This document shows positions 1 through 64,000 of a stretch of DNA of 64,000 nt, piece by piece; the first letter of the stretch is position 1, and each line of letters begins with the position of its first letter. The translations under genes were made by a program, and so were the position numbers. A model generated the notes under the pieces. It had not been told where the DNA came from and made no database searches. It saw only the letters and a list, made by a program, of their open reading frames with translations. The stretch is from Spirirestis rafaelensis WJT71-NPBG6 (lineage in GTDB: Bacteria > Cyanobacteriota > Cyanobacteriia > Cyanobacteriales > Nostocaceae): assembly GCA_019359015.1 (NCBI GenBank), contig JAHHID010000008.1:1-64000 (forward strand). Reading direction: 5' to 3'.

Positions 1-43
1 TCGCTAACGAAGGGACTGCACCTAAAGGTGCTTCGCATTCATC

Positions 44-105
44 CCACCCCTGAAGGACGTAACAGCCTGAAAATTTTTTGGATTTTCAGGCTGTTACTGG
101 TGGGC
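44..105. repeat. Long hairpin beside truncated GST gene
   Basis: Perfect 15-bp inverted repeat: positions 60-74 pair with 82-96 around a 7-nt loop, and an outer CCCACC/GGTGGG pair (44-49 with 100-105) extends it. It lies just past the stop of the shortened glutathione S-transferase gene. It could be a terminator for that gene, or the structured end of a mobile element (IS200/IS605 ends are hairpins) that removed the gene's 3' end. No transposase is visible. Confidence 0.5.
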
Positions 106-113
106 TTTCTGCT

Positions 114-569
114 TCAATACTTGTAACCCACAACAGATCCCACTGCTACATCAGCAACGGTAAATTCATTGCCCAATATGAAAGGTTGCTGCTCCAGAAT
201 TTCATTTAGGGGAGTCATCAAGCGCGGTAGTTCTCGCTCTCGATTAGCTTCGACAAAAACTCCTATAGACAAGCTGGAATTAGCAAATAACACCCACTGA
301 GCAATTTTTGCGCGTCCTTCTAAGGTAGGTGGCATTTTGTCATGTTTTTCGGCAAGATACAACAAAATTGCCCCTGATTCCCAAAGCTGAAAATCTCCGT
401 CTACAATTGCGGGGACTTTCCCCATCGGATTAATTGCCAGAAATTCCGATTGGCAATGTTCCCCGGCTTGCATATCAAGCTTGACAAATTCGTAGGGAAC
501 ATTTAGTTCTTCTAAATACCAACGGACAATTGATGCCCGACTGCGATCGCCACCGTAAAGCTTCAACAT
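114..569 (-). CDS. Glutathione S-transferase, C-terminally truncated
   Basis: Cytosolic GST family. The thioredoxin-like N-terminal domain is complete (about residues 1-75), starting MLKLYGGDRSRAS and containing the cis-proline/ESGAI glutathione-binding region (NPMGKVPAIVDG, then LWESGAILLYL). The helical C-terminal domain begins normally up to FTVADVAVGS and then stops at residue 151. Cyanobacterial homologues I know run about 180-190 residues, so the last two helices are missing and the final residues (VVGYKY) are probably read from unrelated DNA. The start is the usual MLKLYGG. It lies 12 bp downstream of the next gene on the same strand and is probably co-transcribed with it. Activity is doubtful because the truncated helices pack against the hydrophobic-substrate site. 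Confidence 0.8.
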   Translation of the reverse strand: MLKLYGGDRSRASIVRWYLEELNVPYEFVKLDMQAGEHCQSEFLAINPMGKVPAIVDGDFQLWESGAILLYLAEKHDKMPPTLEGRAKIAQWVLFANSSLSIGVFVEANRERELPRLMTPLNEILEQQPFILGNEFTVADVAVGSVVGYKY

Positions 570-581
570 AATTAAAACAAA

Positions 582-1046
582 TTAAAGAACTTTGTGTGTG
601 TGCGAATGTTGTTTAACGTTATCTTCCTTGTTCACAACTCGTTTGGCATTTAGTACCCGCTTGCGCTCAGTCGAATACTTAAACTCCGTATAAGTTTCAC
701 CCAGAGGAATCAGGGATTTTGCGACTTCACGCCGCTTGTAAGTGCGAGCGGCTGCAAACGCTCTGGGCACAAATTCCTCTCCAAATTGAGCCGAATCAGG
801 AAAGCCATCTGGTAAATAAAGCGTATCTCCGTCCAACACAGATCCCAAAGTTGTGCCACAAGCCAACTTATAGGAGGTGGGAATACCTTTAAAAATCGCT
901 TCTAAAGCGGCAGAGGGAATAGGTTCTATAACTTCGACTTCATGAACTTCTCCATCTTCTTTGATGAAGCACGTAGCCAAGCCGATAACGATGTAATCAT
1001 CAGCTGCTAAATCGGGAGCGTTGGCGTAGGAAATTGCAGTTGTCAT
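582..1046 (-). CDS. Conserved-looking hypothetical protein, 154 aa
   Basis: I do not recognise a family. The protein is soluble, with no signal peptide or membrane segment. It has an acidic N-terminal half (VIGLATCFIKEDGEVHEVEV) and a basic C-terminal third (RTYKRREVAKS, STERKRVLNAKRVV), and ends in a His-containing tail (KQHSHTHKVL). A purine-rich stretch (GAGAAGA) precedes the ATG by about 10 nt. It is the upstream partner of the truncated GST gene (12-bp gap, same strand), so the two probably form an operon. Codon use matches its neighbours, which supports a real gene. No function is proposed. Confidence 0.7.
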   Translation of the reverse strand: MTTAISYANAPDLAADDYIVIGLATCFIKEDGEVHEVEVIEPIPSAALEAIFKGIPTSYKLACGTTLGSVLDGDTLYLPDGFPDSAQFGEEFVPRAFAAARTYKRREVAKSLIPLGETYTEFKYSTERKRVLNAKRVVNKEDNVKQHSHTHKVL

Positions 1047-1545
1047 AAGAAAATCTTCTCAAAACTTAAAAGTCAGATTCAGAAATTGGGTACTGGAAAG
1101 AAAATTCTAATTTTCTGGCAGAAATTTATTCATTGATGTAAATGATCGCAAATTTTCTGGGAATAATAAATCGTTCAGGTTTTTAGGTGAACCTAAAGCC
1201 GTTGAAAAAGAAGGGTTCTTAACTTCGACTCGGAGTTTTCACATTATCCAGTACCCGTCAGTCCTACCGGAATGGCTTGTTGGCATTCTACCAAGTTGTC
1301 GCTCTTACTTTTTGACTAGTCTATTGGATTGAGAAAAAGCTATTTCTGGAATTGGACTAAGGGATGAGGTATCTATTATCAGGCTAAAGCATCAATTATT
1401 GGTATAGGGCGAACACTCCTACTTGTTATTGATACTTGTACCCAAGTACTCATAGACACCTTAACAAGTGACACAGGGACGAAACCACTCTTAACAAGAA
1501 AATTATAAGTTGATCATACAGAGCAAGAGGCTCAGGCAGGAAAAT
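1047..1545. other. Non-coding divergent intergenic region
   Basis: About 500 bp between the leftward hypothetical gene and the rightward TPR gene. It must hold both promoters. I see no convincing ORF, RNA gene, riboswitch or clear operator here; it is AT-rich with stops in all frames. Confidence 0.6.
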
Positions 1546-2256
1546 ATGAATACAAACCCATTTTTAGCATCTGAGAGTGAGCAAACTTACTTAAAAAAAG
1601 CTGTTTTAAAAAAGACAGTCAATGCTCAACAGCATCAGGCTAACAGTAGCGGGGAATCTGCTTTAGAAGACAGTTACTTACGCTCTTGTGCTTTGAGATT
1701 AGCCCAACAGGGAGATTACACTGAAGCGATCGCCCTGTTAAGTCAACTAATCAAGCGTCATCCCCATAATGCCGTTGACTACAACAACCGGGGGCTGATT
1801 TATTTTCAAAGTGGTGAAAGACAAAAAGCCTTCTGGGATTACAACAAAGCACTACAACTTAACCCCAAGTTAGCTAGCGCTTATAACAATCGCGCAAATT
1901 ACTACGCTGCTTGTGGAGAATTAATATCGGCGATCGCCGACTACGATCGGGCGATTGATTTGCACCCCAGCCATGTTCGGGCACAAATTAACCGAGGCAT
2001 TACCTTACGTGACTTGGGACAATACGAAGAAGCAATTGACGCTTTTGAGATAGCATTGCTTTTCGGTCAACTTGAAGACCACATTTTAGCTGAACGCGGC
2101 AGAACTTATCATCTCTGGGGCGATTGGAATTGTGCGATCGCCGATTATCGCCGCGCTTTGAATCAACTACCACCAAAAAGCACTCGTAAAGACGAACCTA
2201 GCTGGCGCTTGCGTTTACAAGTTGAAAATTGGTTGGGCGAGTTGCTGTGTTCTTAG
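1546..2256 (+). CDS. TPR-repeat protein
   Basis: Protein of 236 aa built of tetratricopeptide repeats, a helical scaffold for protein-protein contacts. After a polar N-terminal segment of about 45 residues, roughly five TPR units follow, with the usual pattern (ALRLAQQGDYTEAIALLSQL; YNNRGLIYFQSGERQKAFWD; YNNRANYYAACGELISAIAD; INRGITLRDLGQYEEAIDAF; AERGRTYHLWGDWNCAIADY). There is no signal peptide, so it is probably cytoplasmic. The ATG at 1546 was preferred over an upstream TTG at 1510 because AGGCAGGA sits about 5 nt before it. It stands alone. Partner and pathway cannot be told from sequence. Confidence 0.85.
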   Translation: MNTNPFLASESEQTYLKKAVLKKTVNAQQHQANSSGESALEDSYLRSCALRLAQQGDYTEAIALLSQLIKRHPHNAVDYNNRGLIYFQSGERQKAFWDYNKALQLNPKLASAYNNRANYYAACGELISAIADYDRAIDLHPSHVRAQINRGITLRDLGQYEEAIDAFEIALLFGQLEDHILAERGRTYHLWGDWNCAIADYRRALNQLPPKSTRKDEPSWRLRLQVENWLGELLCS

Positions 2257-2261
2257 TAGTC

Positions 2262-2399
2262 AGAATTCAGGAGACAGAAGACAGAATTCAGGAGACAGAA
2301 TTCAGGAGACAGAAGACAGGAGATTGATACATTCTGACTCCTGGCTCCTGACTCCTGACTCCTAACTCTCCACTCCTGACTCCTGGCTCCTGACTCCCC
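2262..2399. repeat. Short tandem repeats of the TCCTGAC / CAGGAGACAGAA type
   Basis: First half: repeats of a CAGGAGACAGAA-like unit. Second half: repeats of (G)ACTCCT(G) heptamers such as CTCCTGACTCCTGG. The halves are partly complementary (CAGGAG with CTCCTG), so a transcript from either convergent neighbour could fold into a long hairpin and act as a bidirectional terminator. Such heptamer arrays are common between Nostocales genes. Confidence 0.85.
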
Positions 2400-2413
2400 A
2401 AAAAGGAGTTAAA

Positions 2414-3424
2414 TCACTTTGCCGGAAACGGGGTGTATTTGCCTCCCAACCCCTCAACAATCGATTGTGTATTGGCAATTAACATTTTTTGGTAAGTCTC
2501 GCCTTTACTGCCCTTTTCACCCAAACCATCGGCGTACAGTTCTCGTGGTGAAACGTTAACATTTGCGTTTTTGGCAACCGCTGTAATTAGCTTAGGATTA
2601 ATTGTTGTTTCGGCAAAAATCGTTGGTACACCAACTTTTTTAATATCTTTTACTAATGCACTTACTCGTGCTGCTGTCGGTGCTTCTTCGGTACTAATGC
2701 CTCCTAGGGCTTGTTCTACAGGAATTCCGTAAGATGAAGCGTAATAACCTAAAGCATCGTGAGTAGTCACCAGTTTGCGTGATTTCTGGGGAATTGTGGC
2801 AACTTGCGATTTAATCCAAGTGTCTATCTGGTTAATTTCCCCGATAATGTTTTGCGTATTATCACTATAAGTATTCGCATCTTCGGGTTTTAATATACTC
2901 AAGCTGTCGCCAATCACTTTTGCCATCGCTGCACCATTTTGAGCATTGTGCCAAACGTGCGGATCTATGACAGTTTTGCCGTCTTCCTCGAATGAAAGCG
3001 GGTTGGGAACCGCAAGTTCATCGACTGCGACTTTGGTAGCTGGGTTGGAAGTTGCTTCAATTAACTTAATTAACTCAGGTTCAAAGTCATAGCCGCCGTA
3101 TACAATCAACTTAGCTTGTTCAATTGCCTTGCGATCGTCTGGCTTAGGCTGGTACACATGAGGGTCAGAACCAGGGTCAATCAAGCATTTAAGATTAACA
3201 GTACTGGCAGCAATTTGTTTGGTTAAGTCACACACTATAGTGTTAGTTGCGACAACTAACGGAAGTTCGCTTTTAGCCGCTGCTGGGGTAGATGTTGGAA
3301 GACTAGAGGCGTTATCACCAGATGTGGTATTTTGTTGACTTGTTGGTGGTGTAGCTTCACATCCAAGTAAGCCGAGGGTAAGTGCCAACACAGTAATGCT
3401 TTTCATGTGTAGATTTTTTAACAT
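2414..3424 (-). CDS. znuA: Zinc ABC transporter substrate-binding lipoprotein ZnuA
   Basis: Cluster A-I (TroA/ZnuA) periplasmic metal-binding protein that hands Zn(II) to the ZnuB/ZnuC importer. A short signal peptide ends in the lipobox LLGC, followed by a Ser/Thr/Pro-rich linker. Probable metal ligands are the His residues in GSDPHVYQP, DPHVWHN and TTHDALGYY, plus the Glu of IFAETTINPK. A His rather than Glu at the third site is typical of zinc-type, not manganese-type, members. The frame is open further upstream to 3487, but that would overlap znuC and the Zur palindrome. ATG 3424 (or 3406) gives a normal lipoprotein signal. It is divergent from znuC-znuB with the Zur box between them, so zinc repression is expected. 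Confidence 0.92.
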   Translation of the reverse strand: MLKNLHMKSITVLALTLGLLGCEATPPTSQQNTTSGDNASSLPTSTPAAAKSELPLVVATNTIVCDLTKQIAASTVNLKCLIDPGSDPHVYQPKPDDRKAIEQAKLIVYGGYDFEPELIKLIEATSNPATKVAVDELAVPNPLSFEEDGKTVIDPHVWHNAQNGAAMAKVIGDSLSILKPEDANTYSDNTQNIIGEINQIDTWIKSQVATIPQKSRKLVTTHDALGYYASSYGIPVEQALGGISTEEAPTAARVSALVKDIKKVGVPTIFAETTINPKLITAVAKNANVNVSPRELYADGLGEKGSKGETYQKMLIANTQSIVEGLGGKYTPFPAK

Positions 3425-3454
3425 TTTTGATGCCAGTAGATGATTTTTTAACTT

Positions 3455-3471
3455 ATGATAATGATTATCAT
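3455..3471. promoter_or_regulatory. Zur box, perfect palindrome, znuA/znuC divergent promoter
   Basis: ATGATAATGATTATCAT at 3455-3471 contains an exact match to the cyanobacterial Zur consensus TGATAATNATTATCA (3456-3470). It lies between the divergent znuA and znuC starts, so one bound Zur dimer could silence both promoters when zinc is plentiful. Confidence 0.93.
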
Positions 3472-3485
3472 ACAAATAAAGAATC

Positions 3486-4214
3486 ATGTTAGAAGTGCGT
3501 CATCTAGCTGTCAACTACAGAGGCGTTTCTGCGGTTTGTGATGTCAGTTTTCGCTTAGAACCTGGGCAAATCGTTGGTGTGATAGGTCCAAATGGTGCGG
3601 GTAAAAGCACGATGTTAAAGGCAATTCTGGGCTTGATTCCCTGTGAAAGTGGGGTGGTTAAGTTTCGTAACGATTCTTTGAAACAACATCTGGCACGAGT
3701 TGCTTATGTACCTCAAAGAAGCCAAACTGATTGGGATTATCCGATAACAGTGCAAAATGTGGTGATGATGTCTCGGACTCGTCATACAGGTTGGTTTCGC
3801 TCGCACTCTCGTCAATCTGAAGAAATACTGAGAGCAGCGTTAGAGCGAGTTGGGATGTGGGAGTTAAGAAAGCGCCAAATTGGGGAGTTGTCGGGGGGAC
3901 AGCAGCAACGAGTATTTTTAGGGCGATCGCTTGCTCAACAAGCTGAGTTACTCTTTTTTGATGAGCCATTTGTCGGAGTTGACAAAAAAACTGAAGCGAT
4001 AATTTTTGAAGTCTTTAAGGAACTCAAATCCGAAGGTAAAACTTTGCTGGTTATCGGTCATGATTTAGGTGAAACTTCTCGAAGATATGACAGATTTCTA
4101 TTATTAAATAAAACAATTATTGCTGATGGTTCTCGCGCAGAGGTAATTACTGCTAAGAATATTCAAGAAGCTTATGGAGATGGAGTATTTTTGTTGCAAA
4201 GGGAAATAATTTGA
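3486..4214 (+). CDS. znuC: Zinc ABC transporter ATP-binding protein ZnuC
   Basis: Cytoplasmic ATPase of the zinc importer, 242 aa, normal length. Walker A is GPNGAGKST (about residues 36-44), then a Q-loop (YVPQRSQTDWDYPI), the ABC signature LSGGQQQR, Walker B LLFFDEP and an H-loop (VIGHDLG). The sequence resembles the metal (Zn/Mn) ABC ATPase group rather than other importers. It is the first gene of a rightward operon and its stop overlaps the znuB start (TGATG). The ATG is only 15 nt from the Zur palindrome, so its leader is very short and no strong ribosome-binding site is visible. Confidence 0.93.
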   Translation: MLEVRHLAVNYRGVSAVCDVSFRLEPGQIVGVIGPNGAGKSTMLKAILGLIPCESGVVKFRNDSLKQHLARVAYVPQRSQTDWDYPITVQNVVMMSRTRHTGWFRSHSRQSEEILRAALERVGMWELRKRQIGELSGGQQQRVFLGRSLAQQAELLFFDEPFVGVDKKTEAIIFEVFKELKSEGKTLLVIGHDLGETSRRYDRFLLLNKTIIADGSRAEVITAKNIQEAYGDGVFLLQREII

Positions 4215-5092
4215 TGTTTAATTTGCTGTTGGAACCGCTTTGTTTTGAGTTTATGCGGAATGCTTTATTGACAGCTATTATGTTAGGGGTTTTGTGTTCA
4301 GTTGTGGGTAGTTATTTGATTGTGCAACGTATGGGTTTGCTGGGAGATGTAATTGCTCATGCAGTTTTGCCGGGATTAGCGATCGCCTTTTTTTTCGGTG
4401 TCGATATTTTCCTAGGTGCTTTCATTTCCGGTATACTTAGTACCTTAATTATTGCTTGGATTCAATCTCAATCGCGGGTCAAGGTAGATGTAGCGATGGC
4501 AATGGTTTTCTCTGGGTTTTTGGCGTTGGGAATTATGCTAATTACTCTATTAAAAAGCAAACTTGATTTACATCAGTTTCTTTTTGGCGATATTTTAGGA
4601 GTTACCGAATCTGATATTTGGCGTAGTTTAATTATTACTGTTATTGTTTTGCTAGGTGTTAAGCTATTTTATAAAGAGTTACTATTTTACACTTTCGACT
4701 GTTTAGCGGCTCAAGCTATCGGATTACCTGTAAATTTAATTCACATCGGCTTAATTTGTGCCATTACCCTTACTATCATTGCTAGTATGCAAGCTGTGGG
4801 TGTGGTGTTGGTAGTTTCCTTATTAATTGGTCCAGCTATCACAGCTTATTTATTAGTTAAAGAATTACACCAAATGATGATGTTAGGGGCAATTATTGGT
4901 ATAATTAGCAGTATAGCGGGGATGTATATCAGCTACTATTTAAATGTGCCATCAGGGGCAGCGATTGTATTAGTTGTTTCTACTTTCTTTGTTATAGCGT
5001 TACTATTAAGTCCTTCTCAAGGAATTTTAACTCGTCCAGATGCTGTGAGAAATTCGGCAAGAATTTTTCGATCATTAAGACGAGGAAAATAG
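4214..5092 (+). CDS. znuB: Zinc ABC transporter permease ZnuB
   Basis: Inner-membrane permease of the ABC-3 (ZnuB/MntB) family, 292 aa, with about eight hydrophobic helices. It begins MFNLLLEPLCFEFMRNALLT and contains the conserved GLLGDVIAHAVLPGLAIAF segment typical of the family, as well as AIGLPVNLIHIG and the GVVLVVSLLIGPA loop that couples to the ATPase. The start at 4214 overlaps the znuC stop by one base, with AGGGA about 9 nt upstream, so the two are translationally coupled. An in-frame TTG one codon earlier is less likely. With znuA and znuC it completes a high-affinity zinc importer under the shared Zur box. Confidence 0.93.
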   Translation: MFNLLLEPLCFEFMRNALLTAIMLGVLCSVVGSYLIVQRMGLLGDVIAHAVLPGLAIAFFFGVDIFLGAFISGILSTLIIAWIQSQSRVKVDVAMAMVFSGFLALGIMLITLLKSKLDLHQFLFGDILGVTESDIWRSLIITVIVLLGVKLFYKELLFYTFDCLAAQAIGLPVNLIHIGLICAITLTIIASMQAVGVVLVVSLLIGPAITAYLLVKELHQMMMLGAIIGIISSIAGMYISYYLNVPSGAAIVLVVSTFFVIALLLSPSQGILTRPDAVRNSARIFRSLRRGK

Positions 5093-5205
5093 ATATTTTC
5101 AGTTAACAATATGATGCAATCATGAGATAATCTTCAATATTAGTACAATAAGCGTAATTAAACCACGATATAATTTATAATTTGCTTTCTTAAAACTTAT
5201 ATAAA

Positions 5206-6276
5206 TCACAAGTATGCTCGCGAATTACGATGCAAAATCACCCACGTTACTACTGGTGTACCGATTAAAGCAGTAACCGAATTCAAAGGTAAAACTGTTT
5301 GACTTCCGGTAAATTGCGTCAGTAAATCTGCAATTAATGCTAAAATTGCACCCATAATTGTGACTGCTGGAACCAACACCCGATGGTCTAAAGTATTTAA
5401 TAGACTGCGGCACAGGTGAGGAACCGCTACACCTAAAAATGCCACAGGACCACAAAAGGCAGTAATCGCTCCTGCTAAGATAGAGGCACTGGTAATAATC
5501 CAGAATCGTGCTTGTTGTAGAGTTAAACCGAGTGTGAGAGCGTGGGTATCGCCTAAAATTAGAACATTCAATGGTTTAGACAACAATAATGCTACTAATA
5601 AACCGAAAATGATTATGGGTATAAGGATTGTTAGTTGCCTCCAAGTAACACCGGAAAAACTACCAAAAGTCCAGATTAAGTAGCTTTGAATTTGAGTGCG
5701 ATCGCTAAAATTTAGTAAGATGTTCACAATTGCAGAAGTTGCGTAACCAAATAATAATCCTAAAATTAATAACGTCATTGTATCTGATACACGCTGTGAG
5801 ATAATTAACACCATTCCCAACACGACAGCAGCACCAAAAGAAGCAGCTATTACTAAACTTAAATCGCCTAATAATCCGGAATTTTTAAATAATAAACCTC
5901 CACCAGTCGCGCTCACAGTGAGGAGAACTAAAGCGACTCCCAAGGAAGCACCAGAACTAATTCCTAATATGAATGGTCCTGCTAATGGATTTCTAAATAA
6001 TGTTTGCATTTGTAAACCGCTGACACCTAAAGCAGCACCAGAAAAGGTTGCAGTTAAGGCTTTAGGTAAACGAAATTTGAGAATAATATTTGTCCAAGTG
6101 GGTTGGGAAGATTCTCCACCAAGTAAGATGGTGATGACTTCTTTGATCGGAATTTGGACGGAACCAAAGGCAATATCGAGTAGAAAAGCAATGAGTAATA
6201 TGCCAGTTAAAGTGAGGAATATTAAAGGAATATGGCTTTCAAACTTATTGTTAATTTTGTGATTTATTTTGAGCAT
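5206..6276 (-). CDS. btuC: FecCD/BtuC-family ABC permease, probably for corrinoids
   Basis: Permease of the vitamin B12/ferric-siderophore importer family, 356 aa, with about ten membrane helices. Family signatures include FRLPKALTATFSGAALGVSG, the FRNPLAGPFILGISSGASLG motif, and SILAGAITAFCGPVAFLGVA followed by VPHLCR near the C-terminus (the coupling region for the ATPase). It follows the binding-protein gene by 64 bp on the same strand. Family membership alone cannot tell B12 from siderophore or heme, but the cobalamin riboswitch ahead of the two genes favours corrinoid uptake. No ATPase (BtuD) gene is adjacent, so that subunit must be encoded elsewhere. Confidence 0.85.
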   Translation of the reverse strand: MLKINHKINNKFESHIPLIFLTLTGILLIAFLLDIAFGSVQIPIKEVITILLGGESSQPTWTNIILKFRLPKALTATFSGAALGVSGLQMQTLFRNPLAGPFILGISSGASLGVALVLLTVSATGGGLLFKNSGLLGDLSLVIAASFGAAVVLGMVLIISQRVSDTMTLLILGLLFGYATSAIVNILLNFSDRTQIQSYLIWTFGSFSGVTWRQLTILIPIIIFGLLVALLLSKPLNVLILGDTHALTLGLTLQQARFWIITSASILAGAITAFCGPVAFLGVAVPHLCRSLLNTLDHRVLVPAVTIMGAILALIADLLTQFTGSQTVLPLNSVTALIGTPVVTWVILHRNSRAYL

Positions 6277-6340
6277 TAGCTAGCTTGGGAAAGATAAAAT
6301 AAACGAATTATTAAGGATATAGAGAAGATAAAAAAGATAG

Positions 6341-7552
6341 CTAATTTAGCTTCTTGTAATAAATTAGTTGATGATTTGGTAATAGTTCTGGATGCATAAT
6401 TTTGACTAAATCGGATAAAACTACATCGGGGTTACTAGTTCCACCTTCCCAATAATCATTACCCCCATTATAATTCATGCGAAGGTTATTATTATAAACA
6501 TTACCCTTCTGAAATGCGTCAAATTCTCCATAGCGATTGTCTTCGCTGATTACATCTTTTAAACGTTGCCATGACTGACTAAGATTTAACCAATAATCTG
6601 CTTTGATAGCGCGTGCAAATACATCTTCAAATGATAAAGGTATACTACCAGAAGAATTATTTACACAAAGATAATCTGCACCTGCATCAGTTAAATATTT
6701 GGCAGCATAACTTTTACATCCTGGTGCATACCAAGTCCCTTTAAAGTTAAATCCAGTAAAGACGGTGGGACGTTTTTTGATAGATTTTACTTTTGCAGTT
6801 ATAGCGTTGTATTTTTGCGATGTCTCCTGAAAAACTTTCTCTGCAATCTCATCTTTATTAAAGAATAAAGCTGTAAATTTTAACCATTCCGCATGTCCCA
6901 ACGCAGAAGTTTCCATATATTCGGCATTTATCGCTACTTTTAAACCTGCTTCTAACAATTTGGGATGACTATCTGTTTGAGGGTTCCCTGTACCATATGT
7001 TATCACTACATCAGGGTTAAGTTGTAAAACTCGCTCAATATTCAAATTACCATCACTTCCGACTTCAGCGATTTTTCCTGCTTTGATATTTTCAACTACT
7101 GCTTGTGTATTCACTTTTTTACTATCGCTGACAGCAAGTAGTTTATCGGCTATTCCTAATTTAGCAAAGTGAGGTAAATGAGTCGTGGAAAGCGAGATAG
7201 CAGAATTTACTGGGATAGTAATTATTTGACTTTTATCAAACCCTGCTGGTACAGGTGTGCCACATTGTACTAAAACATATTGAAAACTAGCTTTAGCATC
7301 ACGCCAAGGATTTTTTACGGTGATAAGTTTATAGTTTTTCTGATATTCTACAGTAAAACCAGTGGCGTAATTCACTGTCAACTTTTTTGGAAAGTAATCA
7401 GTATTTGGATTATAGTTTTGCAGGCAAGCTTTTGTATCTGCTATTTTCTCACGAGGAGTGATTAGATTGTTACAGGAGACGATGAAAGTAGCTACACAGA
7501 AAATTAAAGAAAAAAAGATGCTCCATTGAGCTAGCCGAATTTTTAAAGTCAT
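6341..7552 (-). CDS. btuF: ABC substrate-binding lipoprotein, probably corrinoid (BtuF-like)
   Basis: Periplasmic binding protein of the FecB/BtuF (cluster A-II) type, 403 aa. The signal peptide ends in the lipobox FIVSC at about residue 27. About 90 residues of extra N-terminal sequence precede the binding fold, which starts near ITIPVNSAISLSTTHLPHFA. Further family markers are LNIERVLQLNPDVVITYGTG and the C-terminal YWEGGTSNPDVVLSDLVKI. It is transcribed with the permease at 5206-6276. The nearest upstream elements are a broken small gene and a cobalamin riboswitch, so expression should fall when cobalamin is abundant. A siderophore substrate remains possible. Confidence 0.82.
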   Translation of the reverse strand: MTLKIRLAQWSIFFSLIFCVATFIVSCNNLITPREKIADTKACLQNYNPNTDYFPKKLTVNYATGFTVEYQKNYKLITVKNPWRDAKASFQYVLVQCGTPVPAGFDKSQIITIPVNSAISLSTTHLPHFAKLGIADKLLAVSDSKKVNTQAVVENIKAGKIAEVGSDGNLNIERVLQLNPDVVITYGTGNPQTDSHPKLLEAGLKVAINAEYMETSALGHAEWLKFTALFFNKDEIAEKVFQETSQKYNAITAKVKSIKKRPTVFTGFNFKGTWYAPGCKSYAAKYLTDAGADYLCVNNSSGSIPLSFEDVFARAIKADYWLNLSQSWQRLKDVISEDNRYGEFDAFQKGNVYNNNLRMNYNGGNDYWEGGTSNPDVVLSDLVKIMHPELLPNHQLIYYKKLN

Positions 7553-7568
7553 TATATGAAAAAATGTC

Positions 7569-7896
7569 CTAAGTAAAAAAATCTCCCGCTTTAAACACTA
7601 AAATTTGAGGAAACTTAGCGTGAGATACATTCCAAAGTTGAATCCCCCATGTTTTTGGTGTTCCTTCAGGGTTAAGACGACGATATAAATGCACCTTTCT
7701 TAATTAATCCTTGTTGTCGTAGTTCAATAAGTGTTTCCGAATTAGGACCACCTAAATTTTCTTCAATACATATCGGTATTTGATTTGATGGGGTATTCTG
7801 TGCAGAAATATTCCCCGCATTAAATATTGTAGATATGGCTATCAAGTTGATAGTTAAGAAAAATTACTAATAAATACTTGCACCAAAAGTATACAT
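7569..7896 (-). pseudogene. Broken small gene between riboswitch and btuF
   Basis: Reading leftward from an ATG at 7896, one frame gives MYTFGASIY, two consecutive stops, then a hydrophobic stretch (FFLTINLIAISTIFNAGNIS) that looks like a signal peptide. After it come IPICIEENLGGPNSETLIEL and RQQGLIKKG. A frame change then continues as VHLYRRLNPEGTPKTWG and IQLWNVSHAKFPQILVF, stopping at 7569. The likely ancestor was a secreted protein of about 100 aa. It lies 16 bp before btuF and downstream of the riboswitch, so it was probably the first gene of the corrinoid operon. I do not recognise the family. Confidence 0.65.
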
Positions 7897-8129
7897 AAGA
7901 CTCCTCGCTGTGAATTAATTCGTTTATTCCGCAAACCAAATTTAAATCTGCTTTCGATAAAGCAGACTTATGACGATGAAGATTGTTAATGTCTTAATGC
8001 TTTCAAAGCAAAACTACCAAGACACTAAATAACTAATGATAATATTCTTAAGAAATAAGAACAGTATTTAATTAGAAGTAATGCATGAATTGCAACTTAT
8101 ATCTGTAGCTTGCAAATCTAAAATTCTGA

Positions 8130-8300
8130 CGTATCATCCGTACCTCGCAGATGTGTGTTTAATGTTACTATCGGCGGGCATTCTGACTCTGAGACTAGAT
8201 TCCGCGTCTCATCACAGTTGCGGGACAGTGCCGGATTTACACCGAACTTTCCCCCTTGCGTCTGATGGATGTTCTCCATCAAAACCGATCGCATGAAATA
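8130..8300 (-). ncRNA. Cobalamin riboswitch
   Basis: Read on the minus strand, the block GGTGTAAATCCGGCACTG followed by CCCGCAACTG matches the conserved core of the cobalamin (AdoCbl/B12) riboswitch. It is preceded by a stem (TTGATGG...CCATCAA, 8262-8284) and GGGGGAAAGTT. It is followed by the conserved AGAGTCAGAATGCCCGCC end and a CTGCGAGGTACGGATG segment. It lies upstream of, and points toward, the broken gene and the btuF-btuC genes. The boundaries given are approximate. It should turn off downstream expression when cobalamin binds. Confidence 0.94.
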
Positions 8301-8407
8301 GCTTACCACTTTAATTCACATTTAGACTACATTTTTTAAGATTTGGCGATCGCTCTTTATTTTTCACCCTCACTTAATAAGAAAAATTCTTACTAAAAGT
8401 CAGGATA

Positions 8408-9472
<1,065 letters not shown>

Positions 9473-9484
9473 CTACCTATTTAT

Positions 9485-10234
9485 TTAATTTGAAACAGCT
9501 TTAATTTTGTTGACTGCAAAACCCTTGCTTTCCCCGTAGCGCACAGTTTTAAATTCCACTTGATTTGCGCTTGGGTTGTAAAGGGTGTAGGTTGCTTGTC
9601 CAGGAGTGCGTCCTACATTACCTACGCCAATAACTTGACTTGGGGTTATTTTAATAGTGTTACTATAAGCCTGACTATCGAGGGTGGTGACTGCTGTAAT
9701 GATGGAACCTGCTTGTAGTTGGTACTGAAAAGATAAACCAGAACGACCACAGAATAAATTATTTGCTTGCATCCGCGACAGGCGATCGCACATAATAATT
9801 GGCAAAGTTTCAGGTGTTAATTCCTCGCTCACAGATACGGTTGTTCCGTGAATTAATAAACAATCCAGTTCAAAGAAGCCAAAATCCAAGTTTCTAATCC
9901 ATTGCACTGTCTGACGAGAAACAGATTCCCACAACAACTTGACCGTTTCTCCCCCATATTTCTCTATCAACTCAGTTGGTTCACCGTCAGCCCCAAGACC
10001 GTGTAAAATTAAGCATTGTTCCTCCCACCATCCCTTACAAACGAGAGGTTCTAACTCTCCCCTGAAAGGTTTACGCACACGTTCCACCAACTCTTCAGAT
10101 TGTTGTGTTGGTCCGACTAAATCACCAAGAATATACAATGCTTCATAAGAGCGGCTTTGACGTTTAATATCTGCCAGCACAGCTTCATAAGCCGCTAAAT
10201 TACCTTCAATTCCACTTAAAATTGCCCATTTCAT
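9485..10234 (-). CDS. Degenerate metallophosphoesterase (probable pseudoenzyme)
   Basis: Protein of 249 aa with the overall calcineurin-like phosphoesterase fold of the next gene upstream: N-terminal MKWAILSGIEGNLAAYEAVL, ILGDLVGP and a C-terminal region VIGVGNVGRTPGQATYTLYN. Most metal ligands are gone. The D-x-H motif is G-I-E, the GNHD motif is GWWEE, and GHTH is GRSG; only the GD of ILGDLVG and the His of LIHGTT remain. It should not be able to hold a normal dinuclear metal centre. It lies 75 bp before hemB and 98 bp after the intact-looking paralogue, and may bind or regulate it. No Zur box precedes it, so it probably depends on upstream promoters. Confidence 0.75.
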   Translation of the reverse strand: MKWAILSGIEGNLAAYEAVLADIKRQSRSYEALYILGDLVGPTQQSEELVERVRKPFRGELEPLVCKGWWEEQCLILHGLGADGEPTELIEKYGGETVKLLWESVSRQTVQWIRNLDFGFFELDCLLIHGTTVSVSEELTPETLPIIMCDRLSRMQANNLFCGRSGLSFQYQLQAGSIITAVTTLDSQAYSNTIKITPSQVIGVGNVGRTPGQATYTLYNPSANQVEFKTVRYGESKGFAVNKIKAVSN

Positions 10235-10332
10235 ATGATTTGGTTAGTTGTTATTTGATAGTTGCTAATTGCTAATTGGTAATTGGGCATTTCCCGTTTT
10301 CCCTTTACCCTTTTCTCCTCTTCAAAAACCCA

Positions 10333-11142
10333 TTACCTATTACAAACATGAGTCGGATCATCAGCTTTTTCTGCATATTCCAATCCTTGGGCTAAACGCC
10401 AAGCAAAAATTGCTGGTAAGCCTTTTTCGATAATCGCTGCACAAGTTTTTTGGTAGTCGTAAGCAACTTCTCGCAGCGTAACTTGTTGAGACTCAGTGTC
10501 ATAAATAACATAAGTTGCCAGACATCGCCCATGTCTCGGTTCTCCCACCGAACCAACGTTGACAATTCGCTTTAAAGATGCATTAAAACTTATTTCCTGT
10601 TCTTTGCCCTCACTTTTAACACGAACTTGTAAGTTTCCGGCATCTAAAGTACGCACATAAGGTACATGAGTATGACCGCAAAATAGTACATCTGCTCCTA
10701 TAGAAAGTACTCGTTCTAAGGCTACAAAAGAATCGAGTTCGGGTAACAAATACTCGTGATTGCTATGAGGACTACCATGAACAAAAGCTAAATTTTCCTC
10801 ACGAAAACTGTAAGGTAGTTGTGCTAAGAAGGTGCGGTTCTCTGGATGAATTTCTTTATTTGTCCACTCGTGAGCTAAATGTCCGCGTTTCTCTGCTAAC
10901 AATGAAGGATAACTGCATTCGCAAGCATTCAATCCCTCAACAATATCTTCATCCCAACAACCAACGCAAGTGGGAATATCTAAAGAGCGAATTTGGGCAA
11001 TAACTGCATTTGGATGAGGACCATATCCTACCAAATCACCGAGACAATAGATTTTTTCGCACGAATTTTTGTCGATATCTAACAAAACAGCATCAAAGGC
11101 TTCATAGTTGCCATGAATGCATGATATTACCGCTATTTTCAC
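10333..11142 (-). CDS. Metallophosphoesterase, YfcE-like, with cysteine substitutions
   Basis: Calcineurin-like phosphoesterase, 269 aa, probably a cytoplasmic phosphodiesterase or phosphatase. Motifs in order: MKIAVISCIHGN (normally S-D-x-H-G-N), CLGDLVGYGPHPN, CVGCWDEDI (normally G-N-x-D/E), FVHGSPHS and FCGHTHVPY, then IVNVGSVGEPRHGR. Two metal ligands, the first Asp and the Asn, are both Cys; the other ligands are kept. It starts with GTG at 11142, inside a GTGA overlap with the NTPase gene upstream, so the two are translationally coupled. It sits in the Zur-controlled row. The substrate is unknown. Confidence 0.85.
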   Translation of the reverse strand: MKIAVISCIHGNYEAFDAVLLDIDKNSCEKIYCLGDLVGYGPHPNAVIAQIRSLDIPTCVGCWDEDIVEGLNACECSYPSLLAEKRGHLAHEWTNKEIHPENRTFLAQLPYSFREENLAFVHGSPHSNHEYLLPELDSFVALERVLSIGADVLFCGHTHVPYVRTLDAGNLQVRVKSEGKEQEISFNASLKRIVNVGSVGEPRHGRCLATYVIYDTESQQVTLREVAYDYQKTCAAIIEKGLPAIFAWRLAQGLEYAEKADDPTHVCNR

Positions 11143-11924
11143 GCTTGAATCTCCTCTGTTACTAATTGTTTTGCCTGTTCTTGGTAATATAAAATAGCGG
11201 ATTCAGACAAACAGCAATCTTGTAATGTTTGCCTCAAGTTGACTTCATCTAAGCCTTCTATAAAAATTTCTAAACCACTAAAACGTTGTGGTCTACCTTC
11301 TAGATGACGAGGTAAATTTAACTCGATAAATTCGCTTTTGGTAATACCAGCAGTAAAATCAGCGTACAAATATCGTCCATCATCAACATTAAAAATTCCT
11401 TTAGCGCGGGTGACTGTGCCATAAGCATTGTGTGCGATTTCATACCAAAACTCTTCCAGGCTGTTTTCCTCAATGACTTCACCAGTGCTGGATGCTCGCC
11501 AAAATTGGGCTTGTGCAAAACTAGTTTGAGCATCTGCTCCTTGTATAATTTCGTTTGTCCAGGAGTGCCATTCAGAATCTTTGAGGTGTGGTGGTAGGAT
11601 AGCGATCGCTCGATACGGTAAATTATTTAATACTTGGGCTACTGTGCTTAATTCCAAGTAAAATCCCAATTCTATGTAAACAGCATCCGAAGAAGCGAGT
11701 TGGTTGACAAACTCAGTTTCTTGAGCGTCACTGAAGACTTTAACCGTAGGAAATTGAGCAGCGATGCGCGTCTGGTCAATCGGAACAGTGCCAGTACCAG
11801 GGCTAAAATATAATACATTTTCATCCTTAACGCGAATCTTCTCTCTTAAAGCCAGCTGTTGGGAAATCCAAGTCGTTTTGCCACAGCCTACTGGACCAGC
11901 GACGACGGTGATTATTGGCAGCAT
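11139..11924 (-). CDS. Short COG0523/CobW-like NTPase lacking the CxCC motif
   Basis: P-loop protein of 261 aa. Walker A is VVAGPVGCGKTT at residues 8-19. The rest follows the CobW/COG0523 layout (AVYIELGFYLE in the switch region; C-terminal RAKGIFNVDDGRYLYADFT, like the CobW C-terminal domain). The CxCC metal motif and a His-rich loop are absent, and it is 50-100 residues shorter than typical COG0523 metallochaperones. It overlaps the metallophosphoesterase gene by 4 bp. A Zur box lies 2 bp upstream of the ATG, leaving no room for a ribosome-binding site; the start is nevertheless fixed by the P-loop beginning at residue 10. A metal-delivery or regulatory role is inferred, not shown. Confidence 0.8.
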   Translation of the reverse strand: MLPIITVVAGPVGCGKTTWISQQLALREKIRVKDENVLYFSPGTGTVPIDQTRIAAQFPTVKVFSDAQETEFVNQLASSDAVYIELGFYLELSTVAQVLNNLPYRAIAILPPHLKDSEWHSWTNEIIQGADAQTSFAQAQFWRASSTGEVIEENSLEEFWYEIAHNAYGTVTRAKGIFNVDDGRYLYADFTAGITKSEFIELNLPRHLEGRPQRFSGLEIFIEGLDEVNLRQTLQDCCLSESAILYYQEQAKQLVTEEIQA

Positions 11925-11925
11925 T

Positions 11926-11940
11926 TAATAATGATAATCA
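11926..11940. promoter_or_regulatory. Zur box abutting the short COG0523-like gene
   Basis: TAATAATGATAATCA (11926-11940) matches the Zur consensus at 12 of 14 specified positions. It ends 2 bp from the start codon of the gene at 11139-11924, so any promoter here would give a nearly leaderless message. Confidence 0.72.
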
Positions 11941-11956
11941 TTTTAAGGGGATAAAA

Positions 11957-13198
11957 TCAAGCACTTATAGGGTGTGAAAGTGCCAGACTTGATTTAACAA
12001 TTGCAGGCACAATCTTTTCACTTGCCATTCTTGCGCCAGATAAATTCCGCGCTGTTGGTCCGACTTGTAAAGCTGCTAACCCACCCATCAGAAATAATTC
12101 ACAACCAGGAACGCGCAAATGTTCATCCAGAACTGGTAAATTATTAACTATCTTGATTGGATAAGCTGCGAAAACTTCTTTTAATAAAGGTTCGCATGTG
12201 GCATCAAATTTAGTGCCGGTGGAAAGCCAAATTCTACTGCATTTATGTTGACTACCATCACTGCATTCGACTCGCCAATTTTCACCAACGAAGGAAGCTT
12301 TGACTATTTGACACTTTTCGCCAATTATTAGATTACCACTATGCGCTTGTCGGCGCAACTGCATTCCCAATTTGGGTGTCATGGAACCGCCGTTACGCGC
12401 TTGCACAATCATGGCAAAACGCTTTTGATAATCTTGTTCGGCAAAAAATCCCTTGAGATACTTCGGTCCCAACCAACCTGGTTCGGCATCGAATAATTTT
12501 TCTTGCATTTGTCGGCGCATCATCAAGTGAACTTTTGCACCACGAGAAATAGCACCTACAGCCAAGTGTCCACTTGTTAACCCACCACCCACAATTAATA
12601 CTTTTTCACCCGTTATATTTAAACTACGTAAATCTACGGTTTTTGAGTGGCAAAGTCTATCTTTAGGATACGCTGACTCAATCTGGTTTACCCAATCGGG
12701 TATTTGGAGTTTAGCGCTACCCGTTGCCAGTACCACCCGCCGTGCAATAATTGATTGTCCATCTTGCAACCATAGACGCAAGCGAGGACGAATTAGGTGA
12801 GATAAAGGTTCAATGCGAGTTACCAAACCGGGAATTACTTGCTGTTGTAATGAAAAGCGCTGAATTACATCCTGACAAAAATCTGCAAATAGCTGAGTTC
12901 CCGGTAAATCGTAAGGTACGTGTAATTCAGTTGAGCGATTCTCAGCAAATTTACGCAAGCCGAAATGATTGGGGTCGGGATGATGAACAGCGGGAGAACG
13001 CAAATGAGGAATTTCCAAAGCCGCAAATTGATGTTGCCAATGACTCATCCATTTACCACTAGGGTCAAACACGAGAAACTTATCATGCATACTTTGCCGC
13101 TTTTGCAGCAAGTGAGTTACTAATGTTAATGCATGAGGACCAGCACCGATAATTGCTAAGTCAATTTTATTGGGTAAGGATGGCGGAGTACTTTCCAT
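11957..13198 (-). CDS. FAD/NAD(P)-binding oxidoreductase
   Basis: Two-dinucleotide-binding-domain flavoprotein, 413 aa. The FAD-binding GxGxxA-type motif is at the N-terminus (DLAIIGAGPHALTLV), the ATG(S) motif is VVLATGSAK, and a second nucleotide-binding motif is VLIVGGGLTSGHLAVGAISR. It ends with an ELFLMGGLAALQVGPTARNL segment. The sequence is reminiscent of N-hydroxylating monooxygenase-like flavoproteins (ornithine/lysine N-monooxygenase relatives), but the exact family is not certain. It is 27 bp downstream of the COG0523 gene and 32 bp upstream of the short NTPase gene, with Zur boxes on both sides, so it belongs to the zinc-starvation set. Possible jobs are metallophore modification or redox control of a metal site. 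Confidence 0.8.
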   Translation of the reverse strand: MESTPPSLPNKIDLAIIGAGPHALTLVTHLLQKRQSMHDKFLVFDPSGKWMSHWQHQFAALEIPHLRSPAVHHPDPNHFGLRKFAENRSTELHVPYDLPGTQLFADFCQDVIQRFSLQQQVIPGLVTRIEPLSHLIRPRLRLWLQDGQSIIARRVVLATGSAKLQIPDWVNQIESAYPKDRLCHSKTVDLRSLNITGEKVLIVGGGLTSGHLAVGAISRGAKVHLMMRRQMQEKLFDAEPGWLGPKYLKGFFAEQDYQKRFAMIVQARNGGSMTPKLGMQLRRQAHSGNLIIGEKCQIVKASFVGENWRVECSDGSQHKCSRIWLSTGTKFDATCEPLLKEVFAAYPIKIVNNLPVLDEHLRVPGCELFLMGGLAALQVGPTARNLSGARMASEKIVPAIVKSSLALSHPISA

Positions 13199-13202
13199 TC
13201 TA

Positions 13203-13217
13203 AGATAATGATAATCA
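13203..13217. promoter_or_regulatory. Zur box abutting the FAD oxidoreductase gene
   Basis: AGATAATGATAATCA (13203-13217) matches the Zur consensus at 12 of 14 specified positions. It ends 5 bp upstream of the ATG at 13198, inside the 27-bp gap after the COG0523 gene. Confidence 0.72.
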
Positions 13218-13225
13218 TTACAAGG

Positions 13226-14263
13226 TTATACTAAACATTCGTTTAGTAAAGAGTGAATTTTGCTATCATCCAGATGTTTACCAATCAAAACCAATTGATT
13301 TTTCGGCTGAGTTTTCCATTCATCTGCATCTAATTCATAACGCAGTCCACTAAGTTGAAAAATATGTCTTAAGTTGCTGTCGCTGAACCAAAGTAGACCT
13401 TTTGCGCGAAAGACATTTTGTGGCAAATGTTCGGTAAGAAATGTTTTAAATTTATAGATATCAAAAGCGCGATCGCTTTCAAAAGATACAGATACAAATC
13501 CATCATTTTCTAAATGATTGGAGTGATGCTCATGATGATGGTGATGATGCTCATGGTCATGATGATGATGCTCGTGAGCATCTTCTTCAACTTCAGAAGT
13601 ATACTGATCTATTGGCGTTAAATCGACATCTAAAATTAAAGGTAACGCTACTTCACCGTATCTAGTATGTAGGATTCTCGCTTTCCCTTTCACATCCTGA
13701 ATATAAGCTTCTAATTCCACCAACTTTTCTTTAGTAGCAAGGTCTGTTTTATTCAGCAGAATCACATCTGCATAAGTTATTTGTTTTAAGGCTGCATCAC
13801 TTTCGTAATGTTCAGGAGTAAACACCTCGGAATCTACCACAGTTATAATAGAATCTAGTTTAGTTAAATCCCGAAGTTCTGTACCGAGAAAGGTGAGGAT
13901 AATCGGCAGTGGATCGGCAATACCAGTAGTTTCAATTACTAAATAATCGATGCTATCTTCTCGTTCTAAAACTCGATAAACAGCATCAACTAAGCCATCA
14001 TTAATTGTGCAACAAATACAGCCATTGCTCAGTTCTACCATATCTTCATCCATCGATACGAGCAACTGACTGTCTATATTAATGTCGCCAAATTCGTTAA
14101 CAAGAACAGCAACTTTTAAATCATGCTTATTTTTGAGAATTTGGTTAAGCAGTGTGGTTTTACCACTACCTAGAAATCCTGTAATAATTGTGACTGGCAT
14201 CCCTCGCTTAGGAATGTCGAGTACTTCACTATCAATCTCGGTTTTAATTGCTATGTTAGTCAT
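13226..14263 (-). CDS. COG0523 GTPase (CobW/ZigA-type zinc metallochaperone)
   Basis: G3E-family GTPase, 345 aa. Walker A is TGFLGSGKTTLLN, the metal-binding CxCC motif is NGCICCTIND, ETTG(I)ADP is the switch region and LLNKTD is the NKxD base-recognition motif. A long His-rich loop (about 20 His within 35 residues, 13512-13590) precedes the CobW C-terminal domain. Such proteins bind zinc and are thought to deliver it to client enzymes. An upstream in-frame start exists at 14314, but ATG 14263 is preceded by AAGGAT at about 6 nt and fits the family. A perfect palindromic Zur box lies 85 bp upstream. It heads the leftward low-zinc gene row. Confidence 0.93.
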   Translation of the reverse strand: MTNIAIKTEIDSEVLDIPKRGMPVTIITGFLGSGKTTLLNQILKNKHDLKVAVLVNEFGDINIDSQLLVSMDEDMVELSNGCICCTINDGLVDAVYRVLEREDSIDYLVIETTGIADPLPIILTFLGTELRDLTKLDSIITVVDSEVFTPEHYESDAALKQITYADVILLNKTDLATKEKLVELEAYIQDVKGKARILHTRYGEVALPLILDVDLTPIDQYTSEVEEDAHEHHHHDHEHHHHHHEHHSNHLENDGFVSVSFESDRAFDIYKFKTFLTEHLPQNVFRAKGLLWFSDSNLRHIFQLSGLRYELDADEWKTQPKNQLVLIGKHLDDSKIHSLLNECLV

Positions 14264-14347
14264 ATTTATCCTTGATTTTTTACTTAAATTCCGAAAAATA
14301 AGTCTTTTCATCAATCGCTTCTTGCAAAAGCGATCGCCTCTAATATA

Positions 14348-14362
14348 TGATAACGGTTATCA
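14348..14362. promoter_or_regulatory. Zur box upstream of the COG0523 gene
   Basis: TGATAACGGTTATCA (14348-14362) is a perfect 7-1-7 palindrome and matches the Zur consensus at 12 of 14 specified positions. It lies 85 bp upstream of the ATG at 14263 and is probably the main promoter operator of the leftward operon. Confidence 0.85.
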
Positions 14363-14632
14363 TTCTATATGAAAAATGCCAAATGCAACAAGCGATTGTA
14401 AAATGATGTGAATATGTAATGCTTATGGCAATAGCGATCGCTTTATGCTAGGCATTGCGGAATAGAGCGTATCTATTATTTTTCGCTTTTATCGCTTTTT
14501 ATACTTAAGCTGTGTTCTGTTGAGGAAGAAAAAATAGCTTGATGTGATCCAGGTAATAATAATTTTTAATTATAAAAAAGCAAAAATATTTACCTAACAG
14601 CTAATAAATGATAACTATATAGTTTTAAAACC

Positions 14633-14656
14633 AACAGCTATTAACTATTAGCTGTT
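14633..14656 (-). terminator. Probable terminator after the 14662-15069 gene
   Basis: AACAGCTA pairs with TAGCTGTT around an 8-nt loop, directly after the stop codon on the minus strand and followed by a GGTTTTAAAA stretch. A U-rich tract is short, so efficiency is uncertain. Confidence 0.45.
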
Positions 14657-14661
14657 TGTGA

Positions 14662-15069
14662 TTAGCGAGCAGATGGTTGTTCAACTTCTGAGCCATCTTT
14701 ATTCATAATCACGACCTGACGTTGGGTGGGGTCAAATCGATAAGATTGTTGTTGCATAATACTTTTACTTTCGCGCGGATCGAAGTTACGACTAAATTGT
14801 CTGTTTAAAGTGTTGACTCGTGCTTCCATCAACTTGACTTCCGTGCCGATTTCTCTTAATTTGTCTTGCTGTAACCAGTGATAAGGCAAAAGTTGTACCA
14901 AGGCAGATACTGCGGTGACTGAAATGACAACATTAACCCCTATCTTCACCGTCGTTTCCAGTGCCATCACCTGATAAGAGCGTTGTCTTAGATGTCGTCG
15001 TGGTCTTGGAGCAACCCGACGTTTTTGTATAGGTTCTAGCGGGGGTCTGGAGGGTTCAAATGCATTCAT
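14662..15069 (-). CDS. Small single-pass membrane protein with coiled coil
   Basis: Protein of 135 aa. The N-terminus is basic and Pro/Arg-rich (RRVAPRPRRHLRQRSY), one membrane helix follows (TVKIGVNVVISVTAVSALVQ, about residues 40-62), then a predicted coiled coil (DKLREIGTEVKLMEARVNTL) and a polar C-terminus. This cytoplasm-in, coiled-coil-out layout recalls FtsL/DivIC-like proteins, but I see no specific similarity and treat it as a hypothetical cyanobacterial membrane protein. It stands alone, with a possible terminator just after it. Confidence 0.75.
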   Translation of the reverse strand: MNAFEPSRPPLEPIQKRRVAPRPRRHLRQRSYQVMALETTVKIGVNVVISVTAVSALVQLLPYHWLQQDKLREIGTEVKLMEARVNTLNRQFSRNFDPRESKSIMQQQSYRFDPTQRQVVIMNKDGSEVEQPSAR

Positions 15070-15190
15070 AGTATTAAAAATAACCTCGACTAACGGAAAA
15101 ACTAACCGTATAAATCTGACGAAGATTAATTACGGTTTGATTTAGCTGTCATATTACTTCATTTTTCCGAGATTGCTACACGTGTGCTAA

Positions 15191-15412
15191 TTGTTAAAAA
15201 AGAAACCTGGCAGACGTAAGCACTCAGTTGCCAACAATCCACGGTATCAAGCCGCAAGATGGAAACTGGTTTCGTACTGCCAGGATTATCAGCTATTTGA
15301 TACTTTGCCTGCTATGGCAGATGGGAGGACTGGCAATCGGGGATTAGTGATTAAAAATCTATGGTATTTTTTCCTAATCCCTAATTTACAGTCCCAATAT
15401 CAGGCAGCTTAG
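15191..15412 (+). CDS. Doubtful small ORF convergent with psaM
   Basis: A 73-codon frame starting with TTG and no clear ribosome-binding site. It encodes a basic N-terminus (KKKPGRRKHSVANNPRYQAA) and ends by overlapping the psaM stop by 4 bp. The first 50 residues have plausible composition, but I recognise nothing and the start is weak. It may be a real small protein, a gene remnant or chance. Confidence 0.3.
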   Translation: MLKKKPGRRKHSVANNPRYQAARWKLVSYCQDYQLFDTLPAMADGRTGNRGLVIKNLWYFFLIPNLQSQYQAA

Positions 15413-15507
15413 GATTTGTAAAGTTCTGTTGATAAACGCCAAGCCAGAATTCCTGGAATCAGCGCTACAACAAGAGCTATGTAGACTTGAGTATCTGATA
15501 TATGCAT
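15409..15507 (-). CDS. psaM: Photosystem I reaction centre subunit XII PsaM
   Basis: Protein of 32 aa, the normal PsaM length, consisting of one membrane helix: MHISDTQVYIALVVALIPG, then ILAWRLSTELYKS. The DTQVYIAL start and RLSTELYK end are diagnostic. PsaM is a thylakoid subunit at the photosystem I trimer interface. The ATG at 15507 is chosen because GGAGGA stands about 9 nt upstream and because PsaM has no N-terminal extension; the frame is open further upstream without homology. Confidence 0.95.
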   Translation of the reverse strand: MHISDTQVYIALVVALIPGILAWRLSTELYKS

Positions 15508-15670
15508 AAGATCGAATCCTCCAAATCTCAATAAATTTTGATCGGTTCGTTTACTACTTTTCCCTGTTTTGCCAAGATTGGGGAATAACTTGTTACAAAA
15601 AGTAGTCATTGGGCATGATTTATTAGGGATTGGTTATTTGTCAAGCTTTTTTAGAAAAAATTATTAATCT

Positions 15671-16930
15671 ATGTTTTATCTGGGTATAGATTTTGGGACT
15701 TCTGGTGCAAGGGGTGTGGTGATTGACCGTGAAGGAAATATGCAAACAGAGGTGCGGTATCCTTGGGAAATGTCAAATCAAGGTAAGGCTACTTGCTGGC
15801 AAACGGCTTTGTTTACCTTGTTAGAACAAATCCCAGGCGAATTGCGCCTCAAAATCAAGGCGATCGCTATCAATGGAACTTCTTCCACTGTCTTGCTGTG
15901 CGATGCCGCTGGAAAGCCCGTAGACGCACCGCTGTTGTACAATGATGCGCGGGGTGCAGTCATGCTGGAACGCTTGCGGAACGTCGCACCCGTAAATAAC
16001 ACCGTATTAAGCGCTACTTCTAGTTTGGTAAAGCTTTTGTGGATGTCCTTACAACCATCTTTCGCCGAAGCAAGATATTTTATGCATCAAGCAGATTGGC
16101 TGGCGTTTCTCTTGCATGGGGAATTGGGTGTAAGCGATTACCACAACGCTTTGAAGTTGGGTTATGACGTGGAAAATTTGCGATACCCAGAATGGCTAGA
16201 AGAACTGCAAATACCAATTCATCTACCTAAAGTGGTAACTCCCGGAAGTGCGATCGCTCAATTACTTCCAGAAATTGCGGCTAAATTCGGCTTGCCTTCA
16301 TATTGCTTAGTGTGTGCTGGTACAACAGATAGTATTGCGGCTTTTATCGCCAGTGGTGCAAAATTACCAGGTGAAGCGGTGACTTCTTTGGGTTCGACAC
16401 TGGTGTTAAAGCTGTTGAGTCGTACTCGCGTTGAGGATGCAAGGTATGGGATTTACAGCCATCGTTTAGGCGATTTGTGGTTAACTGGGGGTGCTTCCAA
16501 TACTGGGGGTGCGGTGTTGCGGCAATTTTTTACGGATGCTGAGTTAGAAAAATACAGTCGTGAAATTGATTTAGAAGAAGCAAGCGAGTTGGATTATTAT
16601 CCCTTGTTGAAACCAGGCGATCGCTTTCCGATTAATGACCCCAATTTACAACCGCGATTAGAACCGCGTCCAGATAATCCTGTGGAATTTTTACACGGCT
16701 TGTTGCAAAGTATGGCACGGATAGAGGCGCGGGGGTATGAATTATTACAGCAGCTTGGGGCAGATAAATTAAGCCGTGTTTATACTGCGGGGGGTGGTTC
16801 TGCAAATGATACTTGGACAGCGATTAGGAAACGGTATTTACAGGTTCCGGTAATGCGTTCTGATAATACCGAAGCTGCTTATGGGACAGCGCTTTTGGCG
16901 ATGCGAGGAGTGGAGATAGTTAACAATTAG
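15671..16930 (+). CDS. FGGY-family sugar kinase, D-ribulose kinase-like
   Basis: Carbohydrate kinase of 419 aa with the actin/hexokinase-like ATPase fold. The N-terminal phosphate-binding motif is LGIDFGTSGARGVV. Further markers are AINGTSSTVLLCD, LYNDARG, VCAGTTDSIAAFIASGA (with the catalytic Asp), LTGGASNTGGAVL and VYTAGGGSANDTW. It closely resembles the short cyanobacterial and plant sugar kinases (SePSK / xylulose kinase-1 group) shown to phosphorylate D-ribulose, rather than longer xylulokinases of about 500 aa. It stands alone and upstream of a repeat-rich spacer. Substrate assignment is by family resemblance only. Confidence 0.88.
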   Translation: MFYLGIDFGTSGARGVVIDREGNMQTEVRYPWEMSNQGKATCWQTALFTLLEQIPGELRLKIKAIAINGTSSTVLLCDAAGKPVDAPLLYNDARGAVMLERLRNVAPVNNTVLSATSSLVKLLWMSLQPSFAEARYFMHQADWLAFLLHGELGVSDYHNALKLGYDVENLRYPEWLEELQIPIHLPKVVTPGSAIAQLLPEIAAKFGLPSYCLVCAGTTDSIAAFIASGAKLPGEAVTSLGSTLVLKLLSRTRVEDARYGIYSHRLGDLWLTGGASNTGGAVLRQFFTDAELEKYSREIDLEEASELDYYPLLKPGDRFPINDPNLQPRLEPRPDNPVEFLHGLLQSMARIEARGYELLQQLGADKLSRVYTAGGGSANDTWTAIRKRYLQVPVMRSDNTEAAYGTALLAMRGVEIVNN

Positions 16931-16940
16931 GAGTTTCACT

Positions 16941-17142
16941 CGTTCCCAGGTTCCAGGGAACGGATTCTTAGAGGTTCTGCCTCTAGTAGTGCGTTAAGGA
17001 CTAATTGACGGATAGATTTTCTGTAGAGACGGCGATTTATCGCGTCTCTCTAACCGTCAAAATGAGTTTGACAGACTACTAGCATACACGGAGGCAGAGC
17101 CTCCTTGTAGGCATTCCCAGGTAGAACCTGGGAACGAGAGAA
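16941..17142. repeat. Palindromic intergenic repeat split by a miniature element
   Basis: Outer arms CGTTCCCAGGTT (16941 onward) and AACCTGGGAACG near 17125-17140 are inverted repeats, and inner parts AGAGGTTCTGCCTCT and GGAGGCAGAGCCTCC are also related. Between them lies a separate element at 16985-17080. The layout reads as a common cyanobacterial CCCAGG...CCTGGG palindrome opened by an insertion. Confidence 0.7.
16985..17080. mobile_element. Miniature inverted-repeat element (96 bp), copy 1
   Basis: Begins AGTAGTGCGTTAAGGAC and ends GTTTGACAGACTACT; the termini form an imperfect inverted repeat of about 28 bp (AGTAGT...TTGACGG against its complement). The core GTAGAGACGGCGATTTATCG continues into CGTCTCTCTA and is itself near-palindromic. 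A second copy is at 49262-49507, where it has been interrupted by another element. It has no coding capacity. Confidence 0.85.
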
Positions 17143-17155
17143 CTGCCCACTTTTT

Positions 17156-18157
17156 TTATTCACCCTGATGAATTCGCTGATAAACCAAATCGCGTAATAT
17201 ATTAGCTTTTTGATTAGTAATTGACGAATGCAAACTTCGCAGAGTCATCCGCACCAGGACATTCTTCTGATGGAGTTGGATACCCAAGCGTAGAATCGCT
17301 TTTTCTGGAAGTTGTTGATAGTGAGTTTCGCTTAATATTTCCACTGACTCTAATAATTCAGCATCATTACCCAACACCTCAACTATTTTTTCGCAGATGT
17401 CTTCTAATTCAGTATCTCTCCCGGTGACAATTGACATATCTCGGTTGATAGTGGGTTGATTGGACACTAGACAATAGGGTTCCAGGTTCGTCATTTGGTC
17501 AGCAATTTGGGGATGGGTGCTTCGCAGTAAGCGAATGTCATCTATCCCTTTTATTAACATCGCCAAACGATCTAATCCCCAACCTGATGCTAAACCGCTG
17601 TAACCATGTTGCAGTAAACCTGAGTGAATTTCTCCACATTCTCCGACTTCTAGCCAGTTACCATTAACTAACACCTCAATTTCTACACCGTTGCGAGTGT
17701 AGGGGTGCGCGGTTTCATTTAAGCGGTAAGTTACACCCGGAAGAACTGCATAAAGAATGCTTTCGATTAATTTAACTTTAGAGACGTTACACGGGTTGAT
17801 TAACCACACATCCATTTGATGCGGTTCACCCACATGGCGCTTATCCACCACGTCCCGGCGATAACAAATACCTGGGTGTATAATCAGTTGCTCCCCTTTT
17901 AAATGGGGAAGTAACTCTGGCATTATTGCGCTGGTGTGAGTTCTTAACAGCCTACCATCGCTGAGGTAGCGCGTGTATTTTGGGGAACGAGACAAACTTT
18001 CAGCAGGTATATAAAGCTTGTCGAAATTATTGGCGACTGTGGTGATGGGAGAAGAACGCCAAATAGTTGCTTGTGGATATCCGGACGCTTGAAGAACTTC
18101 AGCTATTTTGTAAACGATAAGATTTATAGCATGAATGCCATTGGCTGGGTTCGTCAA
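17156..18157 (-). CDS. Stand-alone PheRS-like protein (class II core + FDX-ACB domain)
   Basis: Protein of 333 aa. Residues 1-220 are a class II aminoacyl-tRNA synthetase core of the PheS type: RTHTSAIMPELL, then YRRDVVDKRHVGEPHQMDVW (motif 2 region), EIEVLVNGNWLEVGECG and motif 3 ASGWGLDRLAMLIKGI. Residues about 235-333 form a ferredoxin-fold anticodon-binding domain (PTINRDMSIVTG; LRSLHSSITN), which ordinary bacterial PheRS carries on the separate PheT subunit. The order resembles monomeric mitochondrial PheRS. The usual N-terminal coiled coil of PheS is absent. It is probably a paralogue besides the housekeeping PheST. A 64-bp piece of a second copy lies at 47911-47974. Substrate unknown. 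Confidence 0.82.
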   Translation of the reverse strand: MTNPANGIHAINLIVYKIAEVLQASGYPQATIWRSSPITTVANNFDKLYIPAESLSRSPKYTRYLSDGRLLRTHTSAIMPELLPHLKGEQLIIHPGICYRRDVVDKRHVGEPHQMDVWLINPCNVSKVKLIESILYAVLPGVTYRLNETAHPYTRNGVEIEVLVNGNWLEVGECGEIHSGLLQHGYSGLASGWGLDRLAMLIKGIDDIRLLRSTHPQIADQMTNLEPYCLVSNQPTINRDMSIVTGRDTELEDICEKIVEVLGNDAELLESVEILSETHYQQLPEKAILRLGIQLHQKNVLVRMTLRSLHSSITNQKANILRDLVYQRIHQGE

Positions 18158-18336
18158 GTCCGGTTTTAGAAGTCCAGGTGATTCATTTTTTGCCTCTCTG
18201 TTGTGATGTATTTATAATACTACTATTGTAATACATCTAAAGCGGTGTTGTTCATGGTGATCGCTTTTTTTTGTAACCTGTTTTGTTATTCTCAGAGTAA
18301 GGGAGCGCGATCGCTTATTCCACTATCAACCAACCA

Positions 18337-19023
18337 CTAACCATTACCAATTCCAAAGCGATAACCTTTACCGTAAACAGTGTGAATTAATTGCGTTTCA
18401 CCAGGTACTTCAATCTTGCGACGCAATAAGCGAATTAATGCTGCTATCACATTGCTGCTTGGTTGTTCATCATCTGACCACAAATGCTGCATAATTTGCC
18501 CGTGAGTCAGCAACTGTCCAGTATTTTCCATGAAATATTGCAACAGTTGACTTTCTTTTTCAGATAGTTCTATTATCCGTCCTGGGCGAAAGGCTACTTG
18601 GTTTTCGCTATCGAGTTCTAAATCAGCTACAGTCAGCTTGGCTGTGGTGGTTTGCGCTTCCGCACCAGAACGACGCAACAAAGCACGCACTCGCGCTAGT
18701 AATTCCCGCAATTCAAACGGTTTAACCAAATAGTCATCCGCACCAGCATCTAAACCTTCTACTCTGTCATCTAAAGTATCTTTAGCCGTAAGAAAGAGCA
18801 CGGGTGTAGTTTTGCTACTACGTCGTAATTCTTGACAAATTTCTAATCCGGTTTTTCCCGGCAGCATCCAATCTAAAATTAGTAAGTCATAATTACCAGC
18901 TTCGGCAAGTTGGCTACCATTTGTCCCATCATAAACCGCATCCACACTGTAACCCTCGCGAGTTAACACGCGACTTAAGGGATCAGTTAGCTCAACTTCA
19001 TCATCAACCAATAAAATTCTCAT
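18337..19023 (-). CDS. rppA: OmpR-family response regulator RppA
   Basis: Two-component DNA-binding regulator, 228 aa. The receiver domain has the acidic pair DDE near the N-terminus, phospho-acceptor Asp in LLILDWMLPGKTG, Thr in VLFLTAKD and Lys in DDYLVKPFELRELLARVRAL. A winged-helix output domain follows (ELSEKESQLLQYFMENTG; HTVYGKGYRFGIG). The receiver closely matches cyanobacterial RppA/NrsR, regulators linked to photosynthesis redox control and nickel response in Synechocystis. A cognate kinase gene (rppB) is not adjacent here, so it is an orphan in this window. Confidence 0.88.
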   Translation of the reverse strand: MRILLVDDEVELTDPLSRVLTREGYSVDAVYDGTNGSQLAEAGNYDLLILDWMLPGKTGLEICQELRRSSKTTPVLFLTAKDTLDDRVEGLDAGADDYLVKPFELRELLARVRALLRRSGAEAQTTTAKLTVADLELDSENQVAFRPGRIIELSEKESQLLQYFMENTGQLLTHGQIMQHLWSDDEQPSSNVIAALIRLLRRKIEVPGETQLIHTVYGKGYRFGIGNG

Positions 19024-19292
19024 GATGCTTTTATCGACACTCCCCGATTGAAAAATACGAGGATTCTTGCTTCACAGAAATTCAAACGAATTTACCCGAA
19101 GCCGCGCATCTACCCTTACGGGTTCGATAGATATAATATCACGATTATATTACCGTAGTTAAAACCGCACCCGAAGCGTATTTCATCCACGCATCTTTAA
19201 GCCAAGTGGCTTTTATACTCTTAAGGGCGAATTTTTGGTAAGCAATAGAGATATTCTCAATAGTGATGAATCGCATGTTTATACCAAAAAAA

Positions 19293-19964
19293 ATGCTTAC
19301 TGTTGCTTTGCCAAAAGGGGAACTACTCAAAAATAGCATCCATTTGTTACAATCTGTCGGATTAGATTTTAGTGCTTTTTTAGATTCAGGAACTCGCCAA
19401 CTTCAGATTCCTGACACTACGGGTAAAGCAAAAGCTCTGCTGGTAAGGGCGCAAGATGTACCTGTTTATGTAGAATATGGTCAGGCGCAACTGGGTATTG
19501 TAGGTTACGACGTACTGCGAGAGAAAAAGCCGCAAGTTGCTCACTTGGTAGATTTGGAGTTTGGCTATTGTCGCATGTCTGTGGCGGTGAAAGCATCGAG
19601 TCCTTACCGTTCGGCGTTGGAATTACCTGCTGATGGTAGAGTAGCATCAAAATATGTGAATTGCGCTCGTGAATATTTCCACAGTTTGGACTTACCTGTT
19701 GAAATTGTCCCGCTGTATGGTTCAGTGGAATTGGGACCAATTACGGGAATGTCAGAAGCGATCGTTGATTTGGTTTCTTCAGGACGGACATTGCGCGAAA
19801 ATGGTTTGATTGAAATTGCTACATTGTATGAAAGCACAGCACGATTAATTGCTCATCCGCTAAGTTATCGCCTTAACACAGGTAATTTGCACAACTTGGT
19901 TGAGGATATGCGTTCTGCGAAGCGATCGCCATCAGGAGACTCGCAGATGTCTACAACAGTTTAA
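19293..19964 (+). CDS. hisG: ATP phosphoribosyltransferase, short form HisG
   Basis: First enzyme of histidine synthesis (ATP + PRPP to phosphoribosyl-ATP). At about 223 aa it is the short form, which needs HisZ as regulatory subunit; hisZ is not in this window. Motifs: [16 protein letters not shown] at the N-terminus, [22 protein letters not shown] and the PRPP loop region [20 protein letters not shown] 19293 gives the typical family start; the frame is open 30 bp further upstream (GTG 19263). The last 20 residues ([16 protein letters not shown]) are encoded by a HIP1-containing dispersed short repeat, a harmless-looking C-terminal tail. Confidence 0.95.
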
Positions 19965-20266
19965 AATATTATTTCATCTACCCTTTATCCTCTCTTAGAT
20001 AGATGTAGTTTTTTGACAAACATGCATCTTCGTTAGTGTGGGTGATAGGGTAGTAGAAAAACAAACTCAAAGGTAAGAGCGAAAAAAACTGTCTGTTGAA
20101 AATAATAAAAACAAGCTACTACGCCACGGTGTAAATAAAGCACCAATGACAAATCTTTGAAAGGCTGGTTATACGGATTTATTCATTTCATACTTCAGCC
20201 TTTTTGTAATACCCTAAAAAGCTAAAAAGAAAAAAGATTATTTAGTTATTACTAAAAAAATTAATA
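19965..20266. other. Intergenic region between hisG and the sensor-kinase operon
   Basis: About 300 bp, AT-rich, no ORF. A weak stem AAGGCTG/CAGCCTT with a long loop ending in TTTTT (20161-20205) could terminate hisG transcription. The promoter of the kinase operon should lie after it. Nothing else was recognised. Confidence 0.5.
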
Positions 20267-23200
20267 ATGAAAGCTTTAGATAACAACGAAATGGCGAGGC
20301 TAGAAGGTCTTCGGGAATATCAAATTCTTGACACTGAACCAGAAGAAGCCTACGACAATATCGCACAGTTGGCTGCCTTTATTTGTAATGCTCCCATAGT
20401 TTTAGTCAATTTCATCGACGAAAATCGTCAGTGGTTTAAGGCAAAACTAGGTTTGGATTGTAGAGAAATGCCGCGTAGTGTTGGCTTATCTTATCTTTGC
20501 CAAGAGCGACGTGAACTAGTGCTAATTCCGGATACATTGGCTGATGAACAGTTTGCAAATAATTTGGTAGTGACAGGCTATCCCAATGTGCGCTTTTATG
20601 CAGGTGTTCCCCTGATTACCCCTAGGGGAGATATGGTCGGAACCCTGTGCGTAATTGATCGCGAACCACGGGAACTTAGCGAAAAACAAGTGGAAGCGCT
20701 TAAGGCACTGAGTCGCCAAGTTATCGATCAACTGGAGCTAAGGCGTAATTTAACTCAGGTGTGCCGTTTTGCCCAAGAACTCAAGCGTACTGAACAAAAA
20801 CTGGCACACAGCGAAAATCTTCTCCGCACAATTATTCAGTCAGAACCGGAGTGCGTAAAATTACTTGCCAAGGATGGCACATTGCTTGACATGAACCCGG
20901 CTGGACTGGCGATGATAGAGGCTGATTCCCTCAATCAGGTACAGGGACGCTGCATTTATCCGATAGTCGCAGCTGAACATCGTCAAGCTTTTGTAAATTT
21001 GACCGAGAGGGTTTTTCAAGGTGAAACAGAAATTTTAGAGTTTGAAATTATTGGATTTAAGGGCAACCGTCGCTGGTTAGAAACTAACGCTGCCCCCCTT
21101 CGCGATGCTAATGAGGAAATCATTGCTTTATTGTCAGTCACACGCGATATTACTGAACGCAAGCAAACTGAAGCATCCTTGCGCGAGAGCGAACAACGGC
21201 TGAAAATCGCATTGCAAGCGGCTAAACTCGGTTCTTGGGAGCTAAATTTGCAAACAAACGAGTTATCGGCATCTAATCAATGCAAAGTAAACTTTGGTTT
21301 GCCACCCGAATTTGAGCTTTCTTACAGTGCCTTGGAAGAACGCATCCATCCTGACGATCGCGCTTACAGGCAAGAGCAGATACAACAAGCTTTGGAGCAA
21401 CACAAAGATTATGAAGCAGAGTATCGAAATATCTGGCTCGATAATAGTGTTCACTGGCTATTAGCACGAGGTCAGACGATCTACGAAGCTGATGGTAGTC
21501 CGGCGCGGATGATTGGTGTCACACTTGACATCACCTCTCGCAAACAAGCAGAAGAAGAACGTCAAAGACTTTTGATGCAAGAGCAGGCAGCACGGGCAGA
21601 GGCAGAAGCTGCTCGTAACCAAAGCATTAATATTCTAGAGAGTATTACTGATGGCTTTTATACCCTAGATAACGAGTGGCGTTTTATTTACATGAACCAA
21701 CAAGCAGAACCGCTTTTACGCAGAAAGCGCTCAGAACTGCTTGGTAAGTGCATATGGGATGAGTTTCCCGAAGCAGTTGGTTCCATCTTTGAGCAGGAAT
21801 ATCGCAATGCGGTAGCCCAGCAGGTGAGTGTCTCCTTTGAAGTTTTTTACCCACCGTTAGATACCTGGTTTGAAGTCCATGTTTATCCTGCCTCTGAAGG
21901 TCTATCAGTATACTTTGAGGACGTTAATGAGCGAAAACAAGCAGAAATTGCCCTGCAAGAAAGTGAACAGCGCTGGCAATTAGCGCTGCGTGGTAATAAT
22001 GATGGCATTTGGGACTGGGACCTTAGAACCAATGAAGTATTCTTCTCACCTCGTTGGCGAGAAATGTTGGGGTATGAAGAACACGAAATTGCTAACCATA
22101 TAGATGAATGGAAACAACGAGTTCATCCTGATGATTTGGGTTGGGTACTTGAAGCTGTTCAAAAGCACTTTGCCCAGAGAACCCCGTTTTATATTGCCGA
22201 GTATCGGATGCAGTGTAAAGACAGCACTTATAAATGGATTTTAGATCGAGGTCAGGCACTTTGGGATGAAACAGGCGATGTAGTGCGAATGGTCGGTTCC
22301 CATAGTGATATTAACGATCGCAAGTTAGCTGAAGAAAAATTAAAGCATCAAAATCAGCGATCGCAACTTTTTGGCGAAATCAGTCTGAAAATTCGTCAAT
22401 CTTTACAACTGGAGGAAATTCTCCAAACTACTGTCACTGAAGTCCAAAAGCTACTAAACGCCAATCGCGTTGTTATCTATCGTCTGTGGACTGATGGATC
22501 GGGAACTGTGGTGCAAGAGGCAGTAGAGCCTGATTATCCCCCGGTTTTGGGGCAAAACACCTCCGATACCTGCTTTCCAGAAAAATATCAACAAGCGTAT
22601 CGTCAGGGAAGAGTGGGTGCGATCGCCGATATTACAAAAGCGAACATCCAACCTTGCCATAAAGAATTTCTCCTAAAATATGGCGTAAAAGCAAACCTTG
22701 TAGTGCCAATTCTACTTAGAGAAAATCTTTGGGGGTTGCTAATTGCCCATCAGTGCGACGCAGAACGACAATGGAGTAATCCAGAAATCGAGTTGTTGCA
22801 ACAGTTAGCAAACCAAATTGGTATTGCCTTGGCTCAAGCGCAGTTGTTGGAACAAGAAACCCGTCAACGCGAAGAATTGGCTCGTTCTAACAGCGAACTG
22901 GAACAGTTTGCTTACGTCGCTTCTCATGATTTGCAAGAACCGTTGCGGATGGTGACGAGTTATTTACAACTGCTACAGCGAAGATATCAAGGCTCACTTG
23001 ATGCGAAAGCAGATCAGTTTATCGACTATGCTGTAGATGGGGCAATAAGGATGCAGACACTAATTAACGATCTGCTGAACTTTTCGCGTGTCAACACTCG
23101 CGGACAAGCCTTGGTGAGTGTTGATTGTAATAGTATCTTACAACTGGCGATCGCTAATCTCAAAATTGCTATTGAGGAAAGTGGCGCAATTATAACTCAT

Positions 23201-23575
23201 GATCCTTTACCTGAAGTAAAAGCTGATGCTAGCCAATTAAATCAGGTATTTCAAAACCTGATCAGTAATGCGATCAAATTCCGTAGGGAAATTCCGCTGC
23301 AAATTCATATTGGGGTAGAAAGGAAATCAGAAAACGAATGGCTGTTTTCAGTACGCGATAATGGCATTGGCATTGAAAAGCAGTATAGCGAGCGCATCTT
23401 TATAATATTTCAGCGCTTGCACGGCAGAAGTAAGTATCAGGGTACAGGTATTGGACTAGCAATTTGTAAGAAAATCATAGAACGCCACGGCGGAAGTATC
23501 TGGATTGAGTCAGAATTGAACAAAGGTTCAATTTTCTACTTTACAATTCCAGATACCACAGACAAGCGATCGTAA
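20267..23575 (+). CDS. Histidine kinase with GAF, four PAS and a DXCF cyanobacteriochrome GAF
   Basis: Cytoplasmic sensor kinase, 1102 aa, no membrane helices. Order: GAF (about 10-165), PAS/PAC units at about 185-300, 305-430, 450-565 and 570-695, a second GAF (705-865), HisKA with phospho-acceptor His887 (YVASHDLQEPLRM), then an HATPase_c domain (N-box NQVFQNLISNAIKFR, DNGIGI, GTGIGLAICKKI). The second GAF has a D-x-C-F motif (SDTCFPEKY, Cys769) and a canonical bilin Cys-His pair (QPCHKEFL, Cys797) before VKANLVVPIL and LWGLLIAHQC. The 28-residue Cys spacing equals that of TePixJ, so it probably binds phycocyanobilin or phycoviolobilin. The gene is followed after 17 bp by an Rcp1-like regulator. 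Confidence 0.9.
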   Translation: MKALDNNEMARLEGLREYQILDTEPEEAYDNIAQLAAFICNAPIVLVNFIDENRQWFKAKLGLDCREMPRSVGLSYLCQERRELVLIPDTLADEQFANNLVVTGYPNVRFYAGVPLITPRGDMVGTLCVIDREPRELSEKQVEALKALSRQVIDQLELRRNLTQVCRFAQELKRTEQKLAHSENLLRTIIQSEPECVKLLAKDGTLLDMNPAGLAMIEADSLNQVQGRCIYPIVAAEHRQAFVNLTERVFQGETEILEFEIIGFKGNRRWLETNAAPLRDANEEIIALLSVTRDITERKQTEASLRESEQRLKIALQAAKLGSWELNLQTNELSASNQCKVNFGLPPEFELSYSALEERIHPDDRAYRQEQIQQALEQHKDYEAEYRNIWLDNSVHWLLARGQTIYEADGSPARMIGVTLDITSRKQAEEERQRLLMQEQAARAEAEAARNQSINILESITDGFYTLDNEWRFIYMNQQAEPLLRRKRSELLGKCIWDEFPEAVGSIFEQEYRNAVAQQVSVSFEVFYPPLDTWFEVHVYPASEGLSVYFEDVNERKQAEIALQESEQRWQLALRGNNDGIWDWDLRTNEVFFSPRWREMLGYEEHEIANHIDEWKQRVHPDDLGWVLEAVQKHFAQRTPFYIAEYRMQCKDSTYKWILDRGQALWDETGDVVRMVGSHSDINDRKLAEEKLKHQNQRSQLFGEISLKIRQSLQLEEILQTTVTEVQKLLNANRVVIYRLWTDGSGTVVQEAVEPDYPPVLGQNTSDTCFPEKYQQAYRQGRVGAIADITKANIQPCHKEFLLKYGVKANLVVPILLRENLWGLLIAHQCDAERQWSNPEIELLQQLANQIGIALAQAQLLEQETRQREELARSNSELEQFAYVASHDLQEPLRMVTSYLQLLQRRYQGSLDAKADQFIDYAVDGAIRMQTLINDLLNFSRVNTRGQALVSVDCNSILQLAIANLKIAIEESGAIITHDPLPEVKADASQLNQVFQNLISNAIKFRREIPLQIHIGVERKSENEWLFSVRDNGIGIEKQYSERIFIIFQRLHGRSKYQGTGIGLAICKKIIERHGGSIWIESELNKGSIFYFTIPDTTDKRS

Positions 23576-23592
23576 TTATTAAAGCAACGATT

Positions 23593-24018
23593 ATGCCCAT
23601 AGAGGTTTTGCTAGTAGAAGACAATCCTGGGGATGCCGAACTCACCAAGATAGCTCTTGAAGAGAGCAAAATCTCTGTTCACTTAAATGTGGTCGAGGAT
23701 GGTGTTGAGGCAATGGCATTTTTACGGAAAGTAGGAAGATATATTACGATGCCACATCCAGATATAATATTGCTGGATTTTAACTTGCCTAAAAAAGATG
23801 GGCGGGAGGTACTTGCAGAAATTAAAGCTGACGAAACTCTCAAACGAATTCCTGTGGTCGTTTTGACAACCTCTCAAGCGGAAGAAGATATCCTGAAAGC
23901 TTATAACCTTTGTGCTAACTGTTACATCAGTAAACCAGTTGATTTCGATCAATTCGTTAAAATTATACAGTCGATAGAAAACTTTTGGTTTAACATCGTC
24001 AAACTGCCGTCGGAGTAA
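23593..24018 (+). CDS. Rcp1-like single-domain response regulator
   Basis: CheY-like receiver, 141 aa, without output domain. It has the acidic site LLVEDNPGDAE, phospho-acceptor Asp in IILLDFNLPKKDGREVL, VVVLTTSQAEED and Lys in CYISKPVDFDQF. The LPKKDGREVLAEIKAD and VVVLTTS blocks and the C-terminal IENFWFNIVKLP tail match the Rcp1 family, the phosphorylation partners of cyanobacterial phytochrome kinases. It sits between two kinase genes (17 bp and 5 bp gaps) and probably relays phosphate between them. Confidence 0.92.
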   Translation: MPIEVLLVEDNPGDAELTKIALEESKISVHLNVVEDGVEAMAFLRKVGRYITMPHPDIILLDFNLPKKDGREVLAEIKADETLKRIPVVVLTTSQAEEDILKAYNLCANCYISKPVDFDQFVKIIQSIENFWFNIVKLPSE

Positions 24019-24023
24019 ATAAT

Positions 24024-26318
24024 ATGGCAGATCAACCTATTCTCGTTCTGTTGGTTGAAGACAACCCTGGTGATGTCCTGTTGTTGCAGGAATTTTTATT
24101 AGATGTCACCTCTAGTGAGATCAACTTAAAAGCAGTTGAGTGCATTGAGGAAGCGTTAAATTGTCTAGAAAAAGAAAGCTTTGATGTCATTTTGCTAGAC
24201 TTATCCTTGCCAGATAGTCAAGGGCTAGAAACCTTTGTCAAAATTCATCGTCAGGTTCCCGCTATTCCGATTATCGTGATAACAGGTTTAGATGATGAAA
24301 CCTTAGCAACCACAGCTGTACAACAGGGAGCACAGGATTATTTAGTCAAAGGACAGGTGAGTGGCGACTTGCTAGTACGTTCTATGCGCTATGCTATTGA
24401 GCGTCAACGAGCAGAGGTAGCACTGCGGCAGAGTGAGGAACGATTTCGGGTTGCTTTAAAAAACTCTCCTATCTTTGTTTTCAACCAGGACAGGGACTTA
24501 CGCTATACCTGGGTTTATAATCCCCCAATGGGATGGACTGTTGAAAATATTTTAGGCAAGCAAGACTCGGATATTATTTTAGAAGAAGATGCCCAACGTT
24601 TAACCGCGATTAAACGTCGTGTACTCGCTAGTGGTATAGGAACTAGAGAAGAAGTATCTACAACAACTGAAAAAGAAACTCGATATTACGACTTAACCAT
24701 AGAGCCATTACGGAATGAGTCGCAACAGGTGATAGGAGTCACCGGTGCCAGTATTGATATTAGCGAACGCCAAACCGCACTGCGCCAACGCCAAGTTGCC
24801 GAAGAGACAATCCGTGAACAAGCGGCATTGCTTGACATTACAACAGACGCAATTTTTGTTCGAGATTTAGACAACCGTATTCTATTTTGGAACAAAAGCG
24901 CAGAATATCTTTATGGCTGGCAGGCAGAAGAAGCTGTGGGAAAGATTGTCACCGAACTTTTATATAATGAAAGTCCTCCGGAAATCGAAGCAGCTATTTT
25001 TACAGTTGTCGCTCAAGGTAAATGGCAGGGTGAACTATCTAAAGTTAGTAAAGCTGGCAAAGAAATTTTAGTTGAAAGTCGCTGGACTCTGGTTTGCGAT
25101 GAAACCGGAAAGCCCAAATCAATTCTTACTGTTGATACAGATATTACCGAAAAAAAACAACTGCAAGGGCAATTGTTTCGCGCTCAACGCTTGGAAAGTA
25201 TTGGCACTCTGGCAAGCGGTATTGCCCACGATCTGAACAATATCCTGACACCGATTTTGGCAGTAGCTCAACTGCTACCACTGAAATTTCCCAATGTTTA
25301 CGAAGAAGACGATCGCCTGCTGACCATATTAGAAGATAGCGCCAAACGCGGAGCCGATCTAGTTAAACAAGTTCTGTCGTTTGCACGTGGTGTCGAAGGC
25401 AAGCGCATGACTTTGCAACCCAGGCATCTGATTCGAGAAGTTGCCAAAATTATTAAAGAGACGTTTCCCAAATCTATGGAACTCTCCATTGATGTATCGC
25501 AAAACCTGTGGACAGTTTATGGAGATAGTACACAACTACATCAAGTGCTGATGAATCTTTGCGTCAATGCCCGCGATGCTATGCCCGATGGTGGTACTTT
25601 AAGTATCTCTGCGGAAAATCTGTTTATTGATGAAAATTATAGCCGGATGAATCTGGAAGCCAAAAGCGGACCATACACTGTGATTACAGTTACGGATACT
25701 GGAATTGGCATTCCTAAAGAAATAATAGATAGAATTTTTGAGCCTTTTTTCACAACAAAAGAACTAGGCAAAGGCACCGGGTTGGGACTTTCTACAGCGA
25801 TTGGCATTATCAAAAGCCACGGTGGTTTTGTGAATGTATATAGTCAGGTGGGAAGTGGCACCCGCTTTCAGGTGTATTTACCCGCAGTGCAGGAAATGGA
25901 AATACAAACTGAAGAAGATTTGACACCTCTAAATGGAAGTGGAGAATTGATTTTGGTTGTAGATGACGAAACGTTTATTCAAGACACCATTAAAACCTCG
26001 TTGACAATTCACAACTACAAAACTCTAATTGCAAGTGATGGAATTGAGGCGATCGCTTTATACGTCGAACATCAAAACGAAATTAGTGCAGTACTTATCG
26101 ATATGATGCTACCTGTACTGGATGGTTTCACTACTATCCGTACCTTGCAAAAAATCAATCCACAGGTAAAAGTTATTGCTACCAGCGGACTTACCCCCAG
26201 TAGTAAGTTGGCAGCATTGACTAACATTCATGTCAAAACATTTTTGTCGAAGCCTTACACTGTCAAGGAATTATTGCACAGCTTACATAAGGTTCTTTCC
26301 GGAAATTATTTTCAATAA
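24024..26318 (+). CDS. Hybrid histidine kinase, REC-PAS-PAS-HisKA-HATPase-REC
   Basis: Protein of 764 aa, soluble. The N-terminal receiver (about 6-125) has LLVEDNPGDVLLL, DVILLDLSLPDSQG and an Asp acceptor. Two PAS units follow (about 140-250 and 265-375), then HisKA with His402 (SGIAHDLNNILTPIL), HATPase_c (HQVLMNLCVNARDAMPDGG; TDTGIGIP; GKGTGLGLSTAIGI) and a C-terminal receiver (LVVDDETFIQD; AVLIDMMLPVLDG; FLSKPYTVKELL). It starts 5 bp after the Rcp1-like gene, in the same operon as the putative cyanobacteriochrome kinase, giving a multistep phosphorelay layout. No DNA-binding output domain is encoded nearby. Confidence 0.93.
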   Translation: MADQPILVLLVEDNPGDVLLLQEFLLDVTSSEINLKAVECIEEALNCLEKESFDVILLDLSLPDSQGLETFVKIHRQVPAIPIIVITGLDDETLATTAVQQGAQDYLVKGQVSGDLLVRSMRYAIERQRAEVALRQSEERFRVALKNSPIFVFNQDRDLRYTWVYNPPMGWTVENILGKQDSDIILEEDAQRLTAIKRRVLASGIGTREEVSTTTEKETRYYDLTIEPLRNESQQVIGVTGASIDISERQTALRQRQVAEETIREQAALLDITTDAIFVRDLDNRILFWNKSAEYLYGWQAEEAVGKIVTELLYNESPPEIEAAIFTVVAQGKWQGELSKVSKAGKEILVESRWTLVCDETGKPKSILTVDTDITEKKQLQGQLFRAQRLESIGTLASGIAHDLNNILTPILAVAQLLPLKFPNVYEEDDRLLTILEDSAKRGADLVKQVLSFARGVEGKRMTLQPRHLIREVAKIIKETFPKSMELSIDVSQNLWTVYGDSTQLHQVLMNLCVNARDAMPDGGTLSISAENLFIDENYSRMNLEAKSGPYTVITVTDTGIGIPKEIIDRIFEPFFTTKELGKGTGLGLSTAIGIIKSHGGFVNVYSQVGSGTRFQVYLPAVQEMEIQTEEDLTPLNGSGELILVVDDETFIQDTIKTSLTIHNYKTLIASDGIEAIALYVEHQNEISAVLIDMMLPVLDGFTTIRTLQKINPQVKVIATSGLTPSSKLAALTNIHVKTFLSKPYTVKELLHSLHKVLSGNYFQ

Positions 26319-26358
26319 CTTGGGCATGACAACTCTCACCGCTAACCGCAACTGGTAC

Positions 26359-26493
26359 AGGACTTACGCAACTGGCACATATCTTCATGTCAAGAGTCAA
26401 CAGTCAACAGTCAAAAGTCAAGGTTTTTGGAATGCGTGAATGCGTGACTAGGGACAATTTTTGCGAAAAAAATATGACACTTGCGTAAGTCCT
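26359..26493. mobile_element. Miniature inverted-repeat element (about 135 bp)
   Basis: Termini AGGACTTACGCAA (26359 onward) and TTGCGTAAGTCCT (26481-26493) are perfect inverted repeats, extended imperfectly (CTGGCACA against TGACAC). TGGTA occurs on both sides (26353-26357 and 26496-26500), a possible target duplication. The interior holds GTCAACA/GTCAAAA heptamer repeats (26395-26420). No ORF. AGGACTTACGCA ends are common in Nostocales miniature elements. Confidence 0.75.
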
Positions 26494-26535
26494 ATGGTAT
26501 AGCGGGAGCATATCAAATTCACAAATTCTTATCAC

Positions 26536-27063
26536 TCAGCATTCAGTACTGAATTTATCTGATTGCCATTCCCCACGAGAAACAGCATAATATATTACAT
26601 CTACGCCGTAGTGATGAGCATTTTTTTCGTACTTCATACCGACTTTCTCAATCACGCACACAGAAGCGATATTTTCCGGTTTAGCGATCGCTACTATCCG
26701 CTCTAACTTTACTTCCTCAAAGCCATATTTCAAAGTCGCTTTTGATGGTTCTGTTGCCAATCCCATATTCCAGTAGGATTTATCGAACACATAACCAAGT
26801 TCAACTTCAGAGGTATTGTCTAAAAAACCCAATCCACAACGACCAATTATTTTACTGCTTTGTTTATCGATTACTGCCCACATCCCGAAGTTGTGTTCTT
26901 GCCAGTGTTGGATATCTTTAGATAAGCTTGCCTGAGTTTGTTCTTTGGTTCTAGGCGAAAGATACTTCATAACTTCTGGATCAGTGTAAAGACGAAATAA
27001 ATCGTCAAAATCCTCTGCGGTGAAGTGTCTAAATTTTAGCTGTACAGTTTCAATCTCTGGCAT
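26536..27063 (-). CDS. GNAT-family acetyltransferase (RimJ/RimL type)
   Basis: N-acetyltransferase of 175 aa. The Acetyltransf_3-like fold is visible: LKFRHFTAEDFDDLFRLYTD at the start, VMKYLSPRTKEQT, IGRCGLGFLDNTSEVELGYV, then motif A region YWNMGLATEPSKATLKYGFE and LERIVAIAKPENIASVCVIE. The last two blocks bind acetyl-CoA. The usual R/Q-x-x-G-x-G/A is read here as N-M-G-L-A-T-E. Substrate cannot be deduced; relatives act on ribosomal proteins or small amines. It stands alone between a miniature element and an ABC exporter. Confidence 0.85.
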   Translation of the reverse strand: MPEIETVQLKFRHFTAEDFDDLFRLYTDPEVMKYLSPRTKEQTQASLSKDIQHWQEHNFGMWAVIDKQSSKIIGRCGLGFLDNTSEVELGYVFDKSYWNMGLATEPSKATLKYGFEEVKLERIVAIAKPENIASVCVIEKVGMKYEKNAHHYGVDVIYYAVSRGEWQSDKFSTEC

Positions 27064-27142
27064 GGTGTCGCGGTATGATTATTAACGCTAGATTAATAAA
27101 GTTTCTTTCTCTGATTGTAAAAATTTATATAATGCTCTAACT

Positions 27143-29026
27143 ATGAGCAATACCAAACCGCTAAAAAAATCTTATACAGGGAACCGTCGGCGTGAAAATG
27201 ACTGGCGGTTATTTTTGCGTTTAGTACCCTATGCGCGAAAACGTGGACGACTCCTAGGGCTTTCGATGTTGTTACTCGTGCCGATCGCTGTCGCCGGTGC
27301 GATACAACCTTTGCTAATTGGACAAGCCATATCCCTAATTCGCTCGGAACCAAGCACTTACGAGTTTTTCCGAAATCGCCCTTTAATGCAAGGGCTAAAT
27401 ATCATTGAAGCATTGTTGCTCTTAACGGTGAGCATCAACCTGATATTTACAGGTTTTCAGGGTTATCTGGTACAGAAGCTCGGACAAGAAATCACCGCCG
27501 AAATTCGCCGGGATTTATTCGATCATGTTACATCTTTGGCGGTACGTTTTTTTGACCGGACACCTGTTGGTAAATTAATTACCAGACTCACCAGCGATGT
27601 GGAAGTGTTAGGCGATGTCTTTTCGACTGGGGCGATCGGCATTGTCTCAGATATGTTTTCCATGCTGGTGATTCTCAGTTTTATGTTTTCTATTCAGTGG
27701 GAACTGGCTTTGTTACTGCTGTTGATGCTGGTACCAATCACCTGGTTAATTATTTTCTTTCAGCAACAGTTTCGTAAAGCTAATTATAAAGTGCGGGAAG
27801 AACTTTCTGTTCTTAATTCCCAACTGCAAGAAAATATTACCGGCATTAATGTAGTACAGTTATTCCGGCGGGAAAAATTTAACGCCCAATTGTTTCGCAA
27901 TACAAACCAAGATTACGTCAAGGAAGTCGATCAAACCATCTTTTTTGATTCAGCAGTTTCCGCTACATTGGAATGGATTTCTTTAGTAGCGATCGCAGCT
28001 GTTTTATCGCTAGGCGGTTTGTTGTTACTAAATAAACAGTTGACTTTTGGGACATTATCTGCATTTATTTTGTATGCCCAGCGATTGTTCGATCCTTTGC
28101 GGCAATTTGCGGAAAAATTCACAACAATTCAAGCTGGTTTTACTGCGATTGAGCGGGTTAGCGATATTTTAGATGAACCGATAGAAATACGCGATCGCAC
28201 CAATCCGCGATACTCGTTTTTAGATTCAGAATTCGGCTATATCGACGATATCGTAGATAACTTAAATCCTCAAACAGCAAATGGTAAGTCTGCAAGAGGA
28301 GAAATCCGCTTTGAACACGTTTGGTTTGCTTATAAAGACGATGAATATGTCATTAAAGACTTAGACTTTACCATTCATCCAGGTGAGAAAATAGCATTAG
28401 TTGGTCCCACCGGTGCGGGTAAAAGTTCGATTATCCGTCTTTTGTGTCGTCTCTACGAACCCAGCAAAGGACGCATTTTAATAGATGGTGTAGATATTCG
28501 CGAAGTACCTCAAGCAGAACTGCGACGGTACATGGCAGTAATTTTGCAAGAAGGCTTTTTGTTTGCAGGTGATGTTAAAAGCAATATCACTTTAGGAGAC
28601 AGCTACACCTTTGAGCAAATTCAACAAGCAGCACAAAAAACAAACATTGACGAATTTATTGAAAATCTCCCCCAAGGTTATGATACCCAGCTTAGGGAGA
28701 GAGGTACAAATCTATCGAGCGGACAAAAGCAACTTTTAGCCTTTGCACGAGCAGCAATTCGCAATCCGCAAATTTTGGTACTAGATGAAGCAACCGCTAG
28801 TTTAGATGTAGGCACAGAAGCTTTAATTCAACAAGCATTAAATCAGCTTTTACTTGAACGTACTGCGATTATTATTGCTCACCGTCTGTCTACGATTCGC
28901 AATGTAGATCGAATTTTTGTATTGAAGCGAGGAGAATTAATAGAACAGGGAAGTCATGAAGAGTTGCTGCAACAACAAGGACTTTATGCCACTTTGCACA
29001 ACTTACAAATGTTAGGGACTACTTAA
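27143..29026 (+). CDS. ABC exporter half-transporter, MsbA/lipid A exporter type
   Basis: Fused membrane-ATPase half-transporter, 627 aa, expected to act as a homodimer. Six membrane helices span about residues 30-330 (ABC_membrane domain; RRDLFDHVTSLAVRFFDRTP is a coupling helix). The nucleotide-binding domain has Walker A GPTGAGKSS, signature LSSGQKQLLAFARA, Walker B ILVLDEATASLD and the H-loop IIAHRLST. A 20-residue basic N-terminus precedes the first helix. A short insertion (EFGYIDDIVDNLNPQTANGK) separates the domains. Substrate unknown; lipid or drug export is typical of the family. Single gene. Confidence 0.92.
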   Translation: MSNTKPLKKSYTGNRRRENDWRLFLRLVPYARKRGRLLGLSMLLLVPIAVAGAIQPLLIGQAISLIRSEPSTYEFFRNRPLMQGLNIIEALLLLTVSINLIFTGFQGYLVQKLGQEITAEIRRDLFDHVTSLAVRFFDRTPVGKLITRLTSDVEVLGDVFSTGAIGIVSDMFSMLVILSFMFSIQWELALLLLLMLVPITWLIIFFQQQFRKANYKVREELSVLNSQLQENITGINVVQLFRREKFNAQLFRNTNQDYVKEVDQTIFFDSAVSATLEWISLVAIAAVLSLGGLLLLNKQLTFGTLSAFILYAQRLFDPLRQFAEKFTTIQAGFTAIERVSDILDEPIEIRDRTNPRYSFLDSEFGYIDDIVDNLNPQTANGKSARGEIRFEHVWFAYKDDEYVIKDLDFTIHPGEKIALVGPTGAGKSSIIRLLCRLYEPSKGRILIDGVDIREVPQAELRRYMAVILQEGFLFAGDVKSNITLGDSYTFEQIQQAAQKTNIDEFIENLPQGYDTQLRERGTNLSSGQKQLLAFARAAIRNPQILVLDEATASLDVGTEALIQQALNQLLLERTAIIIAHRLSTIRNVDRIFVLKRGELIEQGSHEELLQQQGLYATLHNLQMLGTT

Positions 29027-29158
29027 TTACCTATTCGTAGTAAGTGCTAAAGCGCTTACTACGTTAAATGCAAAAATTTTAATATTAATTAGACGAACTA
29101 GTAATTTAATTTACAAGCTCTGATAATTTGTGGTAGATGAAAACCCTTGGACTATACA

Positions 29159-30148
29159 TTACCTGCTTCGTAAGGCACAATAAGCTGGAACCTTACTAGC
29201 AACAAGATTGAGGCTAGTTACAGCATATTTGGTAAACGCTGACTTTTTCGTAGCATTGCAAGAACTCTTCATCTCCTTACTTTTAATTTCGTCTTTGACA
29301 AGTCGAGCCTGATAAGTGTAGAGACAACCAGACGGTTTTTCAAAATTTAGCTCTGCTTCAATCGTACAATTATCTAAGCTTTGCTTAATGATTTTGCCTG
29401 CCACTTTGTAGTTAAACCAATCCCATCCGTGGCGAAGAATTAGTTCTCTTTCCATAACTTGGATGGCAGGTGGCAAAATTCCCCAGCCTCGATAGACTTT
29501 ATTTAAGCAATTAATATCGCCACTCCGCGTCAAAATCGACTTGAATGACTCTTGATCTAGCGCACCGTAATATCTTCCTTCTGGTAAGTCTATAGCTGTT
29601 GGTGCAAATCTATGTCCACCAAAGTGGCTTGATTTCCAAATCCGCACGTCATCCAAACCTAAACCAGAAATAGTAGCGTCTGCATGATAGTAAAACGGAT
29701 TGCCATATCTAGCACAACACATATCATGGCTACCGTGCGTACACACTAAAATATCTCTGGTTGCACTTGTTTTTACTTCATAGTCAAGAGTTCTACCCGA
29801 TAACCATTTTCTGATAGTAGGTGCTGCTTGCTCAATATTTGGCAGTTTAAACTCTTGTTTGCGATATCCATTGGCAAGACCTTCTTGTTGATGATAAATC
29901 AACAAAGTAGTGTGGTCTATTTTGTGTGATTCATTATTAGCAATCAAGAGAAATCTTATCGACTGCTTAGTCCGCTTCACCTCTTCTACTAAAACTTTTA
30001 GACTATTTGGCACCCATCTGGAATTCAAGGCTTCGGAATGCCAAGGGGGAGGACACTCTATTAAAACATAAGTTTGGCAGTTGGTGGCGCTACCAATAAC
30101 ATCCTCTCCTACTTCTTTTGAATGGTCGGAACAAAATAAATGAGTCAT
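29159..30148 (-). CDS. Sucraseferredoxin-like protein (thioredoxin-fold [2Fe-2S] type)
   Basis: Protein of 329 aa of the Suc_Fer-like family. Recognisable blocks are VLIECPPPWHSEALNSRWVP, ILVCTHGSHDMCCARYGNPF and IWKSSHFGGHRFAPTAIDLP followed by EGRYYGAL. The C-THGSHD-CC cysteines and the HFGGHRFAPT His residues are the conserved putative [2Fe-2S] ligands of this thioredoxin-like ferredoxin family. The C-terminal 45 residues are basic and divergent. It is cytoplasmic and stands alone; its physiological role is not established in bacteria. Confidence 0.88.
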   Translation of the reverse strand: MTHLFCSDHSKEVGEDVIGSATNCQTYVLIECPPPWHSEALNSRWVPNSLKVLVEEVKRTKQSIRFLLIANNESHKIDHTTLLIYHQQEGLANGYRKQEFKLPNIEQAAPTIRKWLSGRTLDYEVKTSATRDILVCTHGSHDMCCARYGNPFYYHADATISGLGLDDVRIWKSSHFGGHRFAPTAIDLPEGRYYGALDQESFKSILTRSGDINCLNKVYRGWGILPPAIQVMERELILRHGWDWFNYKVAGKIIKQSLDNCTIEAELNFEKPSGCLYTYQARLVKDEIKSKEMKSSCNATKKSAFTKYAVTSLNLVASKVPAYCALRSR

Positions 30149-30436
30149 CTACCTGTACTGAGTTGTGTATTTTATAGATAAGTTTTGTCTTTATAAAATT
30201 GCAATTTTCACTACCAAATCTTCCTATTAATAATCTTTTTCACTGCTCATCAAAAGGAAACTGCTGCCTTTGATACCAAGCAAGACAATGAAGGAAAGAT
30301 ATATATTCCGCACCTCAAACCTGGTAGCAACTTTATAACATCATTTCTAGGAAATGTCTCTTTTTTGAAGATATTTTCTCCAAAAGAGCTAGGCATACAT
30401 TTAATAGATATTTTCACAAACTGCAATGTTTATTTT

Positions 30437-31048
30437 CTACACAATGCTATCTGGCAGTTCCGGAATTTTTAATGGCAGAAAGTTTGATATAAACTTTGTT
30501 ACACTGCCGAAGCAAAATATATTCAACTTAGCCTGATAATCCAGACAGTATCTAGCTTTCAGCTTACTGAAGCTATCGAGAGATTTGTGATAATTATCAC
30601 AAACAATTCTAAAAACAACGCTTTTATTTAAATTTTCTCTTAATCTATGAATATAATTTACTACAACATTTGTCTCTACACCTAAAGGTATATTCTTACG
30701 CCACGCTAATAAAATAAAATGCTTAATTAGCTTTGCTAAAAAGTCAATACCAATTTGCCAAGATGCTTGTAAAGTTAAATGAACGCTTAGTTGATTAAGA
30801 GCGATCGCGTAATTCCAATCACCTTTTTTAGACAACTCAATGAAATTGTTATTTACACTTTCATCCCCAAATTTTTTATCTAATCCCAAGCGCTGCTCTC
30901 GGTACTTTAACTGATAGAAATTGAAAATATTTGTAAAGTTTTCGCAAAAAAATACTGCTTTTCTTGCTCCGGAATTCTTTAACAATTCTTCAAGACTATA
31001 TGGTTTTAATATTTTCTTTAGTAAGAACATATTGCCAAATATTCTCAA
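30437..31048 (-). CDS. Hypothetical protein, 203 aa
   Basis: I do not recognise it. The protein is basic and rich in Asn, Lys and Phe, with a helical look (LNQLSVHLTLQASWQIGIDF; AKLIKHFILLAWRKNI; VVNYIHRLRENLNKSVVFRI) and no signal peptide. An alternative start is ATG 31030 (MFLLKKILKPYS). The gene is more AT-rich than its neighbours and lies in an AT-rich zone with long non-coding flanks, so recent acquisition or an orphan gene is possible. The long uninterrupted frame supports coding. Confidence 0.55.
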   Translation of the reverse strand: MRIFGNMFLLKKILKPYSLEELLKNSGARKAVFFCENFTNIFNFYQLKYREQRLGLDKKFGDESVNNNFIELSKKGDWNYAIALNQLSVHLTLQASWQIGIDFLAKLIKHFILLAWRKNIPLGVETNVVVNYIHRLRENLNKSVVFRIVCDNYHKSLDSFSKLKARYCLDYQAKLNIFCFGSVTKFISNFLPLKIPELPDSIV

Positions 31049-31524
31049 TAAAATATAAAAAAAATAAATCGCGTTGGTTTAACTCGTTGGCATCTCACCC
31101 CCAGATTACAGCAAAAGTTTCAGGCGGGGATCTGACTTGACTGTAACTGAAGTCAATAATAAAAGCAAGTATTGGATAACATTTATGATTTTTGCTTGGC
31201 TTACAAATCCCCAAAAGCCTGTCAAATCAAGGTTTTATGCTTTTTTATAGCGTAAAAAAGTTACAAAAGTAACCATTACTCCTATCTATATAATAGATAA
31301 ATTTTCTCAAAAATAACATGTTGTTCAGAGCAATGAATGCACTTCTTGCGAAACGTTGAAAAGAGTATACTCCTGTATCTCTTACGCAGTCCCACAACGG
31401 GAGAGCCAGTCACCTGGGCTAGTGAAACCAGGAAAATTAATTGTGCTGGACTCACCAGTCCCTAGTCCCCCAACGGCAGAGCCAGTCGCTAGTATGATGG
31501 AGAAAATAGACGTGATTTGTAGGT
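31049..31524. other. Non-coding region with dispersed repeat
   Basis: AT-rich spacer. From about 31376 to 31495 it carries a Nostocales-type repeat with the recurring phrase CAACGG(G)AGAGCCAGT (two copies, near 31396 and 31470). A short frame across it (31356-31565) is repeat-derived and not considered a gene. Promoter for the next gene is presumably in the last 100 bp. Confidence 0.6.
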
Positions 31525-32319
31525 ATGGCTGTTGCCTCTTTCTGCTTTCATGCAGAATTGAATGATTTTTTACCACGCTATAAAAAGCAAGTAATAATAG
31601 CTCATTCTTTTGGTGAGAGAGCTTCAATAAAAGACATGATTGAGGCTTTAGGTGTGCCTCATACTGAAGTTGATTGTATTGAAGTTAATGCTAAGTTTGT
31701 TGATTTTTCTTACATTGTTCAGGATGGAGACACTATCAACGTCTATCCAATTTCGGCTAAATTTGATATTACACCAACGGTCTCTATTAGACCTAAACCG
31801 CTGAGTGTCATCCGCTTTGTTTTAGATATTCATTTAGGGAAGCTGGCGACATCTTTGCGGCTATTAGGTTTTGACACTTTATACCGCAATGACTATGACG
31901 ATCAAGAATTAGCCAAGATTTCTAGCAGCCAATCACGCATTCTCTTAACTCGTGATAAGGGTTTATTGATGCGGAGTTTGGTCACACACGGATATTATGT
32001 CAGAAGCACTAATCCTCAACAGCAAATTGTCGAAGTATTGCAACGCTTCGACTTATTTAAAGTAGTATCGCCTTTTGAAAGATGTTTACGCTGCAATGGG
32101 TTGTTAACACCCGTGGCGAAGGAATCTGTAATTAATGAATTACCAGAAACTGTGCGTTCGCGCAGCGTCTCCGCAGGAGAATCGCAAAATCATGAGTTTC
32201 ATCGTTGCCAAAATTGCGCTCAAATTTATTGGCAAGGAACTCATTATGAACGTTTGCAACAGTTTATTGAGCAAGTACTTGACTCAAAGAGAAGTGATTC
32301 AATAAGTGAAAATTATTGA
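31525..32319 (+). CDS. Ubiquitin-fold + Mut7-C RNase domain protein
   Basis: Protein of 264 aa. Residues 1-80 form a ubiquitin-like (Ub-Mut7C) domain (FCFHAELNDFLPRYKKQ ... VQDGDTINVYPI). Residues about 95-250 are a Mut7-C domain, a PIN-like nuclease fold (DIHLGKLATSLRLLGFDTLY; SQSRILLTRDKGLLMRSL) ending in a four-Cys zinc ribbon (CLRCNGLL and CQNCAQIYW). The linker between the ribbon halves has a TVRSRSVSAGESQ segment encoded by a short dispersed repeat (32150-32185), probably an in-frame insertion. ATG 31525 fits the domain start. It is probably an RNA nuclease, of unknown target. Confidence 0.9.
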   Translation: MAVASFCFHAELNDFLPRYKKQVIIAHSFGERASIKDMIEALGVPHTEVDCIEVNAKFVDFSYIVQDGDTINVYPISAKFDITPTVSIRPKPLSVIRFVLDIHLGKLATSLRLLGFDTLYRNDYDDQELAKISSSQSRILLTRDKGLLMRSLVTHGYYVRSTNPQQQIVEVLQRFDLFKVVSPFERCLRCNGLLTPVAKESVINELPETVRSRSVSAGESQNHEFHRCQNCAQIYWQGTHYERLQQFIEQVLDSKRSDSISENY

Positions 32320-32555
32320 TTTTGAGATGCTATGATACCCCCTCCCGGAATATGTGCTGTTATGATTTGATGCTCTCCAAGATTTTCGGGGTTTTCTTGC
32401 TCATGAATTAAATCGTCAAGGCTTGGATCTTTCTCGCTTTGTTCACTCACTTCGTCGGCTTCAATTGGATCTACCTCTTTATCTAAATTGATAGAGCGAG
32501 GGGGTACTTTGGCGCTAGCCACATCGAAGAATGGTTTGGGTTTATCAGAAGTCAT
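32313..32555 (-). CDS. Small acidic hypothetical protein, 80 aa
   Basis: Strongly acidic, probably disordered protein (EVDPIEADEVSEQSEKDPSL is typical) with Pro/Gly at the C-terminus (HIPGGGIIASQNQ). It overlaps the Mut7-C gene tail by 7 bp in convergent orientation. There is no recognisable family. The ATG at 32555 and consistent codon use make it plausible as a small cyanobacterial protein. Confidence 0.5.
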   Translation of the reverse strand: MTSDKPKPFFDVASAKVPPRSINLDKEVDPIEADEVSEQSEKDPSLDDLIHEQENPENLGEHQIITAHIPGGGIIASQNQ

Positions 32556-32651
32556 AAGTTGCTAAAAAACACTATTTACTTTAGTGTTTGTCATATCTAG
32601 ATAACAAACATCTTTCTTGAGAGTGATGGTATGGGAGGAGCGTAAAAGACT

Positions 32652-32983
32652 GTGACATTAATTTTAGCGCTCGATTTTGGTGGAACTAAACTGGCAGCGG
32701 CGATCGCAAATCTGGGTTCTCGGCAATGGTTGCGTTATGAACGTTGCCTGTCACCAGAGAATGCGAATGCTAGCACTGATTTAGAAATTATGCGATCGCT
32801 TATTTATTCCCTTTTACAAGAAGCTAAACCAGCTGCTATTGGTGTCAGCTTTGGGGGACAAGTTGACGCAACTACAGGAACGGTGCGACTATCTCATCAT
32901 GTATCTGGATGGGAAAATATTCGCTGGCTGATGATGCACCGCTTTGGGGTGCGGTAGCGTTGGCGCAAGAAGCCTTACACTAA
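32652..32983 (+). pseudogene. ROK-family sugar kinase with its middle deleted
   Basis: A GTG-started frame encodes the N-terminal third of a ROK kinase: LILALDFGGTKLAAAIANLG (ATP-binding), AIGVSFGGQVDATTGTVRLS and HHVSGWENIRW. It then stops at 32957. Reading one frame over, DDAPLWGAVALAQEALH (32932-32983) is the normal ROK C-terminal end. About 200 central residues, including the ROK zinc-binding motif and catalytic region, are gone, and the junction is out of frame. It is non-functional. Confidence 0.85.
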
Positions 32984-33034
32984 CTTTGTGTTTTTCCATT
33001 TGCATATAAAGAAGTAGAAAAAGGGTTGATGGGA

Positions 33035-33150
33035 GAGTGCAATACTCCGCAGGAGTGGTCTTCTCTTTGAGACGCTACGCGAACGACCATCGCATTTGTG
33101 ATGTTGGGATTTGTGCGATCGCATTACATACAAAAAACATGCGATCGCCT
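33035..33150. repeat. HIP1-rich dispersed repeat cluster
   Basis: Contains ACTCCGCAGGAGT, GAGACGCTACGCGAACG and two CGATCGC sites (near 33116 and 33142), the same vocabulary as the insert inside the Mut7-C gene. It lies between two broken genes. Confidence 0.6.
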
Positions 33151-33264
33151 TCATTATGAGCAATGGTTAAGCCGTTGATTTTCTTTTTGTTACGTTAATA
33201 TCTCAAATATATGCTGGCAACGCTATAGCATTTTTTAAGTCCTTCTAATGTCTGAGGAGCGGAA

Positions 33265-33615
33265 GTGGTTGACTGGAAGGCATATCTAGAATCAATCTGC
33301 GAGAAATACGCTCAATGGTGGGATACTTACACGCTAACGAATGTTGTGGGTAATAAGTATGACCAAAAGGTGAGAAAATCCCTATTGTTAGATTTACAGG
33401 CGATCGCATTTAAACCAGAGAGAGAACAAGTTGTAGAAGCAAGGGAAGAAAGGGAAGTTTTCAATGTTCTGGAAGGATTGCGGAAATATGCACCGGAACA
33501 CGTACTTTTAACTGGTCGTCCGGGTTCAGGAAAATCAACTGCTTTGGTGCGGTTATTGTTGGAAGAAGCAGAAAAGACCTCTCCCCAAACCCCTCTCCGA
33601 CACAGAGGGGCTTAA
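33265..33615 (+). pseudogene. N-terminal fragment of a NACHT NTPase gene
   Basis: Starts with GTG after GAGGAG (5-nt spacing). It encodes VDWKAYLESICEKYAQWWD, typical of cyanobacterial NACHT proteins, up to Walker A HVLLTGRPGSGKSTALVRL, then drifts into a repeat (SPQTPLRHRGA) and stops. The matching downstream part resumes at about 33671 in another frame (LDGKTEFLVAIPRQQAEEIF). Between them roughly 300 residues of the NACHT module (Walker B, sensors, winged helix) are missing and replaced by a CCCCTCT/AGAGGGG hairpin repeat plus a CTGTCATTCTGAGCG repeat (33582-33667). It should be read with 33788-35959 as one broken gene. Confidence 0.85.
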
Positions 33616-33667
33616 GAATGCTCCCCATTCTGTCATTCTGAGCGGAACGAAGTGCAGCGAAGAATCT
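33582..33667. repeat. Dispersed repeat at the NACHT deletion junction
   Basis: CCTCTCCCCAAACCCCTCTCC with hairpin arms CCCCTCT (33590-33596) and AGAGGGG (33604-33610), followed by CTGTCATTCTGAGCGGAACG. Both parts resemble repeats common in Nostocales spacers. They mark where the coding sequence was replaced. Confidence 0.65.
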
Positions 33668-33787
33668 CACAAACTTGATGGCAAAACCGAATTTCTCGTT
33701 GCCATACCCCGACAGCAAGCGGAGGAAATATTCACAGAATATCTGGAAGGTAAAGTTAATTGTGCCGCAGATTGTGCCATTTCTTGG

Positions 33788-35959
33788 TTGAATGATTTAC
33801 TCAAACATCATTTAATCCAAATTGGGGCAGAAAATAAAATCGAATTTCGCCATCAATTAATTCAAGAATATTACGCCGCAGAAAGGTTTTTGCAAGAAGT
33901 AGGAAAGCTGAGTGATGATGAGTTGCAATGGGATTATTTAAATTATTTGAAATGGACAGAACCCGCAGTGTTGATGTTGGGTTTGTTAGACAATGAAGGT
34001 TTGGCGCTGCGTGTTGTGGGATTAGCTTTGCAGGTTGATTGGCAATTGGGGGCAAGGTTAGCGGGGGAAGTTAAGTTAGAGTCGCAGTATAAGACTATTG
34101 GTTTAATTGAAAGCTTAGGCATTCCTCTTTTATTAACAATTGGACTTTTATATAAAACAAAATCATCAGCAGCAATTCCCGGTTTAATTCAACTTCTCGA
34201 AGATGAAGATTCATCTGTACGTAGGAGTGCCGCATCTGCACTGGGAGAAATCAAATCCGAAGCGGCAATTCCCGGTTTAATTCAACTTCTCGAACATGAA
34301 GATTCATTTGTACGTAGGAGTGCCGCATCTGCACTGGGAGAAATCAAATCCGAAGCGGCAATTCCCGGTTTAATTAAACTTCTCGAACATGAAGATTCAT
34401 TTGTACGTAGGAGTGCCGCATCTGCACTGGGAGAAATCAAATCCGAAGCGGCAATTCCCGGTTTAATTAAACTTCTCGAACATGAAGATTCATTTGTACG
34501 TGATAGTGCCGCATCTGCACTGGGAGAAATCAAATCCGAAGCGGCAATTCCCGGTTTAATTAAACTTCTCGAACATGAAGATTCATTTGTACGTAAAAGT
34601 GCCGCATCTGCACTGGGAGAAATCAAATCCGAAGCGGCAATTCCCGGTTTAATTCAACTTCTCGAAGATGAAGATTCATTTGTACGTGATAGTGCCGCAT
34701 CTGCACTGGGAGAAATCAAATCCGAAGCGGCAATTCCCGGTTTAATTCAACTTCTCGAAGATGAAGATTCATTTGTACGTAGGAGTGCCGCATCTGCACT
34801 GGGAGAAATCAAATCAGAAGCAACGATGATTAGTTTAGTTAAAGTTTTAAATAATCAAAATTTTCTCCATGCTAATAACGGCGGAAATTCCTTAAATGCT
34901 CTAAACGCACTCGAAGAAATCCAAGAACACCTCAAATACTACAAACCCGCACCCATCCGCACCATGTCTAACATCCTCTCCCACAACTATGCCCTACTCA
35001 TCGGTGTAGGGGAATGCGAAGAACCAAAATTATCCTTACCCGTCACAGTCAAAGACATTCAAGCCCTAAAAACTCTCCTCACTGACCAGAATTTATGCGG
35101 CTATATTGATAACGACCAACATCTACGTTTACTCTGCAATACAACAGCAACCAGCGAAAATATTTTAGATGGTTTAAACTGGCTCAAACAGCAAGCCGAA
35201 AAAGACCCAGAAGCGACTATATTTATTTATTATTCCGGTCATGGTTGCTTGGATGAATCTGGAGATTACTATCTTATCCCTCACGAAGCCGATCGCGTAG
35301 ATATTCCCAACACTGCCTTACCTGCGACAAAATTCAACACTGCATTGCAACAAATTCCCGCGCAAAGATTGCTGGTAATTATCGATAGCTGTCACGCTCA
35401 AGGAATGGCATCATCGAAAGAAAAAGCAAACAACCGTCCTCCTCTACCCAAGGGTTTTACTCAAACCGCTTTACCCAAAAATATCATCGATGCTCTCACA
35501 AAAGATATAAACAAACAAGGTACGGGAAGGGTAGTTTTCACCTCCTCCACGGGAAACCAATTATCGTGGATACGTCCAGATGGAAAAATGAGCGTTTACA
35601 CCTACCATCTCCTTGAAGCATTGCAAGGTGCAGCTAACCAACCGGGGGATAAAGTAGTGCGGGTTTCCCATTTAATGAATTATCTGAGCAAAACCGTTCC
35701 CGACAGCGCACGAGATTTATGTAAAGCCGAACAAACGCCATTTTTTGACTTTGCTACAGAAGACTTTGCGATCGCACTATTGCATGGTGGTAAGGGATTA
35801 GCAACCGAGGGATGGGATAAACAAAAAGCAGAGGAGAAAATTCGCGGGATTAGCAATCAAGTTAATAACGGTGTGGGAATTGTAGGCGATCGCAATATTG
35901 GGATTAATATTGGGACTGCGGGAGATATCACCTTGGGTAATTTGTCTTCCGGTAGTTGA
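33788..35959 (+). CDS. HEAT-repeat + caspase-like (C14) protein, 3' part of a broken NACHT gene
   Basis: Frame of 723 aa, open further upstream to about 33660 without a good start. Residues 1-115 are the NACHT-associated end (LLKHHLIQIGAENKIEFRHQ; YLNYLKWTEPAVLMLGLL). Seven HEAT/PBS-lyase-like repeats of 31 residues follow (IPGLIQLLEDEDSFVR; AASALGEIKSEA), then a caspase-fold peptidase from about residue 395 (YALLIGVGECEEPKLSLPVT), with catalytic His485 (IYYSGHGCLDE) and Cys535 (VIIDSCHAQGM). The Gly/Asn-rich tail is GVGIVGDRNIGINIGTAGDI. NACHT-caspase proteins are bacterial NLR-like conflict or cell-death factors. Without its NTPase this one is probably inactive, though the peptidase residues are intact. 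An internal restart is possible. Confidence 0.85.
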   Translation: MNDLLKHHLIQIGAENKIEFRHQLIQEYYAAERFLQEVGKLSDDELQWDYLNYLKWTEPAVLMLGLLDNEGLALRVVGLALQVDWQLGARLAGEVKLESQYKTIGLIESLGIPLLLTIGLLYKTKSSAAIPGLIQLLEDEDSSVRRSAASALGEIKSEAAIPGLIQLLEHEDSFVRRSAASALGEIKSEAAIPGLIKLLEHEDSFVRRSAASALGEIKSEAAIPGLIKLLEHEDSFVRDSAASALGEIKSEAAIPGLIKLLEHEDSFVRKSAASALGEIKSEAAIPGLIQLLEDEDSFVRDSAASALGEIKSEAAIPGLIQLLEDEDSFVRRSAASALGEIKSEATMISLVKVLNNQNFLHANNGGNSLNALNALEEIQEHLKYYKPAPIRTMSNILSHNYALLIGVGECEEPKLSLPVTVKDIQALKTLLTDQNLCGYIDNDQHLRLLCNTTATSENILDGLNWLKQQAEKDPEATIFIYYSGHGCLDESGDYYLIPHEADRVDIPNTALPATKFNTALQQIPAQRLLVIIDSCHAQGMASSKEKANNRPPLPKGFTQTALPKNIIDALTKDINKQGTGRVVFTSSTGNQLSWIRPDGKMSVYTYHLLEALQGAANQPGDKVVRVSHLMNYLSKTVPDSARDLCKAEQTPFFDFATEDFAIALLHGGKGLATEGWDKQKAEEKIRGISNQVNNGVGIVGDRNIGINIGTAGDITLGNLSSGS
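34172..34822. repeat. Seven tandem 93-bp repeats (HEAT units)
   Basis: Units begin at 34172, 34265, 34358, 34451, 34544, 34637 and 34730, each with GCAATTCCCGGTTTAATT. They are almost identical in DNA, differing mainly at two codons (Q/K in IQLL/IKLL and RRS/RDS/RKS) and D/H in EDED/EHED. Such identity implies very recent expansion or homogenisation. Confidence 0.95.
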
Positions 35960-36012
35960 GTATTAAAAATTATTGAGGTAAAAATCATGCGATCGTCTGT
36001 AAAATTCCTCAT

Positions 36013-36156
36013 GAAATCAAAGTAGAAGTTTATCGCAAACATACTCAAGTAAATTGGTCAAGGCAAACTTTAGGCAAGAGCAATAACTTAGAATTAAATT
36101 CGGTAGGGTTAACCCTACCAATGGCAGATATTTATGAAGACGTGCTAACACTATAA
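36013..36156 (+). pseudogene. Uma2-type nuclease C-terminal remnant
   Basis: An open frame without start encodes VEVYRKHTQVNWSRQTLGKS, then LELNSVGLTLPMADIYEDVL and a stop. A C-terminal ...(S)VxLxL-x-x-IYEDV ending is typical of Uma2-family (PD-(D/E)XK-like) proteins, which are numerous in cyanobacteria. The catalytic part is missing. It lies between the broken NACHT gene and a toxin-antitoxin pair. Confidence 0.6.
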
Positions 36157-36167
36157 GGTGAAAAACT

Positions 36168-36407
36168 ATGCAACCAGCTTTACGTATCACAACCAAAGTT
36201 TTACCAGGAAACAAAATAGAAATCCAAATTCCCGAAGCTCAAATTGGCGATACTGTAGATGTATTTGTGGTTTTGCCAGAAAAAGTAGAAACCAAAAAGC
36301 GTTCTGTAATGGAGATACTAGAAGAAGTTCACGCCAAACTTCCTCCGAAAAGTGCCGAAGAAATAGACAGGCAACTGCGAGAGGAACGCGAATCATGGGA
36401 CAGCTAG
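36168..36407 (+). CDS. Antitoxin of a PIN toxin pair
   Basis: Small protein of 79 aa. The N-terminal beta-rich half (LRITTKVLPGNKIEIQIPEA, QIGDTVDVFVVL) resembles the AbrB/swapped-hairpin-like antitoxin types found with cyanobacterial PIN toxins, and a helical C-terminal arm (SVMEILEEVHAKLPPKSAEE) is of the toxin-neutralising kind. Its stop overlaps the PIN start by 13 bp, so the two are co-translated. It is intact although the toxin partner has a nonsense codon. The specific family is inferred from context. Confidence 0.7.
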   Translation: MQPALRITTKVLPGNKIEIQIPEAQIGDTVDVFVVLPEKVETKKRSVMEILEEVHAKLPPKSAEEIDRQLREERESWDS

Positions 36408-36838
36408 TATTGCCTTCTTCGAGCAGAATCTATATAGACACAGCAGTAGCAATTTATAGTGTCGAGTGGAACCCTAATTATTATTCACTGCTAGAACCCT
36501 TATGGTTAAAGCTTCAAGCAGGAGAAATCGAAGTTGTTAGCAGTGAACTAATCTTAATGGAAACTTTAGTACTTCCTTTAAGAAACGCTGATACATTTCT
36601 GCTTAATACTTACGAACAATTGTTATTGTCCGAAAAAATGTGACTAATTCCTATTAGTCAATTAATTCTACGACAAGCTGCAAATCTTCGGGCTACAACT
36701 AATCTCAAAACACCAGATGCTATCCATGCAGCGACAGCCTTATCTGTTAGCTGTAACCAATTTATTACTAACGATAAAGGCTTTCGGAATCTTTCAAGTT
36801 TACCTGTTGTTATTCTTAGCGAAATATTAGCATCTTGA
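36395..36838 (+). pseudogene. PIN-domain (VapC-like) toxin with in-frame TGA at codon 83
   Basis: 148 codons in one frame, interrupted only by TGA at 36641-36643. Before it: RIYIDTAVAIYSVEWNP (first catalytic Asp) and VVSSELILMETLVLPLR (Glu). After it: LIPISQLILRQAANLRATT, LKTPDAIHAATAL (Asp) and QFITNDKGFRNL (Asp). All four acidic residues of a PIN RNase are therefore present, but the last two lie behind the stop. A CGA-to-TGA change in an original Arg codon would explain it. The frame is otherwise intact, so inactivation is recent. Confidence 0.85.
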
Positions 36839-36848
36839 ACTTACATAT

Positions 36849-36872
36849 GGTGCATTACTAGGTTAACGCACC
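36849..36872. terminator. GGTGC...GCACC hairpin after toxin gene
   Basis: GGTGCATT pairs imperfectly with AACGCACC (one A/C mismatch) just after the toxin frame. It resembles a GGTGCGTTA...TAACGCACC repeat common in Nostoc spacers. It may end transcription but lacks a clear T tract. Confidence 0.35.
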
Positions 36873-36944
36873 CTACTGACTAACAGTATAAAAGTCGCTC
36901 ATGTAAAAGGCAAAAATAGTTTCATCTATTTTCACCTTTTATTT

Positions 36945-37628
36945 TTAGGCTTGCGCGATCGCACTCAAATCTTTCTCGATCAACGAATTAAGCAATGTCC
37001 ACAGTTGGGAATCTGCGAAATCGGCAATTGCCATAAATGCGCCAATTTCTTGCAAGAGTTGCGCGTCGTGGGTGGAGGTGATACCGATAGTGCGTATATG
37101 TGCGCTGACAGCAGAACGAATACCTGAGGGAGAATCTTCGAGTGCGATCGCATCCGTTGCTTGTATCCCCAAGTTATTCATTGCAACTAGATAAGGTGCA
37201 GGATCGGGTTTACCTGGTATATCTTCTCCTGCAATCACCACTGTATGAAAAGCTTCTTTAATTCCTAAAACTTCTAGCATAAATTGTACATTTAATCTAG
37301 GCGCATTAGTTACTAAAGCTCGTTTTAGTTGATGTGTTTTTGTCCATTCTATAAGTTGAGAAAATCCCGCTAGCGGTTTTAAATCTGGGGCAAATTCGCG
37401 AAAAAGCGCTTCTTTCTCTTCGGCAAGTTTTATCCCCTCTTCCGGTGATAATTGTGGCAGAATATCTTTGATTATTGCTGGGTTAAGCCGTCCACTAATT
37501 CTTGATTTATAGAAGTTTTCGTCAATTTCGACGCTGTAATTTTTAAGCATTTCCCGCCACGCTATGTAGTGGATAGGGTCAGTATTAACAATAGTTCCGT
37601 CTAGGTCAAAGAGGATTGCAGTTAGCAT
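36945..37628 (-). CDS. HAD-superfamily phosphatase, beta-phosphoglucomutase-like
   Basis: Protein of 227 aa. Motif I is AILFDLDGTIVNTDPIHY with both catalytic Asp residues, a four-helix cap follows (about 15-85), motif II Thr is in RALVTNAP, motif III Lys in GEDIPGKPDPAPY and motif IV in AIALEDSPSGIRSA. This is the subclass I (CbbY/PGMB-like) layout, acting on small phosphosugars or phosphoglycolate-type substrates. Start ATG 37628 gives the standard N-terminus. It stands alone; substrate unknown. Confidence 0.9.
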   Translation of the reverse strand: MLTAILFDLDGTIVNTDPIHYIAWREMLKNYSVEIDENFYKSRISGRLNPAIIKDILPQLSPEEGIKLAEEKEALFREFAPDLKPLAGFSQLIEWTKTHQLKRALVTNAPRLNVQFMLEVLGIKEAFHTVVIAGEDIPGKPDPAPYLVAMNNLGIQATDAIALEDSPSGIRSAVSAHIRTIGITSTHDAQLLQEIGAFMAIADFADSQLWTLLNSLIEKDLSAIAQA

Positions 37629-37793
37629 GGTGTTTTGAGTTAATGTAAAATATTATAAAGTTGATGTAGATAGTTTACATTGTTGTTTTGTTCTTGTTAA
37701 CAGGATAAAAAAACTATAATTAACCTGCTAATTTGTGCAATTTATAATTAAAGCCTTTATTATGGCAATTTTGACCAAAATCCTTGTAATCGA

Positions 37794-38567
37794 ATGTTAT
37801 CCGCCACAAAATTTTTTCGCATCGATGACTTGATGGTGCAGATTTACAACTCTGAAGCCGAAATGGCGCAGGGTGCAGCAGAAATCGCCCAAAAGTATTT
37901 ACAAGACATTCTGACTTCAAAAGATTCTGCCACTATATTATTGGCGACAGGTAACTCTCAACTGAAATTTATAGATGCTTTAATTGCTAATGGTGGTGTA
38001 GATTGGTCGCGAGTTACGATGTTTCATCTAGATGAATATTTAGGAATTGCCGCTGACCATGCTGCGAGTTTTCGGCGCTATTTACGAGAGCGTGTAGAGA
38101 AGCGGGTACAGCCTAAGCAATTTCATTATATAGAAGGTGATGCATTAGAACCTTTAGCAGAGTGCGATCGCTACACCAATTTACTAAAAGCACAACCAAT
38201 CGACTTGTGTTGTCTGGGTATTGGCGAAAACGGACACATCGCTTTTAACGATCCGTCTGTAGCAAATTTCCAAGATTCATATAGCGTTAAATTGGTGAAA
38301 CTGGATGCAGTGAACCGACAACAACAAGTCAATACTGGTTATTTTCCTAATCTGGAAAATGTACCCCAGTACGCTTTTACCCTCACCATCCCAATGATTT
38401 GTTCTGCAAAAAAAATTATCTGCCTAGCACCTGAAAAACGTAAAGCTCAGGCAGTCAAGCAGATGTTGCAGGAGTCAATTAGCATTAAATGTCCCGCTTC
38501 TATATTACGTCAACAACAGCAGGCGACGTTATTTTTAGATGTGAATTCTGCTCCTGAGCATTTTTAG
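37794..38567 (+). CDS. nagB: Glucosamine-6-phosphate deaminase NagB
   Basis: Converts glucosamine 6-phosphate to fructose 6-phosphate and ammonia. Protein of 257 aa, family length. Signatures: ILLATGNSQLKFIDAL, VTMFHLDEYLGIAADHAASF (catalytic Asp), CCLGIGENGHIAFNDPSVAN (Asp/His catalytic region) and YAFTLTIPMICSAKKIICLA. It stands alone on the + strand, divergent from a HAD phosphatase; a GlcNAc-kinase-like gene lies 9 kb away. It may serve amino-sugar recycling. Confidence 0.94.
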   Translation: MLSATKFFRIDDLMVQIYNSEAEMAQGAAEIAQKYLQDILTSKDSATILLATGNSQLKFIDALIANGGVDWSRVTMFHLDEYLGIAADHAASFRRYLRERVEKRVQPKQFHYIEGDALEPLAECDRYTNLLKAQPIDLCCLGIGENGHIAFNDPSVANFQDSYSVKLVKLDAVNRQQQVNTGYFPNLENVPQYAFTLTIPMICSAKKIICLAPEKRKAQAVKQMLQESISIKCPASILRQQQQATLFLDVNSAPEHF

Positions 38568-38639
38568 AGCAAGAAGTCACAAGCTAGAAGTTATAACTTC
38601 GACTTGTGACTTCTGAATTTTAATTGAATGCCGACTAAA

Positions 38640-39704
38640 TTAATAGTTAGAGCGAGAACTTGTGGCTTCATTAGGATCGCGGTAAACCTTAGGTTCTTCT
38701 TTTTTGCGAGCCAAACCTGCTAAACCACCAAGACCAAGCAAGCCTAGCCAACCCCAACTAGAACGGCGATCGCGTCTTACTTCGGTAGAAGTTGTGGTGG
38801 TCGTATTTGTACCAGTACCTGTTGTGTCGGTTGTACCAGTACCTGTTGTGTCGGTTGTACCAGTGCCTGTTGTATCGGTTGTACCAGTACCTGTTGTGTC
38901 GGTTGTACCAGTACCTGTTGTGTCGGTTGTACCAGTACCCGTTGTGCCAGTACCTGTTGTGCCTGTGCCAGTTGTGCCTGTTGTGCCTGTACCCGGAATG
39001 CCACCTGTACCAGTACCTGTTGTGCCTGTGCCAGTACCTGTTGTACCAGTGCCAGTTCCATAAGTACTGCTGCCAGTACCTGTTGTGCCACTGCCAGTTC
39101 CATAAGTACCTGTTGTGCCTGTGCCAGTACCTGTTGTACCAGTGCCAGTTCCATAAGTACTGCTGCCAGTACCTGTTGTGCCTGTGCCAGTACCTGTTGT
39201 ACCAGTGCCAGTTCCATAAGTAGTGCTACCAGTACCTGTCGTGCCAGTACCAGTACCTGTTGTGCCAGTACCAGTACTTGTTGTGCCAGTACCAGTACCT
39301 GTTGTGCCAGTACCAGTACCTGTTGTACCAGTGCCAAGACCTGTTGTACCAGTGCCAAGACCTGTTGTGCCAGTGCCAAGACCTGTTGTACCAGTGCCAG
39401 TACCTGTTGTACCAGTACCTGTTGTACCAGTGCCAAGACCTGTTGTACCAGTGCCAAGACCTGTTGTACCAGTGCCAAGACCTGTTGTACCAGTGCCAAG
39501 ACCTGTTGTACCAGTGCCAGTACCTGTTGTACTAGTGCCAGTACCTGTTGTGCCACTGCCAGTACCTGTTGTGCCACTGCCAGTGCCACTACCGCTACCT
39601 GAACTGCCAGTTTGAGCAGAAACAGATGCTGGTAAACATATAGAAGCTAAACTGACGGCAAAGACACTAGCCAAAACGGTTTTAGATAAGTTAAAAGGCT
39701 TCAT
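38640..39704 (-). CDS. Gly/Thr-repeat surface protein with WGxxGxxG C-terminus
   Basis: Protein of 354 aa. A signal peptide (MKPFNLSKTVLASVFAVSLA, ending CLPASVSA) is followed by about 250 residues of pure low complexity: TGTGTTGLGTG units, then TDTTGTGT octapeptides. The C-terminus is TEVRRDRRSSWGWLGLLGLG, then a hydrophobic run and a basic stop-transfer (ARKKEEPKVYRDP). That tail matches the WGxxGxxG-CTERM-like anchor of cyanobacterial envelope proteins. AAAGGAAAA precedes the ATG at 39704 by about 10 nt. It is probably a cell-envelope or sheath protein. The repeat number is likely variable. Confidence 0.82.
   Translation of the reverse strand: MKPFNLSKTVLASVFAVSLASICLPASVSAQTGSSGSGSGTGSGTTGTGSGTTGTGTSTTGTGTGTTGLGTGTTGLGTGTTGLGTGTTGLGTGTTGTGTTGTGTGTTGLGTGTTGLGTGTTGLGTGTTGTGTGTTGTGTGTTSTGTGTTGTGTGTTGTGSTTYGTGTGTTGTGTGTTGTGSSTYGTGTGTTGTGTGTTGTYGTGSGTTGTGSSTYGTGTGTTGTGTGTTGTGTGGIPGTGTTGTTGTGTTGTGTTGTGTTDTTGTGTTDTTGTGTTDTTGTGTTDTTGTGTTDTTGTGTNTTTTTSTEVRRDRRSSWGWLGLLGLGGLAGLARKKEEPKVYRDPNEATSSRSNY
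38809..39610. repeat. Tandem repeat tract in the Gly/Thr protein gene
   Basis: Between about 38815 and 38935 the period is 24 bp (GTTGTGTCGGTTGTACCAGT and variants, five copies). From about 38940 to 39590 the units are 18-21 bp built on CCAGTACCTGTTGT or CCAAGACCTGTTGT. Such DNA is prone to copy-number change and assembly error. Confidence 0.95.
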
Positions 39705-39946
39705 GTTTATTTTTCCTTTGAAGTTTTAGATTTCTTGAGATTATTGATTGGATAAAACGGCGATATCAATTTGATCAGCTTTAGTAAATGTTATGAACTT
39801 ATGCTAAGTTCAGCATCTTACTTAAGTTATGCAAAAGAAAGTTTTAAAAATAAAATCAAAAATTTGCGTAGATATTGGATTGGCATTGAGACAATTAAAA
39901 AAAATTCTTTCTTGCTGCATAAATAGTAGCTGACATAGCCCTTTCG

Positions 39947-40192
39947 TCACTTGTTACAGCCATCTTTAGGTTGATATTTGATATTGTTTCGATAACTTGC
40001 TGCAAGTTGAAAACCAGACAAGCAAGCTTCAAGTTCAGGACACTCTTCGCACTTAAGTTCTTTCCCTGGATTAGCACATCCACAGGGAGGATTTATGAAA
40101 CATTCAGAAGGGTGTTTAGGTGTAAATGACTTTTGAAAGATAAATTGTAAAGCGGCTTCTTGTAAACAAAAAATAATGTCTCGCGTCATCAT
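39947..40192 (-). CDS. Small cysteine-rich hypothetical protein, 81 aa
   Basis: Contains at least seven cysteines in the central region (CFINPPCGCANPGKELKCEE, CPELEACLSG), spaced like a metal or Fe-S binding site. There is no signal peptide. AAAGGA lies about 9 nt upstream of the first ATG (an ATGATG pair). I do not recognise the family. Alone in its region. Confidence 0.55.
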   Translation of the reverse strand: MMTRDIIFCLQEAALQFIFQKSFTPKHPSECFINPPCGCANPGKELKCEECPELEACLSGFQLAASYRNNIKYQPKDGCNK

Positions 40193-40329
40193 AACATTTA
40201 TCCTTTGAATATATAGATCTAGATTAATAACCTAAGTATTTCATCTAAATAAAGCTGAGTATATAGTAGTAGATACTTTAATTATTAAGGTGAATAAAAT
40301 TGTAAATTAAAGCGAATTACCTAGATTAC

Positions 40330-40363
40330 AAGGTGCGTTGGGACTTGTCCTGTAACGCACCTT
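40330..40363. terminator. Hairpin AAGGTGCGTT / AACGCACCTT
   Basis: Perfect 10-bp stem (40330-40339 with 40354-40363), 14-nt loop, followed on the + strand by AATTTATTTG. It lies downstream of the leftward gene at 40454-40651 and may terminate it, or be a member of the GGTGCGTTA repeat family. Confidence 0.5.
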
Positions 40364-40453
40364 AATTTATTTGTATAGGTAATCTAATCTTAGCAAGGCA
40401 ATAATCACATATTGTACCAGCCAATAAATCTAGGTTATAAAAAGGTACAAATG

Positions 40454-40651
40454 TTAATTCGCAGCAGTAAGAGTCCATGCTGAAATTATGTCTTCTATGA
40501 CAAGTTCTCTTTTCTGAGAATTTTCATTTTCAGCTACTAGGACTTGAAGCGTTGTTGTATAGACGTTATCAATTAATTGATGTCCATAACCAATGACTTT
40601 GCCCAAACATCCACTTTTTTGATTTAGTACGTAATCTCCAATATTAAACAT
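40454..40651 (-). CDS. Small KOW-like hypothetical protein, 65 aa
   Basis: MFNIGDYVLNQKSGCLGKVI and GYGHQLIDNVYTTTLQVLVA suggest a small SH3/KOW-like beta barrel, as in proteins beginning with a GDxVxN-x-x-xGxxGxVxG pattern. The start at 40651 is supported by GGAGAGG about 6 nt upstream; the frame is open 60 bp further without support. Family not identified. Confidence 0.6.
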   Translation of the reverse strand: MFNIGDYVLNQKSGCLGKVIGYGHQLIDNVYTTTLQVLVAENENSQKRELVIEDIISAWTLTAAN

Positions 40652-40733
40652 AATTACCTCTCCAGCCAAAGATAATTTATTGATGTGTATACATTGTCTA
40701 TGGCTTTCCAAATTACCACTTCATACTAAAAGC

Positions 40734-40931
40734 ATGTTTTATATCAAACTTAAGGAATATTTTTATATTTATTTGCGTTACAAATATTACGGAGGCTTAA
40801 GTAATAGTTTAGACTATTTACTCTATCTAGAACACGCACCTCTGCCTATGGGAAGGTATTTTAAACGCGAGAGAGATAAAAAACTGTTACTGCTGTTGTA
40901 TGAAATGTATTCAAAAAGTGCGATTAACTGA
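40734..40931 (+). CDS. Possible small hypothetical protein, 65 aa
   Basis: Tyr/Lys/Leu-rich (MFYIKLKEYFYIYLRYKYYG at the start, RDKKLLLLLYEMYSKSAIN at the end). There is no strong ribosome-binding site and no recognised family. Amino-acid composition is plausible for a small basic protein but could be chance in AT-rich DNA. Confidence 0.3.
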   Translation: MFYIKLKEYFYIYLRYKYYGGLSNSLDYLLYLEHAPLPMGRYFKRERDKKLLLLLYEMYSKSAIN

Positions 40932-40941
40932 TAACTATAAT

Positions 40942-41385
40942 TTAAGAGCCACAATCTTCCTCGCGGTGATTACCGTTTTTATCGCGTTTGAGACTTTCTT
41001 CTAGAGCCTGAATTTGCTCGCGACGCGCTTCTAACTCTAGGGAACGACGCGCTAGTTCTTGGTTTTGCAAAGTTAAAGATTGTCGCCATTGTTCTGCTCT
41101 TTCGGCTTCTTGATGCAAAAATTCTGGAGTGATACCAGTGCTGAGGTAAGTTTGTACCAGATCTATTACCCAATTAGTGGCTTCTTCGAGTCTTTCTATG
41201 TCTCCTGTGGGGGAAAGCTCGACTAAAACGAGCAATTTCTCAGTTATGGAGATGCCTTTTCCCAGCAAAATTAAAACTTCTTCTGGGATTATCGCCCAGA
41301 AGCTGTCAGCTTCTCGACGTGCCAACAAACGCAACTGGTGCTGGTCGAGAAATTTGTTTTTATGCACCTGGGCTAAATAGAGCAT
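40942..41385 (-). CDS. Conserved-looking cyanobacterial hypothetical with C-terminal coiled coil
   Basis: Protein of 147 aa. The N-terminal half is globular (MLYLAQVHKNKFLDQHQLRL, SFWAIIPEEVLILLGKGISI), and from about residue 85 a long charged helix follows (EAERAEQWRQSLTLQNQELA, RRSLELEARREQIQALEESL). No membrane segment. No family name recognised. Immediately downstream of a repeat-rich spacer separating it from valS on the same strand. Confidence 0.7.
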   Translation of the reverse strand: MLYLAQVHKNKFLDQHQLRLLARREADSFWAIIPEEVLILLGKGISITEKLLVLVELSPTGDIERLEEATNWVIDLVQTYLSTGITPEFLHQEAERAEQWRQSLTLQNQELARRSLELEARREQIQALEESLKRDKNGNHREEDCGS

Positions 41386-41740
41386 GACTTTTCGTAAAAA
41401 TTAAAAGGAGCCAGTTGCGTGGGTTGAAGCAGCGCTCTTGGGAGAGGAGCTACTGCGGTGTTGAGAGGCAGTGCGTTCGTGACCCGCAGCTGCCGTCAGC
41501 AATGCCTGCGTTTGTTATATGTGGCGTTTTCCCTTTCAATCGCACTCAATCGCTCGTGTCGGCTAGGAGCCAAGTCCAAGGGAGGTCACGAACCCCCTTT
41601 CAACAGTCGCGTTTAGCAGTGAGTAAGCGCGGAATTTTAAGTTTTGAGTTCTGAATTAAAAACAAAATTTAACCCATAACTCCTAACTCTGTACAGACGC
41701 GAGGAACCGAAGCGTCTCTACTCCTAACTCTCACTTTTAG
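41386..41740. other. Repeat-rich spacer without genes
   Basis: GC-richer than its surroundings (for instance GACCCGCAGCTGCCGTCAGC near 41480) and then a GTACAGACGCGAGG / AGCGTCTCTAC pair at 41692-41722. It looks like stacked dispersed repeats. A 79-codon frame on the + strand (41415-41654) is considered spurious. Confidence 0.5.
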
Positions 41741-44700
41741 TTATGTTAAACCACGCAGGCGATCGCGCAAAATTTCTGCTTGTATTTCAGCTTCTGCTAA
41801 AGCATCCCGCGTTGCTTGCACTACCTCAGGAGCGGCTTTATCCACAAATTTGGGATTATTTAACCGGTTAGTGAGTGAGTTAATTTCCCCTTCTATTTTG
41901 CTGAGGCGTTTTTGTATTTTGCCACTTAATGCCTCTATATCTACCACGCCAGTCAGGGGAAGTAGCACTTGTACTGTACCAAATACCCCGGCGATCGCGT
42001 CTTGAGTTTCTTGTGGCTGTGGTGATTCTATCAGCCGCATGTTAGTTTCGGTAGTGGGCTTGAACCATGCACCCCATAACTTTTGTCTAGCCTTAGCTGT
42101 CACTAAATTTTGGCTGACAAACCAAGTTGTGTAACCAAGACCAACCATTTGAAAGAAAGTTCCTAAAATAGGAATGTCGTTAATTTCATCCGCAACAACG
42201 AAAGCCAACCGAGTAAAAACAAGCGCGACAATAATCAAACCAATTGTCTTCAAACCTTTGAAAGGTGTTTTATTAGCTACGCTTGAAACATGAAGTTCGC
42301 CAGCTATAGTTAAATTTTCAACCTTTGCCAAATCTTTAATGTAAGCTTGTCCTGCGCTAAGAATTTGGCGTTCTTTGGCGTTGTCGCTTTGCAAATTCAC
42401 TGTCACCTTCACCCCAGGTTTCACATCTGCTTCTGCTCGCAAATTCCGAATTGTGCGAATAGTGCCGATCAGCAATTCAAATTGTTCTTCCAAAGCTGGA
42501 TCGATAAGATTTGTCTCCACCTCTGGATAACTTTGTAAAGATATTGTTTGCGGTGATTCTTCTGGTTGTTGGGTGAGAGTCTGCCAAATTTCCTCAGTGA
42601 TGTGAGGCATTAAGGGATGAAGTAGTTTTAAAATTCCTTCCAGGACATATGCTAAGGTTTGCTGCGCTAGTTTGCGCGATGCGGGATCGGCATCTTTTTG
42701 CAACCGAGATTTCACCAGTTCAATATACTGATCGCAGAAATCACCCCAGATAAATTCGTAAAGTCCCTTTGCAGCTTCACCTAATCCGTAGCTGTCGATG
42801 TTATTGCGGGTTTGTTTGATTACTTGGTTGTAGCGAGAGAGAATCCAGCGATCGCTTAATTCTATAGATTCTGGTTTACCCAATTGTTGCGGAGTTTGAC
42901 CATCCAAATTCATCATTACAAATCGTGCCGCATTCCACAACTTATTAGCAAAGTTGCGAGATGCTTGCACCGATGCTGATTCATCTTTTTCGCGATCGTA
43001 CTCTAGGCGGATATCTTGACCAGCTCCAGCCACTTCCTTAATCATCGCGTAGCGTAGGGCATCGGTGCCATATTTGTCAATCAGCAACAGCGGATCGATC
43101 CCATTACCTTTACTCTTAGACTGCTTCTGCCCATTTTCATCCAATACTAAACCGTGGATATAAACATCTTTAAAGGGCATTTCCCCGGTAAAATGCTTAC
43201 CCATCATTGTCATTCTGGCTACCCAGAAAAAGATGATATCAAAGCCAGTTACCAAGGTGCTGGTAGGGTAATAAGTTGTTAAATCTTGGGTTTGTTCGGG
43301 CCATCCTAAAGTCGAAAAGGGCCACAGTCCCGAAGAAAACCAAGTATCCAACACATCTGGATCTTGTTCTAACTTGACATTTTCACCAAATTGTGATATC
43401 GCTTTATCCCAAGCTTCGGCTTCTGATTTGGCGACTATAAACGGCGTATTATCCTTGATTTCGGCGCCGGTTTCACTCACAGCGTACCAAGCGGGGATTT
43501 GGTGTCCCCACCATAATTGGCGAGAAATACACCAATCTTTCAACTTGACTAACCAATCACGATAAACCTTCGTCCAGCGTTGGGGGACAAACTCCGGGGA
43601 ATTTTTCTCGTCGAGGAATGAGAGCGCTTGATCTGCGAGGGGGCGAATTTTGACAAACCACTGAGTAGAGAGGAGAGGTTCAATGGGGACTTTTCCGCGA
43701 TCGCTATAAGGAACGCTATGCTTATAATCTTCTACCTTTACCAAAAAGCCGTCTGTTTCCAAGCGAGAAACCACATTTTTTCTGGCTTGAAAGCGGTCTT
43801 GTCCTTGGAACTCTCCAGCATTTTCGTTGAGAGTGCCGTTTTTATTCATAATATTGATAAACGGCAGATTGTGACGCTTACCCATTTCAAAATCATTCAG
43901 GTCATGTGCCGGAGTCACCTTTACGCAACCGGTGCCGAAAGTGGGGTCAACAAACTCATCACCAATAATGGGAATTTCTCGCCTCATAATTGGCAAAGTG
44001 ACAGTTTTACCAATTAGATGTTTATATCTGTCATCGTTGGGATTAACCGCCACAGCCGTATCTCCCAGCATCGTTTCTGGTCGCGTCGTCGCCACCTCCA
44101 CATCACCAGAACCATCCGTCAGCGGATAGCGGAAGTGCCAGAGATGACCATTAACCTCTTGATTTTCCACCTCTACATCAGACACCGCCGACTGAGAAGC
44201 TGGACACCAGTTTACTAGGTACTCACCGCGATAAATCAGCCCTTCTTCATAAAGGCGAACAAAAGCTTCCAAAACAGCTTTCGATAAACCCTCATCCAGA
44301 GTAAAGCGTTCCCGCGACCAGTCAACCGACACACCCAAGCGTCGCAACTGATTAACAATTGCCCCCCCAGACTCTCTCTTCCATTGCCAAGCGCGTTCTA
44401 GAAACTTCTCGCGCCCTAAATCGTAGCGAGTTTTACCCTCTGCCTTAAGTTGATTTTCCAGAATCGTTTGCACAGCGATACTGGCGTGGTCAGTTCCGGG
44501 TAGCCACAATGTATTGCATCCTTTCATGCGGTGATAGCGTACCAAAGTATCAATCAGCGCACTTTCAAAAGCGTGACCCATGTGCAGACTGCCGGTGACA
44601 TTCGGTGGGGGAATCATTATGGAGTAAGGTTCGCCACCTTTGTTGGGGTCAGCTTTGTAGACTTGGTTTTTTTCCCAAAAGTTTTGCCATTTGGCTTCGG

Positions 44701-44749
44701 TGGAAAAGGGTTCGTAGAGACTGGGGAGATTTGAATTTGTTGCGGTCAT
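41741..44749 (-). CDS. valS: Valyl-tRNA synthetase with CAAD membrane domain
   Basis: Charges tRNA-Val, 1002 aa. The class Ia core has the HIGH motif as [28 protein letters not shown], the editing domain ([17 protein letters not shown]) and KMSKS as [12 protein letters not shown], followed by the anticodon-binding domain. At about residues 829-900 a CAAD module is inserted ([40 protein letters not shown]): two hydrophobic helices that anchor some cyanobacterial synthetases to thylakoid membranes. The C-terminal tRNA-binding coiled coil resumes at [22 protein letters not shown] 44749 ([15 protein letters not shown]) is the family start; the upstream open frame crosses a palindromic repeat. Confidence 0.97.
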
Positions 44750-44795
44750 GCTGGGAAAACTAAGGAAGATGGACTTTAATAAATTTTGCCATATG

Positions 44796-44836
44796 GAAAC
44801 GAACCGCCTTCGCCCTTGGCGAAGGCGGTTCGTTTC
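44796..44836. repeat. Perfect palindrome upstream of valS
   Basis: Arms of 19 bp (44796-44814 GAAACGAACCGCCTTCGCC and its complement 44818-44836) around a 3-nt loop. A partial relative (GGCAACGCCAAGGGCGAACG) is at 61610-61630. It lies in the valS leader, about 50-90 bp before the start codon, and would form a very stable RNA hairpin there. Confidence 0.9.
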
Positions 44837-44963
44837 ATCTTTACCACAGAAAACTTCTATTTTCGGATGTCTTTTAAACAAAAACCGAAATTTCCTCTTC
44901 ACCCTTGTAGTTATATTTTATAGATTCCATAGGTGACACCTAGGGATTGAACCAAAAAAACTC

Positions 44964-45269
44964 ATGAAGCTCAAACCTAGTTTATTTCAACTAATCGTCG
45001 TTTTCATAACAGCATCTCTACTTGCTTCTTGTGCCAGATTCCCAGAAACAAGTCAGTCCTGCGATACTCCACAAACTCAGCAGGGTTCTAATCAGCAACT
45101 TAATAACTGTCCACCCTCATCTAGCAACCGCACTGGTGGTTACAGTGGAAGATATCGCTATGGAAACGCAGATAGTTCCGGCAAAATTGGTAAATCAAGT
45201 AATTCTTCATCTAAAGTAGGTCGTGGTGGTTTTGGTAGTTTCGGTCGCGGTGGTTCCGCTGGTGGTTAA
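44964..45269 (+). CDS. Small lipoprotein, YgiB-like
   Basis: Protein of 101 aa. The signal peptide ends in lipobox LLASC (about residue 23), followed by a Ser/Asn/Gly-rich low-complexity chain ending VGRGGFGSFGRGGSAGG. Short Ser/Gly-rich lipoproteins with an RGGFG tail precede glutathionylspermidine-synthase-like genes in other bacteria (the DUF1190/YgiB + YgiC arrangement), and here such a gene follows after 18 bp. Assignment rests on the tail and this context. Confidence 0.7.
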   Translation: MKLKPSLFQLIVVFITASLLASCARFPETSQSCDTPQTQQGSNQQLNNCPPSSSNRTGGYSGRYRYGNADSSGKIGKSSNSSSKVGRGGFGSFGRGGSAGG

Positions 45270-45287
45270 AAGAGTAGCGCAAAAAAT

Positions 45288-46550
45288 ATGAATATTTTCA
45301 ACAGTCCTCAACGCGATCGCCTATTTCAGTCAATGAAAATGGGTTGGTACAACTTTTGTCCTATTGAGGAAGAAACAGGTATACCTTTAACTGACGAAGA
45401 AATACCTTACGCGCTTTATTATTGTCATCAAGTTTCGCCCCAGATTATAAAAGAAATTAAACAAGCATCAGAATTAGTCGGTAGTGTCTTGACACAAGCT
45501 TGGTCAGTCATCCGCACTCTTGATGAAGAAACGCTGCTTTACTATGGCTTCCCCAAAGATACCATTAAGCTAGTTAAATATGACTCTCTAGCGCCATTGT
45601 GTATGCGTCTAGACTGGTGCTGGAACGAAAGAACAGGAGTAAAAAAGGTAGTAGAAACTAATCCCCAAACTCCTAGCTTTTGGTTTGAGTGTACAGAGGG
45701 TAACGGCAAAGTAGCTAAACATTTTGGACTGAAAGAACCTACTTTAGATGCTCAAGAAAAATTAAAATTAACACTCACTCAGCATGTATACAGAGCAGCA
45801 TCACATTTACATAAACCGATTTCTGACTGTCGAGTTGCCTTTACTGCTTTGAATAATGCTGAAGATTTAGGTACTATGCAATGGTTGAGCAATAACTTGC
45901 AGTATCAAAGTGCTGTTTTTCCGTTGGAGTATCTCAGGATTAAAGATGGTAAATACCTATTTTATCAGAGAACGGGAGAACCCATAGACATACTTTTCAT
46001 GTGGTATCCGGTTGAGTGGCTTATTTATGATACTGATGAAAACGGTGAAAGATTATGGCATGGGCTAGAAGAACTAATCTTGCATAAAAAAGTCGTTATT
46101 GTTAACTTTGGTTCTGCCTTTGCGCTGCAACCGAAGAGTGTATTTGCTTTAATTACAGATTTGGGATATGACTTTTTTAATAACAAAGATGCTGGGACAG
46201 TTTTTGAGTATTTTCCCAAAACATCACTAACTGCAACAGAAATCGGGAATTCATACTTTTCCAAACCTATTTTAGGAAGAGAAGGTGAAGGTGGATATGC
46301 TGTCAACTCAGGAAAGATAGCCATTCGCAGTAATAATAACGACCCGTGGTATACACAACAAAATTATGTTTACCAAGAGTTATTAGAATTTCCCAAAGTA
46401 GAAATTGCCGGAAATTATATGACTGCGGTTTGGGGAGCGTGGTTGTACAACAATGGTAACGATCGCTTTATCTCTGGAGATGTAGGAATGCGCGTTTCTG
46501 AGGGAGAAATTACAGATAATCTTTCATATTGGTGTCCAATTGGATGTTAG
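45288..46550 (+). CDS. Glutathionylspermidine synthase-like ATP-grasp protein (YgiC-like)
   Basis: Protein of 420 aa of the GSP_synth family (C-terminal synthetase part only; no N-terminal amidase as in E. coli GspSA). Key blocks: PLCMRLDWCWNERTGVKKVV, ETNPQTPSFWFECTEGNGKV, DILFMWYPVEWLIYD, HGLEELILHKKVVIVNFGSA and KPILGREGEGGYAV (ATP-grasp loop). YgiC-type enzymes form amide bonds with peptides, but their true substrates are unknown. It is co-transcribed with the upstream small lipoprotein. The ATG follows AAAAAAT with a weak ribosome-binding site. Confidence 0.88.
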   Translation: MNIFNSPQRDRLFQSMKMGWYNFCPIEEETGIPLTDEEIPYALYYCHQVSPQIIKEIKQASELVGSVLTQAWSVIRTLDEETLLYYGFPKDTIKLVKYDSLAPLCMRLDWCWNERTGVKKVVETNPQTPSFWFECTEGNGKVAKHFGLKEPTLDAQEKLKLTLTQHVYRAASHLHKPISDCRVAFTALNNAEDLGTMQWLSNNLQYQSAVFPLEYLRIKDGKYLFYQRTGEPIDILFMWYPVEWLIYDTDENGERLWHGLEELILHKKVVIVNFGSAFALQPKSVFALITDLGYDFFNNKDAGTVFEYFPKTSLTATEIGNSYFSKPILGREGEGGYAVNSGKIAIRSNNNDPWYTQQNYVYQELLEFPKVEIAGNYMTAVWGAWLYNNGNDRFISGDVGMRVSEGEITDNLSYWCPIGC

Positions 46551-46665
46551 TTTTATATAAACGCATGATGCCCTCTTCAAAACCTCTGTTGCGGTTCGTT
46601 TAAAAATAAATCACAACTCATATAGAATTGCTATATATTGGCTTTAATCCAAAATATCAAATCCT

Positions 46666-47634
46666 ATGAACTATGTTTTAGGTATTGATGGCGGTGGAAG
46701 TAAGACTGTTTGCATCGTAATGCAAGATACAGGTGAAGTGCTTGGTCGTGGTAAAGCTGGCTCATCAAATTATCAAACTATAGGCATTAAAGGAACGCTA
46801 CAATCAATTGAATCGGCAATTTATGCAGCTGCTAATGAAGCGTTAAACTCTATAAAGTATATCAATATTAAAGCCATTTGTCTAGGTTTAGCAGGTGTTG
46901 GACGTGCAACAGATATCGAGATAGTTAAAGCTTTGATCCAAGATTTACAAAATAGTAAATTACTGCCTATAACTTGGGTATCAGCATCTAATATTGTAAT
47001 TTGTAACGATGCTTTGATTGCTTTAGTGGGGGGAATTGGTGGTGATGTGGGAGTTGTGGTTGCAGCTGGCACCGGTTCGATAGTTTTTGGGCGAAATCAT
47101 CAGGGAAAGACGAAGCGAGTAGGCGGCTGGGGTTATATTTTAGGAGATGAAGGTAGCGCTTACAAAATTGCTGTTACTGGTATGCAAGCTGCATTGAAGG
47201 CTTACGATGGACGTGAAATGTCAACAAGTCTTGTAGAGGCTTTCAAACAACATCTTAATCTGGCAAACATAGAAGATTTAATAGAAGTAATTTATCGGCG
47301 CGGATGGGGTGTTAAAGAAATAGCTGCTTTAGCGCCAGTTGTTGATTTTACCGCAGCATCAGGAGATGAAGTAGCGAATAATATTATTGAGTCAGGTGTG
47401 CAAGATTTGGTAAAAGCTACTTCTACAGTTATTGATGCGATATTTAGTTTTTCATCTAATTGCGAGATAGTCACAACGGGAAGTGTATGGCAAGGTAGAT
47501 GCAAGATGCGTGATAGGTTTGCAGGATATATTGTTGCCAAGTTTCCTTCAGTCAAGGTGATTTTTCCTCGGAATGAACCTGCTTATGGTGCTGCTTTATT
47601 GGCTTTGAAGAGTTTGGCAAGGGAAGGGCAATAA
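46666..47634 (+). CDS. BadF/BadG-type ATPase, N-acetylglucosamine kinase-like
   Basis: ASKHA-fold kinase of 322 aa. Phosphate 1 motif YVLGIDGGGSKTVCIV, then ICLGLAGVGRATD, adenosine motif VVVAAGTGSIVFGRN, GGWGYILGDEGSAYKIAVTG and a C-terminal SVWQGRCKMRDRF/ EPAYGAALLAL. This matches eukaryotic-type GlcNAc kinase (NAGK)/BadF relatives that phosphorylate amino sugars. Together with nagB at 37.8 kb it could serve amino-sugar salvage, but the two are not linked in an operon. Confidence 0.88.
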   Translation: MNYVLGIDGGGSKTVCIVMQDTGEVLGRGKAGSSNYQTIGIKGTLQSIESAIYAAANEALNSIKYINIKAICLGLAGVGRATDIEIVKALIQDLQNSKLLPITWVSASNIVICNDALIALVGGIGGDVGVVVAAGTGSIVFGRNHQGKTKRVGGWGYILGDEGSAYKIAVTGMQAALKAYDGREMSTSLVEAFKQHLNLANIEDLIEVIYRRGWGVKEIAALAPVVDFTAASGDEVANNIIESGVQDLVKATSTVIDAIFSFSSNCEIVTTGSVWQGRCKMRDRFAGYIVAKFPSVKVIFPRNEPAYGAALLALKSLAREGQ

Positions 47635-47701
47635 GAGAGCGATCGCTTTTATATAAAAATAATTGAGGAGTCGATTCAGCGATGTTTATATTATGGTCTA
47701 T

Positions 47702-47965
47702 ATGAGTAAAAATAAGATTCTTACTTGGGGTGATGTTGCTTACGCTACAAGAATTTATACAGCAGGGTTTGACCATGAATGGGAAGCATTAGAGTGGATG
47801 TGGCAGTCATGGGAAATGCTTATCCAATCTGGACTTGCAACTTACACGAATATAGAACTTAGTCAAGTAGTACTTCGCTTTTTGGCTCTTATTAGCTTTT
47901 TGATGGAATTGTCTCTAAAGTTAAATTCATCGAAAGTATTCTTTATGCAGTTCTTCCAGGTGTAA
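47702..47965 (+). CDS. Hypothetical ORF fused to a gene fragment
   Basis: MSKNKILTWGDVAYATRIYT and GFDHEWEALEWMWQSWEML look protein-like (Trp-rich, hydrophilic), but I recognise no family. From about 47911 the frame runs, out of phase, through a remnant of the PheRS-like gene, so the last 18 residues (LKLNSSKVFFMQFFQV) are junk. The gene is probably a truncated remnant. A GAGGAG lies near 47664, upstream of alternative starts at 47693 and 47702. Confidence 0.4.
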   Translation: MSKNKILTWGDVAYATRIYTAGFDHEWEALEWMWQSWEMLIQSGLATYTNIELSQVVLRFLALISFLMELSLKLNSSKVFFMQFFQV

Positions 47966-47974
47966 CTTACCGCT
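47911..47974 (+). pseudogene. 64-bp fragment of a PheRS-like gene
   Basis: Positions 47911-47974 match the complement of 17722-17785, inside the PheRS-like gene, at 61 of 64 bases. Translated: VSKVKFIESILYAVLPGVTY against VSKVKLIESILYAVLPGVTY. Neither flank continues the match. It is a decayed duplicate. Confidence 0.9.
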
Positions 47975-47997
47975 GTTCATCCAACAGTCATAATGCC

Positions 47998-49044
47998 TTA
48001 GCGCGATCGCTTATCAACTAACAATTCTAAAAGCTGATTAATTTGACTTTGTAGCTTTTCTCGCAATTGTTGTGCTTTCTTATAAAGCGCAGTTCTACTT
48101 ACTTTATCGCCGTCAATATCTGTGGTATACAAAGGCTGAATAAAGTAACGCAAACGAGTTTTATTCGCCCAAACTCCCATTGAGGGAAAGAGAATAAACA
48201 CGAACATCAAAGGTGATAAAGGCAAAAAGGGTAATTTTACTAGTCTTTGTAATTTTCGGAAATTTACGGTAAAAGGATGTAAATTTTCACTGCCAATACA
48301 TATTACTGGAAGAATGGGAATTTGATAGCGATCGCTTAACTGAATAAAACTCAAATCAAACTTTTGCAACTGATAGCGTTTTCTCCAACCTTTCTCAGGT
48401 CCGCGTACACCTTCCGGTGCATATAAAATAATTTTACGCTCTTTTGCCGCAGCTTCAAAGTCATCTTTTTCGGCTTTCACACCACCCAAAACTGTAGACC
48501 ATCCAGGCGGTAACCACCAAACCATCCAAGGATGCTCAAATAAAGATACATTCGCTATAGGTTGCACTATCCATTCTCGTGTTTTACTTAATAAATAACC
48601 TACGCTCAAAAAGTCCCAAGGAAATGACATGCCTGCATGATTCATTGCCACAATCATCGGTCCTGTTTGAGGCAAATTCTCAACTTGTTCCAACTCTGCT
48701 TGAAAATAATTTTTAACAATTAAAGTCAGAATTTCTTCTCTAAAAGCTTGTTGATATTTTGGCTCAAATTCCTCAACTTCGCGACGCGGTGAACGACAGC
48801 CAAGACGCAACCAGCGAATCAATAGCGCCAAATAAAATCCACCAGGAATTAAAAATAATAAATATTCTAGCCAATTCCAACCATCTGGATCGGCGTGATA
48901 ATGTTGCCAATGGCGGTTAAATAAAATCAGCCATCCTGGAGGATACCACAGACAAAACCAATCAAACCAGGTGACTTTATAACCCTCATCCGATACTTTT
49001 TCTAGTTGAGAGTTTAGGAGGCTTTGAGAAATTTGATTCATCAC
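47998..49044 (-). CDS. PlsC-family acyltransferase
   Basis: Lysophospholipid/glycerophosphate acyltransferase-like protein, 348 aa. N-terminal membrane segments are DWFCLWYPPGWLILFN and LEYLLFLIPGGFYLALLIRW. The catalytic H-x4-D-type motif appears as IVAMNHAGMSFPWDFLSVGY (longer spacing than classic NHxxxxD), and the acceptor motif FPEGTR as LYAPEGVRGPEKGWRKR. A C-terminal coiled region follows (KKAQQLREKLQSQINQLLEL). Membrane-bound lipid acylation is expected; substrate unknown. It stands alone. Confidence 0.82.
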   Translation of the reverse strand: MMNQISQSLLNSQLEKVSDEGYKVTWFDWFCLWYPPGWLILFNRHWQHYHADPDGWNWLEYLLFLIPGGFYLALLIRWLRLGCRSPRREVEEFEPKYQQAFREEILTLIVKNYFQAELEQVENLPQTGPMIVAMNHAGMSFPWDFLSVGYLLSKTREWIVQPIANVSLFEHPWMVWWLPPGWSTVLGGVKAEKDDFEAAAKERKIILYAPEGVRGPEKGWRKRYQLQKFDLSFIQLSDRYQIPILPVICIGSENLHPFTVNFRKLQRLVKLPFLPLSPLMFVFILFPSMGVWANKTRLRYFIQPLYTTDIDGDKVSRTALYKKAQQLREKLQSQINQLLELLVDKRSR

Positions 49045-49202
49045 AACACCTCAGAAAATCACTATAATTGGTTCAATCTAATATTTTAGCTTTATCTGTT
49101 GATAAGTGGCATCATACTATAGACGTAAAACTGATTTTATGATTAGCCAATATCTAAGCCTTGGCGACTAGAAGTCGGAGAGCATCCCAATGAAAGCACC
49201 GA

Positions 49203-49250
49203 CACCTTGAAAGGTGCGGCTATACAGACAAAGCCCACCTGCGTGGGCTA
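49203..49250. repeat. Dispersed repeat, copy A
   Basis: CACCTTGAAAGGTGCGGCTA, then TACAGACAAAGCCCACCTGC and GTGGGCT. It has hairpin-forming parts (CACCTT/AAGGTG and AGCCCAC/GTGGGCT). A related copy is at 57541-57590. Confidence 0.75.
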
Positions 49251-49261
49251 AAGAATAAAGT

Positions 49262-49507
49262 AGTAGTGCGTCAAGGACTAATTGAGGCATAGATTTTCTG
49301 TAGAGACGGCGATTTATCGCGTCTCTCTAAGAGGATGTTTGAAAAGCTATTTTTGTTACCAAAAGTATTTAGTACCCCCCCTTGGAAAGGGTGGGGAAAT
49401 AGACTCTTAAAGCCCCCCTTTACAAGGGGGGTTGGGGGGTAACGTCAAAGTTCATGTGTTATGTGAGACTTTTCAAACATCCTCTAACCGCCAAAATGAG
49501 TTTGACT
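49262..49507. mobile_element. Miniature element, copy 2, interrupted by another element
   Basis: 49262-49330 and 49485-49507 together match the element at 16985-17080 (AGTAGTGCGT...GTAGAGACGGCGATTTATCG...TAACCG). The two halves are separated by a 154-bp insertion at 49331-49484. The right terminus is eroded (GTTTGACT instead of GTTTGACAGACTACT). Confidence 0.85.
49331..49484. mobile_element. Inner miniature element (154 bp) with TAA duplication
   Basis: Perfect 16-bp terminal inverted repeats GAGGATGTTTGAAAAG and CTTTTCAAACATCCTC. TAA flanks both ends (49328-49330 and 49485-49487), while the empty site in the other copy has a single TAA. The interior has a CCCCCCTTG/CAAGGGGGG stem. A 3-bp TNA duplication is typical of IS5-related (IS1031-type) transposition. 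No ORF. Confidence 0.88.
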
Positions 49508-49535
49508 GAATTTGGTATTAAATAAAGTAAACTAC

Positions 49536-49931
49536 TTAATTTAGTGATTCTATCAACTTTACTACCCGCTCTTTCACTTCATCACGAACGCGGCGAAAAG
49601 TTTCAATGGGTTGTCCTTCTGGATCGTCTAATTGCCAATCTTGAAAAACTTCTCTTAAAACCCACGCTTCGGGTAAATTAACACCACAACCACACAAAGA
49701 AATTACTGCATCAAAATCTTCAGGATTAAAATTGGTTAAAGGCTTGGAAGTTTGATTACTAATATCAATGTTAATTTCCGACATGATATCAACAGTTTTC
49801 GGATCTACGTGGGTTGCTTCCAATCCTGAACTGTTAACATAAATTTTGCCTTCTCCGAATGTGCGTGCAAATCCTTCCGCCATTTGGGAACGGCGAGAAT
49901 TTTTTTTGCAAACAAACATTACTCGTTTCAT
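49536..49931 (-). CDS. arsC: Arsenate reductase ArsC (low-molecular-weight phosphatase fold)
   Basis: Reduces arsenate to arsenite. Counting from ATG 49931, the catalytic Cys8 (MFVCKKNSRRSQMAEG, C-x5-R loop) and Cys80/Cys82 (ISLCGCGVNL) fall exactly at the positions known for the glutathione/glutaredoxin-dependent Synechocystis ArsC; an upstream ATG at 49946 would shift them. The non-catalytic Cys13 of that enzyme is Arg here. Last gene of the ars operon, overlapping the region of the arsH stop. Confidence 0.93.
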   Translation of the reverse strand: MKRVMFVCKKNSRRSQMAEGFARTFGEGKIYVNSSGLEATHVDPKTVDIMSEINIDISNQTSKPLTNFNPEDFDAVISLCGCGVNLPEAWVLREVFQDWQLDDPEGQPIETFRRVRDEVKERVVKLIESLN

Positions 49932-49938
49932 GATGTTG

Positions 49939-50619
49939 TTATTCATTGGTAGATTGACTGGTTAAACTTTTATCAGCTTCTAGCGCACTATTAGCGATCG
50001 CGATTATCTCCTTGGCAGCTTTTTCCTTGCGTTCGCTATAGCGGTCTGTGAGATAATCTACCTGCTCACGTAAAAGCAATGTGAATTTGTAGAGTTCTTC
50101 CATCACATCAACGACGCGATCGCGATAAGGTGAATCTTTCGTCGTCCCATCTTCGTTAAACTCTTGGTAAGCTTTCGCAACCGAAGATTGATTGGGAATT
50201 GTAAACATCCGCATCCAACGTCCCAAAATCCGCATTGTATTTACCGCATTGAAAGACTGAGAACCACCGCTTACCTGCATTACCGCCAAAGTTCTGCCTT
50301 GAGTCGGTCTAACTGCACCTATACTGAGAGGAATCCAGTCAATTTGATTTTTCAAAAGTCCAGTAATATTACCATGCATCTCCGGAGATGACCAAACTTG
50401 ACCCTCAGACCACAGGCTTAATTCTCGTAATTCCTGTACCTTATAATGAGTTTCTGGCACACTGTTGTGAATTGGTAATTCGCGAGGGTCAAAAAATTTA
50501 ACTTCTGCGCCAAATTCCTCAATAATTCTTGCAGCTTCTTCTGCTACCAAGCGACTATAAGAACGCTCTCGCAAAGAGCCATATAAAAACAATATTCTCG
50601 GTTTGTGATTAAAGGTCAT
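49939..50619 (-). CDS. arsH: ArsH, NADPH-dependent FMN oxidoreductase
   Basis: Flavodoxin-like ArsH, 226 aa, which oxidises trivalent organoarsenicals or acts as a quinone/azo reductase. Blocks: [20 protein letters not shown] (FMN phosphate loop), [40 protein letters not shown] and [20 protein letters not shown]. It lies between the arsJ remnant and arsC in the leftward ars operon, and the stop of arsH overlaps the possible upstream start of arsC. Confidence 0.95.
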
Positions 50620-50785
50620 TGTGCAACAAAAGCTAGGTTATGGTTAGACGTAATTGAGCATTGATATTTAATATCATGTCCGCTTGATTACTTATTATTC
50701 CGGGCATCTATGCAAAAATATGAAAACCCTCTTTCCCCCTGCTAGAATGCTCCCCTGCCTCTTTGGTCATTAAAACCTCAGTTTT

Positions 50786-51097
50786 TTAGTCTCCATCCCC
50801 AGCTTTCCAAGTTATTGCTTTACTTGGTTGAGGATTGGGTAGCTTCAGAGTAATCAATCCTGCTGCCAGCACAAAGAACATTGATGTCCACAGACAGCCC
50901 ACCAGCCCAAAAAACTGATAAACTAGACCCGACAATACAGTACCTGCCAGCCTCCCGCCAGAGTTTGCCATATAGTAAAACCCAACATTCAGCACCAGCA
51001 TTCGCAGGGCACCATCGGTGATGGTGAAGCCCCAGTAGGCTAGTGTCACTAGAACATAGTTCTTGAAATTGGCACTAGAAGCTGTAGTAGAAGCCAT
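50786..51097 (-). pseudogene. arsJ: arsJ with large in-frame internal deletion
   Basis: ArsJ is a major-facilitator permease of about 400 aa that exports 1-arseno-3-phosphoglycerate. Here only 103 codons remain: the N-terminal first helix (FKNYVLVTLAYWGFTITDGA, LRMLVL) is joined near 50989 directly to the last two helices (NVGFYYMANSGGRLAGTVLS, YQFFGLVGCLWTSMFFVLAA). The frame is kept, but about eight helices are missing, so transport is not possible. It follows its usual partner gap by 50 bp. Confidence 0.85.
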
Positions 51098-51147
51098 GAG
51101 AAGATAGGGAGAGGATAGGGGGGCAACTCAAAACTTAGAATTCATAA

Positions 51148-52161
51148 CTAGCTCAGGCTCAGAGCTACCTTACGGGCGAGTTCAACCATCCGGTTGGCAT
51201 AGCCCCATTCGTTGTCATACCAGGCAAGTATTTTCACTTGAGTCTCATCCACTACCATTGTGGAGAGGGCATCAATTATTGAAGAGCGGGGGTCGTCTTT
51301 GTAGTCAATAGATACTAAAGGACGTTCCTCATAGCCCAGAATGCCTTTGAGAGGTTCCTGCTCAGAAGCCATTTTTAACAAGTTATTAATTTCTTCTACC
51401 GTGGTTGGTCGCACGACTTCAAATACACAGTCCGTTAGAGAAGCATTGAGTAATGGCACCCGCACAGCTAAACCATTAAGTTTGCCATTCAGTTCGGGAT
51501 AAATTAAGCCTATCGCCGTTGCCGATCCAGTTGATGTGGGAATCAGAGACAGGCTGGTAGCTCTTGCGCGACGCAAATCTTTATGAGGGGCATCCACGAT
51601 GGTTTGAGTATTGGTATTGTCATGGATTGTTGTAATCACTCCATGCTTAATGCCCAAACCTTCATGAATTACCTTCACAACCGGAGCCAAACAGTTGGTA
51701 GTACAGGAGGCAGCGGTTAGGAGATGATGCTTGTCAGGCTCATAAAGTTGGTCATTCACCCCCATAACGATATTCAGCGCTTCTTTCTTCACTGGAGCAG
51801 CCACAATTACCTTACGTACGCCCCGCTTGAAATAAGGTTCAAGGGTTTCGGGAGTCCTAAACTTACCGGAGCATTCCAGCACCAAATCAACGCCTAACTC
51901 TTCCCAAGGAACTTCACCGGGTTGGGAATGCTCGCTAAAAGTGAGGGGCTTGCCGTCAATGAGGACGCGAACTTCCTCGGCTTCTACCTCCGATGCCCAA
52001 CGTCCGTGGACAGAATCGAACTTGAGTAAGTGAGCGGCTGCCTCTGCCCCGCCTTTAACCTCGTTGATATGAAGAAATTCTAGTTCAGACCAACCCCAAG
52101 CAGCCCGCAGAGCTAGCCGTCCAATTCTACCAAATCCATTGATTCCAACACGAACTGTCAT
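51148..52161 (-). CDS. gap: Glyceraldehyde-3-phosphate dehydrogenase of the ars operon
   Basis: GAPDH of 337 aa: NAD-binding [20 protein letters not shown], catalytic Cys in [39 protein letters not shown], and the C-terminal [17 protein letters not shown]. GAPDHs next to arsJ form 1-arseno-3-phosphoglycerate from arsenate and glyceraldehyde 3-phosphate, which ArsJ exports. Its operon position between acr3 and arsJ supports that role. The permease being broken here, the gene may now be redundant or harmful. It retains all catalytic residues. Confidence 0.94.
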
Positions 52162-52336
52162 TAGTTTTCCTACCGCTATATAATTAAGTCAAAAACGATG
52201 TATCAATAATTGAATTGGAAAAAGAAAGAACTTTTGATGTCAATGTTGTCATCATTAGACTTCTTACAGAAGTAGGGGAAAGAGTATGAAAAAACATACA
52301 TTTATAGAATGAGTCAAGAGGTCTATTCACTACTCA

Positions 52337-53500
52337 TTATTTGAAAGCACTAATACAGCGCGGATCTCGCAATGTTGCTTTTTCCGGCTCCCGTGGAAAC
52401 CAAACTGCTGTACGTTTACATACTTCAACCAACATCAACATCACTGGAACTTCAATTAAAACACCTACCACTGTGGCAAGTGCTGCGCCAGAATTTAAAC
52501 CAAATAGCGTTACAGCAGTAGCAATAGCAACTTCAAAATGATTACTAGCTCCAATTAATGCTGCTGGTGCGGCATCTTCATAAGAAATATTGAGTTTAAG
52601 CGCGGCTACGTAACTAATCAGAAAAATAAAATTAGTTTGGATAAATAGTGGCACTGCAATTAATAAAATATGCAAGGGATTATTGACAATTAATTCTCCC
52701 TTGAACGCAAACAGCAACACCAAAGTCAGTAAAAGAGCGGTAATTGCAATCGGATTGAGATACTTTAAAAATCGTCGTTCAAACCACTCTCTACCTTTCT
52801 TTTTCAAAATCCAGTAACGGCTGTACATTCCTACTATTAACGGCAAGCCGACATAAATCAGCACCGATAAAATAATTGTTTCCCAAGGTACTGTTAAATT
52901 ATTCGCTGCTAGTAACCACCTTCCCAAAGGTGCATACAAAAACAGCATTGCTAAGGAGTTCACCGCCACCATCACCAAAGTGTGTCCCTGGTTGCCGTAG
53001 GAAAGATATCCCCACATCAGTACCATCGCAGTACAAGGAGCAATTCCTAATAGAATAGTACCCGCAATGTAGGAATTTGATATTGCTACTTCGCTACCAC
53101 GAATTAGCTCAGTTCCCGCAATTAAAGGACGAAATAACCATCCTAAGAAAAACTGTGTAAATGCCACCATTGTGAATGGTTTAATTAACCAGTTCACTAC
53201 CAAAGTCAGAATTACGGGTTTTGGGGCACGGATGGCGTTTACGGCTTGAGTAAAATCAATTTTTACCATGATGGGGTACATCATGAAAAACAAACATATG
53301 GCAATAGGAATTGACACTTGATACACGCTTAGAGCATCTAGTGCTACCGCAATTCCAGGGAATAATCTTCCTAGTAAAATTCCCGCCAAGATACACAATA
53401 ATACCCAAACAGTGAGGTATTTTTCAAAAAGACTCAAATTACTCCCAGCTTGCACTGAAGCTGTAGTTGCTCGCGGATTATTTGTACCCATCTGTATCAC
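52337..53500 (-). CDS. acr3: Arsenite efflux permease Acr3
   Basis: Arsenite/H+ antiporter of the BASS/Acr3 family, 387 aa, about ten membrane helices. Blocks include [60 protein letters not shown] (catalytic Cys) and [20 protein letters not shown]. This is Acr3, not ArsB. It is the exporter for arsenite produced by ArsC. An alternative start is ATG 53491. It lies 21 bp downstream of pstS. Confidence 0.95.
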
Positions 53501-53521
53501 CCTAAAATTAAAAGTTGATCG

Positions 53522-54592
53522 CTAAAACTGCTTTTGTCTACGTAACAACTCTCCAAGTGTTAACTCCATTTGGGCTTTTCCAGCAAATACTGTTCCCGCT
53601 TTGCCTGTGTTTAAGTGAACATTATCGATATGGTAGGCTTCAGCTGGTAAAGGCACATATCCAACAGAACTCGCTGTTGTTGGTGCTTTCTGAATGTAAA
53701 AAGTTACGAATTGATTCAGCGCTTGTTTATTTTTTGCATCCCAAGGATTGACATAGATAAACAAAGGTCGAGACAATGGTTGATATTTAGCTTTCTCCAC
53801 TGCTTGACGCGACGGCAACACTGCTTCTTTACCGTTGTTTACTGATAGTGCTTTTAACTTATTTTCGTTTTCTTCATAGTAGGCAAAACCAAAGTAGCCT
53901 AATGCATTCGCATCTTTGCTGATGCCATTAACTAAAGTATCATCATCCTCACTTGCGGTATAATCATTACGGCTAGCTTTGGCTTGACCGACGATCGCTT
54001 CTGTAAAGTAGTCAAATGTACCTGACTTTTTACCTGCACCATACAAATTTAATGGGCGATCGGGCCAAGAGGCTCGTACTTGGTTCCAGCGGGTGATTTT
54101 TCTTTCAGCCCCAGGTTCCCATATCTTTTTCAGTTCTTCGACTGTGATGTCTTTTGCCCAGTTGTTTTCAGGATTAACGGCAACGGTTAGCGCATCAAAG
54201 GCAACGGGTAGTTCTATGTACCTCACGCCATTTTTATTACAAAGTGCTATCTCTTCGTTGTTAATCGGTCGAGACGCGTTGTTGATGTCTGTTTGTCCAG
54301 CACAGAATTTCTCAAAACCGCCGCTTGTACCGGAAAAGTTAACTTGAATCTGGGAATTATTCTTTTGATTTTCTTGAAACTGTTTAGCGATCGCCTGCGT
54401 AATCGGATAAACAGTACTAGAACCATCAATCTTAATCGCCGCTGTTGCAGCGGTTTCTGAACTGACTGCTGTCACCTGAGAAGCTTGCTGGGTGTTAGCG
54501 GATGGGTTGGTTGTCCCAGTACAACTACAAAGCATAGCAAGCATCCCAAACGCGAGAGGCAATTTATTTGCTATTGCGTTCATTGACCTCAT
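53522..54592 (-). CDS. pstS: Phosphate-binding lipoprotein PstS/SphX type
   Basis: Periplasmic phosphate-binding protein, 356 aa. The signal peptide ends in lipobox MLCSC. Then come [20 protein letters not shown] (phosphate-binding Ser/Thr), [35 protein letters not shown] and [16 protein letters not shown]. It is encoded inside an arsenic operon, between arsR and acr3. It may improve phosphate selection over arsenate or scavenge oxyanion; pst permease genes are not nearby. ATG 54583 is an alternative start. Confidence 0.92.
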
Positions 54593-54627
54593 ACCTATGG
54601 GCTATATCAAAAGTATATACCGATTAC

Positions 54628-54643
54628 ATCAAAAAAAATTGAT
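54628..54643. promoter_or_regulatory. Possible ArsR operator
   Basis: ATCAAAAAAAATTGAT is a perfect ATCAA-N6-TTGAT palindrome, about 35 bp upstream of pstS. A second, imperfect copy (ATTAA-N6-TTGAT) lies at 54682-54697, and both are followed by ATATG. ATCAA/TTGAT arms are typical of arsenic-type ArsR sites. AT-rich context lowers certainty. Confidence 0.4.
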
Positions 54644-54703
54644 ATGAATAATAGATAAAATCTGTAATCTAATAAATATGCATTAAGAAAAATTGATATG
54701 TTA

Positions 54704-55030
54704 TTAGGTATCTTGACAGCAACGAGTAGGTAACAACTGGCTAAAACGGCGGTACTCTGCTAAATATTGCTCTAGAACCAGAAATTGAGACAAGTTGAGA
54801 CTGTAATAAATCCAGCGTCCTTCTTGGCGAGAGTTAACCAAACCCGCTTCTTTCAAGGTTTTGAGGTGAAAAGACAGTTTCGACTGGCTTACCTCTAAAG
54901 CGTCGCACAAGTCACACACACACAGTTCTTGCTGTTGCAGCAGTTCTAGCACACTAATCCTGAGCGGTTCGGAAAGCGCATGAAAGCCAGAAACTATATT
55001 TGTCGGAATAGTTGCTTTAGAGGTTTGCAT
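54704..55030 (-). CDS. arsR: ArsR-family arsenic-responsive repressor
   Basis: Winged-helix repressor of 108 aa from ATG 55030 (MQTSKATIPTNIVSGFHALS). The metal-sensing motif ELCVCDLCDALEVSQSKLSF has the Cys-x-Cys of the ArsR alpha-3 site, followed by the recognition helix and wing (HLKTLKEAGLVNSRQEGRWI, YYSLN). The C-terminus has two more cysteines (TRCCQDT). The frame is open to 55156, but that would overlap the aminotransferase gene, so the shorter start is preferred. First gene of the leftward ars operon. Confidence 0.93.
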   Translation of the reverse strand: MQTSKATIPTNIVSGFHALSEPLRISVLELLQQQELCVCDLCDALEVSQSKLSFHLKTLKEAGLVNSRQEGRWIYYSLNLSQFLVLEQYLAEYRRFSQLLPTRCCQDT

Positions 55031-55061
55031 GAAATTAAGTTTTGACAAGAGTTCGCTATCT

Positions 55062-56273
55062 CTATTGTGAACCAGAGACAACGGCTTCGGTGTGATAGCG
55101 GATATCGGCTTGTTGAAAGCGTCGCATTGCTTCACCCAAGCGATCGCAATCAGCAATTAAACTTATCCGCACATATCCTTCACCCGCAATCCCAAAAGCA
55201 TTACCTGGTGTAACTACCACACCAGTTTGCTGCAATACATTCAACGCAAAATCTGTTGAACCCATGCCAGGGGGACACGGAACCCACAAATACATCGTCG
55301 CTTTGGTTTTAGGAATATCCCAACCTAACTGCCCTAACCCTTGAATCAGAAAATCGCGACGGGTACGATAGCGTTGCTGGACTTCATGCAAGTATACATC
55401 AGGCAATTGCAAAGCTGTTTCGGCGGCAGTTTGCAAAGCGGCAAAAATGCCATAATCCAAATTAGTTTTTAGAGTTCGCAAACCTTGAATTACATGGCGA
55501 TTACCTACCACAAAACCGACGCGCCAACCTGCCATATTATAGGTTTTAGAAAGGGTGTGAAACTCCACGCCGATTTCTTTCGCGCCAGGAATTTCTAACA
55601 AACTTGTGGGTTGATAGCCATCAAAAGCCAACTCAGCATAACATAAATCGTGTACTAAGAGGATTTCATGTTTTCGGGCGAAGGCGACGATTTCTTCAAA
55701 GAATTCGCGCGGGGCAGTGGCGGCGGTAGGATTGCTGGGATAATTGAAGTAGAGAATTTTGGCGCTTTGGGCAACGTCATCGGGAATTGCCCCTAAATCA
55801 ATTAACCAGTCATTTTCTGGTTTGAGAATTAAGCTGTGGACTTTTCCCCCAGCTATCGCTGGTCCGCGAAAATGTGCGGGATAAGCGGGAGAAGGAACCA
55901 AAACTAAATCGCCTGGATTTACATAGGCGATCGCTAAATGTGTCAATCCCTCTTTAGAACCAAGTAGCGGCAAAGCTTCGCTATCAGGATCGAGAATCAC
56001 ACCATAGCGACGATGATACCAATTAGTGATGGCACGTCGGAAACTAGCAGTACCTTCAAACGGTGGATAACCGTGATTAGCGGGATTTTGCAAAGCAGCG
56101 ATCGCCGCTTCTACAACTGGTTGCGGTGTTGCCCCATCGGGGTTTCCCATGCCCAAATCAATTAAATCTAGTCCTTGTTCCCGCGCTTTCGCTTTTAGTT
56201 CATCTAACCGCGCAAACACATAAGGAGGCAGTTTCTGTATACGATCCGCTGGGACAATCCAATCCAAACTCAT
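55062..56273 (-). CDS. Class I/II PLP aminotransferase (DapL/AlaC-like)
   Basis: Fold type I aminotransferase, 403 aa. Substrate-arm start PPYVFARLDELKAKAREQGL, DLIDLGMGNPDG, PSPAYPAHF, NYPSNPTAATA (PLP-contacting Asn), VHDLCYAELAFDG and the PLP lysine in HTLSKTYNMAGWRVGFVVG; C-terminal GEGYVRISLIAD with the carboxylate Arg. It resembles the LL-diaminopimelate/alanine aminotransferase group. Its start overlaps the stop of the iron-type dehydrogenase gene (ATGA), so the two are coupled. The exact substrate is uncertain. Confidence 0.9.
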   Translation of the reverse strand: MSLDWIVPADRIQKLPPYVFARLDELKAKAREQGLDLIDLGMGNPDGATPQPVVEAAIAALQNPANHGYPPFEGTASFRRAITNWYHRRYGVILDPDSEALPLLGSKEGLTHLAIAYVNPGDLVLVPSPAYPAHFRGPAIAGGKVHSLILKPENDWLIDLGAIPDDVAQSAKILYFNYPSNPTAATAPREFFEEIVAFARKHEILLVHDLCYAELAFDGYQPTSLLEIPGAKEIGVEFHTLSKTYNMAGWRVGFVVGNRHVIQGLRTLKTNLDYGIFAALQTAAETALQLPDVYLHEVQQRYRTRRDFLIQGLGQLGWDIPKTKATMYLWVPCPPGMGSTDFALNVLQQTGVVVTPGNAFGIAGEGYVRISLIADCDRLGEAMRRFQQADIRYHTEAVVSGSQ

Positions 56274-57448
56274 TCCTGAACCTCGTCAATTCCCCTTGTT
56301 GATACCCGATTTGCTGTACTATCTATTGGTGCAGTGGTGGAAACCATCGCTGCCATCAACTGTTCTGGTGCTACTTTAAAGGGTAGTCGATGGATGTCAG
56401 AATTAGGCGCTGAAGCAATTTCTGCCGCAGTTTGCAACTCACCTAAGGTGATGTTGCCCAATCCTAAATCACTTAACTTTTGCGGCAACCCAATCTCTGT
56501 ATAGAACTTCAACAACTGTTGCCTTGCGGCAGCAGCTAACTGATTTCCCTGTACCATTTCTTCTAAACGTAGTTGCACCAAGATACCGTAGGCGACTTTT
56601 TCGCCGTGAATACTGTCGTGTTTGCAAATGTGGGTTAAACCATTATGCACTGCATGTGCCGCAACAGTACGACATTGTGCGCCACCAATTCCGCCAATTA
56701 CCCCAGCAAGCAAAACGGTAGCATCTACAACTTCTTGCCAAACCTCGCTTCCTGGGGTTTGCAGTGCTAAGGCTGACTTTTGAAAGAGGATATCGCGCAA
56801 AACTCGCGCTTGTTGGACTGCGGAAATAATTAAAGTTTTTTCTGAGTGTCCACTGCTAACTGAGGCTTCGTACCATTTAGCGATCGCATCGCCAATTCCC
56901 GCTACTAAAGTATGTTGAGGAGCAGTTTCAATTAAATCATAATCAAGTATCAATAAATCGGGACACTGAGAAAGCGTCACATCATATAAAAATGCACCCT
57001 TCTCAGAATAAACATTTGAGAGGGCAGTCCAAGCCGCACAAGTGGCACCTGAGGTAGGGATTGTTACCACAGGCAAGTGTAATTGATACGCGACTAACTT
57101 CGCTGTATCCAGTGCTTTGCCACCACCAACACCGATAATTACATCAGCTTGATGTTGTTGTGCCGCCTTGCGTAAATAATTTAAACTATCTTCACAACAA
57201 TCTGCACCATAAGATGCTTGAGCAACTTGTAATTGTTGCTGTTGTAATTGTTGTAAGTAAGGTTCGATAATGCTGAGAGTGCGATCGCCTCCCAAAATCA
57301 GCGGACGAGTTCCCAAACGAGCAATTGTTTCACCGCAAGAAGTTAACGCTCCCGCACCACGGATTACTTTTGCAGGTGCGATCGTCAGAGTAAATAATGA
57401 ATTAGAAGTTTGAGTAGACAAAGTAGGATTACAAAATTGATTAGGCAT
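56270..57448 (-). CDS. Iron-type alcohol/glycerol dehydrogenase family protein
   Basis: NAD(P)-dependent Fe-ADH/GldA-like enzyme, 392 aa. NAD-binding GVGGGKALDTAKLVAYQL and TIPTSGATCAAWTALSNVYS; metal ligands in LVAGIGDAIAKWYEAS (Asp), CRTVAAHAVHNGLTH (His) and HDSIHGEKVAYG (His). It is translationally coupled to the aminotransferase downstream (4-bp overlap), suggesting a shared pathway in which an alcohol is oxidised and aminated or the reverse. Substrate unknown. Confidence 0.88.
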   Translation of the reverse strand: MPNQFCNPTLSTQTSNSLFTLTIAPAKVIRGAGALTSCGETIARLGTRPLILGGDRTLSIIEPYLQQLQQQQLQVAQASYGADCCEDSLNYLRKAAQQHQADVIIGVGGGKALDTAKLVAYQLHLPVVTIPTSGATCAAWTALSNVYSEKGAFLYDVTLSQCPDLLILDYDLIETAPQHTLVAGIGDAIAKWYEASVSSGHSEKTLIISAVQQARVLRDILFQKSALALQTPGSEVWQEVVDATVLLAGVIGGIGGAQCRTVAAHAVHNGLTHICKHDSIHGEKVAYGILVQLRLEEMVQGNQLAAAARQQLLKFYTEIGLPQKLSDLGLGNITLGELQTAAEIASAPNSDIHRLPFKVAPEQLMAAMVSTTAPIDSTANRVSTRGIDEVQE

Positions 57449-57496
57449 ATATTCTAGTTTGCCAAAAAAACCTTGATATTATTTAACTTATATTTT

Positions 57497-57592
57497 GCAC
57501 CTGCACCCTATAAGGGTAAAGGCGTATAATATGCACCTGCACCCTAGAAGGGTGAGGCTATACGAACAAAGCCTACCTGCGTAGGCTTTAGA
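57497..57592. repeat. Dispersed repeat, copy B, with CACCTGCACCCT repeats
   Basis: Two CACCTGCACCCTA(T/G)AAGGGT units (57498 and 57531 onward), then GAGGCTATACGAACAAAGCC and TACCTGCGTAGGCTTTAG. The second part parallels the repeat at 49203-49250. Confidence 0.7.
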
Positions 57593-57637
57593 CTTGGTTT
57601 ATGGTAGTAACGACTTTAGTCGTTAAAAAAATCAATC

Positions 57638-58159
57638 TTACGCGGTTGGTTTGGGCAGTTGCGCGAATTTTTCTGGATAAATTTCCAGTGTCATTTCTGG
57701 ATCTTCACGAGAAGTAAGCGATCGCTTTACCTCACCCAAGTATAGTGGTACAGAAACCCCAGGTTCTGGGTGGATAATAGTACGCGATCGAATCGTCAGT
57801 TGATTATCTCCTTGTCTACCTAAGCGACCGTAAGAATATAAATTACTGGCTGCTTGACGTAGAGTAGCTTCTAATTCCGAAGGGGTAATAGTCGGTGGTA
57901 TAGCAATTACGGCTTGTGTAGACCCATTGTCATAAACTAGAGAATACTTCAGCGCACCCGGAATCACCGTGCGGCTTAAAGGTCCTAACGAAAGTGCAAA
58001 TAAACCAGCCGTTACCACCAGCATAAAGCCAGTCGCACCCACCAGCCGAAAGCGGATGCCCCATTTTAAAATAAAACCCAGGATTGCGATCGCAGCGAAA
58101 ACCAAGGTAGCAATTCCTGACCATTGAGTGTACTGAAGAAAATCAGCGGTTGTGAGCAT
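57638..58159 (-). CDS. ycf51: Ycf51 family (DUF2518) membrane protein
   Basis: Protein of 173 aa, found in cyanobacteria and some plastids. Two or three N-terminal helices (GIATLVFAAIAILGFILKWG; VGATGFMLVVTAGLFALSLG) are followed by a soluble domain (AVIAIPPTITPSELEATLRQ, AASNLYSYGRLGRQGDNQLT, SRTIIHPEPGVSVPLYLGEV). Function is not established. It stands alone. Confidence 0.9.
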   Translation of the reverse strand: MLTTADFLQYTQWSGIATLVFAAIAILGFILKWGIRFRLVGATGFMLVVTAGLFALSLGPLSRTVIPGALKYSLVYDNGSTQAVIAIPPTITPSELEATLRQAASNLYSYGRLGRQGDNQLTIRSRTIIHPEPGVSVPLYLGEVKRSLTSREDPEMTLEIYPEKFAQLPKPTA

Positions 58160-58426
58160 AACAGTTGGCTATTTAGGTGTCTTTTTTTGGTTACTTTTAC
58201 ACCTATTTTACCGGGTTGTATTACTTACAGCAGTTTTCATTTATTTGAACCACCTTCTAGGAACCTTTGATCTGTGCTATACCCCTACAAGGTGATTTAT
58301 TTACGGCAAAAATACCTGTAATTTGAATTTAGATATCTCGATCTGCGTCATAACTGCTTTTGAGCAAAAGTTTCTTTTACACTTTTGTAAAAAGGTCTTT
58401 CTTATTCCTTTCCCTTTTTCTCTGAC

Positions 58427-59860
58427 TTATAGCTTGCTGTCTTGCTTGTAGCGATAGACTACTCCACAAACGGTAGAAAACAACAACCAAGCTAGAGTAT
58501 TCAACCGGAAATCAAATAAAGTTACGTCTGCCGTATTAAATAGTACCCAACCAATTAAGACAAGAAGGTAACTGAAAAGTATCAATTTGTCTTTTTGATC
58601 GATATCTTTTAATCGCAATACTTGGACTGCCCCAAACAAGATCCAACCGAGTAAACCACAAAATAATAAAGTACTGGGAAGTCCTGTTTCGGCAGAAAGC
58701 ATCAAAAACAAGTTGTGGGGATGACCCAAGCGAATCTGTGACTGTGCTTTGTAGAGAGCAGTAAAATTGCGTAAACCCCAACCAGTCCAAGGACGCTGTT
58801 CAGCCAAAGACCAAGCAAATTGCCATTGGGTTTTTCGCATTAAGGCTGTTGGTCTGTCGGGATACATTTGGTCGTTTAAGCGTGCCCAAAAGAAAGCAGG
58901 AACCACTTTACGAAATATAACTGCGATCGCTTGGGGCGCAAAAGCAGCCAACATAATGCTAGCGACGACACCAGAAACAAAAGCGATAATAATCCGCCAA
59001 CCTTGGTAAACAGCATAAGCGAAACACGCAGCAATAGCGATCGCCCAAGCATTACGCGAGTTAGTTAAAATCAATGCCACAAAGTTGGCAATTAGTACCA
59101 CGCTTAAAAAGAGGAAGGGGAGAGGGGAAGAGGGGGAGTAGGGGAGGGGGGGAATGGGGGAGGGGGAGAAAGAATTGTCCCCTTGTCCCCTTGTCACCAA
59201 GTCGTCCTCCTTGTCTTTTTGCCTTTTTGTCCCCTTCTCCCCTTGTCTTTTTTTATCCTGCAAAGTCTCTCTTAACTGCTGATAGTTTTCTAGCCACAAC
59301 CCTAACCCCAGGATGAAAACTATTACCAGATAAGCAGCTAAGGTATTGGCGTGCATGAAAATTGAAGCCATGCGACCTGGTGGATCTCCTTGGTGTAAAA
59401 CGTTTATTTCCAAGACAATCCACAAAATTTCTAATTTAGAAGTCCAGCCAAAAAACAATTGCCCAAAGCCAATTATCACCACTGGCACGGAAGATATAAC
59501 TAAATTCCAAGTTAGTTGGCGCAATTGGTTGGTTGTCTGAACTAAAGCGCTAAAGCCGGCAAAAAATAAAAAGAACGGTAAGAAATTAAACAAGCCAAGG
59601 AAAGCTTCTGTATTATTCTCAGCAAAAACAGCGCTAATGATTAGCAATACACCGAGGAGGGCAAATCCCCAATTAAGGGGACGACGAATAATTGTGCGGT
59701 GTTGTCGCAACCAAGTTTTTAATGATGCCACACCTAGAGTTACGGCTCCCAAAAACGGACTCAAGGGAAAGATAAATAATCCGACTTGAGCCAAGCTCCA
59801 AGAAAATTGTAAATTAGGATTGGGATGGCGAAAAGCGGTTTTCAAGCGGGTTCCCAACAT
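58427..59860 (-). CDS. O-antigen ligase-like membrane protein (Wzy_C family)
   Basis: Polytopic membrane protein of 477 aa with about eleven helices and the family's large periplasmic loop, including QRPWTGWGLRNFTALYKAQS and GHPHNLFLMLSAETGLPSTL (conserved H-N and G-W-G-x-x-N region). Ligases of this family attach or polymerise surface glycans; cyanobacterial relatives include IctB-like proteins, so the call stays general. Residues about 200-250 (KRQGEKGTKRQKDKEDDLVT and a Pro/Ser run) are encoded by a simple-sequence repeat inserted in frame. The start lies 19 bp inside the end of the YaaW-like gene, so the two are coupled. Confidence 0.82.
   Translation of the reverse strand: MLGTRLKTAFRHPNPNLQFSWSLAQVGLFIFPLSPFLGAVTLGVASLKTWLRQHRTIIRRPLNWGFALLGVLLIISAVFAENNTEAFLGLFNFLPFFLFFAGFSALVQTTNQLRQLTWNLVISSVPVVIIGFGQLFFGWTSKLEILWIVLEINVLHQGDPPGRMASIFMHANTLAAYLVIVFILGLGLWLENYQQLRETLQDKKRQGEKGTKRQKDKEDDLVTRGQGDNSFSPSPIPPLPYSPSSPLPFLFLSVVLIANFVALILTNSRNAWAIAIAACFAYAVYQGWRIIIAFVSGVVASIMLAAFAPQAIAVIFRKVVPAFFWARLNDQMYPDRPTALMRKTQWQFAWSLAEQRPWTGWGLRNFTALYKAQSQIRLGHPHNLFLMLSAETGLPSTLLFCGLLGWILFGAVQVLRLKDIDQKDKLILFSYLLVLIGWVLFNTADVTLFDFRLNTLAWLLFSTVCGVVYRYKQDSKL
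59105..59250. repeat. Simple-sequence repeat inside the O-antigen-ligase-like gene
   Basis: GAGGAAGGGGAGAGGGGAAG continues as runs of AGGGGGA, then TTGTCCCCTTGTCCCCTTGT-type repeats. It is in frame and encodes the Lys/Asp/Pro/Ser-rich loop, unlike the rest of the gene in composition. Confidence 0.85.
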
Positions 59861-60750
59861 TCGGTGCGGGTGAGGCGAATTTGAGCTAAGGCAAATATGG
59901 TGGGTATGATTCTACCGTAATTAGTGGCGATCGCTCTCCATCCTAAATCTGCAAAAAACCAACCCCACATTACTGGTCCTAACATAGCAAATACACTTCT
60001 GACTGCGGTATAACGAGCTGCACTTACAGCCATACCCCGCTGTGCCATTTGCAAGGCTACATACTTTTGAAATTGCGTTGTCGCAATTACTCCGCCTTCA
60101 ACCGCTGCTTGTTGGGCTATTTGATAGGTGGCAAAGTGCATGGCAAATTGACGGGCGATTTGTTTGAGCAACAGTGGTTGTATGATTGAGGTAACAGCAA
60201 GAGCACTACCGCCTTTAAAAAGCAAGCCCAAAGGATCACGCTGTAATGAAAGTGGTAGGGGTTGATCCGGTTCGGATTTGGCAAGATGCTGCTGCACCTG
60301 CACAGTCAATTTTTGCTTTTCCTCTTCGGGTAATTTTTTCCACACATGCCCTAGCAGATGCAAAAACACTTCCGCTTCTAAATCAACGGTTGCTAGTTGA
60401 TGATAGTAGCGAATTTTTAGATACTTACATACTTCAATCAAAGCTTCTCGGTAAGTTACTAGATTTGTGCGTCCCCTTAATACCGTCATTCCATCTGCCG
60501 CTAAGAAGCGAAAACGCCCTTCGAGTGCATCTAGCCAAGCTTCGTGGTCTTTACTTTGAACTTCTATCGGTTCTGGTGTGTGAACATAATCTATGGGATT
60601 AAATTTACGACCAAACAGAATTGCCGTTAAATCTTGCAATTCATCTTCGGTTGCTAGCTCTAGCGCTGTCCTCAGTTCATCCAATGTCTCTTCCTCCCTA
60701 ACGATCCGCAGCTTTGGTCTGTACCTTATTCTACTATTAGCTTTCAGCAA
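59842..60750 (-). CDS. YaaW-family (UPF0174-like) protein
   Basis: Protein of 302 aa. The N-terminal DELRTALELATEDELQDLTA and ILFGRKFNPIDYVHTPEP, a central helical domain (YREALIEVCKYLKIRYYHQL; FLHLLGHVWKKLPEEEKQKL) and a hydrophobic C-terminal half (ALAVTSIIQPLLLKQIARQF; VFAMLGPVMWGWFFADLGWR; IIPTIFALAQIRL) match the YaaW/ubiquinol-cytochrome chaperone-like family of cyanobacteria. Function unknown. Its stop overlaps the following gene's start by 19 bp. Confidence 0.78.
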   Translation of the reverse strand: MLKANSRIRYRPKLRIVREEETLDELRTALELATEDELQDLTAILFGRKFNPIDYVHTPEPIEVQSKDHEAWLDALEGRFRFLAADGMTVLRGRTNLVTYREALIEVCKYLKIRYYHQLATVDLEAEVFLHLLGHVWKKLPEEEKQKLTVQVQQHLAKSEPDQPLPLSLQRDPLGLLFKGGSALAVTSIIQPLLLKQIARQFAMHFATYQIAQQAAVEGGVIATTQFQKYVALQMAQRGMAVSAARYTAVRSVFAMLGPVMWGWFFADLGWRAIATNYGRIIPTIFALAQIRLTRTECWEPA

Positions 60751-61075
60751 TCATTATTAGTTAATTTCTCCTTTGTCATTTGTAATGTACATAATGACGA
60801 ATAATTAATAATGATTGTTCAGTAACTGTTATGCCAAAGTAATAGCTAAAATACAAGGTGTCTGTGGCGATCGCTTACACCAACCGAAAATCGTTGTTAT
60901 CATCCGCAACATCAACCGACCGCGAGGTCGTTTAGCATTGAAGTTATTTGACTTAGCAGACCAAATTGACTTGTTTGGAACCGATAATAGCGCACAAGCT
61001 AATTTTTGGCGCGATTATCTAAGTCTAAGCGGAACAGTTTGCGCCTATTTTTGGAACAGCCTACAGCTATATCCT
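60751..61075. other. Intergenic region with doubtful ORF
   Basis: AT-rich start, then a + strand frame (TTG 60815 to 61135) with a protein-like stretch (QPKIVVIIRNINRPRGRLAL, KLFDLADQIDLFGTDNSAQA). It has no ATG and no ribosome-binding site, and its end overlaps the DUF2085 gene. It may be a gene remnant; I recognise nothing. The YaaW-like promoter should lie near 60751-60800. Confidence 0.4.
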
Positions 61076-61573
61076 TTAAGACTTACGATGCAATATTGGC
61101 ATAGTAAACAACCCCCACGCCAAACCGGTAATTAACCCAAACGGCGTAACCAGATAATTATTAAAATTCCACCAACCCAAAACCTGCGCTCCTAACTCCC
61201 ACGGATAAGCCATCATTAGTACACTAGCGATCGCCGCACCACTCCAGCCATACTGACTTAACCAGTAAAAACCTTTACCGCCAGTCACCCCATACAGCAT
61301 CCGAGTAATCAGCAAACCCGTTACCGTACCATAACAGCGCATACATACAGCCATAATAAACGGTGGTGCCAAATCTAACCCCATATTTGGTTGCGGACAC
61401 ACATGATTTCCCATGAAATAAATGATGTCCGCAATACCCCGAAGCAACCACACGCCAGACGCAGCAAGAAAAGGAGCCGCCAGCGGTCCCACAACCATCC
61501 CCGCAAGCAGAAAGTCAGCAATAAAGCTGACCCAACGAACTTGTAACCCTCTTTTAAAAGCTACCCCTTCCAT
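61076..61573 (-). CDS. DUF2085 membrane protein
   Basis: Protein of about 165 aa with four membrane helices. The conserved DUF2085 cysteine motifs appear as NHVCPQPNMG and FIMAVCMRCYGTVTGLL. Helices: FIADFLLAGMVVGPLAAPFL; GAAIASVLMMAYPWELG; FGLITGLAWGLFTM. The frame is open to 61621, but the first 16 codons come from a repeat (CGCGTCTTTCGCGTCTAG region), so ATG 61573 (preceded by AAAAGGG) is preferred. Function unknown. Leftward, 68 bp after agrE. Confidence 0.8.
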   Translation of the reverse strand: MEGVAFKRGLQVRWVSFIADFLLAGMVVGPLAAPFLAASGVWLLRGIADIIYFMGNHVCPQPNMGLDLAPPFIMAVCMRCYGTVTGLLITRMLYGVTGGKGFYWLSQYGWSGAAIASVLMMAYPWELGAQVLGWWNFNNYLVTPFGLITGLAWGLFTMPILHRKS

Positions 61574-61641
61574 CCCTTTTTTCCCTTCGCGTCTTTCGCG
61601 TCTAGCCTTCGGCAACGCCAAGGGCGAACGCCGTTCGTTTT

Positions 61642-63753
61642 CTAACCTATCACAGCCCGATAAGGACTAGTTAACTTATCCAACTGCTGTATCAACAGAC
61701 TCAAGAACAACCCGACATCTGTGACGACACCAACCGATTCAATCGAACCTCTATCACTTAACTTCGTCACCACAGCTGGATTAATATCCACACAAACCAT
61801 CTTCACCCCAGCCGGAGTCATATTCCCCACGCCAATAGAGTGCAGCATTGATGATAGCATCAAAATCATATCTGCACCTTTAAGCAGTTTGGCATATTCC
61901 TCCTGAGCTTTAATCAAATCCATCTGCGTATCCGGTAAAGGACCATCATCGCGAATCGAACCGGCGAGGCTGAAAGGTACACCAGCGCGGACACACTCGT
62001 ACATTACACCACTCTTAAATTCTCCAGCTTCCACAGCTGCGGCAATGCTACCATGACGGCGGACAGTATTAATTACCTTCAAATGGTGGCGATGTCCGCC
62101 CCGCACAGCGACACCCCGCTTCATATCCACACCGAGGGAAGTCCCCATCATATTTTGCTCCATATCGTGGACTGCGATCGCATTTCCACCCAACAGAGCT
62201 TGTACATATCCTTCTCTAATTAGCCGCGCCAAATGTTCGCCCCCACCAGTGTGAATCACCACAGGTCCCGCTGTGACAACTACTTTACCGCCAGCATCGC
62301 GAATTTTACGTAATTCCCACGCCACCTGCTCAACGACTATTTCCACGCGCCGTTCGCTGGAAACACCCGCCGACATAAAGCTGAATTCTTGAGTGTTGCG
62401 TTGTTCCCGCGATTCTGTTTTGCGGATGGTGCGGATACCTTGCACATCGACAACTACATGTTCGCCTATTTCTAAATCGCGTAAAAGTTTACATTGCGCT
62501 AGCCAGCCATTGGGAGTTTGGATAACAGCGATCGCGCCATCCATCCGTTGCGAAAGCACCTTCACCCATTGACCATTAATTCGCACTTCGGTAGGATAAA
62601 TCGTACTCACATAAAAATCATCTGGTGCAACTCCTGCTTGCAATACAGGCTCAAGTTTGGCGTCGCGCTCATCTTGGGGCAAATCGACCGCACCCAAATC
62701 AATTAGGAGAGATACAATTTCTTCCATCACCTCGTGCGAAGGTGCTGATACCTTCACCTCAGCCGCTGAAGTACTTTGTCGCTGTTCTCCCAAGTTGAAA
62801 TTTAGCACTTGGAAACTACCGCCACTATCGACAATCATATCTAGAGCGCGGTTAATCAAACCAGAATCAAGCAAGTGTCCTTCAATGCGAATAATGCGAC
62901 TTTCTACCGAAACATTAGCGTGAACTTCTGCGCGTACTGGTTCCGTCACCCGCAACGTTAAACATTTAGCGGCGCCACCAGCTTTGAGAAATTCTGTTAA
63001 CGCCGTTTCTATCACTTGGAAACCCGCATCAGCAAGGCGTGTTTTCAGCGCATCACTCGCCTTGTTCATAATAACGATATGGTCTACATTCACCGTATTA
63101 CAGGCGAAGTTTACCGCGTCCGCTTCTTCAATCGCAATCCGCTTTTCTGGTGCGACACGCATTTCAATCATGCGGTTGGAGTAAGAATCAAAAGCACCTG
63201 GATAATACAGCAAATAACCATTTGCCAGGGGACAGAAGCAAGTATCCAGATGATAAAAGCGCTCGTCTATCAAACGTAAAGACACTACCTCGATATCCAG
63301 CCACTTAGCTAAATAGGGGTGAGAATCTAATTCTGAACGAAAACCGTATCCCGCCCATAACCAGCGTCCTTCTCGGTCTAGAAGTGCGTCTCCTGCGCCT
63401 TCAAAGGGCAAATCTTTCGGTAGCACATTGACTTTATAGCCGTTTTCTTCAAACCATTGCTTGAAGTAAGGCTCTTCTCCCTGACGCTCTTTGTGTAAAA
63501 AACGACTAAGAACCACGCTCTCTCCCAACACCAAGCCAGCGTTGGCGGTAAATACCATATCCGGTACACCTTTTTGAGGTGTAACCAAGTCTACAATAGC
63601 GTGTTCTTTAAGGACGAGATGAAGTTTTTGCCACTGTTCCACAGCGCGATCGCGCGATGACTTGTGAATATTCCCTTCCATCCAGGGGTTAATCACATAG
63701 TCCACATCATAGTGGTCAGGGGCGCACATTAAAAAGCGAATCCGGGAATTCAT
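61642..63753 (-). CDS. agrE: Bifunctional arginine dihydrolase / ornithine cyclodeaminase-like AgrE (ArgZ)
   Basis: Removes the guanidine group of arginine to give ornithine, CO2 and ammonia, then converts ornithine to proline; important for cyanophycin nitrogen in heterocystous cyanobacteria. Protein of 703 aa. Residues 1-280 are a pentein (amidinotransferase-fold) domain with His168 (ERFYHLDTCF) and nucleophile Cys264 (GGAAKCLTLRV), at the positions known in AgrE/ArgZ. About 285-700 are the LOR/SDH-type region with a nucleotide-binding part (VVTAGPVVIHTGGGEHLARL; ADMILMLSSMLHSIGVGNMT). ATG 63753 is the start that gives these numbers; the frame is open to 63861. No signal peptide. Confidence 0.96.
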   Translation of the reverse strand: MNSRIRFLMCAPDHYDVDYVINPWMEGNIHKSSRDRAVEQWQKLHLVLKEHAIVDLVTPQKGVPDMVFTANAGLVLGESVVLSRFLHKERQGEEPYFKQWFEENGYKVNVLPKDLPFEGAGDALLDREGRWLWAGYGFRSELDSHPYLAKWLDIEVVSLRLIDERFYHLDTCFCPLANGYLLYYPGAFDSYSNRMIEMRVAPEKRIAIEEADAVNFACNTVNVDHIVIMNKASDALKTRLADAGFQVIETALTEFLKAGGAAKCLTLRVTEPVRAEVHANVSVESRIIRIEGHLLDSGLINRALDMIVDSGGSFQVLNFNLGEQRQSTSAAEVKVSAPSHEVMEEIVSLLIDLGAVDLPQDERDAKLEPVLQAGVAPDDFYVSTIYPTEVRINGQWVKVLSQRMDGAIAVIQTPNGWLAQCKLLRDLEIGEHVVVDVQGIRTIRKTESREQRNTQEFSFMSAGVSSERRVEIVVEQVAWELRKIRDAGGKVVVTAGPVVIHTGGGEHLARLIREGYVQALLGGNAIAVHDMEQNMMGTSLGVDMKRGVAVRGGHRHHLKVINTVRRHGSIAAAVEAGEFKSGVMYECVRAGVPFSLAGSIRDDGPLPDTQMDLIKAQEEYAKLLKGADMILMLSSMLHSIGVGNMTPAGVKMVCVDINPAVVTKLSDRGSIESVGVVTDVGLFLSLLIQQLDKLTSPYRAVIG

Positions 63754-63899
63754 AGGAAATATCACAAGCGTTATGAATGCTACAAGCTTAGTACAGACTT
63801 TTGTCGATCCAATTCTGTCAAATTTACTACTAAACTTCTTTCTTCTAGTAGTTGAAGGCAATATTAAGGCTGAGTTTCTATTTTATAGTTCAAAGGGTT

Positions 63900-64000
63900 T
63901 CAAAGCCAGGATTCAACCGATAATGCTCTGGCTTGTTGAATCCGCTCAAAGTCGGTGTCTGCCGAGACAATGGTCAGATTGTGTTGCAAAGCAATGGCAG
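63900..64000 (-). CDS. PIN-domain toxin, C-terminal part (runs off the window)
   Basis: The last 33 codons of a leftward gene: IALQHNLTIVSADTDFERIQ, then QARALSVESWL and a stop. The Ser-Ala-Asp-x-Asp-Phe ending is the last acidic motif of VapC-type PIN RNases. The beginning, and any antitoxin, lie outside the window. Confidence 0.75.
   Translation of the reverse strand, partial: AIALQHNLTIVSADTDFERIQQARALSVESWL

Follow-up and report, generated by a model that had tools for sequence, protein, structure and literature searches.

Gene content and Zur boxes of the island

The 64,000-nt window analysed here (Spirirestis rafaelensis WJT71-NPBG6, contig JAHHID010000008.1, positions 1–64,000) contains a group of genes lying among Zur-type palindromes, which raises the question of whether they form a zinc-starvation set under Zur and what the less known genes contribute to it. 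The initial annotation placed five such palindromes at 3456, 9431, 11926, 13203, and 14348. All five were found there, the first matching the consensus at 14/14 and each of the others at 12/14 positions. Box 1 (3456..3470) is a perfect palindrome separating znuA from znuC, and box 2 (9431..9445) and box 5 (14348..14362) lie upstream of hemB2 and the COG0523 gene, respectively. Box 3 (11926..11946), directly upstream of the start of an NTPase gene, and box 4 (13203..13223) each consist of two overlapping palindromes, the second beginning 6 bp further on (11932 and 13209, respectively).

In the region 2414–14412, seven sites with at most two mismatches were found, compared with 0.18 on average and never more than 2 in 300 shuffles, and a chance origin of the five boxes was thereby ruled out. 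With at most three mismatches, the whole window contained 17 sites versus 6.1 expected. The whole genome had 137 sites with at most two mismatches and 82 with the reversed pattern; therefore, most genome-wide sites at this threshold are due to chance. Perfect sites occurred twice in the genome, in box 1 and at C44. Scans for promoters (37 vs 35.2) and terminators (8 vs 9.9) performed no better than on shuffles.

The genes that had been proposed behind the boxes were borne out. znuA (2414..3406, minus strand; PF01297, E 1.1e-77) encodes the binding lipoprotein of a zinc ABC transporter; its ORF opens at 3487, and the start at 3406 was chosen for the signal peptide. znuC (3486..4214, plus strand; PF00005) and znuB (4211..5092, plus strand; PF00950, E 5.7e-79) encode the ABC ATPase and an ABC-3 permease. 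The genes from hemB2 to the COG0523 GTPase gene are on the minus strand. hemB2 (8408..9409; PF00490) encodes a zinc-free-type porphobilinogen synthase (ALAD), in which three zinc cysteines are lost; the zinc-type second copy, at C17, has the cysteines (TCLCEYTSHGHCG) and is unboxed. Two phosphoesterase-family genes in tandem, MPE2 (9485..10234) and MPE1 (10333..11142), are followed by the P-loop NTPase gene (11139..11924; 261 aa), whose end overlaps the start of MPE1. Beyond these lie an FAD/NAD(P)-binding oxidoreductase gene (11957..13198; PF13454 and PF07992), for whose product no solved relative was found by sequence, and a COG0523 GTPase gene (13226..14263, with 14263 a chosen start) with a GCICC motif and a His-rich linker. 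BtuF/BtuC-like genes and a cobalamin riboswitch are situated between hemB2 and znuB. The best sites near these genes had 4–6 mismatches, and they were rejected as members of the Zur set on account of the riboswitch and the missing box.

Two features by which a cyanobacterial Zur regulon is recognised were observed, namely TGATAATNATTATCA-type palindromes at promoters, and zinc uptake genes with zinc-sparing paralogues under boxes (znuABC and the zinc-free hemB2). The statement that boxes occupy nearly every gap holds for the five named units, but not within the phosphoesterase group: the best site in the gap before MPE2 has six mismatches, and MPE1 overlaps the NTPase gene.

Boxes and gene order in relatives

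Boxes were sought in 80 named loci, each of them selected by its NTPase gene and many belonging to close relatives, allowing at most two mismatches between −300 and +30 of each gene. The NTPase gene was boxed in 47 of 79 loci, whereas the reversed pattern gave 1/79 and windows placed at random in these loci 4%; the other 32 had sites with 3–5 mismatches only. Boxes also preceded hemB (22/27), the FAD oxidoreductase gene (13/17), the COG0523 gene (17/34), znuA (5/8), and znuC (5/7). MPE1 was boxed in 0/78 (L107 and L115, with no MPE1 hit, were left out) and MPE2 in 3/76. The same scan of 20 further fetched loci found the NTPase gene boxed in eight; in two of the 14 non-picocyanobacterial ones (L189 and L197), no site was present near it (seven mismatches). 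Across the relatives the units are re-ordered, and roughly half or more of the loci retain a box for them. Since the re-ordered units often have their own boxes, it is plausible from the sequences that the segments would be under separate control, as had been suggested from the island alone.

None of the six picocyanobacterial cassettes had a palindrome with at most two mismatches near the NTPase gene. All six had a weaker Zur-like palindrome (3–4 mismatches) 41–78 bp before it, and 0 of 20,000 random sets drawn from these loci equalled them, the random windows including genic DNA. In the six loci, neither znuA nor znuB had a match next to the cassette, and the claim that synw0972/0973 of marine Synechococcus WH8102 correspond to the cassette was dropped on this ground. 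In one picocyanobacterial locus, a match to an ABC ATPase (22% identity) lies ca. 4 kb from the cassette.

Zur as the probable regulator

The genome has three Fur-family genes. One encodes a protein (L002) whose clear top solved relative is 7ne9 (83.7 bits vs 61.3 for the next), which we take to be the Zur of Synechococcus; the top match of another (L003) is also a zinc-type regulator, almost tied with iron Fur entries. With three such genes present, the boxes could be read by iron Fur or PerR instead of or besides Zur. The overlapping palindromes of boxes 3 (11926/11932) and 4 (13203/13209), offset by 6 bp, point in the same direction: they resemble the classical Fur box, so the consensus alone cannot separate Zur from Fur. 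However, the gene content (znuABC, zinc-free hemB, and COG0523) opposes control by Fur or PerR. Excerpts of PMC6103462 and PMC4628125 further describe, for Anabaena and Synechococcus 7002, that genes for HemB2, COG0523 proteins, or oxidoreductases are bound by Zur or derepressed in a zur mutant, and we regard another Fur-family reader as very unlikely.

Those excerpts list znuABC, hemB2, and the COG0523 gene all4722 as regulated by Zur in Anabaena sp. PCC 7120 (Napolitano 2012, via the review PMC6103462); all three have counterparts in the island, and Zur binds strongly at Pall4725 and Pall4723 (PMC6103462). On pAQ7 of Synechococcus sp. PCC 7002, hemB-II, a GTPase-like gene, and an FAD-dependent oxidoreductase gene, likewise shared with the island, are repressed by Zur and induced by TPEN (PMC4628125, in part).

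Gene content, the zinc-free HemB paralogue, the boxes in relatives, and the published Zur regulons together give good support for a Zur-controlled zinc-starvation cluster. Judging from the boxes, orthology, and published relatives, this cluster very probably consists of separately promoted, Zur-repressed units. These would serve zinc uptake (ZnuABC), zinc sparing (the zinc-free HemB2), and metal allocation (the COG0523 GTPase), together with the FAD oxidoreductase and the cassette NTPase-MPE1-MPE2. Under zinc sufficiency, Zur would occupy each box and block that unit, and a drop in zinc would release all of them.

The NTPase-MPE1-MPE2 cassette

Islands of this type are already known, and the little-studied part of this one is the cassette. 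The initial annotation had looked for novelty in a module of the oxidoreductase and a phosphoesterase. The oxidoreductase gene is already a published Zur target in Synechococcus 7002 (PMC4628125, in part), and it lies near the NTPase gene in only 17/80 named loci and 8/20 fetched loci, on the opposite strand in seven of the eight. The near-fixed unit is instead NTPase-MPE1-MPE2. Among 291 genomes, the NTPase gene occurred in 109, MPE1 in 101 (105 before G047, G064, G083, and G091, with weak hits only, were left out), and both in 98, in 94 of which they were adjacent in order.

The MPE proteins are not mentioned in the excerpted account of the Anabaena PCC 7120 regulon (PMC6103462). In Synechococcus 7002, loss of Zur had no effect on the two genes that occupy the MPE position, as far as the excerpt of PMC4628125 describes them. 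This counts against Zur control of the cassette, although the cassette is broken there (no MPE1 match and a truncated NTPase gene); it is intact in the sister strain PCC 7117.

Altered metal sites of MPE1 and MPE2

MPE1 (PF12850, Metallophos_2) shares the fold and most motif positions of calcineurin-like phosphoesterases (3rqz, SapH 3qfm, and YfcE). NCBIfam gave distant phosphodiesterase models only. The motifs of active members (DxH, GD, GNH, H, and GHxH) are incomplete in MPE1: DxH is replaced by CxH and GNH by GCW, and the rest are kept, in 129/129 rows (118 distinct). In the alignment with 3rqz, C8 and C62 stand opposite its D and N, so that two metal ligands are exchanged for cysteine and the catalytic His for Trp (W63). 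Constant in all 129 rows were C8, H10, D36, C62, W63, C74, C76, H122, C155, H157, H159, H265, and C267, including cysteines extra to the canonical motifs. The pLDDT of the MPE1 model is below 50 at 64–82, 125–139, and 256–269 (the Cys loop and C-terminus). MPE2, which matches the MPE1 profile over 230 columns, has lost most of the site and lacks DxH, GNH, and GHxH. Among 123 rows it has G8 in 122 (one uncovered), W70 in 123, and R164 in 122, and it keeps D38 in 121 and H129 in 123.

By analogy with the superfamily, predicted site M1 would comprise C8, H10, D36, and H159, and M2 D36, C62, H122, and H157; C74-x-C76, C155, and H265-x-C267 may be additional metal-site residues. MPE1 may derive from an ancestral phosphoesterase whose metal sites have gained thiolate ligands; it would bind a soft metal, most likely zinc, and not act mainly as a hydrolase.

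MPE1 might instead be a working hydrolase with an altered metal preference, metallated as a client by the neighbouring NTPase. It could, for instance, hydrolyse dinucleotides (Ap4A-like) or other nucleotides and be produced when the usual metal runs low. Its closest fold match after 3rqz is the asymmetric Ap4A hydrolase SapH, and H10, D36, H122, and GHTH are kept. COG0523-type genes often adjoin the enzyme that they serve, which also counts in favour of this possibility. We nevertheless consider it doubtful, as the GNH His is Trp and two hard ligands are cysteine in all 129 rows, and the tandem partner MPE2 is without most of the site. That MPE1 has lost its catalytic His and MPE2 most of the site, and that the genes are paired so constantly, would also suit pseudo-hydrolases that control the NTPase by sensing a nucleotide or an alarm molecule of low zinc, with the cysteines serving as redox or structural zinc residues. 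This is improbable, since two of the cysteines occupy exactly the canonical metal-ligand positions and not new places.

A putative divergent relative of COG0523 GTPases

The description of the NTPase as a short COG0523-like protein may stand in that its P-loop domain would be followed, as in COG0523/YjiA/CobW GTPases, by a CobW_C-like domain. With E values of 0.1 or lower, 15/16 members matched CobW_C (best 1.7e-6), and 9/16 matched the cobW N-domain (best E 0.0077); the protein of the window scores below the Pfam cut-offs. The top Foldseek match was YjiA (E 3e-7), with poor superposition (TM 0.31/0.26, rmsd 13). Unlike those GTPases, it is divergent: CxCC and NKxD were present in none of 51 alignment rows (16 of A1 and 35 of A3), whereas CxCC occurred in 19/19 rows of the true COG0523 protein of the island. 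The NTPase profile aligned with the latter over 47 columns only (probability 76).

Returning to soft-metal handling, MPE1 could join its degenerate twin MPE2 and the COG0523-like NTPase in a metal-handling complex that is driven by nucleotide and retains scarce zinc or hands it on. The residue changes and the gene association were observed directly, and from them we infer the metal, the complex, and the transfer. We propose such a repurposed cassette tentatively, as a reading somewhat more likely to be wrong than right. Zur-repressed zinc-starvation units together with a soft-metal-handling cassette are the best explanation of the whole that we can offer, at a likelihood slightly short of one half.

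Relatives in arsenic operons

Relatives of MPE1 outside this group were taken from a plasmid collection only. Of 142 matching records, 15 were viewed in a wider neighbourhood (eight with ars genes, six without, and one without annotation) and three more narrowly. All 20 outside sequences (18 records) retained the D of motif I and the N of GNxD. A CxC at position 74/75 was found in 8/8 GNYD relatives and 0/12 other outside sequences. Seven of these eight are in arsenic operons, and the eighth, viewed narrowly, adjoins DUF6428. The arsenic link is not special to the CxC type, because ars operons also contain three of the 12 CxC-less sequences (that of Flammeovirga and, in Pedobacter and Mucilaginibacter, the second gene of each). 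The GNYD and CxC phosphoesterases resemble MPE1 in the place of the CxC and in an aromatic residue for the catalytic His, and two operons have a tandem MPE pair as in the cassette; unlike MPE1, they keep the motif I D and the GNYD N. The cassette NTPase had no match in the arsenic-operon plasmid records, and its seven plasmid matches were all cyanobacterial.

These proteins could conceivably form an undescribed phosphoesterase-fold subfamily of soft-metal or metalloid handlers, with CxC and aromatic-for-His in arsenic operons and a further exchange of two ligands for cysteine in the MPE1 branch. MPE1, MPE2, and the CxCC-less COG0523-like NTPase would then transfer zinc as a machine driven by nucleotide, and Zur would control them from Nostocales through to picocyanobacteria, in the latter by way of weaker boxes; we think this broad extension unlikely as a whole. 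As regards the way in which COG0523-type proteins hand on zinc and the recipient of it, the cassette, present from Nostocales to picocyanobacteria and including a phosphoesterase fold with metal ligands exchanged for cysteine, is a compact and directly testable candidate partner of these proteins, and "metallophosphoesterase" may be the wrong family annotation for the MPE proteins.

Zur-type palindromes and gene content of the island

The initial annotation had placed five Zur-type palindromes in a zinc-starvation island (2414–14362), and a pattern scan over 14 scored positions confirmed these boxes at 3456, 9431, 11926, 13203, and 14348. One is perfect, the other four have two mismatches, and overlapping double palindromes occur at two of the five. 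Region 2414–14412 contained seven sites with ≤2 mismatches versus 0.18 in shuffles. Genome-wide, the pattern at this cut-off returned 137 sites versus 82 for the reversed control, two of them perfect. The genome's only other perfect box (locus L007 1501–1515; contig C44:35371–35385) is flanked on one side by a COG0523 gene and on the other by one whose product has an export-type N-terminus and a PEP-CTERM match below threshold (E 0.12). By type, this neighbor resembles ZepA, a Zur target described in a section of PMC10957091, and is possibly a ZepA-type target.

Besides znuA, znuC, znuB, and hemB, the island encodes a COG0523 GTPase, an FAD oxidoreductase, and two tandem phosphoesterase-family proteins (MPE1 and MPE2), whose genes form a cassette with that of a short P-loop NTPase. 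A repeated histidine-coding stretch at 13514–13577 gives the COG0523 protein a His-rich linker. Among the three Fur-family proteins of the genome, L002 had 7ne9, which we take to be Synechococcus Zur, as its clear top solved relative, and the solved Fur-family matches of L003 were nearly tied. The genome has two hemB genes, and the metal loop of the island copy (hemB2), of the zinc-free type, differs from that of the other (TCLCEYTSHGHCG). No box was found within 400 bp upstream of the second hemB (best site, five mismatches). Zinc-free/zinc HemB pairs of this sort under Zur are already known, as stated in part of PMC2770081. At 5206–8304 (minus strand), between hemB2 and znuCB, a cobalamin riboswitch (RF00174) precedes a BtuF-like and a BtuC-like gene; neither has an ATPase gene as its immediate neighbor on that strand. 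Downstream of znuA, the stretch 2261–2397 contains short tandem repeats with 7-, 14-, and 21-base units.

Distribution of boxes in related loci

A gene-neighborhood comparison covered 80 named loci, all found via the NTPase and many closely related, and recovered MPE1 in 78 and MPE2 in 76 of them; the order and strand of the neighbors vary. Sites with ≤2 mismatches from −300 to +30 of the gene were present at the NTPase in 47/79 loci (reversed pattern, 1/79), hemB in 22/27, the FAD oxidoreductase in 13/17, COG0523 in 17/34, znuA in 5/8, and znuC in 5/7. MPE1 had a site in 0/78 loci and MPE2 in 3/76, and random windows from the same 80 loci had one in about 4%. In 20 further loci, the NTPase had such a site in eight, and none was detected near the NTPase of L189 and L197 (best, seven mismatches). 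Boxes thus tend to mark separate units, and MPE1 and MPE2 are probably transcribed from the NTPase promoter. The annotation had proposed an apparent operon whose segments can be silenced independently. A single operon cut up by boxes fits this pattern less well than the gathering of putative Zur-controlled units.

Sequence features of the NTPase, MPE1, and MPE2

Of 16 NTPase members, 15 matched CobW_C at E values of 0.1 or lower, the best being 1.7e-6. The COG0523 protein YjiA ranked first in the fold comparison (E 3e-7), but with a TM-score of only 0.31/0.26. CxCC and NKxD are absent in 51/51 NTPase rows; both are present in 19/19 rows of the island's true COG0523. We class the NTPase as a divergent relative of COG0523, not as a family member.

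Canonical metal-site residues of the phosphoesterase superfamily are DxH, GD, GNH, H, and GHxH. MPE1 aligns with the canonical phosphoesterase 3rqz over most of its length, and in fold its model came closest to 3rqz and to SapH, an asymmetric Ap4A hydrolase. In MPE1, the motif-I Asp is replaced by C8 and the Asn and His of GNH by C62 and W63, while H10, D36, H122, H157, and H159 are retained. These residues and C74, C76, C155, H265, and C267 are constant in 129/129 rows, comprising four partly overlapping sets (78, 29, 20, and 2; 118 distinct). The main rival to a metal-handling reading is that MPE1 remains an enzyme with altered metal use. In MPE2 (123 rows), the motif-I Asp is G in 122 (one row not covered), position 70 is W in all, and the first His of GHxH is R in 122; D38 is kept in 121 and H129 in 123.

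Twenty outside relatives, taken from 18 plasmid records of a plasmid collection and thus a lead rather than a census, all keep the motif-I Asp and the GNxD Asn, unlike MPE1. A 26-row tree, which carried a long-branch warning from the program, gave MPE2 as one well-supported group and the outside sequences as another, with MPE1 between them at an unsettled position. CxC occurs at position 74 or 75 in 8/8 GNYD sequences and in 0/12 others (11 GNHD, 1 GNTD). Seven of these GNYD sequences belong to ars operons (Pedobacter, Pontibacter, Rubrobacter, Paraclostridium, Hymenobacter sp. NBH84, Adhaeribacter, and Mucilaginibacter); the eighth, of Hymenobacter monticola, adjoins DUF6428 in a narrow neighborhood view. 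Of the sequences without CxC, 3/12 (Flammeovirga and the second tandem genes of Pedobacter and Mucilaginibacter) are also in ars operons. CxC thus tracks GNYD, whereas the arsenic setting extends beyond sequences of the CxC type. In the arsenic operons L210 and L218, a GNYD phosphoesterase with CxC and a GNHD one stand in tandem, possibly paralleling MPE1–MPE2.

Distribution of the cassette and published Zur regulons

Of the 291 genomes examined in the class, 109 have the NTPase, 101 have MPE1 (after removal of four weak hits), and 98 have both; the two are adjacent and in order in 94. A more permissive threshold, which also picks up MPE1-like proteins, gave MPE2 matches in 119 genomes, and the FAD oxidoreductase was matched in 92. 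The cassette is present in picocyanobacteria (six loci, assigned by small genomes and family grouping), where a 3–4-mismatch Zur-like palindrome lies 41–78 bp before the NTPase match start in 6/6 loci; none of 20000 random window sets from these loci, coding DNA included, was as good. No znuA or znuB match was found near these cassettes (L179–L184).

Cyanobacterial Zur regulons with COG0523 genes were, as annotated, already known: that of Anabaena includes znuABC, hemB2, and COG0523 genes (excerpts of PMC6103462). In Synechococcus 7002, loss of Zur derepresses hemB-II, folE-II, a GTPase-like gene, and the gene for an FAD oxidoreductase, and TPEN induces them (excerpts of PMC4628125). Because these published regulons, as far as the excerpts extend, cover it, the regulatory finding is an added case of a known island type. 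By titles and term counts of open-licence papers, only the Synechococcus 7002 paper was relevant to the cassette among the matches listed, and a term search did not find "phosphoesterase" in the main text of PMC9337993, PMC10957091, or PMC12058595. On pAQ7 of PCC 7002 (L131), the NTPase is truncated, MPE2 is matched only in part, no MPE1 match was found in the stretch, and the gap holds a 235-aa ORF with no domain above cut-off; a PCC 7117 plasmid (L207) carries the whole cassette adjoining folE and hemB. The broken cassette may explain two genes of the PCC 7002 cluster that were unresponsive to Zur loss (excerpts of PMC4628125; gene numbers matched by order).

Putative role of the cassette

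Our account starts from the observed boxes, gene order, residue changes, and co-occurrence. The imperfect boxes in picocyanobacteria, the loci without any box, and the weak confidence of the predicted model in the MPE1 Cys loop argue against this account. In it, Zur would repress each unit, MPE1 would bind a soft metal via its new thiolates, the NTPase may drive loading or release of this metal, and MPE2 may act as a partner.
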